Of a DNA stretch of 64,000 nt, positions 1 to 64,000 are shown one piece after another. The notes below the pieces were generated by a model. The model was given only the letters and a program-made list of their open reading frames with translations. It did not search any database and was not told the origin of the DNA. The DNA lies in assembly GCF_001011115.1 (NCBI RefSeq), contig NZ_CP008874.1, forward strand, positions 1,874,440 through 1,938,439, written 5' to 3'. Each line of letters begins with the position of its first letter. Position 1 is the stretch's first letter. The translations under genes were made by a program, and so were the position numbers. This DNA comes from Halanaeroarchaeum sulfurireducens (lineage in GTDB: Archaea > Halobacteriota > Halobacteria > Halobacteriales > Halobacteriaceae).

Positions 1-1
1 C

Positions 2-1060
2 GCCGAAAACACCTCCGGAGAGTGGGTTCGCGAGAACATCCTGGTCGACGAGCCGACCTGTCACTCCTGTCCGGTCGCCTGCAAAAAGGAAGTCGAGGTG
101 CAGACCACGGTCGGCGGGGCAGACCGCTCCGTTCGCATGGAATCTCTGGAGTACGAGCCGGCGTTCACGATGGGGTCGAACGCCATGAACGACGACGCCG
201 AGCTGACCGCCGTGTTGATCGACCGGTGTAACAAGCTGGGCATCGACGCCATCGAGTCGGGCAACATGCTGTCGATGGCGATGGAGATGTCGGAGAAGGG
301 GCACATCGAGGAGGATATCGAATGGGGCGACCGCGACGCCATGTACGAGGTGCTTCGCCGGATCGCCGAGCGCGAGGACGACCTGGGCGACGCCCTCGCG
401 GAGGGCGCGGCGGGGGCCGCCGAGCGCTTCGATGCCCACGACTCGCGCCTCGACGTCAAAAACCAGACGATCCCAGCCTACGATCCGCGCGCGATGAAGG
501 GGATGGCCATCGGCTACGCCACGTCGAACCGCGGTGCCTGTCACCTGCGCGCATACACGCCGGCCGCGGAGATCCTGGGTATTCCCCAGAAGGTCGACCC
601 CGCCGATCCCGAGGGGAAGGGCGACCTCGCCATCACCTTCCAGGACCTCCACGCCGTCTCCGACTCCTTCGACATCTGCAAGTTCAGCGCCTTCGCGGAG
701 GGAATCGAAGAATACAGCAAGCAGTTCAACGGAATGACGGGCCTGGACCTGAGCGAGGACGAACTCGTGGAGGCAGGAAAACGTATCTACACGCTCGAGC
801 GGTACTACAACAACCTCGTTGGCTTCGAGGGCGAGGACGATTCCCTGCCGGGACGCTTCGTCGAAGGGCACGAAGACGCCATCCCGGGACAGGGAGCCGC
901 CGAGGGCCAGCTGGCCGAACTCGACCAGCTCAAGGACGAGTACTACGAGGGTCGACAGTGGGTCGACGGCGTGGTCCCCGACGAGCGCCTCGACGAACTC
1001 GACATCGAGGTTGGCCCGGGAACGGGCGTCTCCGGCGGTGGCGCCGCCGCGGACGACTGA
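2..1060 (+). CDS. aor: Aldehyde:ferredoxin oxidoreductase family (tungstopterin), 3' part
   Basis: C-terminal 352 residues of an AOR-family enzyme; the start lies left of the window. These enzymes oxidise aldehydes to carboxylates with a tungsten-bis-pterin centre and one 4Fe-4S cluster, passing electrons to ferredoxin in the cytoplasm. The cluster ligands are visible: three cysteines in the CHSCPVAC stretch (residues 20, 23 and 27 of the visible part) and a distal cysteine near residue 226 (SFDICKFSAF), the usual AOR spacing. The stretch LEYEPAFTMGSN shortly after the cluster also fits the family. The C-terminus is an acidic, Gly-rich tail. A MoaD-like gene ends convergently just downstream, fitting a pterin-cofactor context. 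Which aldehyde is used cannot be told from sequence. Confidence 0.93.
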   Translation, partial: AENTSGEWVRENILVDEPTCHSCPVACKKEVEVQTTVGGADRSVRMESLEYEPAFTMGSNAMNDDAELTAVLIDRCNKLGIDAIESGNMLSMAMEMSEKGHIEEDIEWGDRDAMYEVLRRIAEREDDLGDALAEGAAGAAERFDAHDSRLDVKNQTIPAYDPRAMKGMAIGYATSNRGACHLRAYTPAAEILGIPQKVDPADPEGKGDLAITFQDLHAVSDSFDICKFSAFAEGIEEYSKQFNGMTGLDLSEDELVEAGKRIYTLERYYNNLVGFEGEDDSLPGRFVEGHEDAIPGQGAAEGQLAELDQLKDEYYEGRQWVDGVVPDERLDELDIEVGPGTGVSGGGAAADD

Positions 1061-1066
1061 ACGGCA

Positions 1067-1321
1067 CTATCCGCCGGCGCGGATCGCCTTCCGAGAGAAG
1101 CGCTCGACGAGGTCCTCCAGCGTGGTTTCGGGACCGTCGAAGACGACGGTGACCTCCGTCAGTTCGAGCGATGGCCCGATGGCGACGCGCTCCGCCGACA
1201 GGGTCGCCGTCCAGTCCGGTCCCACGACCGTCTCGTCGTCCCGGACCTCCCCGCCCAAACCAATCAAATACTGACGGGCCAGCCTGATCGAGATCCCCCG
1301 GAACGAGCGTTCGACCCGCAT
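1067..1321 (-). CDS. Small conserved protein paired with MoaD-like gene
   Basis: 84 residues starting at ATG (MRVERSFRGISIRLA). Its start codon directly follows the stop of the MoaD-like gene with no gap, so the two are surely co-transcribed. The content is mixed alpha/beta with a conserved-looking core (GPSLELTEVTVVF). From memory it resembles the MoaD-related C-terminal domain family (DUF1952), which would suit a helper of pterin cofactor synthesis, but I cannot confirm this by eye. It converges on the AOR gene with a 6-base gap. Function is unassigned. Confidence 0.8.
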   Translation of the reverse strand: MRVERSFRGISIRLARQYLIGLGGEVRDDETVVGPDWTATLSAERVAIGPSLELTEVTVVFDGPETTLEDLVERFSRKAIRAGG

Positions 1322-1600
1322 CTATCCACCGGCGACCGGGGGGAAGATGGCTATCGCGTCCCCGTCTTCGACCGGCGTCTCGAGACCCTCGAGGTGGACC
1401 ACCGCGCGCCCGTTCTTGAGGACGTTCACCTGTGAAGGGATGGCCCCATCCTCGACGAACGCGCCCTCGAAGTCGGGATACTCCGACTCTAAGTCCCGGA
1501 GGACGGTCTCGATCGTCGCGTCCGCCGGAACCTCGCGGTCGACGGTCTTTCGGCCGACCACCTCTCTGAACGTCGCGAACAGCCGGAGTTCCACGTTCAT
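1322..1600 (-). CDS. MoaD/ThiS-family ubiquitin-like protein (possible SAMP)
   Basis: 92 residues with a beta-grasp pattern (MNVELRLFATFREVVGRKTV at the start, INVLKNG-like NVLKNGRAV in the middle) and a C-terminal FPPVAGG. The terminal Gly-Gly is the site that is adenylated and then thiocarboxylated (sulfur carrier for molybdopterin/tungstopterin) or conjugated to protein lysines (archaeal SAMP). Haloarchaea use such proteins for both jobs, and the 92-aa length is like SAMP3-type proteins. Position next to an AOR gene favours cofactor sulfur transfer, but dual use is possible. Start is the ATG at 1600. Confidence 0.9.
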   Translation of the reverse strand: MNVELRLFATFREVVGRKTVDREVPADATIETVLRDLESEYPDFEGAFVEDGAIPSQVNVLKNGRAVVHLEGLETPVEDGDAIAIFPPVAGG

Positions 1601-1775
1601 ACGCGTCCTACGGGACCGACCCGTTTGACGTTAGTGGCCACCGGGACGAGCACCGGGCTTCGACCGGGCGGACGGTCAGCCCGCTCTGGTGGCGGTCCGC
1701 GAGGTCGTCGTACTCGTGCGGTGGGTGAGCGGCCGAACCGATCAGACGCAGCGGAAAACAGTCCTGGCGTGCCAG

Positions 1776-2066
1776 TTATTTGACTTTCTTCGGCCGTTTC
1801 TGGTAGGTGTACAGTTCGAGTTTCAGCCGGTCCCACAGCGTCTTCTCGCCCCGGTCCACCGCTTCGGCCTCGGTTTCGATCTCCGCCTGTCCCGAGGGGC
1901 CGAGTTCGGCCGCGCGTTCGCTGGCGGCCGGATCGCGTTCGATGTGAAACTCCGTGGTCCGTGCCGGGAACGGCCAGTCGCGCACGACGCTCATCAGGAA
2001 CCACACGAGGAACAGGCCGATCCCCCCGCCGACGGAGGCAACGAGGTGCAGCCAATTGACGTCCAT
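1776..2066 (-). CDS. Small membrane-anchored acidic protein, unknown
   Basis: 96 residues from the ATG at 2066. One hydrophobic segment (about residues 5-28, HLVASVGGGIGLFLVWFLMS) is followed by a charged soluble tail ending in a basic KRPKKVK. This is a single-pass membrane protein with the tail probably cytosolic. No family is recognised. The frame can be extended upstream to 2366, but that part overlaps arcS and has the arginine-rich look of a shadow frame, so the inner ATG is chosen. It may be co-transcribed with arcS, whose stop is 50 bases upstream. Confidence 0.7.
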   Translation of the reverse strand: MDVNWLHLVASVGGGIGLFLVWFLMSVVRDWPFPARTTEFHIERDPAASERAAELGPSGQAEIETEAEAVDRGEKTLWDRLKLELYTYQKRPKKVK

Positions 2067-2115
2067 ACCTGACCATTCGATCCCAGCGTCAAAAAAGAAC
2101 CTGTCCGCGCCGCCG

Positions 2116-3870
2116 TCACCGCTCGGTGACGTGCCGGACGTCGACGGCCACCCCACGTGTGCTCTCGGCCAGCGCCCGACCGTGGGCTGCGGCTCGCCCA
2201 ACGCCGAAGGCGGACGGCCCTTCGACGACGACCTCGTCTCCCTCGCGGATGGCCGGGTCCGCATCGACGATCCCGGGGGCGAGGACGCTTCCGTGGGGGA
2301 TGAAGTCGTCGATCCGAACGGTCTTCGTCGGGACGGGTCCCTCGGCCCAGCGGCGGGCCCCGGCAAGCGTCAACGAGATCGTGCCGTACGACGGGACGAG
2401 CGCGGCCAGTTGCTCGCCGTCCGTCGAGATCGCCTGGAGTTTGGGATAGCGGCCTCGCATTGTAACGTCCGAGAAGAGCGCGTCGGCCGCGCCGGCGCCG
2501 AGGTGATGGTCCGCCACGGCCGCGAGTGTGGCCCGCTCGCGTTCCTGCACGCGGATGGTTCGTTCGCCCTCCAGAGCCGCCTGAAGGTTCGACAGTGACT
2601 CGTCGGTCGTCGGATGATCCCCGACCGTGTACTGAACTGGCAGGTCCCGGTCCGCGACCGCCCGCTCGACGACGTCACGATAGCCGTGCTCGGGGAGGTG
2701 GGCAACGATGCGGGGGTAGTCCGTGCGGTCGAGGTAGGCCGACAGGACATCTGCGACCATCTCGATCTCGCCGGCACTCCACCGGCCCGTGACGACCGAG
2801 TCGTAGTGCTGGGCCGGGTACGTCAACTCGAGTTCCTGGGGGACCACGCCGATGGGCGAGGTCATGGAAACCACGTGGGCACGGTAGCGCGCGGCCTCCT
2901 GGAACTGGCGATGGCTCTGTGAATCACTGTACGGTTTCTTCGCCGAACACGGGACCAACAGGAGCGGCACGTCGGTCAGCCGGCGCTCGAACCGACTCGT
3001 CACCCGGTTGGCGTACCGCTGTATTTCGACCCGGTGGAGGGTGTCCTCGCTCGCCGAGAGCAACAGGTCGTCGCGATACACCGGCGTTCGCTCCTCCAGG
3101 TAGGTCCACTCCCCGTCCAGTTCACGGAACGCCGCCGTGAGCCACGCGACGTGGCGGGCCTGTCCTTCGACGTAATCCCGAAGTCGGCCGTCGCGGATTC
3201 GCCGACGGACGCGGGCGAGTTCGGCCGCGAGGACGTTCCGATTGTGCTCGGCGCAGGCCTCCCGGTCGAACGAGTCGATCCCGACGGCGCAGGCAGAACA
3301 CGAACACGGGAGTTCGTCGAGATCGTCGAGGTCGTACTCCCCCTCGGTGGTCAGGTAGGTTCCCCGCGTCCCTTCGACGATGGCCCCCGTCGCATCGACG
3401 AGATCCACGCCGGCGTAGACGAGGGTGGCGACGTTCGCGGGCGTTGCCACGCCCGGGAGGTAGAGCGCCGCGTCGTCCGGAATGGCTCGTTTCATCTCGA
3501 CGATGGCGTCGACGAAGGCGGCACCGTGGCCGACGATACCGGGCGCGCCGGAGAGGACGTAGACGTCGGCCCCGACGTCCTCTGCGGTCCTGGGCGAAAC
3601 CACCGCCGCGCTGGGAAACTCGACGTCGGGATAGTCGGTCGCGAAGGCGTCCTGTACCCGGTCGGGCGTCCCGCTCGGCATCGCCCGGTTCGGTAACACC
3701 GTGACGACGGACTCGTCGCCCGCCGGCCGGTCGCGCTCGGCGATCCAGGCGCTCCCGGCGTCCTCGACGACGTCGTCGGCCAGCCCCGGCGTCCGCTGGG
3801 GGTCCTCGAGTCTGAGTTCCCCCCGCCGGGCGGCCCCGTCCCGGTCGAGAACCTCGAAGTACTCGGTCAT
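2116..3870 (-). CDS. arcS: Archaeosine synthase ArcS (TgtA2)
   Basis: 584 residues. ArcS acts on preQ0 at position 15 of tRNA, after TgtA has inserted it, to complete archaeosine; this needs lysine transfer and, in many archaea, a radical-SAM partner. The protein is a TGT paralogue: it keeps a CSCSAC zinc cysteine cluster (about residues 189-194) and a later AEHN, and carries the ArcS signature PCSAKKPYSDSQSH (about 307-320). The last 80 residues look like a PUA RNA-binding domain. I used the ATG at 3870, two bases after the tgtA stop; a GTG at 3876 overlapping that stop (GTGA) is an alternative. The two genes form an operon for one modification. Confidence 0.93.
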   Translation of the reverse strand: MTEYFEVLDRDGAARRGELRLEDPQRTPGLADDVVEDAGSAWIAERDRPAGDESVVTVLPNRAMPSGTPDRVQDAFATDYPDVEFPSAAVVSPRTAEDVGADVYVLSGAPGIVGHGAAFVDAIVEMKRAIPDDAALYLPGVATPANVATLVYAGVDLVDATGAIVEGTRGTYLTTEGEYDLDDLDELPCSCSACAVGIDSFDREACAEHNRNVLAAELARVRRRIRDGRLRDYVEGQARHVAWLTAAFRELDGEWTYLEERTPVYRDDLLLSASEDTLHRVEIQRYANRVTSRFERRLTDVPLLLVPCSAKKPYSDSQSHRQFQEAARYRAHVVSMTSPIGVVPQELELTYPAQHYDSVVTGRWSAGEIEMVADVLSAYLDRTDYPRIVAHLPEHGYRDVVERAVADRDLPVQYTVGDHPTTDESLSNLQAALEGERTIRVQERERATLAAVADHHLGAGAADALFSDVTMRGRYPKLQAISTDGEQLAALVPSYGTISLTLAGARRWAEGPVPTKTVRIDDFIPHGSVLAPGIVDADPAIREGDEVVVEGPSAFGVGRAAAHGRALAESTRGVAVDVRHVTER

Positions 3871-3872
3871 AC

Positions 3873-5387
3873 TCACTCCTCCGGTCCCGCGCCATTACTA
3901 TCCACCGACGAGGTGTCCTCGCCACGCGCCGCGAGGTCGACGGTCGCGACGCGAGCGGGGACCCGATCGAGCGCACTCCGCGGCCATTTCTCGTGTGCCA
4001 GGGTGAACGAGACGTCCGGATTCGCGGTCGCGAGGCTCGCGACCCCGACCGCGGCTGCCTCGTAGCCCGCCCGGTCGGTCCGCTCGGGCGTCTCGGCGGT
4101 GAACGGATACGTCTGCGAGAGGGCGGACGGGAACGGGCCGAAGGGGGGAACCACCCGCCAGGATTCGTCGTATCCCCCGTGGGTTCCGCCCTCCGTCAGG
4201 AGTACCTCGCCCGTGGGCTGGAGTCGTGCGAGGCGCTCGTGGTGACGGCGCACCTCCGGTCGGCGTGCGCTCTCCGCAGAGAGCGAGAGAAAGACGTCCT
4301 TGCTGGCGGGATCGCTCGCCTCCAGCTGGTCGGCGTACTCGAGGAGTGCGCGGTAGCCGTCGACCATGCGGGGGTGCCCGCGTGCCCGCCGTTCGACGAG
4401 TTCGAGCAGGGACCCCTCGTGGATGGCCGCCTTGACGCGCCGGATCTCGGCCATCGAGACGTGGAGGTTGTGTTCGGCGAGCACGCGCGTGCGCTCGTCG
4501 TCGGCCATCTCACGTACCTCATCGGGATCGTGGCTTGTGCAGATCGGACAGGAACAGGGGAAGTACGCCATGTCGTCGAGGTGTTCCGTACCGCTCACGG
4601 TGAGATACCGGTCGTCGCGGGCGTAAATGGCGTACGCGGCGGAGTCGAACAGGTCGGCACCCATCGCAACGGCGAGGGCGAACATCATCGGATGGCCGGC
4701 GCCGAAGAGGTGGACCGGGGCATCGGCGCCGAGCCCCCGTTTGGCCGCCGCGAGGACGTCGATCGTGTCGTCGTAGCGGTACTGGTTCATCAGCGGGACC
4801 ACGGCGCCGACCGGGAAGATATCGAGATCGGTTCCGTACGCGTGGTGGGCGGCCCGCTCGCGGAGATCCGGGTAGGTCGATCCCTGGACGGGAGCCGAGA
4901 CGAGCATATCGCCCGTGTCGACGGTCTCGGCGACGGTGAGACGCTCCTGAGTGGTCGCCAGCTCGGATTCGGCACGGTCCCGGTCGGCGTCGGGCGGCGT
5001 CGGAAGGTCGACCGGCGTCCCCACGTCCGACCCGATGGCGTGCTGGAACGCCAGGATCTCTTCGGTCGTCGTGTCGATCTCGCCGTATTCGGCGAGTTGG
5101 AACGACCCCGAGTCGGTCATGATAGCCCCGTCGAAGCCGAGGAAGTCATGAAGGCCCTCGGCGCGGGCACGGTCGCGGAGGTCGTCGTCGCGCTTGATGA
5201 TGTAGGCGTTGGTAATGAGCATCTCGACGCCGAACGCGGGGAACCGTTCGGGGTCGATCGTGACGAGGTTCGGGTTGACGACCGGGAGCAGCGTCGGCGT
5301 CTCCACCGTCACGCCGGCCCGGGGAATCCGAAGCTCGCCGATGCGCCCAGCCGCGTCCTGGGCGCGGATCTCGAAGATATCGCGCAT
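3873..5387 (-). CDS. tgtA: tRNA-guanine(15) transglycosylase (archaeosine TGT)
   Basis: 504 residues from an ATG ([20 protein letters not shown]). It swaps guanine for preQ0 at position 15 in the D-loop of archaeal tRNAs. The TIM-barrel shows the active-site MTDSGSFQ (Asp92), a VPLMNQYRY segment and the zinc site CSCPICTSH (Cys278, Cys280, Cys283) with His306 in AEHN. The last 150 residues are less conserved and contain no obvious full PUA domain, which is instead carried by ArcS. The stop lies two bases before the arcS ATG, so the two are translationally coupled. Confidence 0.96.
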
Positions 5388-5413
5388 CGACCCGGAATAG
5401 CGGGGGCGCGCGC

Positions 5414-5971
5414 CTAACGCTTGCGCTCCCGCTCGGCCTCGTATCGCAACACGGCGAGGGCGGTGCGCGCGTCGCTTTTTCCCCCGGAGAGTGCCGCCGA
5501 GCGCAGCGTCGCCAGGTCGGTCGTATCGACGCGAATGCTCTCGTCGAAATCGAGGTCCTGCTCGCCGTTGGGGGTACAGCCGGTCGCGACGTAGTAATGG
5601 TGGACGGTGTCAGCGATCCCGTTCGCCGGTTCGTAAGCGCCCAGGAACTCGACGTCGTCGGCGACGTATCCCGTCTCTTCAGTGAGCTCGCGTCGCGCCG
5701 TCGCGTCCAGGTCGGCGTCGTCCTCCTCGCTTCCCCCGGCCGGCAGCCCTCGGTTGACGCGATCGACCGCCTGGCGCCACTCCTCGATGACGACGACCTC
5801 GCCGTCGGGGGTAAACGGAAGCACGACGACCGCCGGCTCCTCGTGGAGGTAATCGAAGTCCGTCTCGGTCCCATCCGGCAAAACGACGTCCTCGTGAACG
5901 ACGTCGAACCCCGGACAGGAGTAGGCGACGTCACGATCGCGGGTCTCCCACGCAAGGTCGGATTCGGCCAT
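5414..5971 (-). CDS. Nudix hydrolase (ADP-ribose pyrophosphatase-like)
   Basis: 185 residues from an ATG. The N-terminal half resembles ADP-ribose/ADP-sugar pyrophosphatases ([20 protein letters not shown], then VNRGLPAG). The Nudix box is recognisable by RELTEETGY near residue 113, but its front half ([14 protein letters not shown]) has one extra residue, and the usual first glutamate is replaced by Ala/Asp neighbours. The E-x-x-E-E metal-binding core is intact, so activity is still plausible. Substrate unknown. It lies 27 bases upstream of tgtA on the same strand and may share its transcript. Confidence 0.88.
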
Positions 5972-6007
5972 GGCGAAGGCTGTGCGCGCACCGGCAAAAA
6001 GCCCCCG

Positions 6008-6958
6008 TCAGAGGACGGCACCGGACTGCAGGACGCCGATCAACACCGCGAGGACGGGAACGCTGACGACCGTCGTGACCATGATCGTCGTGCTGACGTA
6101 CTCGGCCGCGTCGATACGCGTTCCCTCACCGCCGTATTCGATCGTCAGCATCAGCGGCGTAATCGCGGCCGGCATCGCACATTCGAGGACGAACACGCGA
6201 CCGACGACGGGGTCCTCGAACCCGATCCCCAGGGCGATGGCGAGGGCCGCCACCGGGGCGACGGCCATTTTCAGCGCCGTCGGCACCCAGACCCGCGTGA
6301 TCGTGGAGCCGTAGTTCGTGTTCGCCAGCTGGATACCGAGCATGACGAGCATGACCGGGATCGCAGAGTCGCCGGTGAGCGTCACCGTCTGCATCACGGT
6401 CCCCTCGGCCGGCGGGACGACGCCGAGCGCACGAACCAGCCCCGCGAGGAGTACCGCGTACACGAGCGGCAACTTGAATACCTCGATGATCGCGTCGGCC
6501 CAGTGACCGCTCGTCCCCCGGCTCGCAACGTAGACCCCGATGGTGTACATCAGGACCGCCTGGACGGCGATGTACAGGACTGCGGTGCTCCGACCGACCG
6601 CGCCAAAGGCGAACGCCGACAGCGGAATACCGTAGTTGCCGGCGTTCGAGAAGGTCGACGTCAGGACCAGTCCAGATCGCAACGGCCCCGTCTCGCCGAC
6701 GGCCCGGGCTGCGGCCTCGGAGAGACCCACCATCGCGACCGTGAACGCGACGACACCGACGACCAGGGTGAGGATGGCCTCGCCACCGAGCTCGGTGTTC
6801 ACGAGACTCGAGAACACCAGCGCGGGCGTCAGGATGAAGATCGTGACCGTCGAGAGCGGTTCGACGGACACCTCACGGAACCGGCCGAGGACGAACCCGA
6901 CGCCAGCGATGGCGAGCACCGGGAGGATCGCCGTGGTCAGCGCGGAGACGAACGACAC
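6008..6958 (-). CDS. AEC-family (auxin efflux carrier-like) membrane transporter
   Basis: About 316 residues with roughly ten hydrophobic segments in two halves, typical of the AEC superfamily in archaea (ILPVLAIAGVGFVLGRF near the start; SNAGNYGIPLSAFAFG in the middle; AMPAAITPLMLTIEYGG near the end). Members move small organic anions or similar solutes across the cytoplasmic membrane; the substrate here is unknown. There is no ATG near the start. I chose the GTG at 6958 because a TATA-like GTTTTTGAC lies about 28 bases upstream; GTG 6967 and TTG 6985 are alternatives. Confidence 0.88.
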   Translation of the reverse strand: MSFVSALTTAILPVLAIAGVGFVLGRFREVSVEPLSTVTIFILTPALVFSSLVNTELGGEAILTLVVGVVAFTVAMVGLSEAAARAVGETGPLRSGLVLTSTFSNAGNYGIPLSAFAFGAVGRSTAVLYIAVQAVLMYTIGVYVASRGTSGHWADAIIEVFKLPLVYAVLLAGLVRALGVVPPAEGTVMQTVTLTGDSAIPVMLVMLGIQLANTNYGSTITRVWVPTALKMAVAPVAALAIALGIGFEDPVVGRVFVLECAMPAAITPLMLTIEYGGEGTRIDAAEYVSTTIMVTTVVSVPVLAVLIGVLQSGAVL

Positions 6959-7077
6959 GCTCGTCACGACGAACGGCGTGGTCAAAAACGGGATGGTTCG
7001 TCGGCGTCGATACCGGGAGATGGCGCCGCCCTCTCAGGGCAAAGGGCGGCTGTACCGCGTGGCGACGTGGGTGTCGG

Positions 7078-7317
7078 TCAAGCTGGCTGGACGCGCCAGG
7101 TCGTCGCGGAGGTGTACGACCACTTCTCGATCTCGAGGTCGGGGGCGGACTCGGAGAGGTTCACCATGAGGGCGCCGATCTCCTTCGGGGAGAGGTTGAC
7201 CTCGTCGGCGATGAACTTGCTCTTGAAGTAGAGCTCACCGTCGGTGGCCTTCTTCCGGAGATAGCGGCGCAGGCGGGCTTCCTTGGATTCGGGTTCGGAG
7301 GGCGTTGTGGCACTCAT
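7078..7317 (-). CDS. Small haloarchaeal winged-helix-like protein (DUF7123-like)
   Basis: 79 residues from an ATG. The sequence has a short disordered N-terminus, then a helix-turn-helix-like region (YLRKKATDGELYFKSKFIAD, then EVNLSPKEIGALMVNL) and a C-terminal EIEKWSYTSATTWRV. It matches my memory of a widely conserved haloarchaeal family named DUF7123. 'Substrate-independent' wHTH proteins of this size usually bind DNA or act in complexes, but no role is known. A clear TATA box at 7355-7360 gives it its own promoter. Confidence 0.88.
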   Translation of the reverse strand: MSATTPSEPESKEARLRRYLRKKATDGELYFKSKFIADEVNLSPKEIGALMVNLSESAPDLEIEKWSYTSATTWRVQPA

Positions 7318-7354
7318 TGTCGTCGCCTCGATAACTCCAAGGGACCGGGTGAGG

Positions 7355-7360
7355 TTATAA
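7355..7360 (-). promoter_or_regulatory. TATA box of the DUF7123-like gene
   Basis: On the minus strand the sequence reads CTTATAACC, centred about 40 bases upstream of the ATG at 7317. This spacing gives a transcript with a leader of only about 10-15 bases. Confidence 0.6.
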
Positions 7361-7629
7361 GGGGGTGAACGTTCGGGCCGTTTCGGTCGCTTTTACGGGG
7401 GTAATAGACGGCTACCGAACGTTTTACAACGCTTCTAGAGGCGACGAGACATTTTATTGCGGCTGGAAAACGCGTATTTTCGCTCGGCCGCATTCGGCGG
7501 GTGGGTGCGGTCCTAGAGCCGGATTCGGGGGACAACTGCGCCAGTTTCGGAGACAAATGCGACATCGAGTGGCTCCCCGCGGAATCGACGTGGCGTCGGC
7601 GGAGCCAGGGTGGTTGGGCCCGGGACCGC
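7361..7629. other. Non-coding stretch between moaE 3' end and DUF7123-like promoter
   Basis: About 270 bases between the promoter of one minus-strand gene and the stop of moaE. Short open frames exist on both strands, but none has haloarchaeal codon bias or acidic composition. A locally AT-richer patch lies at 7380-7490. I see no tRNA, repeat or strong hairpin. It may hold the 3' untranslated end of the moaE transcript. Confidence 0.5.
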
Positions 7630-8385
7630 TCAGTGACGCTCGTGGACCCAGAACGATTCGTCCGTGGTGATCTCCTTTTTGAAGATCGGCACCTCGTCTT
7701 TGAGCTGATCGATACCGTCCTCGACGGCCCGAAACGCCTGGCCCCGGTGGCCCGCGAGCACGACCACGAAGACGATGTCCTCGCCGGCCTCGATTCGGCC
7801 CACGCGGTGGTGTACCAGCACCTCCTCGACGCCCTCTCGAGATTCGAGGTCCGCCTCGATCGCCGCCATTCGATCCTCGGCCACGCCGTCGTACTTCTCG
7901 AAGGTGAGCGAGGTCGTGTAGTCGTCGTCCTCGTCCTCCATCGCCCGGACGCGCCCGGTGAAGGTGGCGATGGCGCCGGCGTAGTCGGCGCGACCGGAGT
8001 CTTCGATCTCGTCGACGAGCGAGCCCAGGGTCTCGTGGGGTTCGCCGTCCTCGATCGCGTCGAGGGCAGCCTCGACGTCGACGTCGCCCTGCTCGAGGGC
8101 GAGGGCAGGATCGGGGACGTCGACCTCCCCATCTGTCACGTACGGGAAGGACCCGTCGTGGACGCCGACGACCAGACAGTAGTCGTGGTCGCGGGCGGCG
8201 CGATCCATGACGTCCTCGAACGAGAGCGCCTCGCCGGCCGCTTCCCAGCCCTCGGCAGCCACCGAGAAGCCGTCGTCGTCCGCACGAACGATGGCGACGC
8301 GGCCCCGCTCGCGGAGTCGAGGTGCGAGGTCCCCGAGAACCGTGTCGGGGTCGGTCGACCCCGTCGCGATGCCAAGTACCTGCAT
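7630..8385 (-). CDS. moaE: Molybdopterin synthase large subunit MoaE with N-terminal MobB-like domain
   Basis: 251 residues from the ATG at 8385 (a GTG at 8394 is possible). The C-terminal ~135 residues are MoaE: GAIATFTGRVR, LTFEKYDGVAEDRM, VLVHHRVGRIEAGE and the catalytic-lysine region LKDEVPIFKKE. MoaE adds two sulfurs from MoaD thiocarboxylate to precursor Z to form molybdopterin. The first ~115 residues look like the MobB domain fused to MoaE in haloarchaea, but its Walker A is degenerate (GIATGSTDPDTVL with no GKT/S), so GTP binding is doubtful. A MoaD-like partner is encoded at 1322-1600. Confidence 0.93.
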   Translation of the reverse strand: MQVLGIATGSTDPDTVLGDLAPRLRERGRVAIVRADDDGFSVAAEGWEAAGEALSFEDVMDRAARDHDYCLVVGVHDGSFPYVTDGEVDVPDPALALEQGDVDVEAALDAIEDGEPHETLGSLVDEIEDSGRADYAGAIATFTGRVRAMEDEDDDYTTSLTFEKYDGVAEDRMAAIEADLESREGVEEVLVHHRVGRIEAGEDIVFVVVLAGHRGQAFRAVEDGIDQLKDEVPIFKKEITTDESFWVHERH

Positions 8386-8444
8386 GGTGGCCACTCCGGG
8401 TGCTGACGGTTTGTAGGTGTCGCCGCGGGACCGGCGGTGACAAT

Positions 8445-8452
8445 CCTTAAGA
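8445..8452 (+). promoter_or_regulatory. TATA-like element of pyrH-lysS
   Basis: CCTTAAGA lies 27-34 bases upstream of the pyrH ATG at 8479, the spacing expected for a leaderless haloarchaeal transcript. A weaker element (CTACAAAC on the minus strand near 8412-8420) would serve divergent moaE. Confidence 0.5.
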
Positions 8453-8478
8453 GCGCAACAGGGCTACTCCGCGGTAAC

Positions 8479-9198
8479 ATGAGGGTCGTGGTTTCTCTCG
8501 GCGGTAGCGTGCTCGCACCCGGACTCGACCACGAGCGCGTGGCGGCCCACGCGGCGGCCATCGAACGTCTGGTCGATGCGGGAGCCTCGGTCGCAGTCGT
8601 CGTCGGTGGCGGCGAGGTCGCCCGCGAATACATCGACGCCGCCCGTGCACTGGATGTAAACGAGATAGCACTGGACGACATGGGGATCTCGGTGACCCGC
8701 CTGAACGCGCGGTTGCTGATCGGCGCCCTGGACGACCTGGCGGCCCCGGCCCCGTCGGAGACCTACGACGAGGCAAAAGCCGCCCTCCGTCGTGGCGACG
8801 TGGCTGTCATGGGCGGTGTCACGCCCGGCCAGACGACCGATGCCGTGAGCGCCGCCCTCGCCGAGTACGCCGAGGCCGACCTGCTCGTCTACGCCACGAG
8901 CGTCCCCGGGGTGTTCGACGCCGATCCCAACGAGGCCGACGGGGCGACCCGGTTCGACCGGATGACCGCCCGTGAACTCGTCGACGTCATCGTCGGCACC
9001 GAGATGACCGCCGGCGCGTCGACGCCGGTCGACTTGCTCGCCGCCAAACTCATCGAGCGATCACGCATGCGTGCGATCGTGCTCGACGGTACCGACCCCG
9101 AAGCCGTCGTCGACGCGGTCCTCTACGGCGAACACGAGGGGACCGACGTGGTGCCGGAATCGAGCGATGGCGACCTCGAGCAATGGGCGGAGCGATGA
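8479..9198 (+). CDS. pyrH: UMP kinase (archaeal PyrH)
   Basis: 239 residues from the ATG at 8479 (MRVVVSLGGSVLAPGLD). It phosphorylates UMP to UDP with ATP. The amino-acid-kinase fold is shown by SLGGSVL (phosphate loop), VVVGGGEVAREYI, GGVTPGQTTDAV, and DLLVYATSVPGVFDADP followed by TAGASTPVDLLAAKLI near the C-terminus. Length fits the short archaeal form. The frame extends upstream to 8437, but that part overlaps the promoter. The last bases overlap the start of lysS by 16 bases, so the genes are coupled. Confidence 0.95.
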   Translation: MRVVVSLGGSVLAPGLDHERVAAHAAAIERLVDAGASVAVVVGGGEVAREYIDAARALDVNEIALDDMGISVTRLNARLLIGALDDLAAPAPSETYDEAKAALRRGDVAVMGGVTPGQTTDAVSAALAEYAEADLLVYATSVPGVFDADPNEADGATRFDRMTARELVDVIVGTEMTAGASTPVDLLAAKLIERSRMRAIVLDGTDPEAVVDAVLYGEHEGTDVVPESSDGDLEQWAER

Positions 9199-10841
9199 GG
9201 GACGAGGACGACCCCTACGTCCTGGAGGACGGCGAAGACCACCATGCGTTCTGGGCGGACGCTGTCGCGGACAGAGTTCTCGCCCGCGACCCCGAGGAGC
9301 CCATCGTCATCAAAGGCGGCATCTCCCCCTCCGGCGTCCCGCACCTGGGCAACATGAACGAGATCCTCCGGGGCTACTTCGTTGCCGAGGTACTCCGCGA
9401 GCGCGGCCACGATGTGCGCCAGATCTTCACGAGCGACGACCGCGACCCGCTCCGCAAGCTCCCGCGATCGCTCGCGAACCTCGACGGCGAAATCGTGGAC
9501 CTCGGGGACGTCAACGCCGGGGCGCTCGGCCGCAACCTCGGCAAGCCCTACACCGACATCCCCGACCCCTTCGGCTGCTGTGACTCCTACGGCGAGCACT
9601 TCTCGAACCTCATCGCGGAGAGCGCCGCGGCCCTCGACGTCCCCGTCGAGATGATCTCCAACACCGAATTGTACGAGAACGGCGACCTCGAGGACGTCAC
9701 GCGGTACCTCCTCGACACCGCCGACCTGGCGCGGGACGTCCTCGCGGAGTATCAGGCGAAAGTCGACGAGGACTACGTCCCGTTCAACCCCATCTGCGAG
9801 AACTGCGGGAAGGTCACGGAGACGGTCACGGCCGTCGACCCCGACGCGGGCACGGTCGAATACGTCTGTACCGACCTCGAGGCGGGCGACCGGACCATCG
9901 AGGGGTGCGGACACGAGGGGACCGCCACGCTCCGCGAAGGGAAACTCCCCTGGAGATTCGAGTGGCCCGCCCAGTGGCAGGTGCTGGGCGTGGACTTCGA
10001 ACCCTTCGGCAAGGACCACGCCGAGGGCTCGTGGCCGAGTGGCGTCGACATCTCCCGAAACGTCCTCGACGCGATTCCGCCCGTCCCGATGGTCTACGAG
10101 TGGTTCACCCTGGACGGCGAGCCCTTCTCCTCCTCGGCCGGCAACGTGGTGCTGGTCCAGGACGTCCTCCGGATGCTCGAACCGGAGGTGCTGTTGTATT
10201 TCTTCAGCAAGAATCCCAAGAAGGCCCGCGATTTCAGTATCGAGCGACTGGACCAGCTCGTCGACGCGTTCGACCGTCTCGAAGCGACGTACTTCGGTGA
10301 AACCGACGTCTCGGCGGACGAACGGGAGCGAGCGGAGCGGATCTACCCCCTCCTGGTCGACGAGATTCGTGCGGAGCAGGTCCGCATCCCCTTTACGTTC
10401 GCGGCGGTCCTGGGCATGACCGACGACCCGGACCTGCGCGAGGAGATCGCCCGACGGGAGGGACACATCCCCGAGGACGCACCGGCATGGGCCGTCGAGG
10501 CGGCCCTCGAACGGGTCGACCTCGCCCGCGAGTGGGCCCGCCGGACCGACAACGAGTTCAACTACGATCTCAAACGCCAGCACCGACCCGACGTGGACGT
10601 CGACGAAGCGACGGCTGGGGCACTCGACGACCTGGCGGACTTCATCGAGGCCGGACACACCCCGGAGGAGATTCAGGGCGAGATCTTCGAGATCGCCCGT
10701 CGGCACGACCTCGACGTGGGTGGCTTCTTCGAGACGGGATATCGACTCTTCTTCGACGAGGAACAAGGGCCAAAACTGGGGACGTTCCTCGGGAAACTCG
10801 ATACGGCCTTCGTGCTCGCCCGGCTCCGGCGCGAGCGCTGA
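9183..10841 (+). CDS. lysS: Lysyl-tRNA synthetase, class I
   Basis: 552 residues from ATG 9183 (ATG 9195 also possible). It charges tRNA-Lys. The class I (archaeal/spirochaete) type is clear: the HIGH-like motif is PHLGN (about 53-57) inside SPSGVPHLGNMNE, and the KMSKS-like motif is FSSSAGNV near residue 316. Several cysteines between (CENCGK near 203 and a later YVC...GCGH) suggest a zinc-binding insertion. The C-terminal half is helical and acidic. It overlaps pyrH, so translation is probably coupled. Confidence 0.96.
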   Translation: MGGAMRDEDDPYVLEDGEDHHAFWADAVADRVLARDPEEPIVIKGGISPSGVPHLGNMNEILRGYFVAEVLRERGHDVRQIFTSDDRDPLRKLPRSLANLDGEIVDLGDVNAGALGRNLGKPYTDIPDPFGCCDSYGEHFSNLIAESAAALDVPVEMISNTELYENGDLEDVTRYLLDTADLARDVLAEYQAKVDEDYVPFNPICENCGKVTETVTAVDPDAGTVEYVCTDLEAGDRTIEGCGHEGTATLREGKLPWRFEWPAQWQVLGVDFEPFGKDHAEGSWPSGVDISRNVLDAIPPVPMVYEWFTLDGEPFSSSAGNVVLVQDVLRMLEPEVLLYFFSKNPKKARDFSIERLDQLVDAFDRLEATYFGETDVSADERERAERIYPLLVDEIRAEQVRIPFTFAAVLGMTDDPDLREEIARREGHIPEDAPAWAVEAALERVDLAREWARRTDNEFNYDLKRQHRPDVDVDEATAGALDDLADFIEAGHTPEEIQGEIFEIARRHDLDVGGFFETGYRLFFDEEQGPKLGTFLGKLDTAFVLARLRRER

Positions 10842-10913
10842 TCGGTCGTCCGAAGGGGCGCGTGAGCACCGAAACCCGAATGCCTTTCATCGCACGGCCC
10901 CGCCTTTCGGACG

Positions 10914-12680
10914 ATGAATCCCTGGACGTGGGTCCTCGTCGGGCTGCTGGGATACTGGGCCGCCGTCACGACGCTCGCGTCCCAGGGCCGGCTCCCCGAG
11001 TACGTCGGGACCATGGGCCCCATCCTCACTATTCACACCAAGCGTGGGAAGGAGCTCCTCGACCGCATCGCCGGGCCGAAGCGGTTCTGGCGTGCCTGGG
11101 GGAACGTCGGCCTCGGCTTTGCGCTGGTGGTCCTCGTGGGTACCTTCGTCCTCCTGGTGTACAACGCCGTCACCATTTTCCGGAACCCGCCGGCACCCTC
11201 GGCCGCAACGCAACCGCAGAACGTCCTGGTGATCCCGGGCGTGAACGAATTCCTCCCCCTCGCGGTCGCGCCCGAGATCCTGATCGGCCTCTTCGTCGGA
11301 ATGGTGGTCCACGAGGGAGGCCACGGCGTGCTCTCCCGCGTGGGTGACATCGAGGTCGAGTCGATGGGCATCGCGATGCTTGCAGTCATCCCAATCGGCG
11401 CGTTCGTCGAACCGGACGAGGAGAGCCAGCGTGCGGCCGACCGGGGCGACCAGGCCCGCATGTTCGCCGCCGGCGTGACGAACAACTTCATCGTGACCAT
11501 CATCGTCTTCGGGTTGCTCTTTGGCCCCGTCGTCGGTTCCATCGGGGTCGCAGACGGGGCGGCCGTCGGTGGGGTCCTTCCCGGATCGGCGGCGGACGAT
11601 GCCTCGATCGAGCAGGGCGACCGGATCGTTGCGGTCGCCGGGACCCCTGTCCGGACCAACGACGACCTGACGAAGACGCTCGCGGCCACCGAGGACCGAA
11701 CGGTTCCCGTCACCCTGGCCTCCGGCGCGGAGACGGCGGTGGAGCGACGGCTTCTCGTGACCGCGATGGCGGACCCATCGCCCTTCGCCACGCTCGGCGT
11801 CAACGCCACCATCGAGTCGGTAAACGGCCACTCCGTCCTGACCGAACGGGAGTTTCATCGGGCGCTCTCGAACGAAACGATGGCGACGATAACGACCGAC
11901 GAGGGCGATTCGGTGACCGCCCCCGCCGGTGCTCTGGTGCGGATCGCCCCCGACGAGCCGGCCGCAGGCCACGGGTTCCCCGAGGATGAGACGGTCGTCG
12001 TCACGCACATCGACGGAACGCGGGTGCTCGATCACACCGACTTGCAGGCCGCCCTCGACTCCGTCGAGCCCGGTGCGACGGTCCCGATCGGGGCGGTCGT
12101 CGACGGGGAAGAGCGAACGAAGTCCGTTACGCTCGGCGGGCAAGACGATGGATCGAGTTATCTGGGTGTCCGGGTCTTCCCCGGCGTGAGCGGTATGTCG
12201 GTCTCGGACTTCGGTACCAACCTCTATCCGGCCGAGGATTACCTCGCGCTCCTCTCCGGCGAGTCGACGGGCTCCGGTGTCGGCGGCTTCGTCCGGACGG
12301 TCGGAACGGTGTTGCTCCTCCCGTTCATCGGGACGTTCGGCGCGGCCGGCCTGGAGTACAATTTCGCCGGGTTCGTGGGATGGAACGCGAACTTCTTCGT
12401 CCTCGAGGGAGCCCTCGCCGGCCTGGACGGCGGGGCGTTCGTCCTCGCGAACGTCCTCTTTTGGACCGGGTGGATCAACCTCAATCTCGGCTTTTTCAAC
12501 TGCATCCCGGCGTTTCCCCTGGACGGTGGCCACCTCCTGCGGATGGCGGCCGAGGGCGTCGTGTCCCGGCTCCCCATCGAGAACAGGCGGGCTGCGATCA
12601 GGGCGGTAACGACGAGCGTGGGCCTCGTCATGCTCGCAAGCCTCGTCGTGATGATCTTCGGTCCCCAGCTGCTCTCCTGA
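10914..12680 (+). CDS. Site-2-protease family M50 metalloprotease with PDZ region
   Basis: 588 residues. S2P enzymes cut substrates inside the membrane to release signalling factors. The zinc site HEGGH is at residues 133-137 within a membrane helix, and the third ligand motif NCIPAFPLDGGH is at about 529-540, also in a membrane segment. Six or so hydrophobic segments are visible. Between the metal motifs lie two stretches that look like PDZ domains (GGVLPGSAADDASIEQGDRI; later a second VVVTHIDGTRVLDHTDLQAAL). The substrate is unknown. The next gene encodes a HemQ-ABM fusion; no functional link is known. Confidence 0.92.
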   Translation: MNPWTWVLVGLLGYWAAVTTLASQGRLPEYVGTMGPILTIHTKRGKELLDRIAGPKRFWRAWGNVGLGFALVVLVGTFVLLVYNAVTIFRNPPAPSAATQPQNVLVIPGVNEFLPLAVAPEILIGLFVGMVVHEGGHGVLSRVGDIEVESMGIAMLAVIPIGAFVEPDEESQRAADRGDQARMFAAGVTNNFIVTIIVFGLLFGPVVGSIGVADGAAVGGVLPGSAADDASIEQGDRIVAVAGTPVRTNDDLTKTLAATEDRTVPVTLASGAETAVERRLLVTAMADPSPFATLGVNATIESVNGHSVLTEREFHRALSNETMATITTDEGDSVTAPAGALVRIAPDEPAAGHGFPEDETVVVTHIDGTRVLDHTDLQAALDSVEPGATVPIGAVVDGEERTKSVTLGGQDDGSSYLGVRVFPGVSGMSVSDFGTNLYPAEDYLALLSGESTGSGVGGFVRTVGTVLLLPFIGTFGAAGLEYNFAGFVGWNANFFVLEGALAGLDGGAFVLANVLFWTGWINLNLGFFNCIPAFPLDGGHLLRMAAEGVVSRLPIENRRAAIRAVTTSVGLVMLASLVVMIFGPQLLS

Positions 12681-12765
12681 TGACGGTATCGGCGACCGCC
12701 CCAGCCGGCACGTGAGCGTTGCCGGTCTAGAAACGCCCTTCACTGCGGGCACGATATTGTGGGTT

Positions 12766-14199
12766 ATGGCCGACGCCCCACCGACAGAAGAGGGATGGTT
12801 CGCGGTACACGATTTTCGGGAAATCGACTGGGAACAGTGGCGAAATGCACCCGAACGGCGGCGCGACGCCGCACTCGACGAGGTCACGACGTTCCTCTCC
12901 GATGCCGAAGATATTGGGGAAGGAGAGACGGCGATCTTCACCGTCGCCGGCCACGAGGCCGACATCCTCATCCTCCACCTACGTCCCACGCTCGACGAGG
13001 TCGAGCGTCTCGGGCGGGCCTTCGAGCGCACCGCCTTCGGATCGTTCACGGCACGAACGAACTCGTTCGTCTCGGTGACGGAGATCGGCGGGTACACGTC
13101 GCCGGAGTACTTCGAGGACCCCGAGGAAGTCGACGCCGGGCTCCGCCGATATCTGGAGACGAAAAAACGCCCCTCGATCCCCGAGGACGGCTACGTCACC
13201 TTCTACCCGATGGCCAAGCGCCGCGACCCCGAGTACAACTGGTTCGAGACGCCCATGGAGGAGCGGGCCGAGATGATGGCCGAACACGGCGAGACCGGCA
13301 AGTCCTACGCGGGCACGGTCACCCAGGTCGTCACCTCGGCGTTCGGTCTGGACGACTGGGAGTGGGGCGTCACGCTGTTCGCGACCGACGCGGTCGCACT
13401 CAAAGATATCGTCTACGAGATGCGCTTCGACGAGGCCACCGCGAAGTACGGGGAGTTCGGGTCCTTCTTCGTGGGTCGACGCTTTCCGGTCGACGACCTC
13501 GACGCCTTCATGGCCGCCGAGACGGTTCCGGTCGGCGCAGACGAAGCCGACGAGACGGACGACGAAGCGCCGGCGGTCTCCGGTCACCCCGGTGGCGCAC
13601 ACGACAACGGGGACGACGACCTCCGCGAGGAACTGGCCGACCGCGACATCTACGCTGGCTCTCCCCGTGGCGAGGATGTCTACGCCCTCGCGCTCTACTC
13701 CGACGCCGACCCCGAAACTCTGTCCCAAGAGGTCACCGCGCTCAGATCGAACTTCGAGCACTACGACACCCACGTCACGACGGCCGTCTACGAACCACGG
13801 TCGGACGGCCACGCCGCGGTCGTGAGCGTCTGGGAGACCGAATCCGCCGCCGACACGGCAAGCGGATTCCTCTCGGACCTCCCGGGCATCGTCGGTCGGG
13901 CGGGTGAAACCGAGGACGGGTGGGCCACGCTCGGCATGTTCTACACCGTCGACCCCGGGCACCGCGCGGATTTCCTCGAAACGTTCGACGGGGTGGACGA
14001 GCTGCTCGCGGACGTGGACGGCCACCGCGAGTCCACCCTGCTCGTCAACCGCGAGGACGAGACGGACATGTTCATCGACAGCCAGTGGGACGGACGCGAG
14101 CACGCGATGGACTTCTTCCGGTCGGACGCCTTCGGGGAGACCGTCGCAACGGGCCGCGACGTCCTGACCGACCGCCCCCGCCACGTCTTCCTGGCATAA
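12766..14199 (+). CDS. HemQ/chlorite-dismutase-like protein fused to ABM domain (PitA-type)
   Basis: 477 residues from the ATG at 12766. The first ~250 residues are the chlorite-dismutase/HemQ fold (coproheme decarboxylase family): EGWFAVHDFREIDWEQW, VTFYPMAKRRDPEYNWF and WEWGVTLFATD, with YAGTVTQVVTSAFG between. The C-terminal ~150 residues look like an antibiotic-biosynthesis-monooxygenase domain, joined by an acidic Asp/Glu-rich linker (about 260-305). This architecture is the haloarchaeal PitA-type fusion. Likely role is haem synthesis or haem handling; chlorite breakdown is unlikely from lineage alone. The upstream extension to 12712 was rejected as it lacks halophile composition. Confidence 0.9.
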   Translation: MADAPPTEEGWFAVHDFREIDWEQWRNAPERRRDAALDEVTTFLSDAEDIGEGETAIFTVAGHEADILILHLRPTLDEVERLGRAFERTAFGSFTARTNSFVSVTEIGGYTSPEYFEDPEEVDAGLRRYLETKKRPSIPEDGYVTFYPMAKRRDPEYNWFETPMEERAEMMAEHGETGKSYAGTVTQVVTSAFGLDDWEWGVTLFATDAVALKDIVYEMRFDEATAKYGEFGSFFVGRRFPVDDLDAFMAAETVPVGADEADETDDEAPAVSGHPGGAHDNGDDDLREELADRDIYAGSPRGEDVYALALYSDADPETLSQEVTALRSNFEHYDTHVTTAVYEPRSDGHAAVVSVWETESAADTASGFLSDLPGIVGRAGETEDGWATLGMFYTVDPGHRADFLETFDGVDELLADVDGHRESTLLVNREDETDMFIDSQWDGREHAMDFFRSDAFGETVATGRDVLTDRPRHVFLA

Positions 14200-14289
14200 A
14201 CGATCGGAATCGACCCTGTCGCAGTCGTGCGGTCTCCAGTTGAAATCAAGGGGTGGGTTTCGATCTCCGGACAGGGATGGTCCCGTCGA

Positions 14290-14526
14290 TCAGTCCTCCG
14301 TGTCTTCCCCCACGCCCCGGTCAGTTTCCTCGTCGACACAGTCCTCGGCGCGTTCGAGTTCGTCGTCGATTTTCTCCGCCACCCGCTGATCGATCGCTTC
14401 GGGCACGCGCTCTTCGGCCTCCTCGGCGACCGCTGCCTCGGCCTCCTCTGCGATCTCCTCTTCGAAGTTTTCTCGGACACCCCCATTTTCACCAAGACCC
14501 GGAGGTATTATCCAGCCCCATGCCAC
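14290..14526 (-). CDS. Possible small acidic Ala/Glu-rich protein
   Basis: 78 residues if started at the GTG at 14526. The product is strongly acidic and helical (about half the residues are Glu, Asp or Ala; repeated EEAEAAVAEEAEERV-type patterns), as expected for a real haloarchaeal protein and unlike the Arg-rich shadow frames here. A TATA-like TTTATGTA on the minus strand lies about 35 bases upstream of the GTG. No family is recognised, and the reading could still be a chance frame in GC-rich DNA. It converges on the HemQ-ABM gene. Confidence 0.4.
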   Translation of the reverse strand: MAWGWIIPPGLGENGGVRENFEEEIAEEAEAAVAEEAEERVPEAIDQRVAEKIDDELERAEDCVDEETDRGVGEDTED

Positions 14527-14579
14527 CCTCGAAGGAGGTAACTCGAGGGTCCATACCGTACATAAAGAGCTAAAAAGTG

Positions 14580-14736
14580 GTAGTGCGCCGGCTTCGATCC
14601 CTGGCCTGCTCGTTCGCTCGCAGGCTCGCTCACTGCGCCGGCCGGGAGTCCCGCGAGTGAGGAACGAGCGAGGGGGACTACGGGCGGCGCACGAACGAAG
14701 CGAGCCGTGAGCAAAGCGAACGGCGAGCGAAGAGAG
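14580..14736. repeat. tRNA-Gly 3'-end fragments and GAGCGAACG filler
   Basis: Next to the intact tRNA-Gly lie short copies of its 3' end: TGCGCCGGC from 14584 and TGCGCCGGCCGGGA from 14634, matching the acceptor/T-arm at 14737-14750. Between and after them is purine-biased DNA built of GCGAACG, GAGCGAG and AACGAAGCGAG words, with imperfect inverted repeats (for example GCCTGC...GCAGGC at 14605-14626). No ORF of good quality lies here. It looks like the remains of recombination at the tRNA 3' end. Confidence 0.55.
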
Positions 14737-14807
14737 TGCGCCGGCCGGGAATCGAACCCGGGCTATGAGCTTGGGAAGCTCATGTCCTACCACTGGACCA
14801 CCGGCGC
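14737..14807 (-). tRNA. tRNA-Gly (anticodon CCC)
   Basis: 71 nt. The acceptor stem GCGCCGG/CCGGCGC with discriminator A is perfect. The anticodon arm is TGAGC/GCTCA around loop TTCCCAA, giving anticodon CCC (reads GGG). The T-arm has GGTTCGATTCC. No CCA is encoded and no intron is seen. Fragments of its 3' end lie just downstream. Confidence 0.95.
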
Positions 14808-14867
14808 GCAGCGGATAATTCCGCTCGGGCCCACTTGAACGTAGCGTTTCGTGCGGTTCCCGGCGTG

Positions 14868-14877
14868 GGTTTTAGGT
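14868..14877 (+). promoter_or_regulatory. TATA-like element of nadE
   Basis: GGTTTTAGGT lies about 28 bases before the nadE ATG at 14901, a leaderless-style promoter. Confidence 0.45.
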
Positions 14878-14900
14878 CTCCGGGGTCGAATCCACCGGCA

Positions 14901-15716
14901 ATGACCGAACCAGACACCATCGAACCGCTCGATTTGCGATTCTCCCAGGCTGAACTGGCGGACCGGCGAGAATCCATCGTCGAATTCATCCAGACCAGTG
15001 TCGACGACGCTGGCGCCGACCGTGCCGTCTTGGGACTATCCGGCGGCATCGACAGCACGACCACCGCCACCCTGGCCGTCGAGGCACTTGGCGCCGACGC
15101 CCTCCACGCCCTCGTTCTCCCGGGGGAGGTCTCCGACCCGGAGCACATGAGCGACGCGGAGCGAGTCGCCACCGAACTGGGCGTCGAATACGACGTGGTC
15201 GAAATCAATCCGTTCGTCGACCTGTTACTCGACACGTTCGGCGAGGTAGAGGGCGATTATCGGGCCGTTGGGAACGCCCGTGCTCGCACGCGCGCGGTGA
15301 TCAACTACCTCGTGGCGAACCACGAGGACGGCCTGGTGATCGGAACGGGCAACCGCACCGAGGCCATGGTCGGCTACTTCACCAAGTTCGGCGACGGGGC
15401 GGTGGACGTGAATCCGCTTGGCAACCTCTACAAACAGCACGTTCGCCAACTGGCCCGCTCGCTCGGAGTGGCCGAAGAACTCGTGACGAAGACGCCGACC
15501 GCCGGGCTGTGGGCCGGGCAGACCGACGAGGAGGAACTGGGCATCGACTACGACACCCTCGACGCGATCCTGGCGCTCCACGTCGATGGTCCGCTGTCCG
15601 CGACGGCCACGTCCCGGGCAATCGAAGTGGACGAAGAGACCGTCGAGCGGATCGGTGATCTGGTCCGCGCCAGCCAACACAAACGGACGCCCCCGGCGAC
15701 GCCGCCACGATCCTGA
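14901..15716 (+). CDS. nadE: NH3-dependent NAD synthetase
   Basis: 271 residues from the ATG at 14901. It makes NAD from deamido-NAD, ATP and ammonia. The PP-loop SGGIDS (about 47-52), VLPGEVSDPEHMSDA, VIGTGNRTEAMVGYFTKFGD and DVNPLGNLYKQHVRQLA are all classic NadE features, followed by KTPTAGLWAGQTDEEELG. There is no glutaminase domain, so free ammonia is the expected donor. An upstream in-frame extension overlaps the promoter and was rejected. Confidence 0.96.
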   Translation: MTEPDTIEPLDLRFSQAELADRRESIVEFIQTSVDDAGADRAVLGLSGGIDSTTTATLAVEALGADALHALVLPGEVSDPEHMSDAERVATELGVEYDVVEINPFVDLLLDTFGEVEGDYRAVGNARARTRAVINYLVANHEDGLVIGTGNRTEAMVGYFTKFGDGAVDVNPLGNLYKQHVRQLARSLGVAEELVTKTPTAGLWAGQTDEEELGIDYDTLDAILALHVDGPLSATATSRAIEVDEETVERIGDLVRASQHKRTPPATPPRS

Positions 15717-15762
15717 CTCCGGCGGACAGATCCTGAGATCGGCCCGTGGGCCTGAAAAACGA

Positions 15763-15870
15763 GTGGGATCGGCGTGAGGTCGTTGGCGTGGGATCGGCGT
15801 GAGGTCGTTGGCGTGGGGTCGGCGTGAGGTCGTTGGCGTGAGGTCGGCGTGGTGTCGCTGGCGTGAGGTC
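15763..15870. repeat. 25-bp tandem repeat, four copies plus a partial
   Basis: Four consecutive 25-bp units start at 15763, 15788, 15813 and 15838, followed by an 8-base partial copy at 15863. The core is TCGGCGTGAGGTCGTTGGCG. Units 1 and 2 are identical; units 3 and 4 have 1 and several changes. The array sits between the convergent 3' ends of nadE and the actin-like gene and stops two bases before the latter's stop codon. The 25-base unit is not a multiple of three, so it is not a coding repeat. Confidence 0.9.
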
Positions 15871-15871
15871 G

Positions 15872-16951
15872 CTACTCGAAGGCGTCCATGTCGACGAACC
15901 GTTCTGCAATTCTGTGCGCACCTTTTGCCGCGGCGGTGTCCGGACGCGGCGGCGCAGTTGCCGCCACCTCCCGATTCAGTTCCTCGGAGAGCCGCTCGGC
16001 GAACGCATCGACGATGCCCGGGATGCAGGCCATGCCCCCGGTGAGCACGATCTCCTCGTCGAGGGCGCGCCGATAGATCCGCACGTGGTCGTTCGCCAGA
16101 TCGGAGAGGAACACGTTCGCAACTTCCTCGACAACCTCGTCGAGGTAGTCATCGATGGCCTCGGGCACGCTTGTTTCGATGGTGTACTCGTAGGTGCCGC
16201 CGCCCGGTTGTTGGATTACCTCGGTAACGGGTTCGTAGTCTTCGAAGTCGGCGTGTGCCTCCTTGTACTCCCTGGCGGTCTGGAGGTCGATGTTGACACG
16301 TCCCTGGGTCTCCTCCTCGATCTTCGTCGCGATGTGGCGATCGACCTCGCTCCCGGTGACGGCACCGGTCGCGTAGGTTGCGAGCTGATCGCCGCGCCGG
16401 AAGGCCGACGCCTCGAGGTTGGTCGAGCCCAGATTGATCGCGATGAACGTCTTTTCGATCGCCTCCAGGCCGTCGCCGAATGCTGGGATCGCCCCGCACA
16501 ACGCCTCGGGGTAGCTTCGAATCCCCTCGCCACCGAGTGGACTCGCCTCGATCGCCGTCTCGAGACGATCCAACCCGTCCGGATTGTCGATCGTGGGAAT
16601 CGCCAGGACGACCGCGCTCTCGTCGGGGAGGTCGTGTTGCTCGGCGAACGCCCTCAGATAGGTCGCCGTCAACTCGGCCCCTTCGTCGTCCTCGGGAAGC
16701 CCCGAACGAAGCATGTATCGCACCCGTTCGGGAAACTCCATCGCAGCGTCCTCGCCAAAGACCGCCTGCTCCTCGTTGGTGAGCGCGTCCTCGTACGTCG
16801 CCAGACACGTGAGATCCTGGTACACGGAGGGGTCGTTCGACTCGCCTGTGGCGACCACGGTCCGGGTGCTTCCCACTTTGACACCGAGCGGCGCGATCGC
16901 TTGCTCGAATTGCATTTCGTCCGACGAACCGGCAGATTCGTTTTCTGGCAT
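15872..16951 (-). CDS. Actin/Hsp70-fold ATPase-like protein, salactin-type
   Basis: 359 residues from the ATG at 16951. The order of motifs fits the actin superfamily: GVKVGSTRTVVA (phosphate 1), VVLAIPTID (connect), FIAINLGSTNLEASAFRRG (phosphate 2) and EEIVLTGGMACIPGIVDAF (adenosine). The aspartates usual in phosphate loops 1 and 2 are replaced (GVKVGS, INLGS), as I recall for salactin, the haloarchaeal actin homologue that forms dynamically unstable filaments. The middle VNIDLQTAREYKEAHADF recalls MreB/ParM. Assignment to salactin rests on memory of the family. A TATA-like CGATTAAGG lies about 30 bases upstream. Confidence 0.75.
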   Translation of the reverse strand: MPENESAGSSDEMQFEQAIAPLGVKVGSTRTVVATGESNDPSVYQDLTCLATYEDALTNEEQAVFGEDAAMEFPERVRYMLRSGLPEDDEGAELTATYLRAFAEQHDLPDESAVVLAIPTIDNPDGLDRLETAIEASPLGGEGIRSYPEALCGAIPAFGDGLEAIEKTFIAINLGSTNLEASAFRRGDQLATYATGAVTGSEVDRHIATKIEEETQGRVNIDLQTAREYKEAHADFEDYEPVTEVIQQPGGGTYEYTIETSVPEAIDDYLDEVVEEVANVFLSDLANDHVRIYRRALDEEIVLTGGMACIPGIVDAFAERLSEELNREVAATAPPRPDTAAAKGAHRIAERFVDMDAFE

Positions 16952-16975
16952 AACTGGCTGTTCAGCCCGAGTCTC

Positions 16976-16983
16976 CTTAATCG
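16976..16983 (-). promoter_or_regulatory. TATA-like element of the actin-like gene
   Basis: The minus strand reads CGATTAAGG centred about 29 bases upstream of the ATG at 16951, consistent with leaderless transcription. An 11-base C run (17017-17027) lies further upstream. Confidence 0.45.
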
Positions 16984-17160
16984 TTGGCAGACCAGCACGC
17001 TCGGATGCTACCGAATCCCCCCCCCCCTCGTGAAGCCAGGAGCACACCCACCAGCAGTGGGCCGTATTCCGCGCGAATCGCATCGGGCCCCATGCGACAG
17101 CCGAGCCGTGGCCATGGCCTTTCCAAAGGTCTTTGCCGCTCCCACCGTTAGTCCTATTCA

Positions 17161-17826
17161 ATGGACGAGGCCCTGCAGGCTCGCACGGCCGCGAGAGAGG
17201 CCATCGCCGACATCTCGCCATCACGGCTTCGGGACGCCATGGACAGATATCTCACGAGAACGTCGATGATCCCTGGCGTCCTGACCGTGGTGAGCGCGCG
17301 CGTCATGGTCGGCGACGGAGACGACGAGACAGTCCTGTACCGGGCGGCTGGCGTGCAACTCATCTACGACGGACTGAAGCTGACGCGACGAATGGTTCAC
17401 GAGGAGCCGTGGGCTGATGGGCAGGGGGAACTCGAAGACGACCTCGACGTCCTCGCCGCGGACGTATTGGTCTCCCGGGGGTTCCAGCTTCTCTCACACA
17501 CCGAGGCCGCGGACAAGGCCGTCGAGACGGTGCGGGAATTCGGCCGCGAGCAGACCGATATCCAGACCCAGGAGGGGACGAGTGCCCGTTCTCTCGAGAC
17601 GAACGTCTTCGAACTCGCCGCCATCGCCGGTGCGACCGCGGGGGGCAAGGAGACCCCGATCGGCCTGCGTCAGTACGTGATGGGGCTGGCCCGATCGACC
17701 GGCGAACCGCCGCTTCCAACGGCCGTAGAGGGGCTGCCCGAGAGCATCGAGGAAGTCATGCATCGCGTCGGCCAGCAACCGGCGGGCGACGATCGGGTCA
17801 AGACTCACTCCGCCAGCGACCGGTGA
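17161..17826 (+). CDS. Conserved haloarchaeal protein, all-helical, unknown (DUF7114-like)
   Basis: 221 residues from an ATG. The sequence is mostly helical, with a segment AAGVQLIYDGLKLTRRMVHEEPW followed by an acidic stretch and VLAADVLVSRGFQLLSHTEAA, which recalls the all-alpha isoprenyl-synthase fold; however, no DDxxD motif is present, so catalysis is not supported. It matches my memory of a conserved halophile family (DUF7114). The final ~20 residues are disordered. It is divergent from the actin-like gene with a 209-base spacer. Confidence 0.82.
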   Translation: MDEALQARTAAREAIADISPSRLRDAMDRYLTRTSMIPGVLTVVSARVMVGDGDDETVLYRAAGVQLIYDGLKLTRRMVHEEPWADGQGELEDDLDVLAADVLVSRGFQLLSHTEAADKAVETVREFGREQTDIQTQEGTSARSLETNVFELAAIAGATAGGKETPIGLRQYVMGLARSTGEPPLPTAVEGLPESIEEVMHRVGQQPAGDDRVKTHSASDR

Positions 17827-18044
17827 ATCGGTCGGGCCACGTGGTTCGAGAGAACGCACCGCTACAGTCGGGGTAGCGCGTTAGCGGTCTACGTACCATG
17901 TCGCTGCCCGTCGATTTTCGGCGTTTCTTCTCCGTGGTGGAATTACAAACTCCACATCATCCCAAAGGTCACCTTCCGGGGATTCGCTCGACCGCCGGAA
18001 ATCGAAACCCCTAAACAACGAGCCCTCCCTTGATTCGAATGCCT

Positions 18045-18116
18045 GCCTGGGTAGCTTAGCGGTAAAGCGCGTCCTTGGTAAGGACGAGAGCCCGGATTCA
18101 AATTCCGGCCTAGGCT
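18045..18116 (+). tRNA. tRNA-Thr (anticodon GGT)
   Basis: 72 nt. Acceptor GCCTGGG pairs with CCTAGGC with one G-U; discriminator T. The anticodon stem CGTCC/GGACG holds loop TTGGTAA, so the anticodon is GGT (Thr). T-loop TTCAAAT. A TATA-like CCTAAAC lies about 30 bases upstream and a CTTT tract follows. No CCA encoded. Confidence 0.95.
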
Positions 18117-18256
18117 CTTTCCTCCGTACACTCCTTATACGCACACTATTTGATCACTCCCTTCTGAATGAACCCGCTCAAGATTCGCTCCTCTCGCTAA
18201 CCCCGAACGACACCGAAACGACTGAGACGTTTCGGGACGATGACAGCACGTTGGCC

Positions 18257-19789
18257 ATGTCCGAACGCTGGTGGACCATCGACTGGACACGTGAGCGCGT
18301 CGGGCTCGTCCTCGGTCCGGCCGCGTTCGGGTTTCTCCTCGCGGTCGAGCCGTTCGGGCTTTCCCCGCCCGCGGTCGCGACGCTCGCGGGTACGGTCTGG
18401 ATCGCGACCTGGTGGGTGACCGAGGCCATCCCCATTCCCGCCACCAGCCTCCTCCCGGTCGTGCTCTTCCCGCTCTCCGGCGTCGTGGACGTGGCCGGCG
18501 CGACGGCGCCGTACGCCAATCCACTCGTCTTCTTGTTGCTCGGCGGTTTTCTGCTCGCCGTGGCCATCGAGCGGTGGAACCTCCACCGCCGACTCGCACT
18601 CGCCATCGTGGCCGTCGTGGGCGTTCAGACGGACCGTCTGCTGCTCGGGTTCATGCTCTCGACGGCGTTTCTCTCCATGTGGATATCGAACTCGGCGACC
18701 GCGATGGTGATGGTGCCCATCGGCATCGCGGTCGTCGTCGGGTTCGCGGAACTGGACGAAGACGCGGACCACACACCGACCGACGACGGATCGACCGATC
18801 GCGAGCTGATTCGGGGGGTAAATGCCGACCCAGCGCGACTCCCGGCGACGAGCTTCGGCCTCGCCCTGATGCTCGGAATCGCGTACAGCGCCACGATCGG
18901 CGGGGTCGCGACGCTCATCGGCAGTCCACCGAACGCGGTGTTCGCGGGCGTCGCCCGGGCCAGGCTGGGGGTCCAGATCGACTTCCTCGACTGGATGCTC
19001 TTCGCCGGTCCCCTCTCAATCGCGTTCCTGTTCGTCGCGTGGTTCTTGCTCTTGAAACTGCTCGACCCGCCATCGATACCGGGCGACACGGCCCAGCGCG
19101 TCCTCGACGCCCAGCGCGAGGACCTCGGACCGATCTCGCGCGGCGAACGGCGCGTCGCGATCGTCTTCGCCCTCGTCGCCGCCGCGTGGCTCCTCCGACC
19201 CTTCGTCCTCCAGCCGATCGTTCCGGCCGTGACCGACGCCGTCATCGCCATCGCCGGCGGACTCCTCCTCTTCACGATTCCGGCCGACCGGCGCGGGAGT
19301 GAGTTTCTCCTCGACTGGACGGCCGCCAGCCGCGTGCCGTGGGGCGTCCTCGTCCTCCTCGGCGGCGGCTTCTCTCTCGCCAACGCCTTCCAGGAGAGCG
19401 GTCTCGACCTCGCGATCGCCCGGGCCTTTGGTGCCCTCGGAGCCGTCCCGTTGCTCGCGTTACTCTTCGTCGTCGCCGTCGTCGTGGTGTTCCTCACCGA
19501 GGTAACGTCCAATACGGCGACCGCGACAGTGTTCATGCCGATCATGGCCAGCCTCGGTGCGGTACACGGCATCTCCCCGCTCCCGCTGATGGGCATCGTC
19601 GCGCTGGCCGCCTCGTTCGCGTTCATGCTCCCCGTCGCGACCCCGCCCAATGCCGTCGTCTTCGGCAGCGGGTACGTGACCGTTCCGCAGATGTCCCGCG
19701 TGGGCGTCTGGCTCAACCTCGTGGGTATCGTGGCCATCGTCGCGCTCACCTATCTCTGGCTCCCGGTCGCCGTCGGTCTGATGGGGTGA
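18257..19789 (+). CDS. DASS/SLC13 family sodium:anion symporter
   Basis: 510 residues from the ATG at 18257 (a TTG six bases upstream is in frame). About 11-12 membrane segments are visible. The divalent anion:Na+ symporter signatures appear twice: ISNSATAMVMVP in the first half and EVTSNTATATVFMP in the second, each the SNT-type substrate/sodium motif, and PVATPPNAVVFGSGYV near the C-terminus. Substrates in the family are sulfate, phosphate or dicarboxylates; which one is used here cannot be read from sequence. A hydrophilic loop (about residues 165-190) is very acidic. Confidence 0.93.
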   Translation: MSERWWTIDWTRERVGLVLGPAAFGFLLAVEPFGLSPPAVATLAGTVWIATWWVTEAIPIPATSLLPVVLFPLSGVVDVAGATAPYANPLVFLLLGGFLLAVAIERWNLHRRLALAIVAVVGVQTDRLLLGFMLSTAFLSMWISNSATAMVMVPIGIAVVVGFAELDEDADHTPTDDGSTDRELIRGVNADPARLPATSFGLALMLGIAYSATIGGVATLIGSPPNAVFAGVARARLGVQIDFLDWMLFAGPLSIAFLFVAWFLLLKLLDPPSIPGDTAQRVLDAQREDLGPISRGERRVAIVFALVAAAWLLRPFVLQPIVPAVTDAVIAIAGGLLLFTIPADRRGSEFLLDWTAASRVPWGVLVLLGGGFSLANAFQESGLDLAIARAFGALGAVPLLALLFVVAVVVVFLTEVTSNTATATVFMPIMASLGAVHGISPLPLMGIVALAASFAFMLPVATPPNAVVFGSGYVTVPQMSRVGVWLNLVGIVAIVALTYLWLPVAVGLMG

Positions 19790-20133
19790 TCACCACACAC
19801 TCGGGGATACAGCGTGGACGCCATTTCTCGACGGCACGGGACGGTGTGGATCCACGGTCGATCGTCCGGGAACGTGATCTTGTCCGTCGGGACGGCGGTG
19901 GGCCGGGGACGTCGTCGGTCTCGCTCTGCAGTCGTCGCCCCTCGATGTGATCGCGGATCGGCAGACCAGGTGAGGTCGCATCGACGGCCACCTCCAGACA
20001 ATCGGACGGGCGTTGTTCGACGGGGTATGCAGTAGCTGTGTGCTCTCGACTTCGAGAGAGGGCGGTATCGAACCTGTACATTCGGACCACCCGGGGCACA
20101 AGAGCCATGGCACGGGACCGCCTGCGTTGGGAC
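19790..20133. other. Non-coding stretch upstream of the lipoprotein gene
   Basis: 344 bases without a credible gene. A perfect 7-bp dyad CTCTCGA-CT-TCGAGAG lies at 20043-20058, about 20-30 bases before a TATA-like CTGTACATT near 20074, so this may be the lipoprotein promoter with an operator. The rest is GC-rich and shows nothing recognisable. Confidence 0.4.
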
Positions 20134-20901
20134 ATGGATCGGCGAGACTTCCTCGCGTTCGCGGGCACCGGCGCGCTCGCCTCGATCGCCGGCTGTACGT
20201 CCGCGCTGGGATCGGTGGCCGCCCCCGACGTTCCGACCGACGAACTGGAGGCGGGCGGGTGGGTCCTGCAGGACGAGTCCGAGGAGACGGTCTTCGAAGA
20301 AACCTACCTGATCACGGTCGAAGCGAAATCCCACTCGCTCTCGTACGGCGACGAGGCGCTACGCGCCGCGATCCGCGAGAAGACGCTGGGCCACGTCGAC
20401 GGCACGATGGCGATGTTCGCCGCCACCCGCATCGAGTTCAGCCCCGACCTCGCCTCCCTCCCCGGTGGCGTGGGAACCGGGCAGATCATCGATCGAACGG
20501 AGTCGGAAGCACGCTCGCAGTTCGAATCGCGAATGAAGAGTGCCGGACTCGGGAACGTCGAGCGCGTCGGGACCGGAACGCTCCAGGTCGACACCGGCGC
20601 TAACGCCCGGTTGACGACATACGAGGCGGAGTTCCCCTTCGACGGCGTCTCCTTCCCGGTCACCGACGACCGGGCCCTCTCGCTCTCCGGGTCGCCCATC
20701 GCGGTCGCCGGCGATCTGGCCGTCTGGCCCCACGATGGGGCGGTCCTCGTCGCCGGCGGCGCTTACCCGGCCGAAAACGTCGAGGAAACGGTGACAGAAG
20801 AGCTCTCCGAGGCGATCACCGTCACCGTCGACCTCGATCTGGGACTGGAACCGGAGCGCTATCGCGAGGAAGTTCGTTCGCTCGTGCGGGGTGTCACATG
20901 A
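20134..20901 (+). CDS. Tat-exported lipoprotein, DUF6517-like
   Basis: 255 residues from the ATG at 20134. The N-terminus is MDRRDFLAFAGTGALASIAGC: twin arginines, hydrophobic core and a lipobox with Cys21, so it is probably exported folded through Tat and lipid-anchored outside. The mature part is a beta-rich domain resembling haloarchaeal DUF6517 proteins (FAATRIEFSPDL; later DLAVWPHDGAVLVAGGAYP). A second ATG at 20107 would add nine residues (MARDRLRWD) before the twin arginine and sits about 33 bases after a TATA-like element, so it is a real alternative. The stop overlaps the next start (ATGA). Confidence 0.85.
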   Translation: MDRRDFLAFAGTGALASIAGCTSALGSVAAPDVPTDELEAGGWVLQDESEETVFEETYLITVEAKSHSLSYGDEALRAAIREKTLGHVDGTMAMFAATRIEFSPDLASLPGGVGTGQIIDRTESEARSQFESRMKSAGLGNVERVGTGTLQVDTGANARLTTYEAEFPFDGVSFPVTDDRALSLSGSPIAVAGDLAVWPHDGAVLVAGGAYPAENVEETVTEELSEAITVTVDLDLGLEPERYREEVRSLVRGVT

Positions 20902-20999
20902 CGTCCTGGGGCGATCTGTTCGAGCGGGCCGCGGTCTACGAGGTCGGCGTGGCGGAGATTCGGGAGGCACTCGACGAACGGCGAGGCAAGGACGAATGA
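20898..20999 (+). CDS. 33-residue acidic protein in overlapping cassette
   Basis: MTSWGDLFERAAVYEVGVAE followed by 13 more residues ending GKDE. Its ATG overlaps the stop of the lipoprotein gene (ATGA), and its own stop overlaps the ATG of the next gene (ATGA again), which strongly suggests translation within an operon. It is predicted to be one or two helices with acidic/basic pattern. I recall similar 30-40-aa frames before this PIN-like gene in other haloarchaea, but this needs a search. Function unknown. Confidence 0.65.
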   Translation: MTSWGDLFERAAVYEVGVAEIREALDERRGKDE

Positions 21000-21463
21000 A
21001 TCCGGATCCAGCGAGCGTGGTCGCCGACGCGGACGTCCTCCTCGCCGACCTCTTCGTCGATGGGACCGCCCGCGACGCCCTGGACCTCGTCCGGAAGCAC
21101 GACTGGATGACCCTCGTCGCGAGCGAACCGCTCCTCGACGACGCTGCGGCGATCGTCGCCACGAAGGCAGACCCGGATCTCGCCGCCGACTGGCGCGATC
21201 GGATCGAAGCCGAAGCGTCGATCGTCGACCACCCGCCCGGCGACCATCCGGCGCTCGCGAGCGCCCTCACCGGTGGTGCCGGACACCTGCTCACGCTCGA
21301 CGAGACGCTGGCGTCTCCGCGAACGAACGCGGCTGTGTCGACACGGGTGCAAACGAGCGTCCGACTCCCGGACGCGTTCGTTCACTCCTTCGATGCCGCC
21401 TCCCTGTACGAGGCGGTCGAGGGGGGATCGTATCCCGGCCCCGACCGCGATCCACGGTCCTAG
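20996..21463 (+). CDS. PIN-like domain protein (DUF7384-like)
   Basis: 155 residues from ATG 20996, overlapping the 33-aa stop. The start VVADADVLLADLFVDGTARD, the SEPLLDDAAAIV segment and the later HLLTLDETLASPRTNAAVST follow the order of PIN nuclease acidic motifs (Asp in ADADVL, Asp/Glu near the end), although the exact catalytic set is uncertain. It could be a ribonuclease or an inactive PIN fold. There is no typical antitoxin next to it, only the 33-aa protein. Its TAG shares the CTAG at 21460-21463 with the stop of convergent rdgB. Confidence 0.78.
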   Translation: MNPDPASVVADADVLLADLFVDGTARDALDLVRKHDWMTLVASEPLLDDAAAIVATKADPDLAADWRDRIEAEASIVDHPPGDHPALASALTGGAGHLLTLDETLASPRTNAAVSTRVQTSVRLPDAFVHSFDAASLYEAVEGGSYPGPDRDPRS

Positions 21464-22002
21464 CGCTGGGCCAGCCAGTCCGCGAGTTTCGAGAGGGCCC
21501 GGCTCCGGTGTGAGACGGTATTTTTCTCGTCGGTACTCATCTCTGCGAACGTCCGTCCCTCGTGCTCGAAGATGGGATCGTAGCCGAACCCGCCCTCACC
21601 CCGGGGCGCGACGAGCGTGCCCTGGACGCGCCCCTCGAACGTTTCGACGACCTCCCCGTCGGCGTAGGCGACGATACAGCGGAATGCCGCCCGTCGGTCG
21701 TCGAGGTCGCTGGCGACCTGCCAGACGCGATCAACACCGAGCGTCCGCTCGACGTAGGCGGCGTAGGGTCCCGGAAAGCCATCGAGTTCGTGAATGAACA
21801 GCCCCGTGTCGTCGACGATGACCGGGTCGTCGCCGTCGCGGGCGTCGAAGGACTCGCGGGCGCCCCTGGCGGCGATGGCCGCGAGGTCGTCGCTCTGGAT
21901 CTCCAGGTAGTCGTAGTCGAACTGCTCGACGTCGGCCAGGCCCGCGAGGTGCCGCCGTGCCTCCTCGAGTTTTCCCTCGTTCGTCGTCGCGAACGTGAGC
22001 AT
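21460..22002 (-). CDS. rdgB: XTP/dITP diphosphatase (RdgB/HAM1)
   Basis: 180 residues from the ATG at 22002 (GTG 22011 possible). It hydrolyses ITP, XTP and their deoxy forms to keep them out of DNA and RNA. Seen: FATTNEGKLEEARR at the start, IVDDTGLFIHELDGFPGPYA in the middle, GFGYDPIFEHEGRTFAEM and EKNTVSHRSRAL at the end, all family signatures with the substrate-binding Lys/Asp/Arg residues. The usual archaeal length is about 185. The stop codon is shared palindromically with the PIN-like gene. Confidence 0.95.
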   Translation of the reverse strand: MLTFATTNEGKLEEARRHLAGLADVEQFDYDYLEIQSDDLAAIAARGARESFDARDGDDPVIVDDTGLFIHELDGFPGPYAAYVERTLGVDRVWQVASDLDDRRAAFRCIVAYADGEVVETFEGRVQGTLVAPRGEGGFGYDPIFEHEGRTFAEMSTDEKNTVSHRSRALSKLADWLAQR

Positions 22003-22046
22003 GGAAGACACTCCGGCCCGCAGCGAAAAGAGCCGTCGGTTTCCGG

Positions 22047-22316
22047 TCAGTCGTCGACGACGACCTCGACGGGACCCTCCTCACCAGTGGCGTCCGTCTC
22101 GTCCGTCCGTTCGCGCCAGAGGAGAACGCCGGCGGCCAGGACGACGATCCACGATCGCCAGTTCGCGAGGTTGAGCGTGTATCCGATGCCAAAGGGCTTC
22201 TCGACGAGCATCTCCTCTCCCGGCTGCCAGTAGGCTTCGAGGAGCCGTTTCATACTCGGGCGCTCGAAGTTGTACGGGATTCCGAAGAGTCTCCCGGACG
22301 TAGGTTTGTCAACCAT
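22047..22316 (-). CDS. DUF5808-like small membrane protein
   Basis: 89 residues from an ATG. It has the conserved start GRLFGIPYNFERPSMKRLLE, then AYWQPGEEMLVEKPFGIGYT, a hydrophobic segment WIVVLAAGVLLW (about 57-68) and an acidic C-terminus. It matches my memory of the haloarchaeal DUF5808 family. Probably membrane-anchored with no known role. A TATA-like GATTTTATC lies about 25-30 bases upstream on the minus strand. It is followed by rdgB on the same strand after 44 bases. Confidence 0.85.
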   Translation of the reverse strand: MVDKPTSGRLFGIPYNFERPSMKRLLEAYWQPGEEMLVEKPFGIGYTLNLANWRSWIVVLAAGVLLWRERTDETDATGEEGPVEVVVDD

Positions 22317-22426
22317 ACATCATGGTACGCCGGCACCTGATAAAATCGTTTGGGCGATGGCGCCGGTCCCGGTCCCGGGTTTATACCTAAAGGCGAGGCC
22401 AGCACAGGCCATGGTGTGACCATCGA

Positions 22427-22463
22427 CCGGAGCGGCACGCGAGAGCGGGGTCACCCGCTCCGG
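22427..22463. terminator. Hairpin downstream of kae1-bud32
   Basis: Perfect 9-bp arms CCGGAGCGG (22427-22435) and CCGCTCCGG (22455-22463) around a 19-base loop, 23 bases beyond the kae1-bud32 stop. There is no T run directly after it, so a role in termination is inferred only. Confidence 0.4.
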
Positions 22464-22485
22464 AGACGATCGACCCCCTGTTCGC

Positions 22486-24057
22486 CTACTGATAGCGACC
22501 GCGCCCCTCGATCGCGCGGAGCTGGTCGAGGACCGCGTCCTGGCCTGCGTCAGCGTAGGCCCCCTCGAACGCCGAGACGAGTGGCTCTGGCTCGTCCGCG
22601 GTTCCGCGAAGGCTCTGCTCGAAGACGTGCAGGTCCATCGCGTGGTCCTCGACGTCCCGCGAGTAGTAGCCGAGGCCGAAATCGATGAGGTAGGTGCGCG
22701 GACCGTCCACGCGGACGTTCCGGGTCGTCGGATCGCCGTGGACGATGCCCTCCCCGTGGATGGTCGCGAGGTGCTCGCCCACCGACTGGACTCGCGTTGT
22801 ACCCACGGCGTCCCGCAGGTCACGCTCGCCCACGAACTCGACGACGAGGGTGCTCTCCCGAACGTCGACGTCGCGGAGGACCGGCGTCGGCACGCCCGCT
22901 CGGCGGGCGTCGTGGGTGAGTCGTGCCTCCTCGACGGTCCGCTCGCGGCGGAGGCGCTCGTCGAGTGCGGGGTGACGGTACGTCTTGGGGACGCGACGCT
23001 TGGTGACCAGCCCGTCCTCGACGGTGACCACGGCCTCCGCTCCCCGGATCTCGTCGCTCCGATCGCCACCGGGAGCCGGCGGCTCGCCAGGCCGCCAGGT
23101 CACCGGCACCTGATCGGGGCGATAGTCGGCGTCGATACCGGAGTCCTCGACGGCGACCGTCTCGCCGGCGGCGGCCATCATCGCCCCCAGGACGGCGATC
23201 ATGCCGGCGTTGTCCCCGAGAAATCGGGGGTCGGGCACGTGGAGATTCGCCCCCCGCTGATCGGCCATCTCGCGGAGCATCTCCTGAAGACGTTCGTTCT
23301 GAGCGACGCCGCCGCCCACGACGAGTTCGTCACGGCCGGTGAGCGAGAGCGCGCGTTCGCTCACCTCGGTGAGCATCGCGAACATCGTCTCCTGGAGCCC
23401 GCGGCTGACGTCTTCTACGGGCACGCCGTCGTCGTAGGCCTGCTTTGCGGCGCTCATGATGCCGGAAAACGAGAAATCCATCCCCTTGACGACGTAGGGG
23501 AGGTCGACGTATTCGCCGTCGTTCGCGGCTTCCTCCACCTTCGGGCCGCCCGGATGCGTCCAGCCGACGTGGCGGGTGAACTTGTCGATGGCGTTGCCCG
23601 CGCCGGTATCCATCGTCTCCCCGAGCACGCGGTACCGGCCGTTTCGGTAGCCCAGGACGTGGGCGTTCGCCCCGCTGACGTTCAGGCAGACGGGCGAGTC
23701 GAACCCGGAGCGATGGCGGCCGATCTCGAGGTGAGCGACCATGTGGTTGACGCCCACCAGAGACACGTCGAGCGACTGGGCGAGCGCACGAGCGGCGGTG
23801 CCGACCACGCGCAGACACGGTCCGAGTCCCGGCCCCCGCGAGAAGGCGACGGCGTCGATCGGTCCCGTCGCGGCCGACAGTGCGGTCTCGACGACCGACG
23901 GGATGGCCTCACGCATGTGTTCGGCGGCTTCGCGCGGGTGGATGCCGCCGCTCTCGGGCTGGTAAGGATCTGTCTCGATGAAAACGTCGTCGGTCTCGTT
24001 ATCGTAGACTGCGGCGCTGGCGGCCCACGCGGTGCCCTCGATACCGAGAACGCGCAC
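22486..24057 (-). CDS. kae1: Kae1-Bud32 fusion, KEOPS tRNA t6A synthesis
   Basis: 523 residues from a GTG at 24057. Kae1 transfers threonylcarbamoyl to A37 of ANN-decoding tRNAs; Bud32 is its regulatory kinase/ATPase. The Kae1 half (about 1-325) has the metal site HMVAH (105-109), MDTGAGNAIDKFTRHVGWTHP, FSFSGIMSAAKQA and GDNAGMIAVLGAMMAA. The Bud32 half (about 345-523) has KRRVPKTYRHPALDERLRR, HGDPTTRNVRV and LIDFGLGYYS (kinase-like catalytic and DFG motifs). The fusion is common in haloarchaea. It is last in the aIF2-gamma/rpo7/ribosomal operon, three bases after rps27ae. Confidence 0.97.
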   Translation of the reverse strand: MRVLGIEGTAWAASAAVYDNETDDVFIETDPYQPESGGIHPREAAEHMREAIPSVVETALSAATGPIDAVAFSRGPGLGPCLRVVGTAARALAQSLDVSLVGVNHMVAHLEIGRHRSGFDSPVCLNVSGANAHVLGYRNGRYRVLGETMDTGAGNAIDKFTRHVGWTHPGGPKVEEAANDGEYVDLPYVVKGMDFSFSGIMSAAKQAYDDGVPVEDVSRGLQETMFAMLTEVSERALSLTGRDELVVGGGVAQNERLQEMLREMADQRGANLHVPDPRFLGDNAGMIAVLGAMMAAAGETVAVEDSGIDADYRPDQVPVTWRPGEPPAPGGDRSDEIRGAEAVVTVEDGLVTKRRVPKTYRHPALDERLRRERTVEEARLTHDARRAGVPTPVLRDVDVRESTLVVEFVGERDLRDAVGTTRVQSVGEHLATIHGEGIVHGDPTTRNVRVDGPRTYLIDFGLGYYSRDVEDHAMDLHVFEQSLRGTADEPEPLVSAFEGAYADAGQDAVLDQLRAIEGRGRYQ

Positions 24058-24060
24058 GCC

Positions 24061-24192
24061 TTACTTCCACTCGGTATACCCACAGCGACCACAGTGCTTG
24101 CGGTCGTCGTGGTCCGCGAGGAACGAGTCCTCACACCGGGGACACCGCTCGCGCACCGCCTCGCCGTCCTCGTAGTAGTCGCTTCGGGGCAT
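24061..24192 (-). CDS. rps27ae: Ribosomal protein S27ae
   Basis: 43 residues ([20 protein letters not shown]... ending [10 protein letters not shown]). The zinc ribbon has the four cysteines in CPRC and CGRC spacing, as in archaeal S27ae of the small subunit. The ATG overlaps the rps24e stop by one base (TAATG), so the two are coupled. The gene is too short for usual ORF cut-offs. Confidence 0.96.
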
Positions 24193-24506
24193 TATTCAGC
24201 GGTCTCCTCGGGTTCACCCTCGCCATCCGCGGCGATCTTGTTCCGTTCGAGCATGTAGTCCTGTTCGACCTCGGTGGCGTCGGCGGCCGACTCGTAGACC
24301 TTGGCGTAGCCGACGGTCTTGCGCATGCCGAATTTGGTGTCCAGTCGGTGGACCACGACCTCTTCGGAGTCCTTGTCGAGTTTTGCAGCGAGGCTGTCGC
24401 GGACGGAGAGCCGGGACGGACTCGCGTCCTCGTGGACGACTTCGAACGTGACGTCGGTCCGGTGGAGCATGGAGTTGTCTTCCTGCTCCAAAATGTCGAT
24501 TTCCAT
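24192..24506 (-). CDS. rps24e: Ribosomal protein S24e
   Basis: 104 residues from an ATG. Typical S24e: [20 protein letters not shown], then [15 protein letters not shown] and the conserved [19 protein letters not shown], followed by a charged [13 protein letters not shown]. Binds the small ribosomal subunit. The C-terminus is Glu-rich, as usual for halophiles. Part of the information-processing operon, between the dephospho-CoA kinase gene and rps27ae. Confidence 0.97.
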
Positions 24507-24563
24507 GGTCAGTTGGTTGTGTTAGGAGTTGATTCTAGTAAAAGGATTTCGAAGCGCGCCCCA

Positions 24564-25112
24564 TCAGTCCGGGGCTTCGACACCAACGAGTTCCCAGAAC
24601 CGGTCGTCGGTCTCGAGGACGGCACAGAGCTCGCGCATTCGCTCGCGTCGGGCGTGTGTGACGTCACCACGGACCATCCCCTCGCCCGGCTGACCGTAGA
24701 CGACGCTGGCCCCCTCGGGGGCGAGGAGAACCGCGGGCAACGTCGCCAGGTCTTCTTCGCCGTCGACCTGAATGAGCGTGCTCGCCTCGGCGTCGAGGGC
24801 GGCATCGAGCGCGAGGAGTAGCGATTCCGTGATCGTTCCCGGCGGGTTCGTGACGGTGACCCGGCGGTCGGATTCTGGCAGTCCCCGCTCGATATCGTCG
24901 CTCACGGGCTCTCGTTCGCTAATGCCGTCGACGACGGCGACCTGGGGTGTGACGCCCGATTGGGCCAGGTGATAGGTGACGACGTCGCCAACGGCGACGA
25001 TGGGTGTGCCCGCGGAATCGAGAAGGGCGTCGGCGTCCTGGAATACCGGGCCGAGCGGGTCTTTGAACTCACCTCTCGCCGATTCGGGCAATGTTGCGAC
25101 AGTTCGGACCAC
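24564..25112 (-). CDS. GTP-dependent dephospho-CoA kinase (DUF359)
   Basis: 182 residues from a GTG at 25112. This family (DUF359) performs the last step of archaeal coenzyme A synthesis with GTP instead of ATP. The pattern IVAVGDVVTYHL, QVAVVDGISEREP and VTNPPGTITESLLLAL, with EGASVVYGQPGEGMV near the end, is diagnostic. Its genomic position between spt4 and rps24e is conserved in many archaea. It starts six bases after the spt4 stop. Confidence 0.93.
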   Translation of the reverse strand: MVRTVATLPESARGEFKDPLGPVFQDADALLDSAGTPIVAVGDVVTYHLAQSGVTPQVAVVDGISEREPVSDDIERGLPESDRRVTVTNPPGTITESLLLALDAALDAEASTLIQVDGEEDLATLPAVLLAPEGASVVYGQPGEGMVRGDVTHARRERMRELCAVLETDDRFWELVGVEAPD

Positions 25113-25118
25113 GGTCGG

Positions 25119-25316
25119 TTAGCGTACCTTGAGGGCGTACTCGCCGCTTTCGGTTACTTCCATCTTCTCTGCAATCTCGCTCTCCTCGGGATGGGTGATC
25201 ACGACGTACCCGGCCCAGTCCTCGGTGAGCGAGGTCGACCCGCAGTACGGACAGGCGTTCTCGTCGGGGTCGATGATGTGGTGGCATTCCCGACAGGCGA
25301 GCCGGTTCGACGCCAT
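25119..25316 (-). CDS. spt4: Transcription elongation factor Spt4 (RpoE'')
   Basis: 65 residues. Spt4 pairs with Spt5 to hold RNA polymerase clamp closed during elongation. The zinc ribbon CRECHHIIDPDENACPYCGS is at residues 8-27, followed by the WAGYVVITHPEESEIAEKM typical of the family. The ATG directly follows the rpo7 stop (no gap). Confidence 0.96.
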   Translation of the reverse strand: MASNRLACRECHHIIDPDENACPYCGSTSLTEDWAGYVVITHPEESEIAEKMEVTESGEYALKVR

Positions 25317-25886
25317 CTATTCGCCCTCCACCGCCTGCTCCTCTTGTCGATCCTCCTGCAGCCAGCCGTGCTTGCCGAGACCGGGCTGTTTGGCGGTGAG
25401 GCCGATCTTGGACTCACGAGGATTGCGTTCGTCGATGCTTTTCGTGACGATGCGAGCCCGTACGGCGTCGCCCACGCCGAGGGTGCGATTCGACTCGCGC
25501 GAGGCGAGTTGCTGGTTCTCCTCGTCGAAGGCGAGGTACTCGTCCGATATCTGTGAGACGTGGAGGAGACCGTCGACCGGACCGATCCCGACGAACGCGC
25601 CGAAGCTGACGACTTCGACGATTTCGCCGTCGACGACTTCCTGCATCTCGGGGTCGAAGGTGACCGCGTCGAAATCGGCCTCGTAGTAGACGCCCGGGCG
25701 GTTCGGAATGACAGCCCCGTCTCCGATGTCGCGTACCTCGGTGACGGTGACGATACTCCCGACATCTTCGTCCATGCGACCCTCGAGTTTGTCCTGGAGG
25801 AGTCGTTTGACGAGGTCCGGCGAGACTTCGGCGAGGTGACGCGGCGGGACTTCCACCGTGTCCTTGAGCCTGACTCGTTTGTACAT
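25317..25886 (-). CDS. rpo7: RNA polymerase subunit Rpo7 (E')
   Basis: 189 residues from an ATG. Rpo7 with Rpo4 forms the RNA polymerase stalk, which binds nascent RNA. The N-terminal RNP-like domain (MYKRVRLKDTVEVPPRHLAE) is followed by an S1 domain (VDGEIVEVVSFGAFVGIGPV, DGLLHVSQISDEY). The adjacent genes are the usual archaeal order: PIN, rpo7, spt4. It starts immediately after the PIN gene stop. Confidence 0.97.
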   Translation of the reverse strand: MYKRVRLKDTVEVPPRHLAEVSPDLVKRLLQDKLEGRMDEDVGSIVTVTEVRDIGDGAVIPNRPGVYYEADFDAVTFDPEMQEVVDGEIVEVVSFGAFVGIGPVDGLLHVSQISDEYLAFDEENQQLASRESNRTLGVGDAVRARIVTKSIDERNPRESKIGLTAKQPGLGKHGWLQEDRQEEQAVEGE

Positions 25887-26264
25887 TTATGGGTTAGTGC
25901 GGATTAGTTGATTCCGGCCCCGTAAATGTATTACCGGTACGCCCGCGTCGAGCAGGCGCGACCGGAGCGGGGCGTCGTTCGTGACGACGGCGTCGACCTC
26001 GCCGGTCGTGGCGAGGTCGTACAGTGCGTCGTCGGCGTACGATTCGGCCGTCTCGACGGGCTCACAGCGGGACGCCAGGTCTGCGCCGACGGCGGCCGCC
26101 CGACCTGCTTCGCCGCCGGAGTCGGCCAGCTTCTCCAGTTCCTGCCGAACCGTCTCGGGGACCACGCAGTCGAACTGGCCGAGCAGGCGGTCGAGTTCGT
26201 CGAAGACCCGGATACCGGCTTCGACCGGCATCATGAGGGCATTTGCGTCCATCGCGATCCTCAT
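25887..26264 (-). CDS. PIN domain nuclease (FCF1/UTP24-like, aIF2 operon)
   Basis: 125 residues from an ATG overlapping the aIF2-gamma stop by four bases. The PIN fold shows [20 protein letters not shown] (first Asp), [12 protein letters not shown] (Glu) and [20 protein letters not shown] (Asp-Asp), the catalytic quartet. In archaea this gene in this operon is thought to act in rRNA processing, by analogy with eukaryotic Utp24/Fcf1. That role is inferred. Confidence 0.93.
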
Positions 26265-27499
26265 TCCCGCAGCGTTCCGATGCCGATGAGTCGCCAGCGA
26301 GCGCCGACTCGGCGGTTGATCGCGATCTGTGCGCCATCCTGTGCGCAGACGGGACGCTTGAGCGATACTTCGGCCTCGTCGTCGCGAGCGCTGGTCACTG
26401 TGCCGACGGTTGTCGCCGTCCCGACCGTGAGCATGAGGGGCTCACCCGTGGATATCTCGTCGACGTCCTCGTCCTCGTCGGCGCCGACGAGCCGGTCGAG
26501 GAGATCGACACCCATCGTGAACTCTTCCCAAACCGGCGGGAGCGCGTCCGGGTCGCCCGCGACCTGGCCGGCGAGCGCGTCACCTTTCGCCAGGCTCGGA
26601 TCGAGTCCCGTGCCGACGCCCAGGAGGCCACCCGGGGTGGCCGAGTCGACCATCTCGCCGCCAGCCTCCAGTGAGCGAACTGTCGTGGAGACGGGTTCCC
26701 ACTCGGTCTCGTTGCCGGCCTCGATCTCGCGGCCGGGACGGATCTCGATCTCCTCGTCGGTTTCGAGGACGCCCTGAACGAGACTGCCGCCGATGACGCC
26801 ACCCTGCAGGTCGCCCCACGTGGTGCCGGGGCGGTTGATGTCGAAGCTCCGTGCGACGAACAGCTCAGGCGGGGCCTCCGGATCGCGCTCGGGCGTGGCG
26901 ATCTCGTCTTCGAGCGCCTGGATGATCAGATCGATGTTGATCTCCTGTTCGGCGCTGATCGGGACGATGGGCGCGCCCTCCGCGACCGTACCCTCGACGA
27001 AGTCCCGAATCTGGTCGGCGTTCTCCCGAGCCGTCTGGCCGTCGACGAGGTCGATCTTGTTCTGGGCGATGACGATGTTCTCGATGCCGATACTGTCCAG
27101 GGCCATGAGATGCTCCTCGGTCTGTGGCTGGGGGACCTGCTCGGCCGCGCTAACCACCAGCACGGCACCGTCCATCAGGGCCGCGCCGGAGAGCATCGTT
27201 GCCATCAGCGTCTCGTGGCCGGGGGCGTCGACGAACGAGACCGTCCGGAGTACCTCGGTTTCCACGTCGTGTTCCGGACACGTCTCTTCGACGGTGAAGG
27301 GCGCAGGTTCCTCGCACTCGGGACACTTGCGGAGCGTCGCGTCGGCGTAGCCGAGGCGGATGGAGATACCGCGTTTCATCTCCTCGGAGTGTTGATCGGT
27401 CCACTCGCCGGAGAGCGCGCGGACGAGGGTCGTCTTGCCGTGATCCACGTGCCCGACGAGGCCGATGTTCACCTCCGGTTGTCGGTGTTCGTCTACCAT
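26261..27499 (-). CDS. eif2g: Translation initiation factor aIF2 gamma
   Basis: 412 residues. The GTPase subunit delivers initiator tRNA to the small subunit. G1 is GHVDHGKTT (about 16-24), switch/zinc region [21 protein letters not shown]3 DAPGHETLM and G4 NKID. The zinc knuckle has His instead of Cys as the last ligand, which I recall is usual for haloarchaea. C-terminal domains II and III end in the expected RWRLIGIG. It is first in the operon. A TATA-like AGTTTATC lies 35-45 bases upstream of the ATG. Confidence 0.97.
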
Positions 27500-27587
27500 A
27501 GTAGGAGGATATTCGTCGAAACTTCGCGTCGAACGACTGATAAACTTGCTGTTACGCGGCCATCATCACCACGGAAGCGTCCGAGAG

Positions 27588-27595
27588 TTTATATA
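27588..27595 (+). promoter_or_regulatory. TATA box of the RDD gene
   Basis: TTTATATA, 32-39 bases before the ATG at 27627: a strong archaeal TATA box with only a very short leader. It sits in the 127-base divergent region shared with the aIF2-gamma operon promoter. Confidence 0.65.
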
Positions 27596-27626
27596 CGAAC
27601 CCCGGGCCACCTCGGCGCGTCACACG

Positions 27627-28103
27627 ATGACCACATATACATCGGGCCACGGTTCGGCCCAGGCCGGCGACACGGATATCGTCGGCGCACGCGCACTCGC
27701 ACAGATCGTCGATGGAATCGTCTCCCTGATCACGTTCGGTATCGTCGCCGCCGGTGTCGGAGCCCTCCTCGGAGGATTCGCGTCGGGCCACCGATCGGCA
27801 CTCGCGACGATACTGGCCGTCGGGCCGATCGCGATGGTCCTCGGAACCCTCGTCGGCGGGCTCGTCCCGGTCCTCCTGGAGTGGGCCTGGAACGGTGAAA
27901 CGGTCGGAAAGCGCCTCGTGGGCATCCGGGTCGTCTCCCTGGACGGTGGGCCCGTCGGGTTGGGAGCGGCTCTCACCAGAAACCTCTTCGCCGCCGTCGA
28001 CGGGGCGTTTTTCTACCTCGTCGGTCTGGCCGCGATGTCCACCTCCTCGGACCGCCAGCGGATCGGCGACCGCGTCGCGGGGACCGTGGTCGTCAGACGG
28101 TAA
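27627..28103 (+). CDS. RDD-family membrane protein
   Basis: 158 residues from the ATG at 27627. Three to four hydrophobic segments surround the family hallmarks ARALAQIVDGIV (the R-D pair), EWAWNGETVGKRLVGIRVVS and RQRIGDRVAGTVVV. The RDD family is linked to transport or to membrane-protein quality control in various organisms, but no substrate is known. It has its own TATA promoter. Confidence 0.9.
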   Translation: MTTYTSGHGSAQAGDTDIVGARALAQIVDGIVSLITFGIVAAGVGALLGGFASGHRSALATILAVGPIAMVLGTLVGGLVPVLLEWAWNGETVGKRLVGIRVVSLDGGPVGLGAALTRNLFAAVDGAFFYLVGLAAMSTSSDRQRIGDRVAGTVVVRR

Positions 28104-28267
28104 TCGGAGTGTCCACCCGTCGCGACCGTTCTGGTCGTGGTCGGTATCGTCTTCCTCGCTACCGGCCTCGCGAGACAGTGTCCGCTCTATCGGCCGTTCG
28201 GCATCGACACGAGCCACTATGGGCCGCGACCGGCGACGCTTTGGGCGAGGGCGCGTTACCACGGATC

Positions 28268-29266
28268 GTGCGCGAATACGGCTTCGAGTTGCGCCTCTGT
28301 GCCCACCTCGAACGCGACGGGCTCCCCGGCCTCCCCGACGTCTCGGCCGACGGCATCCTCGGCCGGCAGCTCGGCACCAGCGTCCACGCCGCCGGTGGCC
28401 GCATCGTCGACGTGGTCTACGTGGAACCCGGGCCGGACTTCGGGGACCGCGTCGCGCTCACTGCCGAAAGTATCCCCGAGCCGGCCATCGAAGCAGACGT
28501 CGGGGTGGGACGCTTCGTGAGGGAATCGCGAGCCATCGACGGACCGCCCGAACGAGCGCGTCGCATCGCCGAGCGGGCCGCAGAAATCGGATTCTACGAG
28601 CGGGACCGACGGGACGGTCGCGACATGGTTCGCCAGGTCGCGCGCTATCCGGACTGGTACGGCCGCATCGTCGGCATCGAGAACAAGCCCGATCTGGGTA
28701 CTCCAGGGGACCTCACAACCCAGCTCCGCACGGACGCGAGCCTGGGTGTGCTGGACGCCGCGATCCTGGCGACGGAGTCCTACGTCACCGGCGCCCACCT
28801 CAATCGGCTTCCCGACCCGGTCGGCGTCTGGCGCGTGCATCCGGAACCGGAGCCGTCGGTCGAGGTCATCAGGGAGCCCACCCCGCTCGATCCGGAGCGC
28901 CCCGGCATTGAGCCCCTCGCGTGGCACACGGACCGGACCGACGTGCGGGTCGTGTCTGCGGACGCAATCGCCACACAGCGCCGCCGGATCGCCGAACGTG
29001 TTTATGGGAAGGGCTGGCGGACCTTCGCGATGCCGGCCTGCAAGCGGTGTGTTCCCAACCGGACGAACGCGGCGACGCTCCCGTACTGCGAGTTCCGCGA
29101 CCGAGTCGTCAACCCGGCGGACGAGTGTACTGCGGACTGCCCGGGCCACGAGCCGGCGGACCCGCCCGACGTGGACCTGGACGCCGAACGAGCGCGACGA
29201 ACGGCCTGGGAGCCCGCACCGGCCCCGAAGACGCGCCGGCAAGCCGACCTCGATCGTTTCTCGTAG
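28268..29266 (+). CDS. DUF5787-like protein, possible Fe-S nuclease
   Basis: 332 residues from a GTG at 28268 (REYGFELRLCAHLERDGLP). Upstream in-frame sequence overlaps no gene but lacks halophile character. Family memory: haloarchaeal DUF5787. Seen: a single N-terminal Cys11; DWYGRIVGIENKPDLG (Asp129, Glu138, Lys140) resembling a PD-(D/E)XK nuclease core; TQLRTDASLGVLDAAILATE; and a C-terminal cluster Cys258, Cys261, Cys274, Cys287, Cys291. One N-terminal plus several C-terminal cysteines recalls the Cas4/AddB Fe-S layout. Nuclease function is inferred, not known. Confidence 0.72.
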   Translation: MREYGFELRLCAHLERDGLPGLPDVSADGILGRQLGTSVHAAGGRIVDVVYVEPGPDFGDRVALTAESIPEPAIEADVGVGRFVRESRAIDGPPERARRIAERAAEIGFYERDRRDGRDMVRQVARYPDWYGRIVGIENKPDLGTPGDLTTQLRTDASLGVLDAAILATESYVTGAHLNRLPDPVGVWRVHPEPEPSVEVIREPTPLDPERPGIEPLAWHTDRTDVRVVSADAIATQRRRIAERVYGKGWRTFAMPACKRCVPNRTNAATLPYCEFRDRVVNPADECTADCPGHEPADPPDVDLDAERARRTAWEPAPAPKTRRQADLDRFS

Positions 29267-29267
29267 G

Positions 29268-30086
29268 TCACACCGTGAACGTCTCACCGTCGACGGCCAT
29301 GTCGTCGGCGAAGGCGTCCTCGGCGCCGTAGTGGTGGGAGACGTGGACCAACCTGGTCCGATCGGCGTCGAGCTCGTCCGCCAGGTCGAGAGCCCCCTTG
29401 CGAGTCATGTGTTTTGTGCCGAAGGTCCGAGGGACGCCGTCGGCGTCGTGGTCGGCACCACCGATGGGGTGATGCTCACACGCGGACGCCGGAAGCATCC
29501 CGTCCGCGAGCAGCAGGTCGGCGTTCGCCAGACGGTCTCGGCTGTCGTCGGGAACCGCGTACGTCGTATCGCCAGTGAGCGCCAGCTTCGAGTCGCCATC
29601 CTCGACGATCACGCCGTAGCACAGGAGCGGGGGATGATCGACGGGAACGAGAGTGACGTCGAGGCCCGCCGCACGAAACGTCTCGAATGGCGCCGCTTCG
29701 GTGACGGTCACCTGATCGAGATAGTGGTATTTGCGCTGTATCGTCTCTGCGACCGATTCGCCGGTCTGCGGGTCGGTCTCGCCCGCTGCGTAGACGTCGA
29801 GGCTGTTCACCAGTCGATAGACGTTGCCCAGCCCGTCGAGGTGATCGAAGTGAATGTGGGTGATCACGGCAGCGTCGGGCAGCGGAACTCCCTGTGTGAG
29901 AAACTGGCTGCGAAAGTCGGGACTGGCGTCGATCAACAGGGTCTCACCGGTCACCTCGTTGGTGACGTGGACTGAGAAGCGCGTCCGTTCGACGCCCATC
30001 TCGCGTGCCCGTTCGCAGGTCGCACAGGAGCAGCCCGGAGTGGGGGTTCCGGTGGTGTCGCCGGTGCCGAGCAGCGTGACGCGCAT
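29268..30086 (-). CDS. MBL-fold metal-dependent hydrolase (PhnP/RNase Z-like)
   Basis: 272 residues from an ATG one base after the AAA+ gene's stop. The N-terminal MRVTLLGTGDTTGTPTPGCSCATC holds the two-Cys element of PhnP-like enzymes, and the metal motif ITHIHFDHLDGLG is intact. The later LALTGDTTY and HVSHHYGAEDA supply further ligands. PhnP-type enzymes cut cyclic phosphodiesters, but the true substrate is unknown. It is the last gene of a minus-strand operon with the AAA+ ATPase and agl23-like gene. Confidence 0.88.
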   Translation of the reverse strand: MRVTLLGTGDTTGTPTPGCSCATCERAREMGVERTRFSVHVTNEVTGETLLIDASPDFRSQFLTQGVPLPDAAVITHIHFDHLDGLGNVYRLVNSLDVYAAGETDPQTGESVAETIQRKYHYLDQVTVTEAAPFETFRAAGLDVTLVPVDHPPLLCYGVIVEDGDSKLALTGDTTYAVPDDSRDRLANADLLLADGMLPASACEHHPIGGADHDADGVPRTFGTKHMTRKGALDLADELDADRTRLVHVSHHYGAEDAFADDMAVDGETFTV

Positions 30087-30087
30087 G

Positions 30088-31392
30088 CTAGTGGGTCGCG
30101 GCGTGGTCGTGGTCGTCCCCTTCGAGGGCCGCCTCGAGTGTATCGAGGTTTCGCAGGTGGTCCCGATCCTCGAACTCTTCGACGGCGTCGAGGAGGTCCT
30201 GTTGATTCAACTCCGTCCGGTCGTTGACCAGGGCCTCGAGGACCGCCTCGCGCAGGACGAGCCTGAGATCGCTCCCCGTGAGTCCGTCCGTCTCGGCCGC
30301 GACAGCCTCCGGGTCGAAGTCGACGATCTCGATTTGGTCGGTGACGATCCGCAGGATATCGGCCCGCATCTGCTCGTCGGGCCTGGGGAAGTTAAGAATC
30401 TCGTCGAAGCGCCGCCAGGCCGCCGCGTCGAGTTCGTCGGGGTTGTTGGTCGCGCCGATGAGCAGGACCTCGTCGCGGATCAAGCTGACCTCGTCGATCG
30501 ACTTCAGCAGCGTGTTGACTGCCCGCTTGATGGCGGCGTGTTCGTCGCTGGTGCGGGTTTTCGCCACGAAGTCGAACTCGTCCATGAAGAGGATGCACGG
30601 CGAGAGTCGTTTGGCCACCTCGAAGACCTTCTCGACGTTCTTCGCGGTCTCTCCGAGGTACTGGCTGGTGATCATCGAGAGTTTGACCTCCACGAACGGC
30701 AGGTCGAGCTGATGGGCGAGTCCCTTCGCCGTGGACGTCTTCCCGGTTCCGGGCGGACCTACGAACAGCAGCTTGCCGATCTCGCGGAGGCCGATCTGCG
30801 CGAGGTATTCTCGGTGTTCGATGGCCTTCCCGACCTTGGTGACCTCCGTTTCCTGCTCCTCGGTGAGCACGAGGTCGTCGAGGGTGACTTCGATTTCAGC
30901 GGGAGCCCGGACGTCCACGAGTTCGAGCATCTCCTCGTCCTCCTCGTCGAAGTACTCCTGGAGCATGCCGTCGATCCACTGGGGATCGGCCTGCACCGGT
31001 CGATTGTCGGCGCGTGCGGCCTCGTGGTCGACGTCGAATCGGTCGTCGTCCTCGAAGTGGTACGCGAGCACGGGGTTCGCCTGGATGCGATCATCGTCCG
31101 CGCGCTCGGCGAACCACTCGATGGCCATCTCGTCGTCCGTGAAGCTGAGCTGTCCCGAGAACGTGTCCCGCTCGGTGAACATCTGGCCGGAGATCTCCGA
31201 CCAGGGATCGTCGATTCCGGTCGCCTCCGTCACGGTTTCCTCGTCGACTCGTGGCGGCCGGGAGACACCGTCGCCCGACCAGAGCGCCATCCGGAACGCC
31301 GGTGGCAGGTCGTTTTCGTCGAGGTCCGTGTGGCGGTCGTAGAGGCGTGCCGTCAGGAGACATTCGACGACATCCATCGCCCGTTCATTCAT
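30088..31392 (-). CDS. AAA+ ATPase, proteasome/Cdc48-like core
   Basis: 434 residues from an ATG. Walker A is GPPGTGKTS (about 212-220), Walker B LFMDEFDFV (about 269-277), sensor 1 IGATNNP. The AAA domain resembles Cdc48/proteasome-activating types (QYLGETAKNVEKVFEVAKR). The first 170 residues are unusual, acidic and Asp/Glu-rich, with no recognised domain; the C-terminus after the AAA lid ends in DHDHAATH. Substrate unknown. It lies 12 bases from the agl23-like stop and one base before the MBL gene. Confidence 0.9.
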   Translation of the reverse strand: MNERAMDVVECLLTARLYDRHTDLDENDLPPAFRMALWSGDGVSRPPRVDEETVTEATGIDDPWSEISGQMFTERDTFSGQLSFTDDEMAIEWFAERADDDRIQANPVLAYHFEDDDRFDVDHEAARADNRPVQADPQWIDGMLQEYFDEEDEEMLELVDVRAPAEIEVTLDDLVLTEEQETEVTKVGKAIEHREYLAQIGLREIGKLLFVGPPGTGKTSTAKGLAHQLDLPFVEVKLSMITSQYLGETAKNVEKVFEVAKRLSPCILFMDEFDFVAKTRTSDEHAAIKRAVNTLLKSIDEVSLIRDEVLLIGATNNPDELDAAAWRRFDEILNFPRPDEQMRADILRIVTDQIEIVDFDPEAVAAETDGLTGSDLRLVLREAVLEALVNDRTELNQQDLLDAVEEFEDRDHLRNLDTLEAALEGDDHDHAATH

Positions 31393-31404
31393 CGTTTATA
31401 ATTG

Positions 31405-33081
31405 CTACCGGGGACGGTTAAGCGCGTCGGGCTCCGGCTCGAGAAAGAAGACGAGGGGGCGATCGTAGAGGTATCCCTGGTGGGTGACGCGCCGGTACCC
31501 GTCGAGACGGGTGGCGACCTCGTCGGCGTGTTTCTCCTTGGCGATGACCACCGGTGGCTGGCTCTCGTCCAGGTGAGCGGGCGATTTCGTACTCGAGACG
31601 GTGGCGTCGTACTGCGCGAAGTACCACGGTAACGGCAACCGCTCGAACCAGCCGTCGTGCCCACCGCTCTCGATGTCGAGAGTGGCCTCGCCATCGGCCT
31701 CGTCCGCCGCGTAAAACTCCTCGCCGTAGAACATGACGTCGACGCCCTCGTTTCGTTCGGAGATGGACTCGATCTCTCGCAGCGTGGGCTTCATGTCCCC
31801 CGCCGGCTGGGCGTACTGGACCAGTGGATTGTCGGCCGACTGGGGGGCGACGTAGCTCGTCGAGACCGCCACGCCGACCGGGGTGGTGACCGCGAGTACC
31901 AGCAGAAGGGCGGCGATGGCGGCGGTCCTCCGGTCGCCCGACGCGATACCGGCCCGCAGCCGGCGATGGACCCACGCGATGCCGACCGCCGCCGGTATCG
32001 CCAGCGGGACCAGAACGTGGACGGCAGTCCAGCCTGCCTTGATATCGGAGACGATGGCGTAGCCGACGAGGCTCGCCGCGCCCCAGTAGAACGCGAAAGC
32101 GACCAGCGGCCGGGACCCATCCTCACCGTACCGGTTGCCGAGAAATCCCAGGATCGAGAACGCGACCGTCGTCGCACCGCCGATCAGGACGACCGCGATG
32201 AGGTGGCCGAGGAACTCGATGGTGGAGTGCTCTTGCATGCGCGTGCCCCCCCAGAGGTCGAGAAACTCCTCTCCCGTGCCGACAGTGGCCGCCTCGAGGA
32301 CCGCCGGGAGCTGTGTGGGATTGGCGAGCGCCTGGTAGAGATCGGGTTTGGGCGCGTAGAACGCGACGAAGACGACGACGAGTTCGACGGCCCCGACGAC
32401 GATCGGTACCTTCCAGCGCCAGAGACCACGGATGACGTCCCGGAGGGTGCGCTTCACCACGGTCAGCGGAGCCACCGCACGGTGTCTGGCCGCCAACAGC
32501 CGATAGTCGCCCACGAGCAACAGCGCGCCGAGCCAGGCTATCGGATACAGCAGGACGTTCTCCTTCGTCGTGGCCGCGAGCCCGAACACCGGGGCACCGA
32601 GCAGGAGATACCGGGCTTTGCCCGTGTCGATCGCCCGGACGAACAGGCCCAGGGCGGTCACGGCGAAGGCGGCGAGCAGAACGTCGTTTCGCATGAACCG
32701 CGAGTAGTACACGAGTACCGGGTTGAAAGCGAGGAGGAACGCGAGCGCGAGAACCTCCGCGTCCCGCAAACGAGACCGGAATAACCACGCGACCAGGGGG
32801 AACAGTCCGCCCACGACTCCAACCACCAGCCGAGCGGTGAAATCCGAGGGGCCGAGCGCGTTGAAGACGACGCCATTGACGTGCGGCAAGAAGGGGCCGT
32901 GAATGATTGGGCGGTACTGCCAGGCGTCGACCGCCACATAGTGGAGGGTCCAGTGGGCGACGCGGGCTTCGTCCTGGTGAGCGACGCGCGCGCCAAGTCT
33001 CACCAGTCGGGCGACGAGCGCCACCGCCGCGACGAGCGAGAGGGCGACCGGGAGACGCCGGAGTCGTCGAAAGCGTCCCAT
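31405..33081 (-). CDS. Agl23-like multispanning glycosyltransferase-fold protein (TIGR03663)
   Basis: 558 residues from the ATG at 33081. About ten to twelve membrane segments with a first-loop acidic motif (RVAHQDEARVAHWTLHY) and later a soluble C-terminal part. This fits the TIGR03663 family, often called flippase activity-associated Agl23, of the GT-C/PMT-like fold with a catalytic Asp/Glu in the first loop. It probably works in S-layer or lipid-linked sugar assembly outside the membrane. A frame extension upstream to 33156 was rejected. Confidence 0.8.
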   Translation of the reverse strand: MGRFRRLRRLPVALSLVAAVALVARLVRLGARVAHQDEARVAHWTLHYVAVDAWQYRPIIHGPFLPHVNGVVFNALGPSDFTARLVVGVVGGLFPLVAWLFRSRLRDAEVLALAFLLAFNPVLVYYSRFMRNDVLLAAFAVTALGLFVRAIDTGKARYLLLGAPVFGLAATTKENVLLYPIAWLGALLLVGDYRLLAARHRAVAPLTVVKRTLRDVIRGLWRWKVPIVVGAVELVVVFVAFYAPKPDLYQALANPTQLPAVLEAATVGTGEEFLDLWGGTRMQEHSTIEFLGHLIAVVLIGGATTVAFSILGFLGNRYGEDGSRPLVAFAFYWGAASLVGYAIVSDIKAGWTAVHVLVPLAIPAAVGIAWVHRRLRAGIASGDRRTAAIAALLLVLAVTTPVGVAVSTSYVAPQSADNPLVQYAQPAGDMKPTLREIESISERNEGVDVMFYGEEFYAADEADGEATLDIESGGHDGWFERLPLPWYFAQYDATVSSTKSPAHLDESQPPVVIAKEKHADEVATRLDGYRRVTHQGYLYDRPLVFFLEPEPDALNRPR

Positions 33082-33189
33082 CGAACCGGAATACCCACCA
33101 TTCGGATAAACACTTTCTGGAGTCGACCCCGTGTGACCTCGCGGGTAGCACAACACCTATCGGGGCGGCGGTTAAACCCATTGAACGAT

Positions 33190-33411
33190 ATGCAAGCCGA
33201 TGACATCCAGGCGATGCTCGAGAAGAACGGCGAGGTAATGGTCGAAGTCGCCGGGTTCGACGCTCCCCTCGAATTGCACCTGCACGACACGGAGATCACG
33301 GAGGCGATGGTCCGCCTCGAACTGACCGACGGCAAACTCAAGTTCGACGTCGACGACGTCGTTGGCGCCTGGCAGCACACCCACTCACTGGCCGATCTCG
33401 GTCTCGAGTGA
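33190..33411 (+). CDS. Small conserved haloarchaeal protein, unknown
   Basis: 73 residues from the ATG at 33190 (MQADDIQAMLEKNGEVMVEV). It is acidic, with alternating beta strands (AGFDAPLELHLHDTEITE, MVRLELTDGKLKFDVDDV) and ends VGAWQHTHSLADLGLE. The high density of conserved-looking motifs and strong acidic bias mark a real gene. I cannot name its family. It is divergent from the agl23-like gene and convergent with the antiporter. The in-frame extension upstream to 32881 is a shadow of the neighbouring gene. Confidence 0.8.
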   Translation: MQADDIQAMLEKNGEVMVEVAGFDAPLELHLHDTEITEAMVRLELTDGKLKFDVDDVVGAWQHTHSLADLGLE

Positions 33412-33435
33412 TAAACGGGTTCGTCCGGACCCCCG

Positions 33436-35289
33436 TCAGTCGCAGGTCTTGAGGGCCTCGCGAACCGGTTCGCGTTGTCCGACGAAGGTCAGGTGGTCGC
33501 CGCGCTGAAGCGTGTAGTCCGCCTCCGGCATCCGATTCTCGTCGCCCCGACTGACCAGAGCGACGATGACGCCGTCGGGGAGTTTCTCGTCGAGGTCCCT
33601 GATCGTCATCCCGACGCAATCCGGGTTGGTGACCTCCGTCTCCTGGACGTCGCCCGACCGACCGATCTCGGTCATCCAGTCGGCGAGCGCCGGTCGTTCG
33701 ATCCGGTTGTCGATACCCCAGGCCGTCGCCATGGACGATGAGACCGTCTTGACCCCGAGTTCCTCGAAGGCGTCAACGTTGTCGGGGTCGTTCGCCCTGG
33801 CAATGACCGTCTCGACGTCGAACTTCGACTCCGTGAGCTGGGAGGCCAGCAGGTTCGCGTCGTCGTTGCCGGTGGCGGCCACGACGATCCTCGCGTTCTC
33901 GATGCCGGCCGCCCTGAGTTCGTCGGTGTCCGTCCCGTCCCCGTGGTGAACGGTAAACCCTTCGTCCCGAGTCTTTTCGACCATTTGCTGGTCCTCTTCG
34001 ATGATGACGACGTTTTCACCGCGGGCCTCGAGGCGCTCTGCGAGCGCCCGGCCGACGGTACCGCCGCCGATGATGATTACGCGCATTGGTATGATGTCGA
34101 GTCGGCTCGCGATCGGTCGAGCCAGGCTGCCTTCGAAGACGACGGTCAAAAATATGACGAGGAAGACGAACCCGACCAGGACGCTCGCCGCCTCTGGCCG
34201 TCCGTTCGCCTGCAACTGAATCGCGAACAGCGTCGCGACCGACGCCGGGATGATCCCACGCGGGCCGATGAAACTCATGAACGCACGCTCGTTGAACGGG
34301 AGGCGGTCGCCCCTGGTCGACGCGAAGACGCCGATGGGCCGAACGACGAGCGCGAGCACGAGAGCGGCGATCAGGCCGGGCATCCCCAGCTGGAGGAGGT
34401 CATCGAACGAGAGGAGCGCGGCCAGCGCGATGAACACGAACGAGAGGACGAGCAGCGTGATGTCGCCCTTGAAGGACGCGATGTCCTCCTCGTAGGGAAG
34501 GTCGGCGTTCCCCAGAATCATGCCGGCTGTCGCGACCGCTGCGATACCGGCCTCGCTCGCGAGCATATCCGCAGCGCCGTAGGCCACGAGCGCACCAGCG
34601 AGGACGATGAGCCTGGCGTGCTGTGGGGCGCTGTTCGGCGAGAGATCGACCCGCATGAGGAGGTACCACACGATTCCAGCGACGAGGAGGCCGACCGCGA
34701 TACCCAGGCCCAGCCGCGAGGCGAAGTTGTGGACGAGCGCCACCGCGGACTGGCCGGGGCTGAGGACGACGTCGAAGACGACGATGGCCAGAATCGCCGC
34801 TGTCACGTCGTTGACGACCCCCTCGGTCTCGAGGGCCGCGCCGACCCGGTCCCTGACCGGAACGACCTCCAACAGGGGCGTGATGACCGTTGGCCCGGTC
34901 GCGATGAGCAAGGCGGCAATCAGGAACGAGATTCCCCAGGACACGTCCAGCGCGAAGCGGACCACGAGCGCCGTTCCCACAAGGGCGATAATGGCACCCA
35001 GCGTCACCAGCCGCAACGCCGCCCCGGGGGACTCGCGGAGTTTGTCGATTTTCAGATGGAAGGCGCCCTCGAAGACGATGATGGCCACGGAGAGGCCGAC
35101 GATGGCCGAGAGGGGCTCGGGACCACCGAAGGACTGTGGGGTCAGGATCGCAAGCCCCTCGGGTCCGAGTATCACCCCGACGGCGAGCAGAAAGACCACG
35201 CTCGGCACCTGGAACCGGTCGGCCAGCACCTGCGCGATGACGCCGATCGCAATGATGGCGGCGACGGTCGGGATCAGCGGGGAGCTCAT
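33436..35289 (-). CDS. CPA1-type cation/proton antiporter with TrkA-N/C domains
   Basis: 617 residues. The first ~395 residues hold about 12 membrane helices of the NhaP/CPA fold (GPTVITPLLEVVPVRDRV and TEGVVNDVTAAIL resemble the Na+/H+ core; IGPRGIIPASVATLF near 360). From about residue 402 (MRVIIIGGGTVGRALAERL) there is a Rossmann TrkA-N nucleotide-binding domain, then a TrkA-C regulatory domain. It exchanges Na+ or K+ for H+ and is probably gated by NAD(H) or a cyclic dinucleotide. Start is the ATG at 35289. Confidence 0.94.
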   Translation of the reverse strand: MSSPLIPTVAAIIAIGVIAQVLADRFQVPSVVFLLAVGVILGPEGLAILTPQSFGGPEPLSAIVGLSVAIIVFEGAFHLKIDKLRESPGAALRLVTLGAIIALVGTALVVRFALDVSWGISFLIAALLIATGPTVITPLLEVVPVRDRVGAALETEGVVNDVTAAILAIVVFDVVLSPGQSAVALVHNFASRLGLGIAVGLLVAGIVWYLLMRVDLSPNSAPQHARLIVLAGALVAYGAADMLASEAGIAAVATAGMILGNADLPYEEDIASFKGDITLLVLSFVFIALAALLSFDDLLQLGMPGLIAALVLALVVRPIGVFASTRGDRLPFNERAFMSFIGPRGIIPASVATLFAIQLQANGRPEAASVLVGFVFLVIFLTVVFEGSLARPIASRLDIIPMRVIIIGGGTVGRALAERLEARGENVVIIEEDQQMVEKTRDEGFTVHHGDGTDTDELRAAGIENARIVVAATGNDDANLLASQLTESKFDVETVIARANDPDNVDAFEELGVKTVSSSMATAWGIDNRIERPALADWMTEIGRSGDVQETEVTNPDCVGMTIRDLDEKLPDGVIVALVSRGDENRMPEADYTLQRGDHLTFVGQREPVREALKTCD

Positions 35290-35372
35290 CGACCGCTCAC
35301 CTGTCCTGCCATTGTGTGGAGATTGTGTTTGGTCACTTTAAAGAGACAGGATTCGCCAGCACCGTCCCGAAG

Positions 35373-36284
35373 TCAAGCGTCGTCTGCCTGGAGATATCGG
35401 AGCACTCCCCGGACGTTCATCGCCGTCTCGCCACGCGCTTTGCGTTCGCCCCATATCGCCGTCATCTCGTTGGTCTCGACGAAGTGCTCGACGACGGCAT
35501 CCTCGTCGCCGAGGTCGTCGAGGTGCTCCTCGATGGTGTCGACCCACTCGACGATGACGCGTTCGTACTCCGCGAGGACGGGCTGAACGTCCTCGTCGAC
35601 CGGGCCGAAGTGAGGGTACAACAGCACCGACGGATCGAGATCGGCGATCATCTCGGCGGAGTCGAGGACCTTGTCCAGGTCGAAGTTCGGCGGTGGCGAG
35701 AGCGGGTGAATCTCCCCGAGTTCGGGGACCCAGACCCCGGCCGCGTCGGCCACGTAGACGGCCTCGTCCTCGGCGTCGTGAAAGACGACCTGGTGGGGCG
35801 CGTGGCCGGGCGCGTGGTGAACGTCGAGTTGCCGATCGCCGAGGTCGATCACGTCCCCGTCCGTGAGTTCGGTGATGCGGTCCTCGGGGACCGGTTCCGG
35901 CTCGGTGTAGAACTCCCACTGATCCCCGACGGCGGCCTTCGTCCCCTCGACGAGCCGCGAGGGATCGACCAGGTGGCGGGCCCCCATCTCGTGGACATAC
36001 ACCGTCGCGTCGGGTGCGGCCTCGGCCAGAAAGCCGGTGCCGCCGGCGTGGTCGAGGTGGACGTGTGTCGGGGCGATGACCTCCAGATCGGCCAGGTCGA
36101 TGCCGACCGACTCGATGGCGTCCATCACCAGCTCGCGGTCCGTGCCGATCCCGGTGTCCACCACTGCCGGACGTTCGGCGTCGACGATGTAGACCGCACC
36201 GTACTCGGGCGTGTCGTACATACCCGTGTCGACGTAGTAGACGTCGGATGCCGATTCCACCGCGAAGACGTCGCCAGGTGCCAT
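35373..36284 (-). CDS. MBL-fold hydrolase
   Basis: 303 residues from the ATG at 36284. The metal motif THVHLDHAGG is near residue 78, preceded by VDTGIGTDRE; HAPGHAPHQVVF and VLLYPHFG supply other ligands. The C-terminal ~80 residues form a helical extension typical of glyoxalase-II-like and lactamase-like haloarchaeal proteins. Substrate unknown. It shares a short divergent region with serS. Confidence 0.9.
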   Translation of the reverse strand: MAPGDVFAVESASDVYYVDTGMYDTPEYGAVYIVDAERPAVVDTGIGTDRELVMDAIESVGIDLADLEVIAPTHVHLDHAGGTGFLAEAAPDATVYVHEMGARHLVDPSRLVEGTKAAVGDQWEFYTEPEPVPEDRITELTDGDVIDLGDRQLDVHHAPGHAPHQVVFHDAEDEAVYVADAAGVWVPELGEIHPLSPPPNFDLDKVLDSAEMIADLDPSVLLYPHFGPVDEDVQPVLAEYERVIVEWVDTIEEHLDDLGDEDAVVEHFVETNEMTAIWGERKARGETAMNVRGVLRYLQADDA

Positions 36285-36367
36285 AGACTCACGGGGGCCC
36301 GCATCGGCAAAAGCATTGGCCCAGGGGAGCGATACGGTTTTCCCGCGCCCGCGAGAACACCCGGCCA

Positions 36368-37726
36368 ATGATTTCCCGGCAGTACCTTCGCGACCACTCC
36401 GACGAGGTACGACAGACCCTCGCGGATCGGGGCGTGACCGACGTCGATATCGACGCAGTCCTCGACGTCGACGAGGAGTGGCGCGAGCTGAAAGCCCGTG
36501 GCGACGACCTCCGCCACGAGCGAAACGAGGTGAGCGAGCGCATCGGCCAACTCAAACAGGCAGGAAGCGACGAGGAGGCCGAGGCGGCGATCGAACGCTC
36601 CCAGGACCTCAAAGAGGAGATCGAGCAGGTCGAGGCACGCGCCGACGAGCTGGAGGCCGAACTCGAAGAGCGCCTCCTCGAGATCCCACAGATCCCACAG
36701 GACGACGTGCCGGTCGGGGAAGACGAGAGCGACAACGTCGAGGTCAGGCGCTGGGGCTTCGACGACCGTCGCGACTTGCCCGCGAACGTCGAACCCCACT
36801 ACGAGCTGGGCGAGCGCATGGATATCATCGACGAGGAACGTGGCGCGAAGGTGAGCGGGGCGGGCTTTTACTTCCTCAAGGGGGACGGGGCGCGACTCGA
36901 ACACGCCCTGATCCAGTTCATGCTCGACGTCCACCGCGAACAGGACTACGTGGACGTCTTCCCACCGATCCCGGTCAATTCGGAGGCCATGACGGGGACC
37001 GCCCAACTCCCGAAGTTCGAGGAGGACATGTACGGGCTGGAGGGCGACGACCTCTGGCTGTGCCCCACCGCCGAGGTCCCTGTGACGAACATGTACGCCG
37101 GGGACGTCCTGCTCGCGGATGACCTGCCGGTCAAACATCAGGCGTACACCCCAAACTTCCGGCGCGAGGCGGGCGAGCACGGCACGGAGACGCGCGGGAT
37201 CGTCCGCGTCCACCAGTTCAACAAGGTCGAACTCGTCAACTTTGTGGCGCCGGAGCGAAGCGACGAGCGCCTCGAGGCCCTCCTCGACGAGGCCGTCGAG
37301 GTCATCCGGCGTCTCGGTCTGCCCTATCGCATCCTCTCGCTGTGTACCGGCGACCTGACCTTCGCGTCCGCGAAGACCTACGACATCGAGGTGTGGGCAC
37401 CGGGCGACGACATGCCCGACGGGCCGGACGAGGGCGGCCGGTGGCTCGAGGTGTCGAGCGCGTCGAACTTCGAGGATTTCCAGGCGCGCCGCGCCGGCCT
37501 CCGCTACCGGCCGGAGCGCCACGAGAGCGCGGAGTACCTCCACACCCTGAACGCCTCCGGGACCGCCATCGGCCGGGTCATGGTCGCGATACTGGAGTAC
37601 TACCAGAACGAGGACGGCACCGTGACCGTCCCCGAGGCGCTCCGCCCATACATGGACGGGCAGGAGATTATCGAGGGCCACGAGCCGCTGGGCGAGAGCG
37701 CGGTCGGGGCGGGCCGGCGGGACTGA
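36368..37726 (+). CDS. serS: Seryl-tRNA synthetase
   Basis: 452 residues from ATG 36368. Class II synthetase charging tRNA-Ser. An N-terminal coiled-coil arm (about residues 25-110, rich in Glu, Lys and Arg) binds the long variable arm. Motif 2 is PNFRREAGEHGTETRGIVRVHQ, preceded by PTAEVPVTNMY, and motif 3 is ASGTAIGRVMVAILEY. Acidic throughout. It is the bacterial-like rather than the methanogen SerS type. Confidence 0.97.
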   Translation: MISRQYLRDHSDEVRQTLADRGVTDVDIDAVLDVDEEWRELKARGDDLRHERNEVSERIGQLKQAGSDEEAEAAIERSQDLKEEIEQVEARADELEAELEERLLEIPQIPQDDVPVGEDESDNVEVRRWGFDDRRDLPANVEPHYELGERMDIIDEERGAKVSGAGFYFLKGDGARLEHALIQFMLDVHREQDYVDVFPPIPVNSEAMTGTAQLPKFEEDMYGLEGDDLWLCPTAEVPVTNMYAGDVLLADDLPVKHQAYTPNFRREAGEHGTETRGIVRVHQFNKVELVNFVAPERSDERLEALLDEAVEVIRRLGLPYRILSLCTGDLTFASAKTYDIEVWAPGDDMPDGPDEGGRWLEVSSASNFEDFQARRAGLRYRPERHESAEYLHTLNASGTAIGRVMVAILEYYQNEDGTVTVPEALRPYMDGQEIIEGHEPLGESAVGAGRRD

Positions 37727-37748
37727 GGAGCCCGTCGCGTCGAAAGCC

Positions 37749-37754
37749 GTTAAG
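37749..37754 (+). promoter_or_regulatory. TATA-like element of tsr3
   Basis: GTTAAG about 25-29 bases before the GTG start at 37778, fitting a leaderless transcript. Confidence 0.4.
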
Positions 37755-37777
37755 TCGGGGACCGTCTACCGGGACGC

Positions 37778-38296
37778 GTGGACGTACACGTCAGGTACGA
37801 GGGGGACGACGACCCCGAGAAGTGCACGGCGCGGAAACTCGCCCGGTTCGAGATGGCCGAACTCCACCGGTCGAACCGTGGGACGCCATACGGCGTGGTC
37901 CTCGATCCGTTCGCCGAGCGAGCGCTCTCGCCGGCCGATCGCGCCGTCGGCGACGTGCTGGTCGCCCTGGACGTCTCGTGGGACACTGCCGAGGCCGAGG
38001 GCGTCGCGCTCGCCGGTGAACACCGGGCCCTTCCGTACCTGGTCGCGGCGAACCCGGTGAACTTCGGGCGGCCGTTCCGGCTCACGACCGTCGAAGCGGT
38101 GGCCGCGGCGCTCATCATCCTCGGCGACCGGGCCCACGCCGAAGAGTTGCTCTCGAAGTTCACGTGGGGCGAGACGTTTCTCGAGTTGAACGCGGAGCCG
38201 CTCCAGCGATACGCCGACTGCGAGGACTCCGCCGAAATCGTCGCGGTCCAGGGAGAGTACCTGGATCGTGGCGACGACGAACGAGCGGCCGAGTAG
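37778..38296 (+). CDS. tsr3: Tsr3 16S rRNA aminocarboxypropyltransferase
   Basis: 172 residues from a GTG. Tsr3 adds the aminocarboxypropyl group of SAM to a small-subunit rRNA nucleotide (the archaeal DUF367 family). Diagnostic pieces: [19 protein letters not shown] near the start, [41 protein letters not shown] and [16 protein letters not shown]. Length fits. Confidence 0.95.
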
Positions 38297-38327
38297 CAGC
38301 CGACAGTTCCAACGAGCGGTTGGTAAC

Positions 38328-38334
38328 GCTTAAC
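38328..38334 (+). promoter_or_regulatory. TATA-like element of rpl40e
   Basis: GCTTAAC at 25-31 bases upstream of the rpl40e ATG at 38359, the usual leaderless spacing. Confidence 0.45.
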
Positions 38335-38358
38335 CGCGCCGCAGGCGAAACGTGTTCC

Positions 38359-38508
38359 ATGACAGAGACCATGTCCGTCGAGGACCGGCTGCTGGGCAAG
38401 CAGATCTGCATGCGCTGTAACGCCCGCAACCCCGAGGGCGCCAGCCAGTGTCGCAAGTGCGGGTACAAACGGCTGCGGCCGAAGGCCAAAGAACGCCGCG
38501 CGACGTAG
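38359..38508 (+). CDS. rpl40e: Ribosomal protein L40e
   Basis: 49 residues from ATG 38359 (or ATG 38371). The zinc motif [20 protein letters not shown] and basic tail [10 protein letters not shown] identify L40e of the large subunit. It follows tsr3 after 62 bases and has its own TATA-like element, giving a small ribosome-related cluster. Confidence 0.96.
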
Positions 38509-38565
38509 CGACGCCCGCTTCGCCCACCGTTCCCGAACCACGCGTCACGAGCAACGTCTTTCGAT

Positions 38566-39177
38566 TCACTCCTCCGGATACTTCGGTTCCCGCCGCTCGG
38601 CCCGTTCGAGTGCCCGCGTTACGATCGATCGTACGTCGCCCTGGAAGGGGCCGCCGTGACCGGCGTACAGGTACTCGACGGAGGCGGGAAGCCGGTCCAG
38701 GAGCCGATCGATGCTCTCGATGAGCGTCGACCGGGACTGGCCCGGCCCATCGGTCCGTCCGAACGACCCGCCAGTAAAGGCACCATCGTCGTACACCACC
38801 AGATCGCCCGAGAAGAGGGTCGTCTCGGAGACGAACGCCACGTGGTCGTCCGCGTGGCCGGGCGTGTGCACCGCCGTGAACGCCTCCGCCCCGATCTGAA
38901 TCGAATCGCCGTCCTCGATTGGGTCAGTTCGTAGCGGGTGATCCGCGTACGCGTAGACCGCCGGGTCGAACGCCGCCACGACGGAGTCGAGTTGCGCGAC
39001 GTGGTCGTCGTGCTGATGGGTGAGAACGACGGCATCGAGGGCCGGGATGCGCTCACGAATCGCGTCCACGACACCGGGAATGGCGCCGGGATCGACCAGC
39101 GTCCTGGGACCCTCGACGGCAAGATACGTGTTACTGGTGAAGACGGCCGTGTCCGCAGCAAGATTGAAAATCGCCAT
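38566..39177 (-). CDS. Small MBL-fold hydrolase
   Basis: 203 residues from the ATG at 39177 (TTG 39183 in frame). Core motifs: SNTYLAVEGPRTLVDPG, VVLTHQHDDHVAQLD, VHTPGHADDHVAFV and a GHGGPF near the C-terminus, a compact lactamase fold with both metal sites. No specific substrate motif is present. Convergent with rpl40e, divergent from the DUF5786-like gene. Confidence 0.9.
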   Translation of the reverse strand: MAIFNLAADTAVFTSNTYLAVEGPRTLVDPGAIPGVVDAIRERIPALDAVVLTHQHDDHVAQLDSVVAAFDPAVYAYADHPLRTDPIEDGDSIQIGAEAFTAVHTPGHADDHVAFVSETTLFSGDLVVYDDGAFTGGSFGRTDGPGQSRSTLIESIDRLLDRLPASVEYLYAGHGGPFQGDVRSIVTRALERAERREPKYPEE

Positions 39178-39220
39178 ATCCAATGGTTCGGCGCTCGAAG
39201 CGAAAGGAATTGTGGCGGGA

Positions 39221-39228
39221 GATTTTAG
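39221..39228 (+). promoter_or_regulatory. TATA box of the DUF5786-like gene
   Basis: GATTTTAG lies 29-36 bases before the ATG at 39257. It is in the short divergent space with the MBL gene. Confidence 0.55.
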
Positions 39229-39256
39229 TGCTGTCGGCCCCTATTCTTCGATAGAA

Positions 39257-39433
39257 ATGGGATTTGGTAGTTACGACGAATCCGAACAGGAGCGCCAGTC
39301 GCTCGATTCGGACGAGATGGACGGGGACGAGGGTGTCGAAACCGCAGAGCACGAACACGAGGGCGACGTCGACTTCGATATCGGGGCATCGAACGACGAG
39401 CTGCTCGACAAACTCGAGGACATCAAGGAGTAA
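39257..39433 (+). CDS. DUF5786-like small acidic protein
   Basis: 58 residues from an ATG (MGFGSYDESEQERQSLDSDE...). Extremely acidic, ends in DELLDKLEDIKE. The invariant MGFGSYDESEQ start is what I recall of haloarchaeal DUF5786 proteins. No domain beyond a possible C-terminal helix. Five bases separate it from the DUF99 gene, so the two share a transcript from the TATA at 39221. Confidence 0.88.
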   Translation: MGFGSYDESEQERQSLDSDEMDGDEGVETAEHEHEGDVDFDIGASNDELLDKLEDIKE

Positions 39434-39438
39434 TCGCG

Positions 39439-40005
39439 GTGAAACCGGGTGTCCGGGCGCTCGGAATCGCCGAATCCTTTCGCGAGGAACGGTCCACGCT
39501 GGCAGGCGCCGTGGTAACAGCGTCCCGGGTCGTGGACGGGTTCGAATTTTCTTCCTGTACGGTGGGCGGGACTGACGCAACGGACGCCATCCGTTCGCTA
39601 CACGCAGATCTCGACCGCGAAGACGTCCAGTACCTCTTGCTCGCTGGAATCGCCCTGGCCTGGTACAACGTCGTCGACGTGCGAAAACTGGCCCGCGCCG
39701 CGGATCGTCCAGTCATCTCGATCAGCTTCGAGGCGAGCGAGGGGCTCGAGCCGGCGCTCCGGCGGGAGTTCGAGGGGGAGGCCCTGGATCGACGTCTAGC
39801 GACCTACCGATCGCTGCCGAGCCGACGGGCAGCGGTCGTCAACGGACAGACCCGCTACCTCCGGAGTGTCGGTCTCGACCACGAGGAGGCCGTCACGGTC
39901 GTCGACGCCTTCACGCCCGAGGGTGGGCGGCCGGAACCGGTTCGGGTGGCCCGTCAGGCGGCTCGCGCCGCGGACGCGTACGCCCGCCGAATCACCGACG
40001 CTTAA
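39439..40005 (+). CDS. DUF99 family protein (endonuclease V-like)
   Basis: 188 residues from a GTG at 39439. DUF99 (UPF0215) proteins resemble endonuclease V. Seen: GVRALGIAESF near the start, FSSCTVGGTDATDAI, YLLLAGIALAWYNVVDV and RPVISISFEAS, in the order expected for the family. Activity in archaea is unproven. Downstream, after 24 bases, lies a uracil-DNA glycosylase, so a DNA-repair context is plausible. Confidence 0.92.
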   Translation: MKPGVRALGIAESFREERSTLAGAVVTASRVVDGFEFSSCTVGGTDATDAIRSLHADLDREDVQYLLLAGIALAWYNVVDVRKLARAADRPVISISFEASEGLEPALRREFEGEALDRRLATYRSLPSRRAAVVNGQTRYLRSVGLDHEEAVTVVDAFTPEGGRPEPVRVARQAARAADAYARRITDA

Positions 40006-40029
40006 CCCGTCGGTCACGAACGCGACGCC

Positions 40030-40617
40030 ATGGCGCAGGACGATCTGGCCGTGGCCGAGTGTACGCGGTGTTCGGAACTCGTCGACTCGCGCACCCGCAT
40101 CGTCAACGGTGTCGGTCCCGCCGACGCGGAGATCATCCTCGTCGGAGAGGCGCCGGGTGAGCGAGAGGATGCCGAGGGCGAGCCGTTCGTCGGTCGGAGC
40201 GGGGAGATTCTGAACGACGTGCTCCGGGACGCGGGACTCGACCGAACCGTCGTCCGCATCACCAATACCGTCCGCTGTCGGCCGCCGGACAATCGCGACC
40301 CGACGGCCGAAGAGCGGTCGAACTGCCGACCGCACCTCGACGCCGAGATCGACGCGGTCGATCCGTCCGTGATCGTCACCCTGGGAAAGGTGCCCTCCGA
40401 GAACCTGCTCGAACGGTCGGTTGCGGTGACGAACGAGGCGGGAACCGTCGAGTCGGTGTCCATCGGGGAAACGGTCCGCGACGTGATGGTCTGCGTCCAT
40501 CCCGCGGCAACGCTCTACGACCGGAGTCAGCGGGGGACTCTCGAGCAAACCATCGTCGAGGCGGCCGCCATCGCCGGGAATCCGAGCGGTGATCAGACGA
40601 GTCTCGGGGAGTTCTGA
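40030..40617 (+). CDS. udg: Uracil-DNA glycosylase, type 4 (UDGa)
   Basis: 195 residues from an ATG. It removes uracil from DNA. Fe-S type: CTRC near residue 11 with later cysteines at about 84 and 101 (TVRCRPPDN and SNCRPHLD) hold a 4Fe-4S cluster. Motif A is GEAPGEREDAEGEPFVGRSG, motif B VCVHPAATLY. The C-terminus is short and acidic. A TATA-like GCTTAAC overlaps the end of the DUF99 gene. Confidence 0.96.
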   Translation: MAQDDLAVAECTRCSELVDSRTRIVNGVGPADAEIILVGEAPGEREDAEGEPFVGRSGEILNDVLRDAGLDRTVVRITNTVRCRPPDNRDPTAEERSNCRPHLDAEIDAVDPSVIVTLGKVPSENLLERSVAVTNEAGTVESVSIGETVRDVMVCVHPAATLYDRSQRGTLEQTIVEAAAIAGNPSGDQTSLGEF

Positions 40618-40672
40618 TGGCAGTCTCGCCGAGACGGAAAAGGACAAGACGGCGAATCGAGTACGGAGGACC

Positions 40673-41329
40673 ATGAGCCAGCAGTCCCTCGATCGGACCA
40701 CCACCTCCGTCATGGTCGTCGACTACGGCCTGGGAAACCTCCGGAGCGCTACCCGGGGTCTCGAGCGCGCCGGGGCGTCGGTCACCATCTCCGACGACCC
40801 CGCGGACCTGCGGGACGCCGACGGGATCGTTCTCCCCGGCGTCGGCGCGTTCGGCGAAGGGATGGACAACGCCGGTCCGTTCCGAGCGGACCTCGTTGCG
40901 GCCGCCGAGGAGGGGGTTCCAATCCTGGGCATCTGTCTCGGGATGCAGATGTTACTCACCTCGAGCGAGGAGGCCAATCGGGAGGGCCAGGGCGACGTCG
41001 AGGGGCTGGACCTCGTCCCCGGTCGCAACGTGCGCTTCACCGGGACGCAGAAGGTCCCGCACATGGGATGGAACGAACTGTCCGTCGAGCGACCCCACCC
41101 GCTGGTCGAGGGGGTCGACGGGGAGTATGCCTACTTCGTGCACTCCTACTACGCCGAACCCGACGACACCGACGCGGTCGTTGCCACGACCGAGTACGGC
41201 GTCGAATTCCCGGCCGTCGTCGCAAACGAGGCGGGGACCGTGTTCGGCACGCAGTTCCACCCGGAGAAATCCGGCGAGACCGGACTCCGCGTGCTCCGGA
41301 ACTTCGTGAACATCGTCGCCGAGGAGTAG
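40673..41329 (+). CDS. hisH: Imidazole glycerol phosphate synthase subunit HisH
   Basis: 218 residues from ATG 40673. The class I glutamine amidotransferase subunit of histidine synthesis, giving ammonia to HisF. Cys in GICLGMQMLL, His/Glu in QFHPEKSGETG, and the oxyanion and interface stretches VDYGLGNLRSATRGLERAG and VPHMGWNEL. No hisF nearby in the window. An in-frame extension upstream to 40589 overlaps udg and was rejected. Confidence 0.96.
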   Translation: MSQQSLDRTTTSVMVVDYGLGNLRSATRGLERAGASVTISDDPADLRDADGIVLPGVGAFGEGMDNAGPFRADLVAAAEEGVPILGICLGMQMLLTSSEEANREGQGDVEGLDLVPGRNVRFTGTQKVPHMGWNELSVERPHPLVEGVDGEYAYFVHSYYAEPDDTDAVVATTEYGVEFPAVVANEAGTVFGTQFHPEKSGETGLRVLRNFVNIVAEE

Positions 41330-41561
41330 CGAACGAAATGGAGAGTGGCGAACAGGCGGTCCCTGCTGTGACTACAGCAATCGATCCGATTGGTCCCGAA
41401 GCGGATGACCGCACAACCGCCAAGTTCGCCCCGGGGCACCAGTTAGACCATGGGCCGGGATGGCCCGGTCTTCGTATTTGAACCCCGGGACGCGTGCGAC
41501 GCCCCGCCGGGTTCGGGGGAGTTGTGGGTACAGGAACTGTTGGGTGAGAGAAACAGTTGGA
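41330..41561. other. Non-coding stretch 3' of hisH
   Basis: About 230 bases between two convergent genes. It is GC-rich and holds a GGGGC (near 41433) ... GCCCC (near 41503) pair around internal GGGCC/GGCCC hairpins, and on the minus strand a T-loop-like GGGGTTCAAAT. These do not assemble into a tRNA. No gene is supported. Confidence 0.35.
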
Positions 41562-41972
41562 TTAGAGGAATTCGCGCACGTCCGCGTACCACATGTCGTG
41601 GTGGTCGACCTCGCCGATCCGCTCGGCGATGTCGACTGCGATGGCGTGCCAGCACCGCTGGGTGGGATCCGACGGGTCGAGATTGTACTCGCTGTCCTTA
41701 CACGTACACTCCCCGCTTTCCACGATGTACTCGTCGCCGTGACCGACCACCACAGTGAAGTCCCGATACTCCTTCACCCGGCCTTCGGTGACTGCCTCGA
41801 TGGCCCGTCGGCCGCGGTCACCATGAACGTCGAGTATCCTCGCCACTATCTCGGGTGTGAGTTGTCCGGCGTCCGCGAGCGCGTCGCGCCACTCCTCGAC
41901 GGTCGACACGGATCGGTCTTCGCGAGGGAGTGGTAAAGGCGGTACGGTCAGGTGATTGGCAATAAATGACAT
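41562..41972 (-). CDS. SWIM zinc-finger protein
   Basis: 136 residues from ATG 41972, or about 115 from the GTG at 41909. The C-terminal half holds a SWIM finger, CTCKDSEYNLDPSDPTQRCW followed by H (C-x-C...C-x-H), used for DNA or protein contacts. The middle AIEAVTEGRVKEYRDFTVVVGHG fits the family in haloarchaea. The best TATA box (TATATTATTAG on the minus strand, 41981-41991) is too close to ATG 41972 for a leaderless start, so the GTG may be the true start. Function unknown. Confidence 0.85.
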   Translation of the reverse strand: MSFIANHLTVPPLPLPREDRSVSTVEEWRDALADAGQLTPEIVARILDVHGDRGRRAIEAVTEGRVKEYRDFTVVVGHGDEYIVESGECTCKDSEYNLDPSDPTQRCWHAIAVDIAERIGEVDHHDMWYADVREFL

Positions 41973-41980
41973 ACTTATCT

Positions 41981-41991
41981 AATAATATACC
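41981..41991 (-). promoter_or_regulatory. TATA box upstream of the SWIM gene
   Basis: The minus strand reads GTATATTATTA, an excellent TATA match. The predicted start site, about 26 bases downstream near 41960, lies inside the longest reading of the gene, which is why its start is uncertain. Confidence 0.5.
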
Positions 41992-42293
41992 TCGCCCAGT
42001 ATAATCATTATTATTCATTAACTTTATCCGCATCCTCCCACTTCGGACAGTCGCAATGGGAGTACACGTAGCATCGCTGGCTCCGACTTGGCGTACAGCG
42101 CCCCAACCACCCACTGACCGACGACCCACTCGACCATGTCAACCCGACACCCCAATATAACCTTCGCCGGCCCGCCGGCCGGTTCCGATCGTAGCACGGA
42201 CCCGCTTCGAACCACCGCGCGATCCGACTATCTCTCAGAGACAGTCTGGAGTCACTCCCAGCTTCTCGATCAACCGACGACCCCCGAATTACA
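41992..42293. promoter_or_regulatory. Control region of aceA-aceB: TATA element and 19-nt dyad
   Basis: This AT-richer intergenic region ends at the aceA ATG. A TATA-like CCAATATAA lies at 42152-42160, predicting a start near 42185 and a leader of about 110 bases. In that leader, positions 42227-42245 form an inverted repeat ACTATCTCT-C-AGAGACAGT with one mismatch. Its position suggests an operator for carbon-source control of the glyoxylate genes. No ORF with good composition is here. Confidence 0.45.
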
Positions 42294-43337
42294 ATGACTG
42301 ACATAAGCCCCCTCGGCGATACTGATTACACGCATCGAAATATCGACAACACTGCCGCCCGTGAGCTTCGGGAGCGCTTCGAAGAGCAGAACTACGTGTT
42401 CGCCCCCGGCCTCTACCACGCTCTCGACGCCCGCCTCGCGGAAATGGCGGGTCACGATGCCGCCTACATGTCCGGCTATTCGACCGTCCTGGGCCAGTTC
42501 GGGTTCCCGGACCTCGAGATGGTCTCCATGACGGAGATGGTCGAGAACGCCAAGCGCATCGTGGAAGCGAGCAACATTCCGGTCATCGCGGACGCCGACA
42601 CCGGCTACGGTGGCGTCCACAACGTTCGACGCACGGTCCGCGAGTACGAGAAGGCCGGCGTCGCGGCGATCCACATCGAAGACCAGGAGACGCCCAAGCG
42701 CTGCGGGCACATCGCGGGCAAGGACATCATCTCCCGCGACAAGGCCGTCTCCCGGTTCGAGGCTGCCGTGAGTGCAAAGCAGGACGAGGACACCATCATC
42801 ATCGCCCGGACCGACGCCTACGGCTCCGCGAGCGGTGACTGGGAGGAACACCTCGAGCGCGGCCGACTCTACGCCGACGCCGGCGTCGATATCGTCTGGC
42901 CCGAAATGCCGAACCCGTCGCGTGAGGACGCCATCGAGTACGCCGAAACCATCCACGAGACGCACCCTGATCTTCGGCTAGCGTACAACTACTCGTCGTC
43001 GTTCGCCTGGTCCGAGCTGGACGACCCCCTCACGTTCGACGAACTCGGCGACCTGGGGTACGAGTACATCTTCGTCACGCTGTACGCCCTTCACTCCGGC
43101 GCCTACCACGTCTACGAGGACATGAAGAACATCGCCGAGAACGCCGAACAGGGTCAGTTCGACCTCGAGGACCGCTACCTGGACCACATCACGGAGAGCC
43201 ACCACGAGCTCTCTCAGGTCCCGCGCTACCAGGAACTCGAGATGGACCTGGACAAGGAGTACCGCGAGCGGGTCCAGGAGTCCGAAGGCTTCAGCAAGGA
43301 TGAGTCGGATCCCATCACGGCCCCGCAGGACGACTGA
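42294..43337 (+). CDS. aceA: Isocitrate lyase
   Basis: 347 residues from an ATG. Splits isocitrate into glyoxylate and succinate, first step of the glyoxylate bypass for growth on acetate or fatty acids. The catalytic KRCGH (residues 135-139, normally KKCGH) is present, and [33 protein letters not shown] and IARTDAYG are typical of the ICL/PEP-mutase fold. It is short, as for haloarchaea. The malate synthase gene starts 24 bases downstream. Confidence 0.96.
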
Positions 43338-43361
43338 TCGATTGCGACCCCACTACATACA

Positions 43362-44675
43362 ATGGCAGACACAGTCACACCACGCAAGCACGAACGAAGT
43401 TTCGTCAGGACCTTCCTTACCTCTCCGACCGCGGTAAAGGGCGAGGAAGACTCCGCAAAAATGCTACGCGGAGCGATCGGACTCCGTGGAATGCAGGCCC
43501 CGGACGTCTGGACACCCGACAACGAGGACGCGACCGCACCCACGATGCGCGACGAGGGCGCGGAGAACGTCGCCGAGGTCGTCGCAGAAGAGGGAGCGGA
43601 CTTCCCCGGCGAGATCCATCCGCGCATCGTCTGGCGGCGCGACGACGCCGGAACGCGCTATCAGGGCCTCCAGCACATGCTCCGGATCGCAGACCCGAAG
43701 AAGGAGGCCATCGAGCACATCGACGGGTTCGTCTTCCCCGAAGTCGGCGACATCGACGACTGGAAGAAGGCCGACGAAGCAGTCACGATGGTCGAAAACG
43801 AGTACGGCCTCGAGGAGGGGAGCCTCAAGATGTCGGTCATCGTCGAGTGTGCGCAGGCCGAGCTCGCACTCGAGGACCTCCGCGACGAGATGGGCAAGCC
43901 GACGAACAACCTCGAGCGGCTGTTCATGCTCGTCGACGGCGAGGTCGACTACACGAAGGACATGCGCGCGATCACGCCCACCGGCGGTCTCCCGCCGTGG
44001 GTCGAACTGCGCCACAACACCTCCCGCGGCGCGAGTGCCGCGGGCCTCATCGCGGTCGACGGTCCGTACGACGACATCCGCGACATCGAGGGCTATCGCA
44101 ACCGAACGATCGAGAACTCCGCGATGGGAATGAACGGCATCTGGTCGCTGACGCCGGATCAGGTCGTCACGGCCAACAAGTCCCCGCTTCCGCCAGTGGA
44201 GGGATACTGGCTCCTCGAGGCCGGCGATCGCAAGATCGAACTCGACGACGAGGGCGACGCGTGGACCTACGCCGGCGACCGTGTCACGCTCGAGGAGACG
44301 GGCGACAGGTACCGGCTCACCGTCGGGGACGATAGAAAGGAACTGGACGAGGACGAACTCCACCAGGAACTCGTCGACATGCTCGAGTACGTGCCGAACA
44401 TGGACGACATGGTCGACTCCATGGAGGAATTCGAAGAGGCACGCGATTCCGGCATCGGCGCAATCGCCATGACGCGCGATGCAACCGTCCGCATCGACGG
44501 CGTCGAGATGGAGATCGAGGACGACCGGATGTGGGACGAAGCGACCTACGAGGCCGCGATGACGCCTGTCAAGCTGTTCCAGGACGTGTACGAGAACCGA
44601 CCCGACCAACACGAGGAACTCGAAGAGATGTACGGCGCGAACGTCGTCGACCGCGCGACCGAGATCGGCTCCTGA
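43362..44675 (+). CDS. aceB: Haloarchaeal malate synthase (AceB, isoform H)
   Basis: 437 residues from an ATG. Condenses glyoxylate with acetyl-CoA to malate. This is the short halophile-type malate synthase (compare about 430 residues in Haloferax), quite unlike bacterial A and G isoforms. Recognisable stretches: ARSFVRTF-like NERSFVRTFLTSPTAVKGEE, HPRIVWRRDDAGTRYQG, VIVECAQAELALEDL (the catalytic Glu region) and MGMNGIWSLTPDQVV. Operon with aceA; the two make the glyoxylate shunt. Confidence 0.95.
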   Translation: MADTVTPRKHERSFVRTFLTSPTAVKGEEDSAKMLRGAIGLRGMQAPDVWTPDNEDATAPTMRDEGAENVAEVVAEEGADFPGEIHPRIVWRRDDAGTRYQGLQHMLRIADPKKEAIEHIDGFVFPEVGDIDDWKKADEAVTMVENEYGLEEGSLKMSVIVECAQAELALEDLRDEMGKPTNNLERLFMLVDGEVDYTKDMRAITPTGGLPPWVELRHNTSRGASAAGLIAVDGPYDDIRDIEGYRNRTIENSAMGMNGIWSLTPDQVVTANKSPLPPVEGYWLLEAGDRKIELDDEGDAWTYAGDRVTLEETGDRYRLTVGDDRKELDEDELHQELVDMLEYVPNMDDMVDSMEEFEEARDSGIGAIAMTRDATVRIDGVEMEIEDDRMWDEATYEAAMTPVKLFQDVYENRPDQHEELEEMYGANVVDRATEIGS

Positions 44676-44747
44676 TCCACGCGCGCTCGTAGCTCTACCC
44701 GGGACCGAAACCCGGATCCTTTTCGCCCCGCGGCGACCAGCCACCGT

Positions 44748-45857
44748 ATGGAGGTCACCGAGGGGTCGGTCACGATCGAGGTGCCCGAGCAGTCCGGCGA
44801 CAAACGGACAGAGGCCGTCTTCTTCAATCCGGACCAGCAGCTCAACCGCGACCTGACGATCGCAACCCTCCGGGCCTACCGTGACCGGGAACCGCGCGCC
44901 GAGAGTTACTTCGACGCCACGGCGGCCTCGGGCATCCGCGGCGTCCGTGCTGCAGCCGATGGCTGGGCGGTCAGTATGGCGGACGTCGACCCGGAGGCGG
45001 TCGATCTCTCCCGGAAGAATCTGACGAGAAACGATCTCGAGGGAACGGTCCACTATCAGAACGCAAACGCCGTCCTCCACGACGCGGAGACGGTCTTCGA
45101 CGTCACCGATCTGGACCCGTTCGGCTCGCCGATTCCCTTCGCGGACGCCGCGTTCGCCAATACGCGGGACCTGGTCGCAGTCACCGCGACCGATACCGCC
45201 CCACTGTGTGGCGCGCACTTCGCGAGCGGCAAGCGTCGGTACAGCGCCGTCCCCCGGAACACCGAGTACCACCCGGAGATGGGGCTGCGGGTATTACTCT
45301 CCGCGCTGGCCAGGACCGCGGCCCGGTACGACGTCGCCGCCACACCCATCCTGAGCCACGTCAGCGACCACTACGTCCGCACCTACCTCGACCTCTCCCA
45401 CGGGGCGACTGACGCGAACGCGTCCATCGACGCGCTCGGCCACGTCTACCACTGCCCGGAGTGTCTGCACCGGGAGGCCGATCCGGGCCTCACGGCCGAT
45501 CCGCCCGGGGAGTGTCCGGTCTGTGGCAGCGATCAGGTCGTGACCGCCGGCCCGGTCTGGCTGGAGCAAACACACGACCCCGGGTTCGTCGCGGCGGTCC
45601 GCGAAGAACTCGACGCGTCGATGGCGACGGCCGACCGGGCCGACCGCCTCCTGGAGCGACTCGCCGGCGAACTCGACGTCCCGATGCACTTCGATCAACA
45701 CCGGCTCTACAAACGCTGGAGCGAACCCGCGATCGCGATGGACGAATTCATCGACGCGCTCGCAGACGCGGGGTTCGAGGCGTCCCGCACTCACTACTCG
45801 GGGACGACGTTCAAGACGACCGCCAGGGTCGACGAGATTCGATCGGCGATGGCCTGA
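44748..45857 (+). CDS. trm1: tRNA (guanine-N2,N2)-dimethyltransferase Trm1
   Basis: 369 residues from an ATG. It uses SAM to methylate G26 in tRNAs. SAM-binding region: [31 protein letters not shown] and [13 protein letters not shown] (the DPFG motif). A zinc-binding region [12 protein letters not shown] and CPVCGS lies in the C-terminal domain. Length fits archaeal Trm1. A TATA-like CCTTTT lies about 28 bases upstream. Confidence 0.97.
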
Positions 45858-45896
45858 CGGCCGAGCTGGCCCGGCGACCACCCGTCTATTTGGTGC

Positions 45897-47093
45897 GTGC
45901 CCGAAAACGACGACCCAGTGAGCCGACAGGAATCCACGTGGTCGACGATCCGGGCCATCGTCGACGCCCTTCGACGAAATCAAATCACGTTTCTCGCCGC
46001 CGCGATCGCCTACTACGGGTTCCTCTCCATCATTCCGCTGATCCTCCTCGCCATCAGCCTCGGGAGGGCCCTCGGGGTCGACATTTCGGACGCTGTTCTC
46101 GCCATCGCCGGTGACTTTCTCACGCCCGCCGGCAAGGCGGCCATCGCGAGCGCGGTAGACGCGGGCGGTGGCGCAGGAAGCATCACGCTCGTCGGGGTCG
46201 GCGTCCTCGTCTGGTCTTCGCTTCGGGTGTTTCGGGGAATGGATCTGGCGTTCTCGACGGTATACGGGTTTCATGGGTCGAAATCCCTGGCCGACCAGGT
46301 CGTCGACGCCGTGATGGTCCTCGCGGCCATTCCGGTCATCGTCGTCGCTATCGTGGGTCTGGGTGGGGTCCTGCCAGCAATGCACCTGGGACCGATCTCG
46401 ACGATCCTCGGCCCCGTCGGGCTCGCGGTGACGCTAACGGTTGCGTTCGTTCCCGTGTTCTACACGTTTCCCGACACGGACGTGACTGTCCGGGAGATCC
46501 TTCCGGGGACGGTCCTGGCTGCCCTCGGCTGGACGACTCTCGTGACCGTATTCACCATCTACGCCGGGTTCGTGCCGAGTTTCCGGCTGTACGGGGTGCT
46601 CGGCGCCGCGTTGCTCCTGGTGACCTGGCTGTACGTAGGCGGGATTATTATCATGGTGGGGGCTGTAGTCAACGCCGTGTTGGGGGGACGCATCGACGAA
46701 GACGTCGACGGCACCGACGAGGACGTTGACCGACCGGACCCGGCACCCGACGTCGCAGCGATCGGCCGGGAGGTCGCAGAACTTCGGGACGACCTCGACG
46801 AGAAGACGGTCACGAAGGCCGACCTGGAACGCGACCTGGAGCGGTACGTCAGACGAAAACTCCGACGCGGCAAGGCTCGCGGCTGGGGGCCGTACCTGGT
46901 GTTACTCTACGGGACCGCAATGACGCTGGGCGCATTCTTCTGGCTCGATGGAGGGTGGGCGATCCTCGCGATGGTGGTCGTCTGGCTGTCGACGCTCGGG
47001 CTCTATGCACTGATGGTCCTGTTCGGTCTCGGCGTCGCGGCGGCGAGCGCGCCCGGGTCGATACTCGACCGGATACGCGACCGCCGCTCATGA
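45897..47093 (+). CDS. YihY/BrkB-family membrane protein
   Basis: 398 residues from a GTG (or the GTG at 45918). Six hydrophobic segments occupy the first ~260 residues with the family hallmark FLAAAIAYYGFLSIIPLILLA. After an acidic linker rich in Asp (about 260-300) and a coiled charged part (DLERDLERYVRRKLRRGKA) come two more membrane segments. The family is sometimes called RNase BN in error; its role is unknown, possibly membrane assembly or transport. The stop overlaps the next start (ATGA). Confidence 0.9.
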   Translation: MPENDDPVSRQESTWSTIRAIVDALRRNQITFLAAAIAYYGFLSIIPLILLAISLGRALGVDISDAVLAIAGDFLTPAGKAAIASAVDAGGGAGSITLVGVGVLVWSSLRVFRGMDLAFSTVYGFHGSKSLADQVVDAVMVLAAIPVIVVAIVGLGGVLPAMHLGPISTILGPVGLAVTLTVAFVPVFYTFPDTDVTVREILPGTVLAALGWTTLVTVFTIYAGFVPSFRLYGVLGAALLLVTWLYVGGIIIMVGAVVNAVLGGRIDEDVDGTDEDVDRPDPAPDVAAIGREVAELRDDLDEKTVTKADLERDLERYVRRKLRRGKARGWGPYLVLLYGTAMTLGAFFWLDGGWAILAMVVVWLSTLGLYALMVLFGLGVAAASAPGSILDRIRDRRS

Positions 47094-47893
47094 GGAGTAT
47101 CGGAATAACCCCCCAGATCTCGCCGGTGGTTCCCGAGGCTTTAGTGCCAGTCCTCCTCGTCGTGACCGCGCTGGGAGATCCGGCCGTCGTCGTTGCGCTC
47201 GCAACCCTCGTGTACTGGCTGGGCCCTCGGTACGATCTGTGTGACCGACGCGCCGGCGCGACCGTCCTCGCGACGGTGTTCCTCGCGCTCGCGTCGACAC
47301 TCTTTTTGAAATACGCCTTCGCGATGCCGCGTCCACCCGCGGAACTCATGCTCGTTCCCGAGGACGGCGCCGGCTTCCCGAGTGGGCACGTAACCGCCGC
47401 GACAGCGACGTACGCGGCGTTGGCGGTCTACGGAAACCGCTTTTCCAGCGGGCGTCGATACACGCTCGCAGCCGCACTCGTCTCGGTCGTTGCACTCACC
47501 CGCGTCCTCCTCGGCGTGCATTACGTCGTGGACGTCGTCGCGGGACTCGTCCTGGGACTGGTGGCTCTGGCAGCTGTTCGCTGGGTCTCGCGCGAGAATC
47601 TGGCGCTGGCGTTCGCCACGAGCGTTCCACTGGCGTTCGGCGGGACACTCCTGGCCGGGACGGTCGAGGCCGCACTCCTGATCGGGTTCGTCTCGGGGGC
47701 CACACTGGGATGGTGGCTCGTCGACGGACGCCTCACCGGTCAGCCGATACCGATAGGAGCCATCGTCGGGGCGGGAATTGTGGGGGCCGTGCTGATCGGC
47801 GTTGGATACGAATCGGGAGTGCCCGTCGTCGCTGGCTTCACTGCGGCCGGTGCGGGGGCGTTGTTCCTGGCGCTACCGGCTCTCGACGCCTAG
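47090..47893 (+). CDS. PAP2-family membrane phosphatase
   Basis: 267 residues from ATG 47090, overlapping the previous stop. Three active-site motifs are in order: KYAFAMPRP (KxxxxxxRP), PSGH, and [12 protein letters not shown] (SRxxxGxHxxxD). These enzymes dephosphorylate lipid phosphates or undecaprenyl/dolichyl pyrophosphates at the membrane. Six to eight hydrophobic segments follow, including a Gly/Ala-rich C-terminal third of unknown purpose. Co-transcribed with the BrkB-like gene. Confidence 0.92.
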
Positions 47894-49260
47894 AACTTCT
47901 CCAGATACCGGTCGGTCTCCCAGGCGGAGACGGCAGTTTTGTACTCGGCGAATTCCTTGCGTTTGGCCTCGGTGAACTTCCCGGCGACGTGCTCGCCGAG
48001 GGCGTCGAGGACGACGTCGTCCGCTTCGAGGGCATCGATGGCCTCGCCGAGACTACCCGGGAGGGTCTCGATGCCGTACTCCTCGCGTTTGTCTTCGTCG
48101 AACTCGTAGATGTTCTCACGGACCGGGTCGGGCGCCTCGAGACCGCGATCGATGCCATCGAGGCCAGCCTGGAGCATCACGGCCAGCGCGAGGTAGGGGT
48201 TGGCCGTGGGATCCGGCGACCGCAACTCGATGCGCGAGGACGCGGGAGTCCTGGCGGCCGGTTTGCGCACGAGCGCGGACCGGTTCACGTCGGACCAGGC
48301 CACGTAGACTGGCGCCTCGTACCCCGGCACCAGACGTTTGTACGAGTTTACCGTCGGATTGGCGATCGCGGTGATCGCCGGCGCGTGTTCGAGGATGCCC
48401 GCCAGGAAGTGGTAGGCCGTCTCGGAAAGGTTGAACTCGTCGTCGCTGTCGTAGAAGGCGTTCACACCATCCTCGGTGAACAGCGAGAGGTGCGTGTGCA
48501 TCCCCGAGCCGTTGATGCGAGCGATGGGTTTGGGCATGAACGTGGCGTGGACGTCGTGCATCTCCGCGACGGCTCGAACGACCGACCGGAAGGTGGCGAT
48601 GTTGTCCGCCGTGGCGAGTGCGTCGGCGTACTTGAAGCTGATCTCGTGCTGGCCGTCGGCGACCTCGTGGTGGCTCGACTCGACTTCGAAGTTCATCTCC
48701 TCGAGGGCGTAGATCATCTCCCGGCGCATGTCCGAGGCGAGGTCCTTGGGACCGAGGTCGAAGTAGCCGCCTGTGTCGTGAGGCTGGGTCGTGGCGGTCC
48801 CCTCGTCCTTCGCGAAGATGAAAAATTCCGGTTCGGGCCCGGCGTTCAGCGTGAATCCCATCTCCGCCGCGCGGTCGATGGCCCGCTGCAAGACGTGGCG
48901 GGGGTCCCCGGAGAAGGGCTCGCCCGTCTCCGTGTCGACGACGTCACAGATGAGGCGCGCCGCGCCCCCGTCGTCCTTGCGCCGCCAGGGCAGGACGGCG
49001 AAGGTTTCAGGGTCGGGATCGAGGCGCATGTCCGATTCCTGAATGCGGACGAATCCCTCGATGCTCGACCCGTCGAAGTAGATCCCTTTCTGGAAGGCTT
49101 TTTCAGCCTGACTCGCGGGAATGGAGACGTTCTTTACAGTTCCAAGGATATCGGTGAACTGGAGACGGAGAAAATCGATGTTCTCTTGCTCGATACGTTC
49201 GACGACCGCCTGTTCTTCTGCCGAAAGCCCTCCATCAGGAAGTTCGCGTCCGTTTGTCAT
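47890..49260 (-). CDS. glnA: Glutamine synthetase type I
   Basis: 456 residues from the ATG at 49260 (ATG 49275 possible). It fixes ammonia onto glutamate. Metal/ATP motifs: [59 protein letters not shown] and [21 protein letters not shown]. It is the archaeal GSI form without an obvious adenylylation tyrosine loop. Lrp is transcribed divergently from a 94-base space, suggesting regulation by nitrogen through Lrp. A TATA-like GTTTTACTAT lies about 35 bases upstream. Confidence 0.97.
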
Positions 49261-49290
49261 AGTCCTCGTCACCATCGCAAAACAGTCCAC

Positions 49291-49362
49291 ATAGTAAAAC
49301 GCTATCGCTTAGAGCAATCCTGCGTTTGTCCCTTATAACTGGACATTCGTAAACTTCTAAAC
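49291..49362. promoter_or_regulatory. Divergent glnA/lrp promoter region
   Basis: On the minus strand GTTTTACTAT (49291-49300) is the TATA box of glnA. On the plus strand, CTTATAAC (49332-49339) and TTCTAAAC (49355-49362) are candidates for lrp. The AT-rich space of 94 bases is where an Lrp-type regulator would be expected to bind both genes. Confidence 0.5.
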
Positions 49363-49384
49363 CCCTCCGGACCCAGAGGTATGT

Positions 49385-49843
49385 ATGACCTACGAAAATC
49401 TCGACGCGTCGCTCATCAACGCCCTTCTCGACGATGGCCGTGCCAGTCTCCGCAGCCTGGCGGAGGAACTCGACGTCTCCGTCACGACAGTCTCGAATCA
49501 CCTCAAGGATCTGGAATCCGAGGGAATCATCGAGGGATACACCCCGGTCATCAACTACGAGAAGGTGGGCTACGACGTCACCGCGATCGTACAGCTCAAA
49601 GTCGAAGGCAACGCGCTGCCCGACATCACCGACCGCCTCAAAGGACACGAGCAGATGACGGACGTCTACGAGGTCACGGGCGAATTCGACATCGTCGCCG
49701 TGGGCAAGTTTACCGACACGGACGACATGAACGCACTGATAAAAGACCTGCTCGCGGACGCCGACATCAGGGAAGCGAGCACGAGCGTCGTCCTCGACGC
49801 CCCAGTCGAGTGCAACCAGTTCGAACTCGACGTCAGCGAGTAA
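49385..49843 (+). CDS. lrp: Lrp/AsnC-family regulator
   Basis: 152 residues from an ATG. The N-terminal winged helix ([20 protein letters not shown], then [19 protein letters not shown]) binds DNA; the C-terminal RAM domain (about 65-145) oligomerises and senses amino acids, commonly Leu, Gln or similar. Next to glnA, so nitrogen control is likely. I recall this arrangement in other haloarchaea. Confidence 0.95.
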
Positions 49844-49963
49844 CGGCCACGTGGCTCCCGGTGCGGTCCGTGCAAAAAGCGAACGAAGAGAGAATTGGTT
49901 CCGAATCGACGGTACGTCGACGGGAGGAGAGGTAACGACGGGCGTGCTCGATATTCGCCTGCC

Positions 49964-51634
49964 TTACATCGCGCCGCCCATGCCGCCCATTCCGCCCATG
50001 CCGCCCATGCCGCCGGCACCGGCGCCCTCGTCCTCACCTTTGTCGGTGGAGAGATCGCCGGCGGAGATGATATCGTCGATCTTGAGGACCAGGTTGGCGG
50101 CCTCTGAGGCAGAGTTGAGTCCCTGTTCTTTGGAGTGGGCAGGTTCGACGACACCGGCGTCGAAGGTGTCCTCGACCTCGCCCGTGAAGACGTTCAGGCC
50201 CGCGAGCTGGTCGCCCGCCTCGTGGGCGGCACGCAGGTCGACGAGCGTGTCGATGGAATCGAGACCCGCGTTCTCCGCCAGCACGCGCGGAACGAGTTCG
50301 AGGGAGTCGGCGAAGGCCTCGACGGCCAGCTGTTCGCGGCCCTCGACGCCGTCTGCGAACGAGCGCAGGCGGTCGGCCAGCTCGACTTCGATGGCGCCAC
50401 CGCCGGGCAGGACGCGACCGTCGGTCACCGCCTGGGCGGCGACGTCCAGTGCGTCGGAGATGCCCCGCTCGACCTCGTCGACGACGTGGTCGGTGGAGCC
50501 GCGGAGCAGGATGGTCACGCCAAGGGCCTCGTCGCTATCACTCTCGACGTAGAACAGTTCGTCGTCGGAGTCGCGAGTGACGCTCCCGGTGCCAAGGTCG
50601 TCGGCCGAGGCGGCGTCGAGGTCCTTGACGATGGCCGCACCGAGGACGTTTTTGAGGAACTCCATGTCGGATTTCTTCGTCCGGCGCACGGCGAGAACGC
50701 CCTCTTTCGCCAGGAAGTGCTGGGCCATGTCGTCGATGCCCTTCTGGCAGAAGACAACGTCGGCGCCCGTGTCGACGATCTGATCGACTTTCTCGCGGAG
50801 CTGCTCTTCTTCCTGGTCCAGGAACTTCTGAAGCTGTTCGGGGTCGTCCACGGAGACCTGGGTATCCGCTTCGGTCTCCTCGACCTCGACGGCCTCGTTG
50901 AGCAGGAGGATGTCCGCGTCCTCGACCTCGCTGGGCATGTCGTCGTGGACCGGATCCTTGTCGATGGCCGCGCCGACGAGCAACTCGGACTCGCTCACGC
51001 TGCGACCGGTCTGGGTCTCGATGTTGAGGCTCTCCATGTCGACGACCGTGGAGCCGTCGTCGGCCGCGACGGAGATCTGTTCGATGGCCTCGTAGATAAT
51101 GCCAGAGAGGAGCTCCTTGTTGAGTTCTGAGCCCTTGCCGGTCATGGAGGTCTCGGCGACGCTACGCACGAGGTCCTCGTCGTCGGGGTCGACGTCGATG
51201 GCGATGTCGTCGACCTCTTCGCGGGCGCGCTCGGCTGCCACGTTGTATCCTTTGATGATGGCCGTCGGGTGGATGTCCCGCTCGAGAAGGTCCTCGGCGT
51301 TCTTGAGGAGTTCGCCCGCGATGGCGACCGCGGTCGTGGTGCCGTCTCCGGCCTCGTCCTCCTGTGTTTCGGCGACCTCGACGATCATCTCGGCCGTCGG
51401 GTTGTCGATGTCCATCTCCTGGAGGATGGTGACGCCGTCGTTCGTGACGGTGACGTCGCCCATCGAGGAGACGAGCATCTTGTCCATGCCCTTCGGGCCG
51501 AGCGTCGAGCGGACCGAGTCCGCGACCGCTCGCGCCGCGGAGATGTTGTGCTCCTGGGCGTCCTTGTCCTTTACTCGCTGTGCGTCATCTCCCATGATGA
51601 TCATGGGCTGTCCTTGCATTCGCTGTTGAGACAT
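49964..51634 (-). CDS. ths: Thermosome subunit (group II chaperonin)
   Basis: 556 residues from an ATG (MSQQRMQGQPMIIMGDDAQR). Group II chaperonin making eight-membered rings with a built-in lid. ATP site: GDGTTTAVAIAGELL and, early, LGPKGMDKMLVSSMGD. The C-terminus is the characteristic GGM repeat (five GGM-like units ending GGAM). Halophile-acidic. TATA box at 51660-51667 predicts a start within a few bases of the ATG. A perfect dyad lies 50 bases further upstream. Haloarchaea have up to three such genes; which one cannot be told. Confidence 0.97.
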   Translation of the reverse strand: MSQQRMQGQPMIIMGDDAQRVKDKDAQEHNISAARAVADSVRSTLGPKGMDKMLVSSMGDVTVTNDGVTILQEMDIDNPTAEMIVEVAETQEDEAGDGTTTAVAIAGELLKNAEDLLERDIHPTAIIKGYNVAAERAREEVDDIAIDVDPDDEDLVRSVAETSMTGKGSELNKELLSGIIYEAIEQISVAADDGSTVVDMESLNIETQTGRSVSESELLVGAAIDKDPVHDDMPSEVEDADILLLNEAVEVEETEADTQVSVDDPEQLQKFLDQEEEQLREKVDQIVDTGADVVFCQKGIDDMAQHFLAKEGVLAVRRTKKSDMEFLKNVLGAAIVKDLDAASADDLGTGSVTRDSDDELFYVESDSDEALGVTILLRGSTDHVVDEVERGISDALDVAAQAVTDGRVLPGGGAIEVELADRLRSFADGVEGREQLAVEAFADSLELVPRVLAENAGLDSIDTLVDLRAAHEAGDQLAGLNVFTGEVEDTFDAGVVEPAHSKEQGLNSASEAANLVLKIDDIISAGDLSTDKGEDEGAGAGGMGGMGGMGGMGGAM

Positions 51635-51659
51635 CGTAGGCGGTGATTGATTGTCCTTC

Positions 51660-51667
51660 TATATAAG
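51660..51667 (-). promoter_or_regulatory. TATA box of the thermosome gene
   Basis: The minus strand reads GCTTATATAG, a near-perfect archaeal TATA box, 26-33 bases from the ATG, giving a leaderless heat-shock-type transcript. Confidence 0.7.
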
Positions 51668-51677
51668 CGTTCGGCTT

Positions 51678-51739
51678 CGGCCCCATCGGGGCCGCCGAGC
51701 CGCTCCACCACCAACCACGGTATGAGAGTTCATACCGTG
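51678..51739. promoter_or_regulatory. Inverted repeats upstream of the thermosome promoter
   Basis: Two dyads lie just upstream of the TATA box. The first is CGGCCCC-ATC-GGGGCCG (51678-51694). The second is perfect, CACGGTATGA-GAGT-TCATACCGTG (51716-51739), with 10-bp arms. They sit between the thermosome gene and the divergent gene at 51856, so either could control one or both genes. The binding protein is unknown. Confidence 0.55.
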
Positions 51740-51855
51740 ATGTCTCGGGAGTACTGGCGCGTGGGCACGCAGCGGCCGTAGCGGTGAAGGGACGTCATTT
51801 ATTGGCCGGCGGACCTGTCGCCACACACAAGCCGGTCGACGCGGTACCGGGAGGC

Positions 51856-52386
51856 ATGCGCGAACATACCGAAGCGATGGGGCGGGTTGCGGCCTGGACC
51901 CACGCCCTCGACGGGGAGTATCGGGGCACCACGGACGAGGAAGGACACTATCGGGCGAGGGTCGTCACCGCCCGTCTCGGCGCGACCATCCACGCGGAAC
52001 CGCTCGCGGACTACGTGCTCGCGACGACGGACTACCGCCTCTCCAGGATCGATGGCTTCTCGCCGACCGACAGCGTCCAGATGGACGCCGCGGAGCGGGT
52101 CACGGAGCTGGCGGACGAGCTCGACCTGACTGCAAAGACCCTCACGATGCTCACGATCCGAACGGAGGACGGAACGCCCTACTTCGACGGATTCCGCGCG
52201 GAGCATCCCCTGTTCGTGTACGATGACTACGGCCCTCGACAGTTCCACGAGGACATCCGGGAGCTGGACGATCTCAACCGCAAGGCGTTCAACAAGGCAA
52301 TCGACTGTCTCGACATCGACGCCGAACCCGAGGAGGGGGCCGGGGAGACCCAGGAGGAATTGCCCGGGTCGCCCGCGTTCCAGTGA
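51856..52386 (+). CDS. Conserved haloarchaeal protein, unknown
   Basis: 176 residues from ATG 51856 (MREHTEAMGRVAAWTHALDG). It begins with a helical segment, then GHYRARVVTARLGATIHAEPL, LADYVLATTDYRLSRI, and a helical ERVTELADELDLTAKTL, ending in an acidic tail. The composition and conserved-looking core mark a real gene, but I recognise no domain. It lies divergent from the thermosome. A longer start at 51784 is poorer in composition. Confidence 0.8.
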   Translation: MREHTEAMGRVAAWTHALDGEYRGTTDEEGHYRARVVTARLGATIHAEPLADYVLATTDYRLSRIDGFSPTDSVQMDAAERVTELADELDLTAKTLTMLTIRTEDGTPYFDGFRAEHPLFVYDDYGPRQFHEDIRELDDLNRKAFNKAIDCLDIDAEPEEGAGETQEELPGSPAFQ

Positions 52387-52578
52387 GAATGCGAATCACT
52401 TCTGTACTACAACACGACCCACCGGTCGGTCCGTTAGAATTCCAGATCGCCTACAAGCTCCATCACAGAGCGTAGAGGGATCGAGGACGCCCACCACATC
52501 CGGACAGTTGACTGCCCGGAAAAGTGGCGAGGCTCCTCATACCCCTTTTTTAAACCTGTCTCTGAACAAAATATTAAG
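52387..52578. other. Non-coding stretch before tRNA-Cys
   Basis: 192 bases, AT-richer at 52540-52580 (TTTTTTAAACC). A 20-nt dyad CCGG-A-CAGT-TG-ACTG-C-CCGG is at 52500-52519. No gene is supported. Confidence 0.35.
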
Positions 52579-52654
52579 AGCCAAGGGCCGGATTTGAACC
52601 GGCGGTGGGCGGCTCTGCAGGCCGCTGCGTTAGGCCGGACTCTGCCACCTTGGC
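52579..52654 (-). tRNA. tRNA-Cys (anticodon GCA)
   Basis: 76 nt. Acceptor GCCAAGG pairs with CCTTGGC; discriminator T. The anticodon arm GCGGC/GCCGC holds loop CTGCAGA, anticodon GCA. T-loop TTCAAAT. The first 40 nt are exactly copied at 52814-52853. In many haloarchaea tRNA-Cys directly follows 5S rRNA; here it lies about 2.7 kb from the 5S gene. Confidence 0.95.
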
Positions 52655-52853
52655 ACACCTGAATATCTGCAATGAGGCGATTTATGGATTGCGGTCCGTC
52701 GAAGTGTCCGGCGATTGGCGGCTGTCACACCGTGAGCCGCGAACGCGGCGAACGTGTGACGTCGGCAGTCGCACCAAGCGAACGGCGAAGCCGAGAGCGT
52801 GCGTCTGCCGGAACTGCAGGCCGCTGCGTTAGGCCGGACTCTGCCACCTTGGC
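52655..52853. repeat. tRNA-Cys half-copy and hairpin scar
   Basis: An exact 40-nt copy of the 5' half of tRNA-Cys sits at 52814-52853, in the same orientation; it ends at the base just after the anticodon. Between it and the intact tRNA are 159 bases with a strong nested hairpin at 52724-52760 (GTCACAC outer stem, GCCGCG-AA-CGCGGC inner stem) and a GCGAACGGCGA stretch at 52777-52788 like that beside tRNA-Gly. This layout is what remains when an element integrates in a tRNA anticodon loop and is later deleted. Confidence 0.6.
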
Positions 52854-52950
52854 GCAGTCCCTACTTTTCGACGTTCGCGTTTAAACGTAGCGGTCGGACC
52901 GGCCGCCCGGGTCCGAAACACATCTTCGTGTCCGCCCACAACGGGAACCC

Positions 52951-53595
52951 ATGACGCGGAACTCCACCGACACACCGACCCGCCTGACCGACGGGGGCCG
53001 ACCGACGCCGGGTGTCCCGGACGTCAGCGAGAAATCGACCGACGAACACGACCGGAGTGATGCCGACGACGCGACCGCAGAATCGGAATCGGCCGAGCGC
53101 CAGCAGACGGCAAGTGGGCGAGCGATGCCGGGTGTCCCACAGACGGGAGCCGCATCCACGGAGACGGAGAGCAGCCACAATCACGGCGACGGAGGTGGCG
53201 ACAGTTGTGGAACCGAGGAAAGCCACGACGAGACGGAACACGATCTCACGACGGCCATCAGCCTGCGCGGGCTGAAACGCGCCGAGATGCCGAGCTCGGT
53301 CGTCTCCGACGCGAAGACATGGTCTGACTGGGTCGGCGTCGTCGGGGAGGCAAGCGGGCCCGCGATGAACACCTACTTCCGCAAGAACGCCGTCGACGTC
53401 GACTTCTTCAACGACGCCTCCCAGGGGCCGGCGGATCGGCTGGCACGCATCGACGAGGGCCACCACTTCTACTCGGAGCGCCGGGTGCTCGTCGGTCTCC
53501 CGGAGGAAAAAGAGTGGGCGGAGGAGGCCGGCTGGGAGTTCCAGTCGTTCGAAGAGGTCTCCCAGGAGTCGGGGTGGACCCTCGAGAACGCCTGA
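52951..53595 (+). CDS. DUF7124-like protein with acidic disordered N-terminus
   Basis: 214 residues from an ATG. The first ~105 residues are low-complexity (Asp, Glu, Ser, Thr) and contain two copies of a PGVP motif (PTPGVPDVSE near residue 19 and AMPGVPQTGA near 59). The folded part, about 105-214, includes LTTAISLRGLKRAEMPSSVV, SDWVGVVGEASGPAMNTYFR and FYSERRVLVGLPEEKEWAEE, which resembles the haloarchaeal DUF7124 family by memory. Its stop overlaps the next start, so it is coupled to an RNase H-fold exonuclease. Function unknown. Confidence 0.8.
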   Translation: MTRNSTDTPTRLTDGGRPTPGVPDVSEKSTDEHDRSDADDATAESESAERQQTASGRAMPGVPQTGAASTETESSHNHGDGGGDSCGTEESHDETEHDLTTAISLRGLKRAEMPSSVVSDAKTWSDWVGVVGEASGPAMNTYFRKNAVDVDFFNDASQGPADRLARIDEGHHFYSERRVLVGLPEEKEWAEEAGWEFQSFEEVSQESGWTLENA

Positions 53596-54338
53596 TGCGC
53601 GTCGAGAACAGCTTCATCCCGGTGCGCGGTGTCGGAGAAACCACCGAGCGGTCGCTCTGGCGCGAGGGGATCACCCACTGGGACGCGTTCACCCCCGACG
53701 CGGTCGGCCCGAAGACCGGCGAGCGAATCGAGACGTATCTGGCCAGTGCCCGCCCCCGTCTCGACGACCGCGACGCAGGGTTTTTCGCCGAGACGATGCC
53801 GGATCGGTGTCACTGGCGCCTCTACGAGAATTTCCGCGACGACGCCCTCTTTTTCGACATCGAGACGACCGGACTGAGCAAGCGCGAGCACGCGGTCACG
53901 ACAGTATCAGTTCACCGCAACGGCAAGACGCGCACGTACGTCCAGGGAACAGATCTCACCCGAGACGTCCTCGAACGGGAGTTCGACGAGGCATCCCTCG
54001 CGGTGACGTTCAACGGCAAGCAATTCGACGTGCCCTTTCTGGAGTACGCCTTCGATGTCGACATCGACCTCGCCCACCTCGATCTGCGATTTCTCGGCGA
54101 GCGACTCGACTTCACGGGCGGTTTGAAGCAGGTCGAACGCGACCTCGGGATCGACCGAGATAACCCAGATATCTCGGGGCGTGACGCCGTTCGGCTCTGG
54201 CACGAGTACGACCGAGGTGGCGATACCGACGCCCTCAAGACCTTGATCTCGTACAATCGCGACGACGCCCGGAACCTGGAGGCGCTCGCCGACGAACTGA
54301 CCGGACGCCTCCACGACCGACTGTTCCCCGACCAGTAA
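53595..54338 (+). CDS. RNase H-fold DEDD exonuclease (YprB-like)
   Basis: 247 residues; the ATG overlaps the previous stop (TGATG). The DEDD motifs of the RNase_H_2/YprB family are present: LFFDIETTGLS (first Asp-Glu), VTFNGKQFDVPFL (Asp) and ISYNRDDARNLEAL (last Asp). A 3'-5' exonuclease acting on DNA or RNA is inferred. The first ~80 residues include a helix-hairpin-helix-like VGETTERSLWREGITHWDAF. It forms a two-gene unit with the DUF7124-like protein. Confidence 0.88.
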   Translation: MRVENSFIPVRGVGETTERSLWREGITHWDAFTPDAVGPKTGERIETYLASARPRLDDRDAGFFAETMPDRCHWRLYENFRDDALFFDIETTGLSKREHAVTTVSVHRNGKTRTYVQGTDLTRDVLEREFDEASLAVTFNGKQFDVPFLEYAFDVDIDLAHLDLRFLGERLDFTGGLKQVERDLGIDRDNPDISGRDAVRLWHEYDRGGDTDALKTLISYNRDDARNLEALADELTGRLHDRLFPDQ

Positions 54339-54356
54339 GCGGTCGGGATGAGTTGG

Positions 54357-55214
54357 TCAATCCGATTCAAGGCCGTCCTGAATGCCGGCTGTGACCGACG
54401 GGTACCGGAGGTCGTATCCACACGCGTGAAGCCTGTCGTTCGCGACGCGTTTGTTCGCCGCTAGTCGTTCTGCACGCGCGTCGGCCAGGTCCCGATCGTC
54501 GAGTGGTACCACCGCTGGGGGCGTTTCGTCGTGTCGCTCCGCGATCCATCGCGCGAGTTCGGGGCGGTCGATGGGTTGGTCGTCGACGACGTTGACGATC
54601 GGAGCGCAATCCTCGGTTTCCGTCAACAGGTGTGCGACGGCGCCGGCGGCGTCGGCGCGATGGACGAAGTTACCGTACCCGGGCGAGACCGGGCCAGTCA
54701 GATATCGTTGGACCGGTGAGCGACCGGGCCCGTAGATCCCGCCAAAGCGAACGACGGTCCGGTCCGCTATCGACGAGCCTCGTTCGAGCGCGATTCGTTC
54801 AGCCTCGCGAAGGATCCGTTCACGCTCGCTCGTCGGTCGAAGCTCCGTCGTCTCGTCGACCCACTGCCCCTCGTGGTCGCTGTACACTCCGGTACTCGAG
54901 GTATAGAGAAATTGGCTGGGAGGGTCCCGGCGTTCGTCGAAATGGTCGATGAGCGTGCGCAGGCTCTCGACGTACGTCTCGCGCGCGCTGGCTTCGCCAC
55001 GGGCACTCGCCGCATAGACGACAGCGTCGACGTCAGGGAGCGCGACGAGGTCGGACGGATTCGACGCGTCCGCCCGGACGGCCTCCAGGCCAGCGTCGGC
55101 GATCGCCTGCAAGCCCCGATCGGAACGGCGAACGCCAGTTACCCGGTGATCCGGCGTCAGGTGTCGGCCGAGTTCGAGTCCCACGTATCCACAGCCGACG
55201 ATGAGAACGTGCAT
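54357..55214 (-). CDS. SDR family NAD(P)-dependent epimerase/reductase
   Basis: 285 residues from the ATG at 55214. The Rossmann GCGYVGLELGRHL is at the start, a TSSTGVYSDHEGQWVDE stretch around residue 106 holds the catalytic Ser/Tyr (here TSSTGVY), and the middle VVRFGGIYGPGRSPV fits UDP-sugar epimerase-like extended SDRs. Substrate unknown. It begins about 115 bases past the rRNA terminator and is convergent with the exonuclease gene. Confidence 0.88.
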   Translation of the reverse strand: MHVLIVGCGYVGLELGRHLTPDHRVTGVRRSDRGLQAIADAGLEAVRADASNPSDLVALPDVDAVVYAASARGEASARETYVESLRTLIDHFDERRDPPSQFLYTSSTGVYSDHEGQWVDETTELRPTSERERILREAERIALERGSSIADRTVVRFGGIYGPGRSPVQRYLTGPVSPGYGNFVHRADAAGAVAHLLTETEDCAPIVNVVDDQPIDRPELARWIAERHDETPPAVVPLDDRDLADARAERLAANKRVANDRLHACGYDLRYPSVTAGIQDGLESD

Positions 55215-55326
55215 GCGAAATGCAGACGCGCTGTACCGATACCGTTCACGGTCAATGCGACGATAGCCGATACCCTGCGACGGTCCGTCTGGCGAGAGCG
55301 GACTGTCGGCACTCGCTGCAATGACG

Positions 55327-55360
55327 AAAACCCCCGAGCGACGTGGATGTCGCTCGAGGG
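55327..55360 (-). terminator. Terminator of the rRNA operon
   Basis: On the minus strand a hairpin CCC-T-CGAGCGAC, loop ATCCAC, GTCGCTCG-GGGG is followed by TTTT, 23 bases beyond the 5S gene. It is the strongest intrinsic-type terminator seen here. Confidence 0.75.
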
Positions 55361-55382
55361 TGGATGAATGATGGAAATGAAT

Positions 55383-55504
55383 GGAGGCGGCGAACCGGTT
55401 TTCCCGGAGGCTCGCGCACTCGAGTACTCGCCGGAACGCTGGTGGGCTTAACTTCCGTGTTCGGGATGGGTACGGGTGTAACCCCACCGCTATGGCCGCC
55501 TTAA
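55383..55504 (-). rRNA. rrf: 5S ribosomal RNA
   Basis: 122 nt beginning TTAAGGCGGCCATAGCGGTG and ending GGTTCGCCGCCTCC; the ends pair as the terminal helix. The central CCCATCCCGAACACGGAAG is the universal archaeal 5S core. It is the last gene of the rRNA operon. Confidence 0.96.
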
Positions 55505-55574
55505 TGCCGACTCGCGGAATCGAACCGCGATAACGACGCCAGTCGTCGGTGGTCTTCTAACCGTGTGTGGTGTG

Positions 55575-55598
55575 CAATCCAGTTAACGCCTGGACTCG
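55575..55598 (-). ncRNA. Downstream arm of the pre-23S bulge-helix-bulge stem
   Basis: This arm pairs with 58575-58598. Helix CGAGTCCAG/CTGGACTCG and helix CTGGATTG/CAATCCAG are separated by a 4-bp helix GCGC/GCGT with 3-nt bulges on opposite strands (TCA upstream, TAA downstream). That is the canonical archaeal splicing-endonuclease site that frees 23S rRNA. Confidence 0.85.
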
Positions 55599-55622
55599 AA
55601 CTCCGAGTCGGACGTGCGAATG

Positions 55623-58540
<2,918 letters not shown>

Positions 58541-58574
58541 TAATCTTCGATTTCGCACGTCCACATTCGGTGGA

Positions 58575-58598
58575 CGAGTCCAGTGAGCGCCTGGATTG
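58575..58598 (-). ncRNA. Upstream arm of the pre-23S bulge-helix-bulge stem
   Basis: Partner of 55575-55598, lying just upstream of the 23S 5' end in the transcript. The pairing described there needs only the sequences shown in this window. Confidence 0.85.
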
Positions 58599-58782
58599 CA
58601 CGTACACACGGTCGTCATCGCACGTCGCCCGTCACGAGGTACCCTATACCGGAGTACCCTTATTGGGCGAGCGTACATCGACCCTTCCTACCCGCGCTTT
58701 CGCGGGGCAGTGCATCAGTCGTTCGGGATAGTCCGTATCGCCGGCCCACACTTAAGGGGCACGGTTCGGACCACCCGAGGGA

Positions 58783-58854
58783 TGGACCCACTGGGATTCG
58801 AACCCAGGGCCTCCGCCTTGCAAAGGCGGCGCTCTCCCGCTGAGCTATGGGCCC
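58783..58854 (-). tRNA. tRNA-Ala (anticodon TGC)
   Basis: 72 nt in the 16S-23S spacer, the usual haloarchaeal position. Acceptor GGGCCCA pairs with TGGGTCC (one G-U); discriminator A. Anticodon stem CCGCC/GGCGG, loop TTTGCAA, anticodon TGC (Ala). Confidence 0.97.
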
Positions 58855-58883
58855 ACCTCCCTGACGGGAGGTAGCGGTGTGTC

Positions 58884-58913
58884 AGCCTCGATGGTTTGTA
58901 AGTGTCTGGTCGG
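58884..58913 (-). ncRNA. Downstream arm of the pre-16S bulge-helix-bulge stem
   Basis: Pairs with 60544-60573. Two helices (TCTGGTCGG with CCGACCAGA; ATGGTTT and flanks with AAACCAT and flanks) are joined by a 4-bp helix GGTG/CACT (one G-U) with 3-nt bulges on opposite strands (AAA upstream, TAC downstream). This is the classic archaeal BHB cut site for pre-16S. Confidence 0.85.
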
Positions 58914-58992
58914 GCACGATCCCGGGTGACGGGACGGTGTGAGTAGATACTCACACCAAGTGGGCCAGGCGAAATGCCTGGTCCCGGTCGTT

Positions 58993-60465
<1,473 letters not shown>

Positions 60466-60736
60466 GTGCCGGGAATGTTCCCGGCGGGCCAGAGAAAGGG
60501 AGTCTCTGGTTGGCGGGTGTGGTCGTCACGACGGAAATCGTGGCCGACCAGATTTCACCAAACCATCGAGGCTAACATCAGATTCCATCTGTACGGCGGA
60601 CCGCAGGGGTGGAATCCTCATGTCCTTCGGGACCCGAACGTTGGGCTCATTGGGTGATAAACCCATCGAAGCCCGATCGGATCCCGATCGTCACGAGCCG
60701 AAGCCCGTGACGGTCACATTCAACCCGACGCCCCGT
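60466..60736 (-). other. 16S leader with hairpins and BHB arm
   Basis: Leader of the rRNA transcript. It contains the upstream BHB arm (60544-60573) and two perfect hairpins: GCCGGGAA-TG-TTCCCGGC (60468-60485) and CCAGAGA-n7-TCTCTGG (60489-60509). No ORF is supported. Confidence 0.7.
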
Positions 60737-61011
60737 TATTACTTAAGGGCATCGAACCCGAGCCATCGTGGCCCGAGTCGACGCCAAACCGGAACGTCGG
60801 ATCGCATCACGGCGCGTCGGTCGAGCCGACCACCGCTCATCGAGTGCGTTCTATCCGAGGTCCCGGGTATTACTTAAGGGCATCGGACCCGGACCATCGT
60901 GGCCCGGGTCGACGCCAAACCGAGGCGTTGGGGAATACATCACGGCGCGTCGGTCGAGCCGACCACCGCTCATCGAGTGCATTCCATCCGATGCCCCGGG
61001 ATCATAAAAGG
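60737..61011 (-). promoter_or_regulatory. Tandem rRNA promoters on ~131-bp repeats
   Basis: Three promoter elements in minus orientation: TTAAGTAATAA (60737-60747), TTAAGTAATA (60868-60877) and CCTTTTATGAT (61001-61011), about 131 and 133 bases apart. The first two lie in near-identical ~131-bp repeats, each with a GGTCGAGCCGACC hairpin. Multiple tandem promoters ahead of rRNA are typical of haloarchaea. A further TATA-like stretch is near 61281-61291. Confidence 0.75.
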
Positions 61012-61328
61012 GCATTGAACCGGACCCGCCGTGGGTCACTGGCTCAATGGCCTCCGGGCGTCGGGCGTGCATCAGTGGCACCGGGCGACCGGGCCACCTC
61101 ATCGTGTGCAACCTATCGAAATACAGGCCCACGGATAAGCACGTCGAACCGACCCCCTCTTCGGGACGCCGTTGCATGGCAAATGTGTGGCACGGGCGGA
61201 GGCCGATCGATCATCCCACGCGATCTGCGTCAGGTCGGATCGGGTGGTACCCGTGCCATCACGGACTACGGGGAGGCGGTACATAATCCCATCACCACGC
61301 CCCGACTTCGCGAGAACAGTCCCCCGGC
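61012..61328. other. Upstream region of the rRNA operon
   Basis: About 315 bases between the rRNA promoters and the MC1 gene stop. It contains AT-richer promoter-like pieces (near 61113-61126 and 61281-61291 on the minus strand) that may be extra rRNA promoters. No ORF is convincing. Confidence 0.45.
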
Positions 61329-61643
61329 TCAGACCTCCTCGATATGTTCGATACCTTTCTTCGAGACGTTTGCCTCGGTAATGTCGGACGGCATCCAGTC
61401 CGGTTTGTCTTCGGGTGCGTCCTCCTCCCACGCCCACGCGTCGTAGATGTGGACTTTGTCGGTCCCTTTCTCCCGGAGCCGGACCTCGACACGTGGCGCG
61501 GACTCCTCCGAGGAACCCACATCGGCTAGCCGACGAGCTGCCTTGAGCGCAGCCTGACGGGGAGTGTTGCCGGAAAAGACGCTCGATTCCGTCCCGTCCG
61601 TCTCGCGAAGCGCAAAGTTCCGCTTACCGTCCTCACGTACCAT
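61329..61643 (-). CDS. mc1: Chromosomal protein MC1
   Basis: 104 residues from an ATG. MC1 is a small DNA-bending chromatin protein of haloarchaea and methanogens. The MVREDGKRNFALRETDGTES start, FSGNTPRQAALKAARRL and KVHIYDAWAWEEDAPEDKPD stretches are diagnostic. TATA box at 61680-61689. It lies directly upstream of the rRNA promoters on the same strand. Confidence 0.95.
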   Translation of the reverse strand: MVREDGKRNFALRETDGTESSVFSGNTPRQAALKAARRLADVGSSEESAPRVEVRLREKGTDKVHIYDAWAWEEDAPEDKPDWMPSDITEANVSKKGIEHIEEV

Positions 61644-61679
61644 GGTTTGAACCCATGCGAAGCCAACACAAGACGGGTG

Positions 61680-61689
61680 TATAAATATA
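61680..61689 (-). promoter_or_regulatory. TATA box of MC1
   Basis: TATATTTATA on the minus strand, about 37 bases before the ATG, a near-perfect match. A second TATA-like TTACTTATAC at 61709-61718 points the other way. Confidence 0.65.
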
Positions 61690-61813
61690 CCGCCGCCATT
61701 ACCAAAAATTACTTATACGAGATGGTGGTCCCTCCGGTCGACAGGGGTTTTTGGTCCCTCCATCGCCGTGTCGATCGCACGGCGCAAGACGTCTCGCGGC
61801 CACTCAAAAGAAC
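61690..61813. other. Divergent intergenic space with direct repeat and hairpin
   Basis: Between MC1 and the AbrB-like gene. It contains a TGGTCCCTCC direct repeat (61727 and 61752), a TATA-like element (TTACTTATAC near 61709) and a 7-bp hairpin CGCCGTG-TCGATCG-CACGGCG (61764-61784). A small non-coding RNA is possible but not shown. Confidence 0.35.
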
Positions 61814-61823
61814 TTAAGTATAT
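61814..61823 (+). promoter_or_regulatory. TATA box of the AbrB-like gene
   Basis: TTAAGTATAT, 32-41 bases before the ATG at 61855. Confidence 0.6.
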
Positions 61824-61854
61824 GTCACGGCGAAGCCTCAAATAGGATACCCCG

Positions 61855-62052
61855 ATGGTCCGCAAAAAGAAGCTCAGCCCCAGTGGCGCGAAAGGGGAAG
61901 ACGGAACATACCACAATGCGCACGTGAACCTCCACGAGGACGAACTCGCCGTCGCCGGCCTCGAAATCGGCGACGATGTGTTCGTTCGCGTCCGCGAGGA
62001 CAAGATCATCATCCAGAAAGCCGACCCGGACGAGGTCGACCACGACTTCTAG
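61855..62052 (+). CDS. Small AbrB/SpoVT-like haloarchaeal protein
   Basis: 65 residues from an ATG (MVRKKKLSPSGAKGEDGTYH...). The pattern NAHVNLHEDELAVAGLEIGD followed by DVFVRVREDKIIIQKADP resembles the swapped-hairpin AbrB fold (LPKELREALGI-type ... KDGKIVLKP), basic at the start and acidic at the end. It is widely conserved in haloarchaea next to pyrD. It could be a DNA-binding regulator. Role unknown. Confidence 0.88.
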   Translation: MVRKKKLSPSGAKGEDGTYHNAHVNLHEDELAVAGLEIGDDVFVRVREDKIIIQKADPDEVDHDF

Positions 62053-62055
62053 ACA

Positions 62056-62062
62056 CTTATAC
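62056..62062 (+). promoter_or_regulatory. TATA-like element of pyrD
   Basis: CTTATAC lies 26-32 bases before the pyrD ATG and immediately after the previous gene's stop, so pyrD can have its own leaderless transcript. Confidence 0.5.
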
Positions 62063-62087
62063 GCACGCGGCGACCGATACTCAGACG

Positions 62088-63137
62088 ATGTACGGAGCCG
62101 TGAAGCCGCTTCTGTTTCGACTCCCCCCGGAAACCGCCCACGACCTGATCGTCCGAGTGCTACAGGCGAGCCAGCACGACGTCGTCCTCGACGTCCTGCG
62201 CCGCCAGTTCGTCGTGAACGACGATCGGCTCGCGACGAGGGCGTTCGGCGTCCGATTTCCAAACCCCGTCGGCGTCGCCGCCGGTTTCGACAAGAACGCG
62301 CGCGTTCCACGGGCGCTGGGCGCCCTGGGGTTCGGCCACGTGGAGGTCGGCGGTGTCACGGCCGAGGCACAACCCGGCAACCCTCGACCCCGCCTCTTCC
62401 GGCTGCCGGAGGACAGGGCCCTCATCAACCGAATGGGGTTCAACAACGAGGGCGCCGACGCGGTCGGGCGCCGGCTCGCGAACGCAGAGACGCCGGAGAT
62501 CCCACTGGGAGTGAACGTGGGCAAGTCGAAGTCCACCCCCCTCGAGGAGGCCGCCGAGGACTACCGCTACACCTACGAGCGCGTGGGCGACCACGCCGAT
62601 TTCGTGGTGGTCAACGTCTCGAGCCCCAACACCCCCGGTCTCCGAGATCTGCAGGACCGGGAGCCCCTGGAGACGATCCTCGGGACGCTCGTGGACGCCG
62701 GGGCGTCCCCGCTGCTCGTGAAGGTCTCGCCGGACCTCCACCGCGAGGCAATCGCGGACGTCGTCGAGCTCGCGGAGGACCTGCATCTCGACGGTATCGT
62801 CGCCACCAACACCACGATCAGCCGCGACGAGGACCTCCGGAACTCGAATCGGGTCGAGGAGGGCGGACTCTCAGGGAAGCCCCTCGAGGCACGATCGACC
62901 GAACTCGTGCGGTTCGTCGCCAGTCGGACCGACCTGCCCGTCGTCGGCGTCGGGGGCATCTTCACGGCCGAGGACGCCTACGAGAAAATCCGGGCGGGCG
63001 CGTCACTCGTGCAACTGTACACCGGCCTCATCTACGAGGGGCCGACCATCGCCCGCGACATCAACCGCGGTCTGCTCGACCGCCTGGAGCGCGACGGGTT
63101 CGACTCGATCACGGACGCGGTCGGCACGGACCTGTAA
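62088..63137 (+). CDS. pyrD: Quinone-dependent dihydroorotate dehydrogenase (class 2)
   Basis: 349 residues from an ATG. It oxidises dihydroorotate to orotate in pyrimidine synthesis with FMN and reduces membrane quinone. Seen: MYGAVKPLLFRLPPETAHDL (the membrane-facing helix of class 2), NPVGVAAGFDKNARV, PRLFRLPEDRALINRMGFNN, NVSSPNTPGLRDLQ, LVKVSPDL, TNTTISRD and GVGGIFTAEDAYEKIRAGAS. A class 2 rather than class 1 enzyme, as usual in halophiles. Confidence 0.97.
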   Translation: MYGAVKPLLFRLPPETAHDLIVRVLQASQHDVVLDVLRRQFVVNDDRLATRAFGVRFPNPVGVAAGFDKNARVPRALGALGFGHVEVGGVTAEAQPGNPRPRLFRLPEDRALINRMGFNNEGADAVGRRLANAETPEIPLGVNVGKSKSTPLEEAAEDYRYTYERVGDHADFVVVNVSSPNTPGLRDLQDREPLETILGTLVDAGASPLLVKVSPDLHREAIADVVELAEDLHLDGIVATNTTISRDEDLRNSNRVEEGGLSGKPLEARSTELVRFVASRTDLPVVGVGGIFTAEDAYEKIRAGASLVQLYTGLIYEGPTIARDINRGLLDRLERDGFDSITDAVGTDL

Positions 63138-63164
63138 GCCGTCCACCGTTGGCCGCCGGGCCCG

Positions 63165-64000
<836 letters not shown>

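Follow-up and report, generated by a model that had tools for sequence, protein, structure and literature searches.

Integration of mobile elements into tRNA genes usually involves the 3' half of the gene, sparing both the promoter and the gene itself. CIME-like, cis-mobilizable solo att remnants are gene-less stretches that lie between direct repeats of such a 3' half, and archaeal tRNA introns occur at position 37/38. For the pTN3-like integrases of Thermococcales, passages of PMC8371274 describe the use of the tRNA 5' half, unique in archaea, and a restored tRNA that is driven by the integrase promoter. The PATEs and other small mobile repeats of Haloquadratum are, according to excerpts of PMC3119063, short, gene-less, and palindromic. 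In Halanaeroarchaeum sulfurireducens, the provirus PVHS1 of strain M27-SA2 adjoins tRNA-Cys (excerpt of PMC6471424); the M27-SA2 prophage at tRNA-Cys is absent from strain HSR2 (excerpts of PMC6471424 and PMC4866403), and its integrase is placed on the side opposite the tRNA (passage of PMC4866403).

The locus described here is built of parts of known kinds, namely tRNA integration, 5'-half att sites, and palindromic repeats. With CIME-like solo att remnants it shares a gene-less stretch bounded by direct tRNA repeats and the occurrence of tandem copies (genome G061), but it differs by the use of the 5' half, the apparent promoter replacement, and a conserved covarying structure. It resembles the pTN3-like systems, as presented in passages of PMC8371274, in that the repeat is the tRNA 5' half, here nt 1-40; in contrast to them, the unit is devoid of an integrase gene or element, occurs in haloarchaea, and comprises ~200 bp with hairpins and a tRNA 3' remnant. 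Like the PATEs covered in the excerpts of PMC3119063 it is short, gene-less, palindromic, and haloarchaeal; however, it holds a promoter and a tRNA half. Searches of the literature on haloarchaeal tRNA-Cys integration, on partial or duplicated haloarchaeal tRNAs, and on tRNA-Cys in the genera involved, which covered few subscription papers, returned no account of such a unit.

The window, i.e. the whole stretch of 64 kb that was analyzed (G000, contig C1:1874440-1938439), belongs to a 2.21-Mb genome in two contigs. The features of the locus are:

52579..52654, (-): intact tRNA-Cys(GCA), the sole full copy in the genome (ARAGORN; Rfam RF00005, 52.2 bits)
52655..52707, (-): P2, the intact gene's promoter region, with ATCCATAAAT at 52680-52689 (z 6.3 with a matrix from other lineages' P2)
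52708..52723, (-): tRNA-Cys remnant, nt 41-56, AGCCGCCAATCGCCGG; the 3' strand of the closing stem lies within it (sequence)
52724..52760, (-): hairpin 2 of the module (predicted fold, covarying stem)
52763..52810, (-): hairpin 1 of the module (predicted fold, covarying stem)
52814..52853, (-): outer copy of tRNA-Cys nt 1-40, the old 5' half, 40/40 identical to 52615-52654
52820..52824, (-): closing stem, 5' strand; GCGGC, part of the outer half's anticodon stem (predicted fold, covariation)
52854..52908, (-): P1, native-type tRNA-Cys promoter region that now precedes the outer half, with GTTTAAAC at 52879-52886 (promoter matrix score and alignment by eye)

The two copies of nt 1-40 form a direct repeat on the same strand with a start-to-start spacing of 199 and a spacer of 159 nt, the additional copy lying upstream of the gene. 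In the gene numbering used here, nt 40 is the base after the anticodon and corresponds to canonical position 37. Since the 40-mer, allowing up to eight substitutions, occurs at only two places in the window, and the genome matches tRNA-Cys once over its full length and once over the half, a chance origin of the repeat is excluded. The sequence-only reading of the window had noticed this exact copy and had seen neither a gene in the 159 bases nor an integrase in the window. The copy is confirmed (40/40 at 52814-52853), the two open reading frames crossing the spacer have no Pfam match, and PF00589 has no match within the 64 kb, all five matches of the genome being located elsewhere. The 40/40 identity was set aside as a mark of recent origin, as gene conversion could also keep the halves alike. 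Between tRNA-Cys and the 5S rRNA gene, the window harbors protein genes (52655-55382; DUF7124, RNase_H_2, epimerase-like); in some family members (G024, G025, and G017; by eye) tRNA-Cys directly follows the 5S rRNA gene.

The arrangement is not confined to this genome. A copy of nt 1-40 is present 130-190 nt upstream of tRNA-Cys in at least 8 of 392 genomes from three families, and a ninth, decayed copy was found in G001, a sister species of the same genus. All 26 genomes in the family of G000 carry tRNA-Cys; G000 alone has nt 1-40 intact a second time, G001 has the spacer with a decayed outer half, and 24/26 are without any spacer sequence beyond the tRNA itself. The order-wide search gave a tRNA-Cys match in 369 of the 392 genomes and, outside the family, a second match of exactly nt 1-40 in at least seven (G028, G050, G061, G131, G151, G211, and G270); these counts are lower bounds, as scoring was limited to the best two candidates of each genome and copies may be missed. 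The sequence-only reading had reserved half and spacer in all relatives for a stable functional element: both do reach distant genera, but some relatives lack them, namely the 24 family genomes without a spacer. Among 38 genomes searched again (those outside the family with at least two matches, the family itself being covered separately), no 5' half lies further from the gene than 130-190 nt. A pattern of the half plus a non-A base matched only twice in 84,980 species genomes, in Halorhabdus amylolytica and Salinarchaeum laminariae, which probably correspond to G270 and G061, respectively. G061 contains a second, truncated unit outside the first one. Viral contigs yielded no match to the half pattern and none in two further pattern scans (0 and 0); a 19-letter pattern gave 95 short matches, and none of 80 loci has the half with up to nine substitutions. 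Phage and plasmid records returned unrelated tRNA-like matches only, and together these scans speak against a free viral or plasmid form of the unit.

The unit is gene-less and ~175-230 bp in size. Read from the break, it consists of the two-hairpin module, the remnant of tRNA nt 41-54, P2, and tRNA nt 1-40, and this build, ending in P2 and the intact gene, is common to all nine spacers. In each of them TTC or TAC comes directly after the outer half, then the two hairpins and A-GCCGC, where the tRNA resumes at nt 41; the similarity runs to about nt 54 and then diverges. The outer half contributes GCGGC of its anticodon stem, which pairs with GCCGC of the remnant and closes both hairpins. In all eight intact copies the break follows gene nt 40 (canonical 37/38) inside the anticodon loop, which supports the earlier proposal of a crossover at this place.

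In the alignment of the nine units, 93.9% of the cells pair and 8 of 22 pairs are changed on both sides; none of 500 shuffles attains the covariation score, and slid structures score far lower, with the caveats that the structure was written after looking at the alignment and that template switching can also preserve the complementarity of DNA hairpin stems. A strong nested hairpin, as noted from the sequence before, holds for the 108-nt module bounded by the anticodon-stem strand and its pairing partner, which folds beyond shuffles (z -3.59, 1/200), and not for the whole 159 nt, whose fold is little above them (z -1.14, 25/200 equally good). Of five modules tried, four fold with better energies than their shuffles (z -3.6, -4.7, -5.1, and -2.3), the exception being G061 (z -0.2). 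A known RNA family was rejected as the identity of the module, since a search of window positions 52400-53100 against Rfam at E up to 1 returned no curated family besides the tRNA itself. A spliceable intron was considered as well, suggested by the 37/38 break, located exactly after canonical position 37 as in archaeal tRNA introns, and by nt 41-54; it was dismissed because the minimum-energy folds of five modules show no bulge-helix-bulge (by eye) and the 3' exon is incomplete in the tRNA-Cys units (nt 41-54/56 only), although the tRNA-Ser copies described below do resume with a whole 3' end.

The two promoter regions were scored separately. Against a native matrix built from 31 unit-less tRNA-Cys genes, P1 is native-like in four of the nine units (G000, G151, G131, and G211; z 5.9-6.6, with no shuffle of 500 as high), the window itself scoring z 5.9 (0/500). 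It is intermediate in G050 (z 3.5) and G270 (z 2.6) and indistinguishable from shuffles in G061, G028, and G001, so that the displaced-promoter argument is carried by four of nine P1, and the remaining five score poorly. P2, each tested against a matrix from the P2 of other lineages, is alike across lineages (z 4.1-8.9) and differs from P1. It is common to the units, yet P2-like promoters are native in the unit-less G023, G024, and G025 of the same family, near which no unit remnant is visible; P2 thus need not be foreign, and the candidate explanation that it is foreign is weakened. The outer half keeps a native-type promoter and the intact gene has another, in line with the earlier view of an old 5' half and a restored tRNA.

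A unit-less counterpart, proposed for comparison in the sequence-only reading, exists within Halorhabdus. P1 of G151, which has the unit, is identical at 55/55 positions to the promoter of G093, which has none, and the match between them stops precisely where the outer half ends (query 1-120, 99%). As judged from this near-identity, the pair is the putative empty and occupied state of one Halorhabdus locus. All within this genus, the units stand behind two host promoters: G151 and G131 resemble G093 (55/55 and 44/55), whereas P1 of G270 resembles G197 (43/54) and not G093.

Related modules are not restricted to tRNA-Cys. A covariance model (R1) of the module has matches in 49/392 genomes at E up to 0.001, including by construction the nine units from which it was built. 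Beyond these, most matches cover the two hairpins only, reach 25-48 bits, and are found in varied places, adjoining tRNA-Phe, -Gly, and -Ala or with no tRNA found nearby; in part they may represent G+C-rich palindromes common in these genomes. Two full-length matches (G276 and G208) are situated immediately upstream of tRNA-Ser(GGA). Here, the two-hairpin module splits, at the T-loop, a tRNA-Ser copy that has its own promoter; beyond the module this copy continues with a complete 3' end, and the intact gene comes next; in G276 the copy misses a few bases. The inner promoters of these units from two genera (L097 and L100) are alike at 41/50 positions, the outer ones at 30/50. The tRNA-Ser(GGA) copies suggest that a unit of the same kind can occupy another tRNA and another loop.

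The anatomy of the unit, its recurrence, the native-type P1 in four of nine cases, and the unit-less sister locus are direct observations. We give an even chance to the proposal that they result from the repeated acquisition of a gene-less insert at tRNA loops. Such a unit would insert between nt 40 and 41 of tRNA-Cys, strand the native promoter and the old 5' half upstream, and rebuild a complete tRNA from its own promoter and 5' half joined to the 3' half of the host; a one-step insertion of module, nt 41-54 remnant, P2, and nt 1-40 would give the observed order. Recombination would take place in the anticodon stem-loop, in several independent gains, and its agent might be a tyrosine recombinase acting in trans or homologous recombination, in which a small circle enters by a single crossover over the 40-nt repeat with no need for an integrase. 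After insertion, the outer promoter and half would tend to decay, and the module and P2 would stay conserved. A crossover in the anticodon stem-loop is made plausible by G181 and G136, where second copies of tRNA-Cys nt 32-76 are found 25 and 58 kb away; these stretches are probably elements with an anticodon-loop crossover at tRNA-Cys.

Repeated gain is argued for by the four native-like P1, the two promoter backgrounds in Halorhabdus, the truncated second unit of G061, and the inner promoter shared by the tRNA-Ser units. The unit tree, of 132 columns and weak support (67-85), points in the same direction: G270 groups with G211, which belongs to a different genus, and G028 falls with Halanaeroarchaeum instead of its own family. 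The proposal is weakened by the missing free form in viral contigs, phage, and plasmid records, by the fact that no recombinase is linked to the unit, by the native P2-like promoters, by five of nine poor P1, and by the weak tree support. Overall, the arrangement is real and recurrent and looks better read as a small insert than as a lone scar. In several lineages, a tiny gene-less unit appears to have taken the place of the promoter and 5' half of a tRNA gene that is essential and single-copy; this unit persists, and its structure is conserved. If true, this would be a simple, testable case of tRNA promoter swapping and would show how gene-less sequences can move between archaeal families. 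That promoter-carrying, structured gene-less units spread among haloarchaea via tRNA loops and take over the expression of single-copy tRNAs, the double hairpin then being selected as an RNA or cis control element, is a wider generalization that we consider doubtful.

The main rival to repeated gain, possible though on the unlikely side, is a retained paralogue. In this view, a tandem duplicate of tRNA-Cys was interrupted a single time at nt 40/41 and passed on vertically; deletions between the 40-nt repeats removed it from most lineages, and it was retained where the module functions as a structured RNA or as a cis element of the P2 gene. The nt 41-54 remnant directly after the module is what an interrupted whole gene would leave, and the tRNA-Ser copy even resumes with a complete 3' end; no free form or recombinase was found for the unit. 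Conservation points the same way. The spacers of G000 and G001 are identical at 134/144 aligned positions (93%), in an alignment that has 69 gap columns, among them those of a 52-nt expansion of hairpin 1 in G001, as compared to 111/206 third codon positions (54%) in the next gene. Of the tRNA-Thr and tRNA-Gly of the window, compared as controls with G001, one is conserved 50 nt upstream and the other has 53 unmatched nt before the gene; as the controls are alike at most ~50 nt upstream, the tRNA-Cys upstream region is unusually conserved. Going by these alignments, constraint plausibly explains the likeness, and recent exchange between the two species may lie behind it too. In G001, the closing stem and module are kept and the outer promoter and half are decayed, so that the latter two seem dispensable. 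However, a native-like P1 without a tRNA behind it should decay over family-level divergence, yet it is intact in four lineages or species, and the two host-promoter backgrounds in Halorhabdus as well as the weak conflict of the unit tree also speak against a vertically inherited paralogue. The Halorhabdus units G151 and G131 agree better in the outer half (39/40) and the module (61/66) than in the outer promoter (46/57) or the flank (154/199).

That the locus retains just the two ends of a provirus or plasmid which had entered the 5' half and was otherwise deleted, as the sequence-only reading had proposed, appears improbable. The break in the anticodon loop and the displaced native promoter fit this history, and tRNA-Cys is a known integration site, that of PVHS1 in H. 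sulfurireducens M27-SA2 (excerpt of PMC6471424). Against it stand the absence of a longer version among the 38 re-searched genomes, the recurrence of homologous short units in three families, the nt 41-54 remnant directly after the hairpins, and a sequence that is conserved rather than decaying. PVHS1 itself, whose published coordinates in M27-SA2 nearly coincide with this tRNA-Cys and suggested a provirus on the 5' side, was rejected as the parent of the unit, because its integrase lies opposite the tRNA, which fits integration on the 3' side (passage of PMC4866403). Very improbable, finally, are independent tandem tRNA duplications, each hit in the loop by the same mobile palindrome, the two-hairpin motif, with no common unit behind them: the motif does occur at many other places, next to tRNA-Phe, -Gly, or -Ala or to no tRNA, but its 25-48-bit matches may in part be common G+C-rich palindromes, and P2 and the remnant, which the lineages also have in common, are not expected from independent events.

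Several further repeats were seen at tRNA genes. Units of ~100 nt just downstream of tRNA-Cys consist of an inverted and then a direct copy of nt 50/55-76; they are present in G001 (L008:1521-1595) and many other genomes, twice in tandem in G113, G172, and G285, and may be solo att ends. The same inverted 3'-end copy is found near the nt 32-76 repeat at the far ends of the G181 and G136 stretches. In the window, G+C-rich hairpins resembling the two-hairpin module (14634-14735, minus strand) lie downstream of tRNA-Gly(CCC) (14736-14807), of whose 3' end a 17-nt copy (16/17) is located ~100 nt downstream, beyond the hairpins. Partial tRNA copies split by the two-hairpin motif occur downstream of the intact gene at tRNA-Gly of G001 (L118:1200-1800), and the same arrangement is seen at tRNA-Ala of G283 (L121) and at tRNA-Phe (L104, L108-L112, L130, and L134). 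In three genomes (L103, L107, and L131) the motif has closely similar surroundings, apparently inside one gene. In many haloarchaea (L098, L099, L101, L105, L122-L127, and other loci), the two-hairpin motif lies inside a larger repeat that starts with GAAAGCCC and has its end near GCCCCTTTCAGTCC.
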